DNA of 12,994 nucleotides from Terriglobia bacterium (GTDB lineage: Bacteria > Acidobacteriota > Terriglobia > UBA7540). The DNA lies in contig JALHUF010000277.1 in NCBI GenBank assembly GCA_022866195.1, positions 1-12,994 on the forward strand, in the 5' to 3' direction. The position numbers were made by a program, and so were the translations under genes. Below the pieces are notes generated by a model. The model saw only the letters and a list, made by a program, of their open reading frames with translations, was not told the origin of the DNA and did no database searches. Shown here in pieces: positions 1 to 12,994 of the stretch (positions are counted from its first letter, which is position 1; every line of letters starts with the position of its first letter).

Positions 1-1
1 C

Positions 2-820
2 GTCGTCTGGATACCCTACGACGGCGTGGGCAAGGCCGACCGCATCGGGCTGAACTTCACCGAAGTGGGCATCGGTGTGCGTGCCAGCGTCACCATGTAC
101 GATCGCGGGCACTCCGCCGCATCGCACATCCAGCCGGGCGAGGTGAACTGGAAGAAGATCTTCTCCGAGCGCGGCGTGCGCTGGTTTCACACCGGCGGCA
201 TCTGCACGGCGCTCAGCGATTCCAGCGCCGCCGTGGTCAAGGAAGCCATGGAGGCCGCGCATGCGGCGGGGACGGTGGTCTGTTATGACCTGAACTTCCG
301 CAGCAAACTCTGGTCAAGCGAAAAGGCGATTGCGGTCACCCAGGGACTGGCGCCCTGCATCGACGTGCTCATCGGCAACGAAGAGGACTTCCAGAAGGTG
401 CTGGGGTTCAAAGTCGAGGGCGTGGACGAATCACTCAAGAAGCTGCCAGTCGAGGGTTACAAGAAGATGGTGGCACAGGTGGTGGCGAAACACCCGCACA
501 TTCAGGCCGTGGGGACGACCTTGCGCGAGGTCGTCAGCGGCTTGGTGAACAACTGGTCCGCCATTCTCTATTATGACAGGGAGTTCTACCAGTCCAACCG
601 CTACGAGGGTCTGGAGGTCGAGGATCGAGTCGGCGGCGGTGATGGCTTCTGTAGCGGAGTTATCTACGCGTTTTTGCAGGGCCTGTCAGCCCAGGAAGCC
701 GTGAATCTGGGGGCCGCCAACGGTGCTCTGCTTCAGAGCACGCGCGGCGATACCAGCATGGTCACTCTGGAGGAAGTTAAGCACGTGATGAAAGGCGGCT
801 CGGCACGAATCAAGCGATAG
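2..820 (+). CDS. kdgK: 2-keto-3-deoxygluconate kinase-like PfkB sugar kinase, 5' truncated by window edge
   Basis: The reading frame is open from the first complete codon, so the gene begins upstream; the GTG at 26 is internal. The 272 visible residues are most of a PfkB-family kinase, whose members usually have 310-370. The ATP-site signature of the family is seen as DRVGGGDGF, a variant of DTxGAGDxF. Its second Asp (codon 641-643) is the expected catalytic base for phosphoryl transfer from ATP to the sugar hydroxyl. The segment around IPYDGVGKADRIGLNFTEVG resembles the substrate-lid region of KDG kinases. The expected reaction is 2-dehydro-3-deoxy-D-gluconate to its 6-phosphate (KDPG), in the cytoplasm, feeding KDPG aldolase. 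The family call is solid. The KDG substrate is inferred from overall resemblance, and a related sugar kinase remains possible. The gene ends in TAG followed by CGGCG, a context echoed at other gene ends here. Confidence 0.8.
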   Translation, partial: VVWIPYDGVGKADRIGLNFTEVGIGVRASVTMYDRGHSAASHIQPGEVNWKKIFSERGVRWFHTGGICTALSDSSAAVVKEAMEAAHAAGTVVCYDLNFRSKLWSSEKAIAVTQGLAPCIDVLIGNEEDFQKVLGFKVEGVDESLKKLPVEGYKKMVAQVVAKHPHIQAVGTTLREVVSGLVNNWSAILYYDREFYQSNRYEGLEVEDRVGGGDGFCSGVIYAFLQGLSAQEAVNLGAANGALLQSTRGDTSMVTLEEVKHVMKGGSARIKR

Positions 821-934
821 CGGCGTTTGAATGCGGGAGGGTTGTCACGGCAAAGTTTTCGCAGACCGCCAAACGAATTCTTCCCTTCCCTGCCACTCAG
901 GAAAGCTCACCAATTCATTTTGGAGAATTTCACC

Positions 935-2962
935 ATGAAATCCATTATTCGACTGGGACTGATTTTGGGCGTGCTTGCCGCCAGCAACGTGGCGCATGCC
1001 AAACGCCCCATCACGTTTGAAGATTTGGCAAAGATCCAAAGGATTTCCGAGTCGCAGGTTTCGCCCGACGGCCGCTGGATCGCCTACGTCCAGGGCACGG
1101 TGGACCTGGAGGCCAACAAGACTGCCCGCCACATCTGGCTGATTCCCACCGAAGGCGGCGAACCTCGCCAGCTCACCCGCGGCGAAGGTTCCCACACTCG
1201 CCCGCGCTGGTGCCCGCACGGTCGGGAACTGGCGTTCATCTCGACGCGGGACGGCAAGTCGCAGGTGTGGGTCATTCCCGTCAACGGTGGCGAAGCCCGC
1301 CAGCTCACTTCGCTTTCCACCGAGGCCGAGGGCGTAGTGTGGGCGAAGAACAGCGACAATCTGCTCTTCACGTCCAAGGTCTTTCCGGACTGCGCCGACG
1401 ACGAGTGCAGCGCCAAGCGCCTGGAAGAGCGCGCTAAAAGCAAAGTGAAGGCGCAGATTATCGATGAGCTTCTGTTTCGCCATTGGGACGAGTACCGCGA
1501 CGGCAGGTACACGCACCTCTTCCTTGTTTCCGCTCAGGGCGGCAAGCCGCGCGACCTGACACCCGGCGTCGCAGTCGATTCTCCCACTTGGTTTCTGGGC
1601 GCGCCGGATGGTTACGCAATTTCTCCTGACGGCACGGAGGTCTGCTTCACCTCAAACCGTACCGGACGCGCTGCCTGGAGCACCAACAACGATCTCTACC
1701 TTGTCCCCGCTGCGGGCGGAGAAGCCAGGAACATCACCAAGGACAACTTGGGCTCTGACGCGGCGCCGCAGTATTCGCCCGACGGCCGCTACATCGCTTA
1801 CACCTCGCAGGCGCGCGACGGCTACGAATCCGATCTCCTGCGCTTGCGGGTCTACGATCGCCAAACCGGACAGGTGAAAGAGCTTACCCCGGGCTTCGAT
1901 CAGTGGGTAGACAGCTTCATGTGGGCGCCGGATTCCGACACCATCTACTTCACCGCTCCCGAACGCGGCCAGGAGCCGGTTTTTCAGACGCGCGTGAGCG
2001 CGCCGAAAGTGGAAAAGGTTCTGGGCGGGTCGAACAGCGACCTCCAGGTGATTCCGGGAGGCCGCGGGTTCGTCTGCACGCGCTCCAGCCTGACCCAGCC
2101 CGCAGAGGTTTACCGCCTGCTCCTGCCCAACGGCGTGCCCATGCAGGTGACGCACGCCAACGACGCGCTGCTGGCCGAATTCGACCTGAATCCGGCCGAA
2201 TCCGTGACCACCAAAGGCGCGCTGGGAGCGCAAATCCACAGCTTGCTCGTCAAGCCGCCGGGATTCGACCCCAACAAGAAATATCCCGGCTTGATGCTCA
2301 TTCACGGCGGACCGCAAGGCGCCTGGGACGACGTCTGGGGCTACCGCTGGAACGCGCAGATGTTTGCCGCGCACGGCTACGTCGTGTTGATGACCAACTT
2401 TCACGGCTCCACGGGCTACGGCCAGAAATTTGTCGAGCAGATTTCCGGCGATTGGGGTGGCGCCTGCTACGAGGATTTGCTGGCCGCGACCGATTACCTG
2501 GAGTCCCTGCCCTACGTGGACAAAACCCGCATGGGCGCGGCCGGCGCTTCTTTCGGCGGATTCATGATCAATTGGATTGCCGGCCACACCAACCGCTTCA
2601 AGGCTCTGGTCTCCCACGACGGTGTCTACGATAACCGCAGCATGTACGGCGAAACCGAGGAACTCTGGTTCCCCGAATGGGAGTTCAAGGCCCCGCCCTG
2701 GGAAAAGCCCGAGCTGCACGAAAAGTGGTCGCCCTCGAATTTCGTGCAGAACATCAAGACCCCCATGCTCGTCGTGGAAGGCGAACTGGACTATCGCGTG
2801 CCGGTCGGCCAGGCTTTCCAGCTCTTCACGGCACTGCAACGCCGCGGCGTGCCCTCGCGCCTGCTCTACTTCCCTGACGAAGGCCATTGGGTGAACAAAC
2901 CCCAGAACAGCCGGCTGTGGTACAAGACGGTGCTGGGGTGGCTGGACAAGTACTTGAAGTAG
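935..2962 (+). CDS. Secreted S9 family peptidase (prolyl oligopeptidase type, DPP5-like)
   Basis: This is a 675-residue serine peptidase predicted to act outside the cytoplasm, removing dipeptides or short peptides from oligopeptides. The start chosen is the ATG at 935: GGAG lies at 922-925 and the first 22 residues form a signal peptide (MKSIIRL, a hydrophobic core, then AHA). A TTG at 827 would put 36 extra residues before that signal. The N-terminal part carries repeated beta-propeller motifs (SPDGRWIAY, SPDGTEVCF, SPDGRYIAY). The C-terminal alpha/beta-hydrolase domain starts near the HGGPQGAWDD oxyanion segment. The catalytic triad is seen as Ser539 in GASFGG, Asp619 in GELDYR and His651 in DEGHWVNKPQNS. 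The last motif is typical of DPP5 and acylaminoacyl-peptidase types (S9C). The length matches that group. It follows the kinase by about 114 bp, and its stop codon touches the heptamer repeat array. Confidence 0.92.
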   Translation: MKSIIRLGLILGVLAASNVAHAKRPITFEDLAKIQRISESQVSPDGRWIAYVQGTVDLEANKTARHIWLIPTEGGEPRQLTRGEGSHTRPRWCPHGRELAFISTRDGKSQVWVIPVNGGEARQLTSLSTEAEGVVWAKNSDNLLFTSKVFPDCADDECSAKRLEERAKSKVKAQIIDELLFRHWDEYRDGRYTHLFLVSAQGGKPRDLTPGVAVDSPTWFLGAPDGYAISPDGTEVCFTSNRTGRAAWSTNNDLYLVPAAGGEARNITKDNLGSDAAPQYSPDGRYIAYTSQARDGYESDLLRLRVYDRQTGQVKELTPGFDQWVDSFMWAPDSDTIYFTAPERGQEPVFQTRVSAPKVEKVLGGSNSDLQVIPGGRGFVCTRSSLTQPAEVYRLLLPNGVPMQVTHANDALLAEFDLNPAESVTTKGALGAQIHSLLVKPPGFDPNKKYPGLMLIHGGPQGAWDDVWGYRWNAQMFAAHGYVVLMTNFHGSTGYGQKFVEQISGDWGGACYEDLLAATDYLESLPYVDKTRMGAAGASFGGFMINWIAGHTNRFKALVSHDGVYDNRSMYGETEELWFPEWEFKAPPWEKPELHEKWSPSNFVQNIKTPMLVVEGELDYRVPVGQAFQLFTALQRRGVPSRLLYFPDEGHWVNKPQNSRLWYKTVLGWLDKYLK

Positions 2963-3002
2963 TCGGCAGTCAGCAGTCGGCAGTCAGCAGTTGGCAGTCG
3001 GC
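2961..3002 (+). repeat. Left heptanucleotide tandem array (six AGTCRGC-type units)
   Basis: Six head-to-tail 7-bp units start at 2961, 2968, 2975, 2982, 2989 and 2996: AGTCGGC, AGTCAGC, AGTCGGC, AGTCAGC, AGTTGGC, AGTCGGC. The array starts inside the TAG stop of the S9 peptidase gene. Bases 2961-2986 are an exact inverted match of 3416-3441. Confidence 0.93.
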
Positions 3003-3032
3003 AGTGAGAGCGGCAGCCCTGCGGTTCATGGC

Positions 3033-3048
3033 CCCTTCCAGCGAAGGG
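3033..3048 (+). promoter_or_regulatory. Hairpin overlapping the ribosome binding site of the S23 gene
   Basis: CCCTTC (3033-3038), a CAGC loop and GAAGGG (3043-3048) form a perfect 6-bp stem. The right arm contains the upstream part of the purine-rich ribosome binding region (GGGAGAAGGA, 3046-3055) of the gene starting at 3056. Folding could limit translation. It could also be chance in GC-rich DNA. Confidence 0.4.
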
Positions 3049-3055
3049 AGAAGGA

Positions 3056-3418
3056 ATGCAGCACTTCACCGAACTTAAGGTATGGCAGAGAAGCCACGTG
3101 CTGGTTCTAAACCTCTATCGACTCACATCACGGTTTCCGGCGGATGAGCGGTTTGGTTTGACCTCCCAACTCCGCCGTGCCGCGGCATCCGTTCCAACCA
3201 ACATAGCAGAGGGCGCCAAGCGCCAGGGGAAGCAAGACTACGCGCGCTTCCTCAATATTGCCCAGGGATCTCTTGCAGAAACGGAATACCTTGTTATGCT
3301 GAGCCGGGACCTGGGATATCTGGCTCCCGAAAAAGCTGAGGAGCCGCTCTCCGAGGTATCTGAGATTGCCGGGATGTTACACGCCCTGCGCCGAAAGGTG
3401 GAAGGCAGCAGCTCTTGA
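3056..3418 (+). CDS. Four-helix-bundle protein (S23/23S rRNA intervening-sequence protein family)
   Basis: This 120-residue protein has the hallmarks of the S23/IVP family (TIGR02436-type): FTELKVWQ near the N-terminus, FPADERFGLTSQLRRAA around residues 28-44, SVPTNIAEGAKR, and a FLNIAQGSLAETEYL helix. The family is usually 115-125 residues, so this copy looks intact. Members occur inside intervening sequences of some 23S rRNA genes and, more widely, as isolated genes. They fold as a four-helix bundle (and form a pentamer where solved), and their biochemical role is unsettled. The ATG at 3056 is preceded by a strong purine-rich ribosome binding site. The TGA (3416-3418) forms the first bases of the right inverted repeat. 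It lies between the S9 peptidase and the aminotransferase, with no apparent functional link to either, which suggests an inserted unit. Confidence 0.9.
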   Translation: MQHFTELKVWQRSHVLVLNLYRLTSRFPADERFGLTSQLRRAAASVPTNIAEGAKRQGKQDYARFLNIAQGSLAETEYLVMLSRDLGYLAPEKAEEPLSEVSEIAGMLHALRRKVEGSSS

Positions 3419-3448
3419 CTGCCGACTGCTGACTGCCGACTGCCAACT
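3414..3448 (-). repeat. Right heptanucleotide array, inverted relative to the left array
   Basis: Read on the minus strand from 3448, the units are AGTTGGC, AGTCGGC, AGTCAGC, AGTCGGC and a decayed AGTCAAG. The order matches the left array exactly over 26 bp (3441-3416). The array overlaps the TGA stop of the S23 gene and ends 23 bp before the aminotransferase ribosome binding site. Confidence 0.92.
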
Positions 3449-3483
3449 TGCTACGCATCGCACGTTGATCGAGGAGTCCAAAA

Positions 3484-4773
3484 ATGACCAAGGACGAAAT
3501 CCTTCAGAAGCATCAAGCCTATTTGTGGAAGTGCGTGACGACGTACTACAAAGACCCGCTGGTGATTGACCGCGCCAAGGGGCAGTACGTTTACGACCTC
3601 GAGGGCCGGCAATATCTGGACTTTCTCGGGGGCATCGTGACCATCAGCGTCGGCCACGCGAACGAGAAGGTGACGGCCAAGCTCAAGGCGCAGATTGATC
3701 GCGTCCAGCACACCTCGACGCTCTTCCCCACCGAAGCCATCGTCGCCCTGGCGGAGAAGGTGGCCCAGATTGCGCCCGGCCAACTCAAGAAGTGCTACTT
3801 CACCAACAGCGGCACGGAAGCCAACGAAGTCGCGGTGCTCGCCGCGCGCATCTACACGGGCAACTACGAGATGGTCACGCTGCGCCACGGCTACAGCGGC
3901 CACTCGCAGCTCACCAAGTCCATGACCGGCCTGCACACCTGGCGCAAGGCCGGAGTGATTCCTTACGGCGTCGTGCACGCGCCGGGGCCGTATTGCTACC
4001 GCTGCCCGTACGGGCTGACATATCCGACCTGCGAGCTCCACTGCGCCAAAGACATCGAGGAAGTCATCAAGACGTCAACCTGCGGCGCCATCGCCGGCAT
4101 GCTCGCGGAGACCATTCAGGGCCTGGGCGGCTTCATTGTTCCCCCGCCGGGCTACTTCAAGATTGTTGCCAACATTGTGCGCAACTACGGCGGGCTATTT
4201 ATTGCCGACGAGGTACAAACCGCCTGGGGACGTACGGGCAAGAAGTGGTGGGGGATCGAACACTGGGAAGTCGAACCAGACATCATCACCTCCGCCAAGA
4301 GCATGGCCAACGGCTTCCCCATCGGGTTGACCCTCACGCGCCCCGAAATCGCCGACGCGTACAAGGGTCTGACGATTTCCACCTTCGGCGGCAATCCCAT
4401 GGCCTGCGTCGCCGCCAAGGCCACCATCGACCTGATCGAAGAAGAGCGCTTGATAGACAATGCACACGAAATGGGCAACCACTTCCGGCAAGGCCTGGGA
4501 GCGCTGAAGGAAAAGCACGCCATCGTCGGCGACGTGCGCGGCATGGGATTGATGCAGGGCCTCGAGCTGGTGAAAGACCGGAAGACCAAGGAGCCGGGGA
4601 CCGACCTTGCCGGGCGTTTCATGGAACGCACACGCGCCCACGGCCTGATCGTCGGCCGCGGCGGCCTCTACGCCAACGTCATCCGCATGTCGCCGCCACT
4701 CAATATTGGGATGGCCGATATCGACGCGGCGCTCGCCATAATCGACAAGAGCTTGGCGGAAACGACAGCGTAG
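3484..4773 (+). CDS. Class III PLP-dependent aminotransferase (AGXT2-like)
   Basis: This 429-residue fold-type I aminotransferase transfers an amino group between an amino acid or omega-amino acid and an oxo-acid in the cytoplasm. The ATG at 3484 has GAGGAG 7 bp upstream. The phosphate-cradle motif NSGTEAN lies near residues 108-114. Asp242 in IADEVQTAWGRTG should contact the pyridine nitrogen, and Lys272 in TSAKSMANGFP should form the Schiff base. The closest family by eye is alanine-glyoxylate/beta-aminoisobutyrate aminotransferase 2, known in bacteria as generic 'aspartate aminotransferase family' proteins; the exact substrate cannot be read from the sequence. Two oddities stand out. LAETIQGLGG replaces the usual AEPIQG, and there are four closely spaced cysteines (171, 174, 183, 187). 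The TAG stop lies in a GTAG REP-like head. Confidence 0.9.
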   Translation: MTKDEILQKHQAYLWKCVTTYYKDPLVIDRAKGQYVYDLEGRQYLDFLGGIVTISVGHANEKVTAKLKAQIDRVQHTSTLFPTEAIVALAEKVAQIAPGQLKKCYFTNSGTEANEVAVLAARIYTGNYEMVTLRHGYSGHSQLTKSMTGLHTWRKAGVIPYGVVHAPGPYCYRCPYGLTYPTCELHCAKDIEEVIKTSTCGAIAGMLAETIQGLGGFIVPPPGYFKIVANIVRNYGGLFIADEVQTAWGRTGKKWWGIEHWEVEPDIITSAKSMANGFPIGLTLTRPEIADAYKGLTISTFGGNPMACVAAKATIDLIEEERLIDNAHEMGNHFRQGLGALKEKHAIVGDVRGMGLMQGLELVKDRKTKEPGTDLAGRFMERTRAHGLIVGRGGLYANVIRMSPPLNIGMADIDAALAIIDKSLAETTA

Positions 4774-4785
4774 CGGCGGCCTTTA
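4770..4785 (+). repeat. REP-like head fragment at the aminotransferase stop codon
   Basis: GTAGCGGCGGCCTTTA differs by one base from GTAGCGGCGGCCCTTA at 5125-5140, the left end of a complete REP-like pair. Here the pairing arm is missing, so it looks like a solo or decayed half. The TAG of this head is the stop codon of the aminotransferase (4771-4773). Confidence 0.55.
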
Positions 4786-4816
4786 GAGTCTGTGTGAAAA
4801 CTGGGTTTCTTGAGCT

Positions 4817-4888
4817 GTAGCGCCGCTCTGTGAGCGGCGAAATCATTGATAATCAACGCCGGCGGTCATCGACCGCCGCTCCAGCTAC
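4817..4888. repeat. BIME-like pair of hairpins capped by GTAG and CTAC (unit A)
   Basis: The unit has GTAG (4817-4820), then an 8-bp stem with a TGT loop (4821-4828/4832-4839), a spacer, a second 8-bp stem with an ATC loop (4860-4867/4871-4878), and CTAC (4885-4888). Two inverted hairpins with a GTAG head match the layout of REP elements arranged as BIMEs. The right hairpin lies inside the 3' end of the hicB-like gene. Confidence 0.7.
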
Positions 4889-5068
4889 AGGAACGGGCAG
4901 GCCGTCTGCGATGAGGCTTGCGACGTAAAGCTGGATCGCCTCGCGGATGTTCTGAATCCCTTCTTCGATGCCCTCGCTTTGGGTATGGCAACCCGGCAGC
5001 ACCGGGCAAAAGACGTGGTAACCGCCCTCATCCTCTTTTTCGAAAATCACCGTAAACCGGTGAGCCAC
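4853..5068 (-). CDS. HicB-like antitoxin domain protein, apparently without HicA
   Basis: This 71-residue protein resembles the HicB N-terminal fold: FTVIFEKEDEGGYHVFCPVLPGCHTQ, then a helix IQNIREAIQLYVASL and GLPVPV. HicB antitoxins bind and neutralise the HicA mRNA interferase. The GTG start (5068-5066) is the first in frame after a stop (5074-5072) and has GAGGG 7 bases upstream. There is no C-terminal helix-turn-helix or ribbon-helix-helix, as in the short HicB-only proteins. No HicA-like ORF lies on either side; the upstream DNA is REP-like repeats and then the oppositely oriented M28 gene. The last codons (VAGAAVDDRRR and stop) are encoded by or directly abut a REP-like hairpin, so the tail may be repeat-derived. 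It may be a solitary HicB-domain protein rather than a working antitoxin. Confidence 0.78.
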   Translation of the reverse strand: MAHRFTVIFEKEDEGGYHVFCPVLPGCHTQSEGIEEGIQNIREAIQLYVASLIADGLPVPVAGAAVDDRRR

Positions 5069-5124
5069 AGGTCAGCCCTCATTGTGTTATTCTAACGCGC
5101 TTTGTTGGCCGCGACACGGCGAAA

Positions 5125-5194
5125 GTAGCGGCGGCCCTTAGGCTGCCACCTGCCCGCCTGACCTGTCCCGATTTGCCGGGAAGGCGGGCGCTAC
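5125..5194. repeat. BIME-like pair of hairpins capped by GTAG and CTAC (unit B)
   Basis: GTAG (5125-5128) is followed by GGCGGCC (5130-5136) facing GGCTGCC (5141-5147), with one G-T pair and a CTTA loop. A larger hairpin follows: GCCCGCCT (5153-5160) with AGGCGGGC (5182-5189), and inside it TCCCG (5166-5170) with CGGGA (5177-5181). CTAC (5191-5194) closes the unit. Confidence 0.65.
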
Positions 5195-5201
5195 GGCACC
5201 G

Positions 5202-5249
5202 GTAGGGGCGGCCTCTGGCCGCCCGCGGGAGGGCAGAGCCCTCCCCTAC
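5202..5249. repeat. BIME-like pair of hairpins capped by GTAG and CTAC (unit C)
   Basis: GTAG (5202-5205) is followed by an 8-bp stem (5206-5213/5217-5224, loop TCT), a second 8-bp stem (5227-5234/5238-5245, loop AGA) and CTAC (5246-5249). It lies 7 bp after unit B. The stem sequences differ but the architecture is the same. Confidence 0.72.
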
Positions 5250-5254
5250 CCAAC

Positions 5255-5274
5255 CGGCGATGCGGACATCGCCG
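5255..5274. repeat. Single hairpin adjoining the REP-like cluster
   Basis: CGGCGATG (5255-5262), loop CGGA, and CATCGCCG (5267-5274) give a perfect 8-bp stem. It lies 23 bp before the M28 start codon and just upstream of its ribosome binding site. It lacks GTAG/CTAC caps, so it may be a decayed member or a leader structure of the M28 mRNA. Confidence 0.55.
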
Positions 5275-5296
5275 CCACAGTTCCACGGGAGGTCTT

Positions 5297-7567
5297 ATGC
5301 ACCGCTTTGTGCTGGTTGTTCTCTTCGTTCTGATGAGCCTTGTGCTGGGGACGGCACAAACCGGCCCCGCGCAGGCGCTCGGCGGCTACGCGGATGAGGC
5401 CGCGCGTGTCGAGCGCGACTGGGAGGCGAAGTTTCAGGCGATTCCCACGCCCGAGAACCTGCGCGAGTATACGCGGCGGCTTTCCGCGCGCCCGCATCAT
5501 GTCGGCTCGCCTTACGACAAAGACAACGCCGAATGGCTCCTGGCCAAGTTCAAAGAGTGGGGGCTCGACGCGCACATCGAAACGTTCGAGGTCCTCTTCC
5601 CCACGCCCAAGGAGCGGCTGGTGGAGCTGGTCGAGCCCACCAAGTTCGTCGCCAAGCTCCAGGAGCCGACGGTTGCGGTTGACCCCACCTCCAGTCAGCA
5701 CGACGAGCAACTGCCCACCTACAACGCTTACTCGGCCGACGGTGACGTTACCGCACCGCTCGTATATGTGAACTACGGCGTGCCGGAAGATTACGAGAAG
5801 CTGGAGCGGCTAGGCGTTTCCGTCAAGGGAGCGATTGTCATTGCCCGCTATGGCGAGTCGTGGCGCGGCATCAAGCCCAAGGTCGCGGCCGAACACGGCG
5901 CGCTGGGCTGCCTGATTTATTCCGACCCGCGCGATGACGGCTATTTCGAAGGCGAGGTATTTCCCCAGGGCGCCTGGCGTCCGCCGGACGGCGTGCAGCG
6001 CGGCAGCGTGATGGACATGGTGATTCATCCCGGCGACCCGTTGACCCCTGCGGTCGGCGCGACGAAAGACGCCAAGCGGTTGGCCTTGAGCGAGGCGCAG
6101 GTATTCACGAAGATTCCCACCCTTCCCATTTCCTACGGCGACGCTCAGCCATTGCTCGCGGCGCTCAAAGGCCCTGTGGCTCCCGAGCCGTGGCGCGGCG
6201 CGCTGCCGATCACTTACCGCATCGGTCCTGGCCCCGCCAAGGTGCATTTGAAAGTCAGAGCCAATTGGGACCTCAAAACGATCTACAACGTCATCGTCAG
6301 GATTCCCGGCGCGGTCTATCCCGACGAGTGGATCGTCCGCGGCAATCATCACGATGCCTGGGTCAGCGGCGCCCAAGACCCGGACTCGGCCATGGCAGCC
6401 GAACTGGAAGAGGCGCGTGCCCTGGCGGAACTGCTGAGGCAAGGCTGGAAGCCGAAGCGCACTATCATCTACTGCGCCTGGGACGGCGAGGAGGAGGGGC
6501 TGCTCGGCTCGACGGAGTGGGCGGAAACGCACGCGGCGGAGCTGCGCGCGCATGCGGTTGCCTATATCAACAGTGATGCCAACGGTCGCGGCTACTTCCA
6601 CGCCGGCGGCTCGCACACGCTCGAGAAATTCATCAACAGCGTGGCGCGGGATATCACGGACCCCGAAAAGAAGATTCCCGTCTGGAAGCGCAGCCAGCTA
6701 GCGCGCATCGCCCGGGCCGAGGCGCCCGAGGAGCGCGAAGAAGCCCGCACCCGGCCTGACTTGCGCATCGGCGCGCTGGGCTCTGGCTCCGACTACACGG
6801 TTTTCCTCGACCACCTGGGCGTGGCCACCCTCAACCTTGGTTACGGGGGAGAAGATGGCGGCGGCATTTACCATTCCATCTACGATGACTTCTATTGGTA
6901 CACTCACTTCTCAGATACCGATTTCGTTTATGGCCGCACCCTGGCCCAAACCATCGGTACGGCCGTGATGCGTCTGGCCGATGCCGAGCTGTTGCCCTTT
7001 GATTTCACGAACTTTGCCGACACGGTGCGCAAGTACGCCCAGGAACTCAGCAAGCTTCTGAAAGCCAAGCAGGACGAAATTCGGGAGCGCAACCGGCAAA
7101 TCGAGGAAGGCGTCTTCGCCGCTACGGCGGATCCCAAGGAGACGTCCGTCCCGCCGACGGTCGAAGAAGTCCCACCCCACTTGAACTTCGCGCCGCTCGA
7201 GAACGCCGTGGAGGCGCTGGCGCGCGGCGCCGAGCATTACCAGACAGCGTGGCAGAAAGCCCACGAGAATGGTGGAGCGGCGTTGGGCCGTGCCTCGTTC
7301 CGAGCGGTGAATGCGAAGCTCATCGAGAGTGAGCGTCGGCTGACCAGCCCCGACGGCCTGCCGGGCCGCCCGTGGTTCAAACATCAGATTTACGCCCCGG
7401 GCGCCTATACGGGTTACGGCGTGAAGACCATCCCCGGCGTGCGCGAGGCCATCGAGCAGAAAAAGTGGCAAGAGGCCGAGGCCCAAGTCGGGCGCGTGGC
7501 CCACATCCTGACGGACGAGGCGGCGTTGATTGAATCCGCCGCCAGCGAGTTGGAGAAGCTTCTGTAG
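5297..7567 (+). CDS. Secreted M28 family zinc peptidase (glutamate carboxypeptidase II/TfR-like)
   Basis: This 756-residue zinc exopeptidase is predicted to be exported; family members release C-terminal acidic or other residues from peptides. The ATG at 5297 has GGAGG at 5288-5292 and a hydrophobic signal peptide over about residues 1-20. A protease-associated (PA) domain follows around residues 150-280. The di-zinc site is complete by alignment to the GCPII family: His351 in GNHHDAW, bridging Asp361 in AQDPDSAMA, catalytic Glu398 and ligand Glu399 in WDGEEEGLLGSTEW, Asp427 in INSDANGRG and His526 in YHSIYDDFYW. The C-terminal about 170 residues look like the helical TfR-like dimerisation domain. 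The length matches full-size M28B enzymes. It stands alone behind the REP-like cluster, and its TAG stop again lies in GTAG next to a hairpin. Confidence 0.93.
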   Translation: MHRFVLVVLFVLMSLVLGTAQTGPAQALGGYADEAARVERDWEAKFQAIPTPENLREYTRRLSARPHHVGSPYDKDNAEWLLAKFKEWGLDAHIETFEVLFPTPKERLVELVEPTKFVAKLQEPTVAVDPTSSQHDEQLPTYNAYSADGDVTAPLVYVNYGVPEDYEKLERLGVSVKGAIVIARYGESWRGIKPKVAAEHGALGCLIYSDPRDDGYFEGEVFPQGAWRPPDGVQRGSVMDMVIHPGDPLTPAVGATKDAKRLALSEAQVFTKIPTLPISYGDAQPLLAALKGPVAPEPWRGALPITYRIGPGPAKVHLKVRANWDLKTIYNVIVRIPGAVYPDEWIVRGNHHDAWVSGAQDPDSAMAAELEEARALAELLRQGWKPKRTIIYCAWDGEEEGLLGSTEWAETHAAELRAHAVAYINSDANGRGYFHAGGSHTLEKFINSVARDITDPEKKIPVWKRSQLARIARAEAPEEREEARTRPDLRIGALGSGSDYTVFLDHLGVATLNLGYGGEDGGGIYHSIYDDFYWYTHFSDTDFVYGRTLAQTIGTAVMRLADAELLPFDFTNFADTVRKYAQELSKLLKAKQDEIRERNRQIEEGVFAATADPKETSVPPTVEEVPPHLNFAPLENAVEALARGAEHYQTAWQKAHENGGAALGRASFRAVNAKLIESERRLTSPDGLPGRPWFKHQIYAPGAYTGYGVKTIPGVREAIEQKKWQEAEAQVGRVAHILTDEAALIESAASELEKLL

Positions 7568-7604
7568 CGCAGGCCCGTCATTCAGGTCTGCGGCTTTCGT
7601 TTTT
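7564..7604 (+). terminator. Likely intrinsic terminator after the M28 gene, with a REP-like GTAG head
   Basis: GTAG (7564-7567) includes the M28 stop. CGCAGGCC (7568-7575) faces GGTCTGCG (7585-7592) with one G-T pair and a 9-nt loop. A GCTTTCGTTTTT tract follows, with TTTTT at 7600-7604. The stem plus T-run fits rho-independent termination. The GTAG head and imperfect hairpin also fit a half REP element, so the same sequence may serve both roles. Confidence 0.5.
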
Positions 7605-7960
7605 CCGCCAACCACGGCGTACCCGAAGGCCTGCGCCATACCCCCTTTTTCAGCTCGGGTCGTGGGAACTTGGCGGGCGTGGCCGGGCGGCGCTGGCAAG
7701 ATTGTAGCCCGGGGACGGGCCCTTGACTGTAACGGACTCTCGCCGCGCGCCGGGCTTGCTATTTAACTAGCTCGCCAAGATAGCGTATGCTAATGAACAA
7801 CTATTAATACGACTCACGCGGACCGCCTTCGCCCTCACTGGACCGCCGGACAACTCCCCTGCCAGCGACAATTAGTCGTCACTCGACCGAGATCTTGGAG
7901 CTTCCGGCGACACTCTGCGCCAGCGAAGCACGAAAAATAAAGTTACTTAGAAAAAACGCA

Positions 7961-8082
7961 AACGAAGCAGGCATATTGTTGAAAACAAAGGGCCGAGGCA
8001 ACGAACCGTCAAAAACGAAGCCGGAATCTTATTGAAACAAAAGAGTTTAGTTGCCAACCCCGGCATGTTGTTGAAAATACAT
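7961..8082 (+). repeat. Three degenerate copies of an A-rich direct repeat
   Basis: Copies 1 (7961-7990) and 2 (8014-8043) share AACGAAGC, then GG.AT.TT.TTGAAA and an A-rich end, about 24 of 30 bases. A shorter copy 3 (about 8060-8082) has CCGGCATGTTGTTGAAAA. Spacings are 53 and 39 bp. Because 53 is not a multiple of three, copies 1 and 2 are in different frames, so the similarity is at DNA level. The surroundings are far lower in GC than the rest of the window. Confidence 0.7.
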
Positions 8083-8270
8083 ATAGTTAGCATCTCTTGC
8101 TGACCTCAAAACCGGAGCCTAGGCCGCGCCTAACAGCAATTACGGCCTCGGCATACCGCTCTGCCCCATCCTTGCCCCAGAGCTTTCCATCCCGTGCCGC
8201 TCCCGCCAGTGCCGTGGGAGGTTTGGAATTCCCTTTCTTCCCGCGCAATCCCTTCCGCCTGAGGCAGTTA

Positions 8271-8288
8271 CCAATATAGATATATTGG
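8271..8288. promoter_or_regulatory. Perfect 18-bp AT-rich palindrome, candidate operator
   Basis: CCAATATA, GA, TATATTGG: two 8-bp arms around a 2-bp centre, in otherwise GC-rich DNA, about 113 bp before the TonB-family start. The form suits a dimeric repressor site, and TATATT (8281-8286) could double as a -10 element. No matching regulator gene is present in the window. Confidence 0.45.
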
Positions 8289-8400
8289 AACTTTCTCATA
8301 CCCTGAGGTGTCAACACGGGTGGAGAGAAAAGCGGACCGCGGCCTGCGGCGGGCAGGCGCGGCGAGCTGGCGGTGCGATGACCGCCGGGGGAGGTGTGTC

Positions 8401-9135
8401 ATGTTCGAGCGGACTCTCGTGGACTCTTCGCCCTGGCGCGTGACGTTCCCGCTCGCCTACGCGCTCGAAATGGCTGTGGTAAGTATGCTGGTCCTGTTCC
8501 CCTTGCTGCGCACCGCAGCCCTGAGTATCGACGAACTGAGAAGACAGTTGGTGTTCGTGTCGCCTCCGCCCGCTCCAGCACCTCGGGTGGTAGCAAGGTC
8601 TGCCGCAGGCAAGCCACAGCGCGCGGCCGCACCCGGTCAACTTGTAGTACCCACGCGAATCCCCGGCACAATCGAGCGGGTCATGGGGGAGGTCGAGCCG
8701 CTTGAGTGCCCCGGCGTGGCCTGCCCGGGCTGCGTCCCAGGAGGCCTTCCAAGTGGGACGACCGGCGGCATCCCCGAGGGCATCCTCTGGGCGACCAACA
8801 CACTGTCTCCTCCGCCGGCCGCGCTGGCCAAGCCTGCAAAGCCGACCCAAATCCGGGTCGGAGGCCAAGTGGAAGCAGCCAAGGCCATCTCTCGGCCCAT
8901 GCCCGACTATCCCCCGCTCGCGCGCCTGGCACGCGTCCAGGGCACCGTGCGACTGGAGGCGGTTATTGCCACGGACGGCAGGATTCAGAACCTGAAGGTG
9001 CTCGCGGGGCACCCTCTGCTTGTCGGGGCCGCTCTGGAAGCGGTGGCGCGCTGGCGTTACCAGCCCACGCTACTGAACGGGGAGCCCGTGGAGGTAGTCA
9101 CCGAGATCGACGTGAACTTCTCTCTGGCTGATTAG
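8401..9135 (+). CDS. TonB-family energy transducer-like protein
   Basis: This 244-residue inner-membrane-anchored protein probably spans the periplasm to pass proton-motive energy to outer-membrane receptors. The ATG at 8401 follows GGGGGAGG (8387-8394); an in-frame GTG at 8308 would add 31 residues that look unlike protein. One membrane segment covers about residues 15-33. A Pro-rich linker follows (SPPPAPAPRVV), then a Gly/Pro-rich stretch. The C-terminal about 90 residues are a TonB_C domain: MPDYPPLARLARVQGTVRLE, DGRIQNLKVLAG, ALEAVARWRYQPTLLNGEPV. Short single-TM TonB homologues with glycine-rich linkers are frequent in Acidobacteriota. Unusual are Cys103, Cys108 and Cys111 (CPGVACPGC) in the linker. 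No exbB or exbD is nearby, so it may be an accessory TonB paralogue. It converges with the next gene 50 bp downstream. Confidence 0.85.
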   Translation: MFERTLVDSSPWRVTFPLAYALEMAVVSMLVLFPLLRTAALSIDELRRQLVFVSPPPAPAPRVVARSAAGKPQRAAAPGQLVVPTRIPGTIERVMGEVEPLECPGVACPGCVPGGLPSGTTGGIPEGILWATNTLSPPPAALAKPAKPTQIRVGGQVEAAKAISRPMPDYPPLARLARVQGTVRLEAVIATDGRIQNLKVLAGHPLLVGAALEAVARWRYQPTLLNGEPVEVVTEIDVNFSLAD

Positions 9136-9185
9136 AGAGGGGCGCAGACCGGAGAAGCCCGAGGCGTTCCCTTACGGGCCGCGCG

Positions 9186-9977
9186 CTACTTCTTCGTCGC
9201 CGGCTGGGTTGGGGGTCGGGTCCGCGCCTTCTCGCTTGGCAGCGCGCCTACCGCGCGCTGGCTGCTGCGGCCTCGTCCCCGGAAATTCGGCAGAACGTTC
9301 TTCAGGGGCCTAGCTGGCGCTGCCCGGCCGCGCAGGGCGTAGCCAAGATCGTTCTGGCAAGCAGCCAGGTTGCCTTGCGTAGCTTGGAGGACCTGGTCCT
9401 GGTAGCGCAGGAGCGCGCCCAGATAGAGGCCCAGCCCCTGCTGGAGATCGAAGAGTTGATTGCCCGCCTGACTGAACTGCGCTCCCAGGCTGGCATTCTC
9501 GCGCTGGGTGACGCTGCGTGCCACAGCGTCCAGACGCGGCAAGACCGCTCCCATCGCCGCATGGGCCATGTACGCCAGATAGGCGTTGTCCGGCCGGCCG
9601 TTGAGCTGACTTCGCCAACCTTCGAGTGCCGCCATCTGCGCGCGCAGCGTCTCAAGCGTTTGGCGGAAAGAATCGCGCGCCACATCGGCGAGCTTCCAGC
9701 GCTCGGGACGCACCTCGGTTAGCAGGTCGTTGATCCGGTATTCCGCCAGCCAGACCTTGTGCAGCAGCTCTTTCACCTGCGCCGGTTCCAGATAACCCTC
9801 GCCACCCTGCGCAGGTTGTGGCTTGGCCGGGCCCGGTTGAACCGTCCCGACCGTTTCCGTCTGCGGCGTGGCTTGAGACGCCGGCGGCGTGGGCGCAGAC
9901 TGAACCTGCCCCACTCGTTGCGCCCCGGCCTCCACAGCGCACACGAGGATGCTCGCAAGCATGCCCACAACTCTCAT
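9186..9977 (-). CDS. Hypothetical secreted helical protein
   Basis: I do not recognise a named family. The ATG at 9977-9975 follows GGGGGAAACA and gives a clear signal peptide (MRVVGMLASILVCAVEAGAQ, cleavage probably after AGA). A longer 5' extension would precede that signal and overlap the PilZ stop. The mature protein has a Pro/Thr/Gln-rich linker (about residues 25-55), then some 170 residues predicted as mostly helix (YLEPAQVKELLHKVWLAEYR, INDLLTEVRPERW, LDAVARSVTQRENASLGAQF). It ends in a basic Arg/Pro-rich tail ending KK. It is the last gene of the probable operon with the PilZ protein, 43 bp downstream, which suggests a periplasmic or surface function linked to c-di-GMP. That link is inference from position only. 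Confidence 0.75.
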   Translation of the reverse strand: MRVVGMLASILVCAVEAGAQRVGQVQSAPTPPASQATPQTETVGTVQPGPAKPQPAQGGEGYLEPAQVKELLHKVWLAEYRINDLLTEVRPERWKLADVARDSFRQTLETLRAQMAALEGWRSQLNGRPDNAYLAYMAHAAMGAVLPRLDAVARSVTQRENASLGAQFSQAGNQLFDLQQGLGLYLGALLRYQDQVLQATQGNLAACQNDLGYALRGRAAPARPLKNVLPNFRGRGRSSQRAVGALPSEKARTRPPTQPATKK

Positions 9978-10020
9978 TGTTTCCCCCGGTGGGATCTCAA
10001 GAGGAAGAGAATGGCAGGAT

Positions 10021-10362
10021 TCAGTCGGCTTCGTCCACAAATTTCTGCAAGACCTGGCGGCCTTCTTCGTTCAAGCCAGCGAATTCGATCCCCATCCCCA
10101 TGCCCGGAATGGCATAGACGATTTTACCCCGACAGGAAAGCGGTGGATCGCCCGCGCGCAAACGGAAGGAGAGGGCAACGTCGCAATCCTGCGGGAAGGG
10201 ATTCTTGGTGCTCACGAACATGCCGCCCACGCTGACGTCACGCGTGACCATGATGCCCTCACGCCCCAGCGCCTCGCATTGCACCTGGGCCACCAATCTC
10301 GCCCGACGGTGCTGCCGCTTCTCAATTTCCGGTGTGATGTATTCTCGACCTTCTTCTTGCAT
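10021..10362 (-). CDS. Stand-alone PilZ domain c-di-GMP-binding protein
   Basis: This 113-residue protein is essentially one PilZ domain. Both ligand motifs are visible: RxxxR as Arg16-Gln-His-Arg-Arg20, and DxSxxG as Asp42-Val-Ser44-Val-Gly-Gly47. The later strands YAIPGMGMGIEFAGL and the terminal helix EEGRQVLQKFVDEAD are typical. It should bind cyclic di-GMP in the cytoplasm and change its interaction with a partner, but the output cannot be told from sequence. ATG (10362-10360) has GGGGTGG 6 bases upstream. It lies 27 bp after the unknown 129-residue gene and 43 bp before the secreted 263-residue gene, so co-transcription is likely. Confidence 0.9.
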   Translation of the reverse strand: MQEEGREYITPEIEKRQHRRARLVAQVQCEALGREGIMVTRDVSVGGMFVSTKNPFPQDCDVALSFRLRAGDPPLSCRGKIVYAIPGMGMGIEFAGLNEEGRQVLQKFVDEAD

Positions 10363-10389
10363 CTGACGCCACCCCGCAGGCAGATTCAG

Positions 10390-10779
10390 CTAGCCGGTAG
10401 CGAGTTCCTGTACTTCGATGCTCAGCTTGAAACAAGGACGAGGATAGCCGCGCCCCCAGCGGTTCAATTCCCAGCGCGCTTGCAGGAACTTGATCTCCGG
10501 ACGCTGCCGGAGGTCGAGGGCGGCAGGCGTTACGCCGCGATAGAATTTCTGCGGGTACCAGAAGAGCGCTTGGTCGCCCCAGTTGCTTCCGTCCGCCGAA
10601 CCCCAGAGCGATACGTGCACGGATTCCTGCTCGACGATCTCGGCAATCCGCAAAGCAATCAGCACCGGCCGCCCAGCCAGCGTGCGCAAATCAAGCGCCG
10701 GGCCAGCGCCGTTGCTCTCCACCACCGTTTCCGGCGGCAGCAGGTAGTTACCACTTTGAGTTGTTGCGTTTGCAGCCAT
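10390..10779 (-). CDS. Hypothetical 129-residue protein, probably beta-rich
   Basis: I cannot assign a family. ATG (10779-10777) starts MAANATTQSG; the frame is open much further upstream, but that extension would run antiparallel-frame through the transglycosylase gene and has no protein character. Alternating hydrophobic strands (RPVLIALRIAEIVEQESVHVSLWGS) and aromatic turns (DGSNWGDQALFWYPQKFYRG, WELNRWGRG) suggest a beta-sandwich, loosely like carbohydrate-binding or discoidin-type folds. There is no signal peptide. It heads the short operon with the PilZ gene. The ribosome binding site is weak (TTTGGA). Confidence 0.7.
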   Translation of the reverse strand: MAANATTQSGNYLLPPETVVESNGAGPALDLRTLAGRPVLIALRIAEIVEQESVHVSLWGSADGSNWGDQALFWYPQKFYRGVTPAALDLRQRPEIKFLQARWELNRWGRGYPRPCFKLSIEVQELATG

Positions 10780-10957
10780 CGTGTGATTTCCAAAGAAAGG
10801 GCATCGTAGCATAGCCCGGGCGAAAAATGGAAGCGCGGCTTGAGCTGCGCCAAGAAGCGGAGGCAACAAACACGCAGCTTGCCTCTTTTCCCCGCCGTAA
10901 CCGCAAGGGTCAAACATTGATCTTTCGGCGCGCCTGGAACAGCCCCTGGGCAGTTTC

Positions 10958-12994
10958 TCAAGACTTGTTTGTCCCGCGCTTGGCTTTCCGCGGCGGCGGG
11001 GTGGCAGGGGCGCAATCCGTGAACTTGGCGGTGCCGCCGAGCAATTTACGGTAGATGCCCGTGTCGCGCAGGACCGCTTCCACGTAAGCGCGCGTGGAGG
11101 GAATGGGGATGGTCTCCAGGAATTCCGCGGGTTCCTGGAACTGGTACTTGCTGAGCCAATCCTTGGCGCGGAAATCGCCGGCATGATAGGCGGCGAGCGC
11201 CTGCTCGAGGTTGCCGTCGAACGCTCGGAGAAGACTCCCCAGATAGCGGCAGCCAAGGCGCAGGTTGTATGCCGGGTCATAGAGTCTGCGGGCCACGCGC
11301 GCGCGCCCCCGTCGGGAGGGGCTGGCTGTCTGCGGCAGAATCTGCATCAGGCCGCGCGCGTTCGCCGACGAAGTAGCCCGGGGATTGAACGCCGACTCCT
11401 GGCGAATTAGACCCATTACCAACGCGGGATCGAGCCCGTTCGCCCGCGCCTGCTCCCTGACCAGCTTCCAGTAGTCGCGGGGATAAAGCAGGTTCCAGAT
11501 CTCCTCCGGAAGCTCTGCGAACTCGTACTCGGACGACCTGGGCACAACTCGTCTGGCGTCGAGCAGCGCAGCGCTGGGGTTGTGTTGGGCCGCCCGCAGC
11601 CGGCTCAGCGCGAGCAGCAGCTCGGGCGCTTCCGGGCGAGTAGATAGCAGCGCCAGCAAGTACTGCTCCGCGAGCGTATCAAGGCTTAACTCCTGGAGGG
11701 TCAGAGAAGGACGCAGGAGTTCATTGGGCGCGACAGGCGCACATACCGGGACAGGCGCAGGAGCCCGGAGCGGAATTGTGCTCATCAGGGCCGCGAGGGG
11801 AACGGTCAGTGAGGACTTCTCGCTTCTCGCGCCGGGTTCCAGCGCCCGGGGAGCCTTTTCGAGCCACTGGCCGGCCTGAGACGCGTAGTAACTCTGGACA
11901 AACCGCTTCCGGAGCAACTCACAGAGCGCGTGAGCCTCGGAGACTGCCCCGCCCTGCTCCGCGAGTCGTCCCAACCAGTAAAGAACCGCCGCAACGTGGG
12001 GCGAATCGGGATAATGCGTCAGGTGCTCCGTGAAGGCGTTTGCCGCGGCGGTGGAATCTCTTTCCAGGTAGCGCGCCCAAGCCGCACGCCAGCTTGCTTC
12101 CGGCGCGTACTCAGAATCAGGAAAGCTCTCAGTCAACAACTGGTAGTAGCCCGCCGCGCTTTTCCAATCGCCCTGCCGGATGACGTGATTGCCGACCGCA
12201 TACAACGCCGAAGCGTAGAAAGGAGATTGCGGGTAAAGCGCCCGTAGCTGCTCGACGGCTTGCTGCGCCGCGGCTAGGTCGGCGCGTTGCAGGTGGGCGT
12301 CAACGAGCGTTGCCAGCCGCTGCGCATCCAGCTCGGGATTGGCCGCGCGACCGGTTTGGAGCGCCTCTATGGCTTCTTCCGCGCGCTTGAGCCGCAGCAG
12401 GCAGCGTGCCCGGCCGATCTTCCACCGTGGCGCGACGGGGCTTTCCGCGCGCTCCGCCAGCAACGCGTCATATTCGGCCAACGCCTCGGCGAGCCACGAT
12501 TTGTTGTAGAGAAGCTCGACGCGGGCCGTCTGGATTTGTTCGCTCACCTGGGGGAAATTCCCTCCCAGGTCGGCCCGCAGCTTAGCAAGGGCGTCGGCAG
12601 CGGTCTTGGACTCAGGAGCCGTGGGGAAGGCGTAGTACACCTCTTGAAAGAGCCGGGCAGCTTCCTCTGGCCTCTGGGCGTCCCAGTAGGCCTGCGCCAG
12701 AAGAACGGCAAGTGCGGGCCGCTGGCGCACCTGCGGCTCAGCCGTCAAATCCTGGACTGCCCGCTGGGGCTGGCCCGTCTCGAGCAACGCTTGCGCGCGC
12801 AGCGCGGAAGCCTCGAGACGCAGCGCGCTGCCCGGGTAGCGTGCCGGGAAGTCATCCAGGGCTTCAAGCGCTTGCGCCGCTTGGCCTGCTTGGCGCGCCG
12901 CGGCAGCCCAGTAATATTTGGCAAAGTCCGCGAGCGAAAAGTCAGTCTCGGCGGCCTGGCGCAAATGCTCCGCCGCGATGGGATATTCACCGGC
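10958..12994 (-). CDS. Soluble lytic transglycosylase with TPR-like repeats (SLT domain), N-terminus outside window
   Basis: The frame runs to the window edge, so the start and any signal peptide are missing; at least 678 residues are present. The N-terminal two thirds are TPR-like helical repeats (YYWAAAARQAGQAAQALEAL, LLAQAYWDAQRPEEAARLF, ALYAVGNHVIRQGDWKSAA), the tol-pal/Slt70-like superhelix. The C-terminal part is a GH23 SLT domain. The catalytic Glu is in IRQESAFNP (codon 11398-11396), followed by GLMQILPQTA, YLGSLLRAFDGN, LAAYHAGDFRAKDW and FLETIPIPSTRAYVEAVLRD. Such enzymes cleave the MurNAc-GlcNAc bond of peptidoglycan in the periplasm, forming 1,6-anhydroMurNAc. AAYHAG has His where Asn is usual (AAYNAG). 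The insert after ILPQTA is short and Arg-rich. About 180 bp without visible genes separates it from the next gene. Confidence 0.92.
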   Translation of the reverse strand, partial: AGEYPIAAEHLRQAAETDFSLADFAKYYWAAAARQAGQAAQALEALDDFPARYPGSALRLEASALRAQALLETGQPQRAVQDLTAEPQVRQRPALAVLLAQAYWDAQRPEEAARLFQEVYYAFPTAPESKTAADALAKLRADLGGNFPQVSEQIQTARVELLYNKSWLAEALAEYDALLAERAESPVAPRWKIGRARCLLRLKRAEEAIEALQTGRAANPELDAQRLATLVDAHLQRADLAAAQQAVEQLRALYPQSPFYASALYAVGNHVIRQGDWKSAAGYYQLLTESFPDSEYAPEASWRAAWARYLERDSTAAANAFTEHLTHYPDSPHVAAVLYWLGRLAEQGGAVSEAHALCELLRKRFVQSYYASQAGQWLEKAPRALEPGARSEKSSLTVPLAALMSTIPLRAPAPVPVCAPVAPNELLRPSLTLQELSLDTLAEQYLLALLSTRPEAPELLLALSRLRAAQHNPSAALLDARRVVPRSSEYEFAELPEEIWNLLYPRDYWKLVREQARANGLDPALVMGLIRQESAFNPRATSSANARGLMQILPQTASPSRRGRARVARRLYDPAYNLRLGCRYLGSLLRAFDGNLEQALAAYHAGDFRAKDWLSKYQFQEPAEFLETIPIPSTRAYVEAVLRDTGIYRKLLGGTAKFTDCAPATPPPRKAKRGTNKS

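What the first reader, a model, noticed from the sequence alone, without database searches (positions are those of the whole stretch)
2959..3454. S23 four-helix-bundle gene enclosed by perfect 26-bp inverted heptamer arrays between two protein genes
Six AGTCRGC-type 7-bp units (2961-3002) face four to five inverted units (3448-3414), giving a 26-bp perfect inverted match directly at both stop codons. 23S rRNA intervening sequences have a stem-flanked S23 ORF that RNase III removes (established for Leptospira and Coxiella types). Here the same architecture lies between an S9 peptidase and an aminotransferase gene. It could be a free-living, possibly mobile or RNA-excised element. The heptamer arrays may be its termini or landing sites.
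Basis: partly seen in the sequence, partly recalled or inferred. Interest (0 to 1): 0.75.

Follow-up and report, generated by a model that had tools for sequence, protein, structure and literature searches.

The report
Mobile S23 element with heptamer ends
This small gene appears to sit inside a tiny mobile DNA element whose two ends are mirror-image runs of a 7-letter repeat; similar elements occur in many bacterial groups, related proteins tend to share the same 7-letter word, and gene-less mini-copies are found beside them.

Summary
In detail: an S23 (TIGR02436/PF05635) gene at 3056-3418 is enclosed by inverted heptamer arrays (2961-3005, 3416-3448) with a 26-bp perfect match. It is one case of a general architecture. 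All 12 S23 genes of this genome with both flanks present have inverted 7- or 8-bp repeats, each with its own unit. So do 36 of 41 rows from relatives (numeric cut), and 51 of 79 loci from many phyla exceed the null 95%. The unit tracks the S23 protein and its orientation (Mantel r 0.40, 0 of 2000 permutations) while the spacers beside it do not align. S23-less arrays often use the same units, and all 32 that are paired and matched (21 mini-elements) have the same orientation; sampled S23-free genomes show 1 such array in 277 kb. Cyanobacterial plasmids give filled and empty alleles, the best with 97-98% identical flanks, and one site also holds an S23-less mini-element. I read this as a free-standing mobile S23 element; rRNA intervening sequences look like rRNA-resident cousins (the Coxiella one has heptamers too). 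Inferred, not shown: that S23 binds its own heptamer, that another enzyme cuts, and that RNase III trims the stem. The window copy itself was not seen to move.

The parts
2961..3005 (+). left terminal array: 6.4 inward-pointing heptamers AGT(C/T)(G/A)GC
   Evidence: TRF and inverted-repeat search
3056..3418 (+). S23 / four-helix-bundle protein gene, 120 aa
   Evidence: PF05635 2e-38, TIGR02436 4.6e-37; nearest solved structure 2gsc, E 2.9e-25, 5 chains
3416..3448 (-). right terminal array, the same heptamers inverted; 26 bp (3416-3441) perfectly complementary to 2961-2986
2958..3450 (+). whole element (approximate; no close array-free allele of this junction was found, so the exact ends are not fixed)
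   Evidence: predicted RNA closing stem z -5.5
827..2962 (+). upstream neighbour: ORF of an S9 prolyl oligopeptidase family gene; its stop codon overlaps the left array (not part of the element)
   Evidence: PF00326 2.2e-66
3484..4773 (+). downstream neighbour: class-III aminotransferase gene (not part of the element)
   Evidence: PF00202 2.4e-95

Best explanation
An S23 element: a roughly 0.4-0.6 kb mobile element made of an S23 four-helix-bundle gene between two inward-pointing inverted arrays of a 7-bp (sometimes 8-bp) unit. SHOWN by comparison: the architecture is general; unit sequence and orientation follow the S23 protein; S23-less mini-elements with S23-linked units and the same orientation share the genomes; whole elements are present or absent at otherwise near-identical plasmid sites; the protein is under purifying selection in the pairs that could be measured; between tandem neighbours the gene nearly always points their way. 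INFERRED: the S23 protein (five chains in each of its two solved relatives, hence perhaps a pentamer) binds its own heptamers in the hairpin that the arrays can form, as DNA during movement and/or as RNA, and so marks both full and mini-elements for mobilisation. The element's only gene has no transposase domain, so another enzyme must cut and join; a Y1 (HUH) transposase acting in trans is the first candidate, and an RVT_1 reverse transcriptase is not required. Inside a transcription unit RNase III probably trims the stem, as reported for the Coxiella intervening sequence, which would make insertion between cotranscribed genes tolerable. The S23-bearing rRNA intervening sequences would be the same kind of element lodged in rRNA.
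For: Own genome: 12 of 12 S23 genes with both flanks have inverted repeats, each with a different unit (TRF sees both arms in 11; the right arm of L006 was seen by inverted alignment); the 13th has the left array and then the contig ends. Relatives: 36 of 41 rows above the null 95%; G020 and G024: 33 of 40 rows (four genes overlap, one gene gives two rows). Many phyla: 51 of 79 above the null 95%, 36 of 79 above 99%; 39 of 65 loci have a period-7 array within 200 bp against 1 of 65 at 1.0-1.2 kb, every other period 5 or fewer. Unit follows protein, 80 distinct genes, 3,137 pairs with non-orthologous flanks: shared unit in 11 of 2,681 pairs below 50% protein identity, 4 of 286 at 50-60%, 28 of 125 at 60-70%, 15 of 42 at 70-80%, 1 of 3 above; Mantel r 0.405, 0 of 2,000 permutations, reversed orientation r 0.10 (de-duplicated rerun). 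Spacers of such pairs do not align (0.16 vs 0.15 control, 126 pairs). S23-less arrays: 50 of 78 match an S23-linked unit (reversed-letter control 8), 51 of 78 have an inverted partner, 32 of 32 paired-and-matched arrays (21 elements) in the same orientation. Density follows S23 count over 28 genomes, rho 0.69; 1 array in 277 kb of nine S23-free genomes. Mobility: Trichormus plasmid C and Scytonema filled; Aulosira, Nostoc linckia and Fremyella plasmids empty, 97-98% identical flanks; filled/empty alleles at two further Nostoc junctions and one Calothrix junction, 90-96% overall identity; S23-less mini-element with the same unit at the first site in Brasilonema. dN/dS 0.04-0.14 in five pairs. 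Tandem neighbours: S23 co-directional 60 vs 2 (named), 30 vs 6 (own genome and relatives).
Against: No movement was observed, and for the plasmid alleles insertion was not separated from deletion by a phylogeny. Target duplication is unclear: 5-bp direct repeats fit at two sites (GTAAT; TTCTA, whose right copy may belong to the terminal unit), about 3 bp at a third, unresolved at two. Some S23 hits lack a found array: L099, L166, L178, L182, L194, L200; 28 of 79 named loci are not above the null 95%. In plasmids the right arm of Anabaena L354 is not obvious (inverted score 8); L352, L353 and L355 also scored only 7-9.5, where the compared stretch began after the S23 stop although the right array of L352 starts inside the ORF. 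Three S23-rich genomes show no array away from S23 in the stretch sampled (G002 40 kb, G016 18 kb, G023 20 kb). Relatives are not independent, so the Mantel and density tests overstate significance. Two of three sites compared between G003 and G000 carry elements with different units, which needs recurrent use of the same gaps. For Coxiella, PMC4990558 argues that the S23 protein is probably not expressed and that the RNA matters more (passages read).
Confidence: 0.72

Rival explanations
1. Hairpin first: heptamer arrays arise by replication slippage and fold-back copying on their own, and S23 ORFs home into pre-existing hairpins, as into rRNA helix tips.
For: Many inverted arrays lack S23; PMC4679880 reports a survey in which 7-nt repeats were the most abundant class in most genomes and polymerase slippage was proposed (passages read); one cas6-cas4 gap without S23 holds a short direct heptamer array (L365).
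Against: The empty plasmid alleles printed at sites 1, 2, 4 and 5 hold no array. Sampled S23-free genomes have almost no period-7/8 arrays while other periods are not scarcer there. Unit and orientation follow the S23 protein, and 32 of 32 paired-and-matched S23-less arrays keep that orientation.
Confidence: 0.1
2. Not mobile: S23 is an ordinary operon gene whose arrays are autoregulatory or RNase III sites, gained and lost as gene content changes.
For: Purifying selection and co-directional setting; the window copy is inherited at the same junction as in G003.
Against: Related elements with the same kind of unit at unrelated plasmid places and array-free alleles; S23-less copies, one at the same site as an S23 element; a different unit for each copy within the genome.
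Confidence: 0.11
3. Retroelement: S23 acts like its distant relative Avd, with a reverse transcriptase copying the element RNA.
For: Weak similarity to Avd models, below their cut-offs (bAvd 6.4e-05, DivGenRetAVD 2.3e-09); sense orientation among tandem genes.
Against: Twelve of 25 genomes with 5 or more S23 genes have no RVT_1 match, including G003 (17 S23) and G020 (23 S23). The one clear DGR-type Avd noticed (G024 contig 436, beside an RVT_1 match) has no array.
Confidence: 0.03

Closest known systems
rRNA intervening sequences with an S23 ORF (Leptospira recalled; Coxiella in PMC4990558 and CPR bacteria in PMC11270868, passages read)
   Same: S23 ORF inside a stem of terminal inverted repeats (28-bp stem, 428-nt element in Coxiella); three tandem heptamers GACAGAT at the 5' end in Coxiella; mobility suggested there citing Ralph and McClelland 1993
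   Different: Here between protein genes, with no Rfam match in the window or the other G000 S23 loci, many per genome with different units, plus S23-less mini-elements; the passages read treat the heptamers as a variable feature of one IVS
REPINs with RAYT (Y1) transposases (recalled)
   Same: A gene with its own terminal repeats and short palindromic non-autonomous copies in intergenic DNA
   Different: The protein is a four-helix bundle, not a Y1 transposase; termini are arrays of 7-8-bp units, not REP hairpins
Avd of diversity-generating retroelements
   Same: Weak similarity to Avd models
   Different: Works with a reverse transcriptase (recalled); the one Avd noticed here has no array
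Simple heptanucleotide repeats / STRR, including TAACTGA repeats of Beggiatoaceae, cyanobacteria and Bacteroidetes (PMC4679880, passages read)
   Same: Intergenic 7-nt arrays; TCAGTTA, the complement of TAACTGA, is in the left arm of the S23 element in L102
   Different: 'S23' does not occur in that paper and the repeats are described as direct repeats
Foldback transposons of eukaryotes (recalled)
   Same: Long terminal inverted repeats built of short tandem units
   Different: Unrelated proteins; far shorter units and elements here

Membership tests
S23 family (PF05635 / TIGR02436) | profile match over the curated cut-off | tested here: met
   131.3 vs 33.8 bits; 126.6 vs 24 bits
23S rRNA intervening sequence | located inside an rRNA gene | tested here: not met
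   0 Rfam matches at gathering score in the window and the 12 other S23 loci of G000; lies between S9 peptidase and aminotransferase genes
23S rRNA intervening sequence | S23 ORF enclosed by a terminal inverted-repeat stem | tested here: met
   (predicted)
23S rRNA intervening sequence | RNase III removes it from the transcript | not testable with these tools
   no RNA data; reported for Coxiella in PMC4990558 (passages read)
REPIN/RAYT | Y1 transposase encoded by the element | tested here: not met
   the element's only gene found is S23; the 9 Y1 matches of G000 were counted genome-wide
REPIN/RAYT | non-autonomous copies share termini with the full element | tested here: met
   50 of 78 S23-less arrays match an S23-linked unit, control 8; 32 of 32 paired-and-matched arrays in the same orientation; mini-element at a site filled elsewhere
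Diversity-generating retroelement Avd | match over the Avd cut-off and a nearby reverse transcriptase | tested here: not met
   37.5 vs cut-off 80 bits; bAvd 23.9 vs 40 bits; 0 RVT_1 matches in G000
Mobile element in general | filled and empty alleles of one site | tested here: met
   met for relatives in cyanobacterial plasmids; for the window copy only a decayed copy and diverged S23-less junctions were found
Mobile element in general | target-site duplication | tested here: inconclusive
   5-bp fits at two sites, about 3 bp at one, unresolved at two

The most novel reading that the evidence does not exclude
S23 elements are an undescribed, phylum-spanning class of minimal bacterial mobile elements: a small non-catalytic four-helix-bundle protein recognises its own 7-8-bp word, which is reiterated as inward-facing terminal arrays, and mobilises itself and S23-less mini-elements through a borrowed enzyme. 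S23-bearing rRNA intervening sequences are rRNA-resident members, and a large part of the long-puzzling heptamer repeats of bacterial genomes are their termini and remains.
Probability: 0.58. Interest if true: 0.95.

Novelty: categorically new. Interest (0 to 1): 0.88.

Why it matters
S23 four-helix-bundle genes are widespread and unexplained, and why heptamer arrays are so common in bacterial intergenic DNA is an open question. These data tie the two together and predict a protein-to-word code that a binding assay can test. They also offer an origin for S23-bearing rRNA intervening sequences, and describe an apparent mobile element that settles between cotranscribed genes without carrying a recognisable transposase.

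Tried and rejected
Rejected: the window element as an rRNA intervening sequence (no Rfam match); an RVT_1-dependent route; phage carriage (no match in 50,697 phage records); arrays as independent slippage products; one fixed heptamer as a landing site.

Led nowhere or weak: a close array-free allele of the S9-aminotransferase junction. Of 30 aminotransferase loci fetched (own included), 10 have the S9 end next door; besides the window, G003 has the decayed element, G002 an S23-less gap with short repeats, G031 149 bp without arrays but too diverged, and G019, G016, G036, G034, G029 and G037 other DNA. Presence/absence between G020 and G004: the mini-elements compared were shared, decayed or hard to align. 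Y1_Tnp as partner is only a correlation. The DGR Avd contrast rests on one case. Searches for S23 with heptamers, terminal inverted repeats or mobility (listings seen) gave PMC4990558 and PMC4679880 (passages read), PMC11270868 (one passage read: the S23 domain occurs in 16S and 23S rRNA insertions of CPR bacteria) and PMC5524665 (table passages only). One of ten search slots was unused; subscription papers and preprints are not held, so 'not in print' means only these searches.

Limits and dropped rows. One search's relatives are the best-scoring loci of a capped list plus S23 genes in fetched stretches; it lists one gene twice (L006 = L056), and only 13 of 54 rows exceed its 99th percentile, because unrelated genes share units. 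One search used 85 of 94 rows (dropped: L056, L175 duplicates; L099, L166, L178, L179, L182, L194, L200 without a found array); I later found five repeats among the 85, so reran it with 80. One search lost L181 and lost L302 (short flanks); near/far used 65 of 80. In one search the stretches of G003, G020 and G004 and part of G009 were chosen near S23 genes, so arrays within 300 bp of an S23 hit were left out; decayed S23 genes may have been missed. In one search no chance level was computed for having an inverted partner. No same-strand baseline for ordinary neighbours was computed; the orientation claim compares same with opposite within tandem pairs.
Full report
THE OBSERVATION. The window holds an S23 gene (3056-3418) between a left array of six heptamers (2961-3005) and a right array of the same heptamers inverted (3416-3448), with a 26-bp perfect match. 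The protein is a clear S23/TIGR02436 member. Its nearest solved structures are 2gsc and 2rld, five chains each. Folded as RNA, 2958-3452 closes on the two arrays (z -5.5, 0 of 100 shuffles as stable).

IT IS GENERAL IN THIS GENOME. The assembly (3.58 Mb, 727 contigs, 85% complete, unnamed) has 13 S23 genes. Twelve have both flanks. In 11 of them tandem-repeat search shows arrays of period 7 (period 8 in L010) on both sides; in L006 it shows the left array, and the right arm is seen by inverted alignment. L013 is cut by the contig end and has only its left, octamer array. The unit differs from gene to gene, for example AGTCGGC (window), AAAGTTG, AAAGGGT, ATTTTGG, GTGATTG and the octamer TCGGGCCA, and in each the right array is the inverse of the left.

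IT IS GENERAL BEYOND IT. Of 61 genomes (own plus 60 relatives), 50 have S23 matches. Comparing each gene's left flank with its own right flank, inverted, gives a median score of 20.75 against 9.5 for 640 mismatched pairs; counted from the printed list, 48 of 54 rows exceed the null 95th percentile, 12 of 13 rows of G000 and 36 of 41 of relatives. Only 13 of 54 exceed the 99th, because unrelated genes share units and inflate that tail. In G020 and G024, 33 of 40 rows exceed the null 95th. In 80 loci of named genomes (Bacteroidota, Chloroflexota, Planctomycetota, Acidobacteriota, Nitrospirota, Pseudomonadota and others; the best 80 of a capped scan), 51 of 79 exceed the 95th and 36 the 99th. Independently of pairing, 39 of 65 of these have a period-7 array within 200 bp of S23 and 1 of 65 at 1.0-1.2 kb; no other period exceeds 5 of 65.

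THE UNIT GOES WITH THE PROTEIN. For 80 distinct array-bearing genes and 3,137 pairs with non-orthologous flanks, a unit is shared by 11 of 2,681 pairs below 50% protein identity, 4 of 286 at 50-60%, 28 of 125 at 60-70%, 15 of 42 at 70-80% and 1 of 3 above. Mantel r is 0.405, no permutation of 2,000 above 0.10; with one array reversed r is 0.10 (a de-duplicated rerun, which gave 0.403). The spacers between array and ORF in such pairs do not align (0.16 against 0.15 for reversed spacers, 126 pairs; 0.15 against 0.14 in the 28 that share a unit). So unit and protein stay together where neighbouring DNA has lost all likeness. Recognition of the unit by the protein is the simplest reading, but it is inferred. 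The sequences are related, so the permutation count is not a true probability, and more than half of the pairs at 60-80% do not share a unit.

MINI-ELEMENTS. Seventy-eight period-7/8 arrays lie more than 300 bp from any S23 hit in the sampled stretches. Fifty-one have an inverted partner within 400 bp, 50 match an S23-linked unit (8 when the letters are reversed), and in all 32 that are paired and matched, which make up 21 elements, the arms point inward as in S23 elements. Array density away from S23 follows S23 count across 28 genomes (rho 0.69); nine S23-free genomes show one array in 277 kb, while arrays of other periods are not scarcer there. Against the trend, G002, G016 and G023 (19, 13 and 9 S23 genes) show none in the 40, 18 and 20 kb sampled. 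The test was not corrected for kinship.

THE WINDOW'S OWN JUNCTION. Of 30 aminotransferase loci fetched, 10 (own included) have the S9 end next door. G003 (aminotransferase 91% identical) has the same element with the same unit, but its S23 gene is internally deleted and interrupted by stops. G002 has 89 bp with no S23 and short heptamer-like repeats of another unit. G031 has 149 bp without arrays. G019, G016, G036, G034, G029 and G037 have other DNA between the two genes. At another intergenic site G003 has an S23 element with AGAAGTC-type units, G000 a mini-element with AGTTGAC/AGTCCAC units and G019 unrelated DNA; at a second, G003 has an octamer mini-element and G000 a heptamer one; at a third an octamer mini-element is shared by G003, G019 and G000 with some change of unit. 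The copies in this group thus look old, inherited and decaying, and the same gaps are used repeatedly.

MOBILITY. Of 72,556 plasmid records 34 match the window's S23, 32 of them cyanobacterial; 50,697 phage records have no match. Trichormus variabilis plasmid C (a second strain matches at 100%, listing only) and Scytonema NIES-4073 plasmid 1 carry an S23 element with AGGAGTC-type units between two genes of a conjugative plasmid. Aulosira laxa, Nostoc linckia and Fremyella plasmids, 97-98% identical around it, read straight through. Brasilonema has at that site an S23-less mini-element of the same unit, and Nostoc C052 plasmid E a truncated copy. Related elements sit at other plasmid places. 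Filled and empty alleles were also read at two further Nostoc plasmid junctions and a Calothrix one, where in the empty alleles the genes overlap by a base or lie up to 3 bp apart; a site in Aulosira plasmid 2 also differs but its left edge is unclear. Five-bp direct repeats fit two insertions, about 3 bp a third, and two are unresolved. Whether each difference is an insertion or a deletion was not settled by a phylogeny. In two CRISPR type I-D operons an S23 gene with heptamer arrays lies between cas6 and cas4; two related operons lack it. In Anabaena the right arm is not obvious.

SELECTION AND SETTING. dN/dS is 0.04-0.14 in five pairs (dS 0.8-2.3); two near-identical pairs are uninformative (0.31, 0.86), one has almost no change, and three are saturated. 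Between tandem neighbours (ORFs of 120 aa or more) S23 points the same way in 60 of 62 named loci and 30 of 36 of the own genome and relatives. With the closing stem this suggests life inside transcripts; RNase III trimming as in Coxiella is plausible but untested.

PARTNER. RVT_1 matches are absent in 12 of 25 genomes with five or more S23 genes. Y1 transposase matches are present in all 25 and correlate with S23 count over 61 genomes (rho 0.53; 0.42 after genome size), but five genomes have S23 without Y1. This is a lead, no more.

COMPARISON WITH THE KNOWN. The Coxiella 23S rRNA intervening sequence has an S23 ORF, a 28-bp terminal stem, three tandem heptamers GACAGAT at its 5' end, and RNase III excision (PMC4990558; passages read): the anatomy found here, lodged in rRNA. 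Its authors describe the heptamers as variable between strains, argue that the protein is probably not expressed there, and cite the idea that such sequences are mobile. The S23 domain is also reported in 16S and 23S rRNA insertions of CPR bacteria (PMC11270868, one passage read). [quoted passage not shown] the complement of that unit lies in the left arm of the S23 element in L102. In the searches listed under Tried and rejected I found no paper joining S23 genes with heptamer arrays outside the Coxiella case.

VERDICT. The finding is real and larger than stated. The class-level picture (protein-linked terminal heptamer arrays, mini-elements, filled and empty alleles) is supported by comparison. 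Binding, the cutting enzyme and RNA processing are inferred. I call it categorically new as a class of mobile element, with the caveat that S23-bearing rRNA intervening sequences are its known corner. On checking against the calls I lowered the main odds by a point or two, since some low-identity pairs do share units and insertion was not separated from deletion.

Noticed in passing
L102: The left arm of an S23 element carries TCAGTTATCAGTT, the complement of the TAACTGA repeats reported as unexplained in Beggiatoaceae, cyanobacteria and Bacteroidetes.
   Followed up: no
L010, L013, L118, L121, L122, L169, L173, L183, L201, L202; L103; L278, L279: A minority of S23 genes have units of other lengths: 8 bp in the first ten, 8/9 bp in L103, about 10 bp in two Bacteroidaceae loci. 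The period itself may be a clade trait.
   Followed up: partly
L179/L381 (G024 contig 436, about 5034-5360): An Avd-like gene over the bAvd cut-off beside a reverse transcriptase match, without heptamer arrays: a natural contrast to the S23 elements.
   Followed up: partly
L354 (Anabaena sp. 90 pANA02) and L359 (Pseudanabaena galeata pPg_01): S23 genes with heptamer arrays between cas6 and cas4 of type I-D CRISPR operons; the Anabaena left array is very long and its right inverse is not obvious.
   Followed up: partly
L364, between cas6 (ends 919) and cas4 (starts 1165): Dolichospermum has a different insert of about 245 bp with inverted ends (GTAGGTTGGGTT ... AACCCAACCTAC) in the same gap.
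   Followed up: no
L154 about 14807-15074, 2865-2946 and 145-222: Dispersed repeat families with several 75-99% copies in G019 and G000, apparently unrelated to the heptamer arrays.
   Followed up: no
L151:7986-8010 and L153:13440-13464: Two copies of an octamer array TCTTTGTGTCTTGGTG with inverted partners and no S23-linked unit; perhaps a mini-element family whose S23 partner is missing.
   Followed up: no
left arms of 80 S23 genes: The left (upstream) arm is purine-rich on the S23 coding strand (A 28%, G 35%, T 22%, C 14.5%).
   Followed up: no
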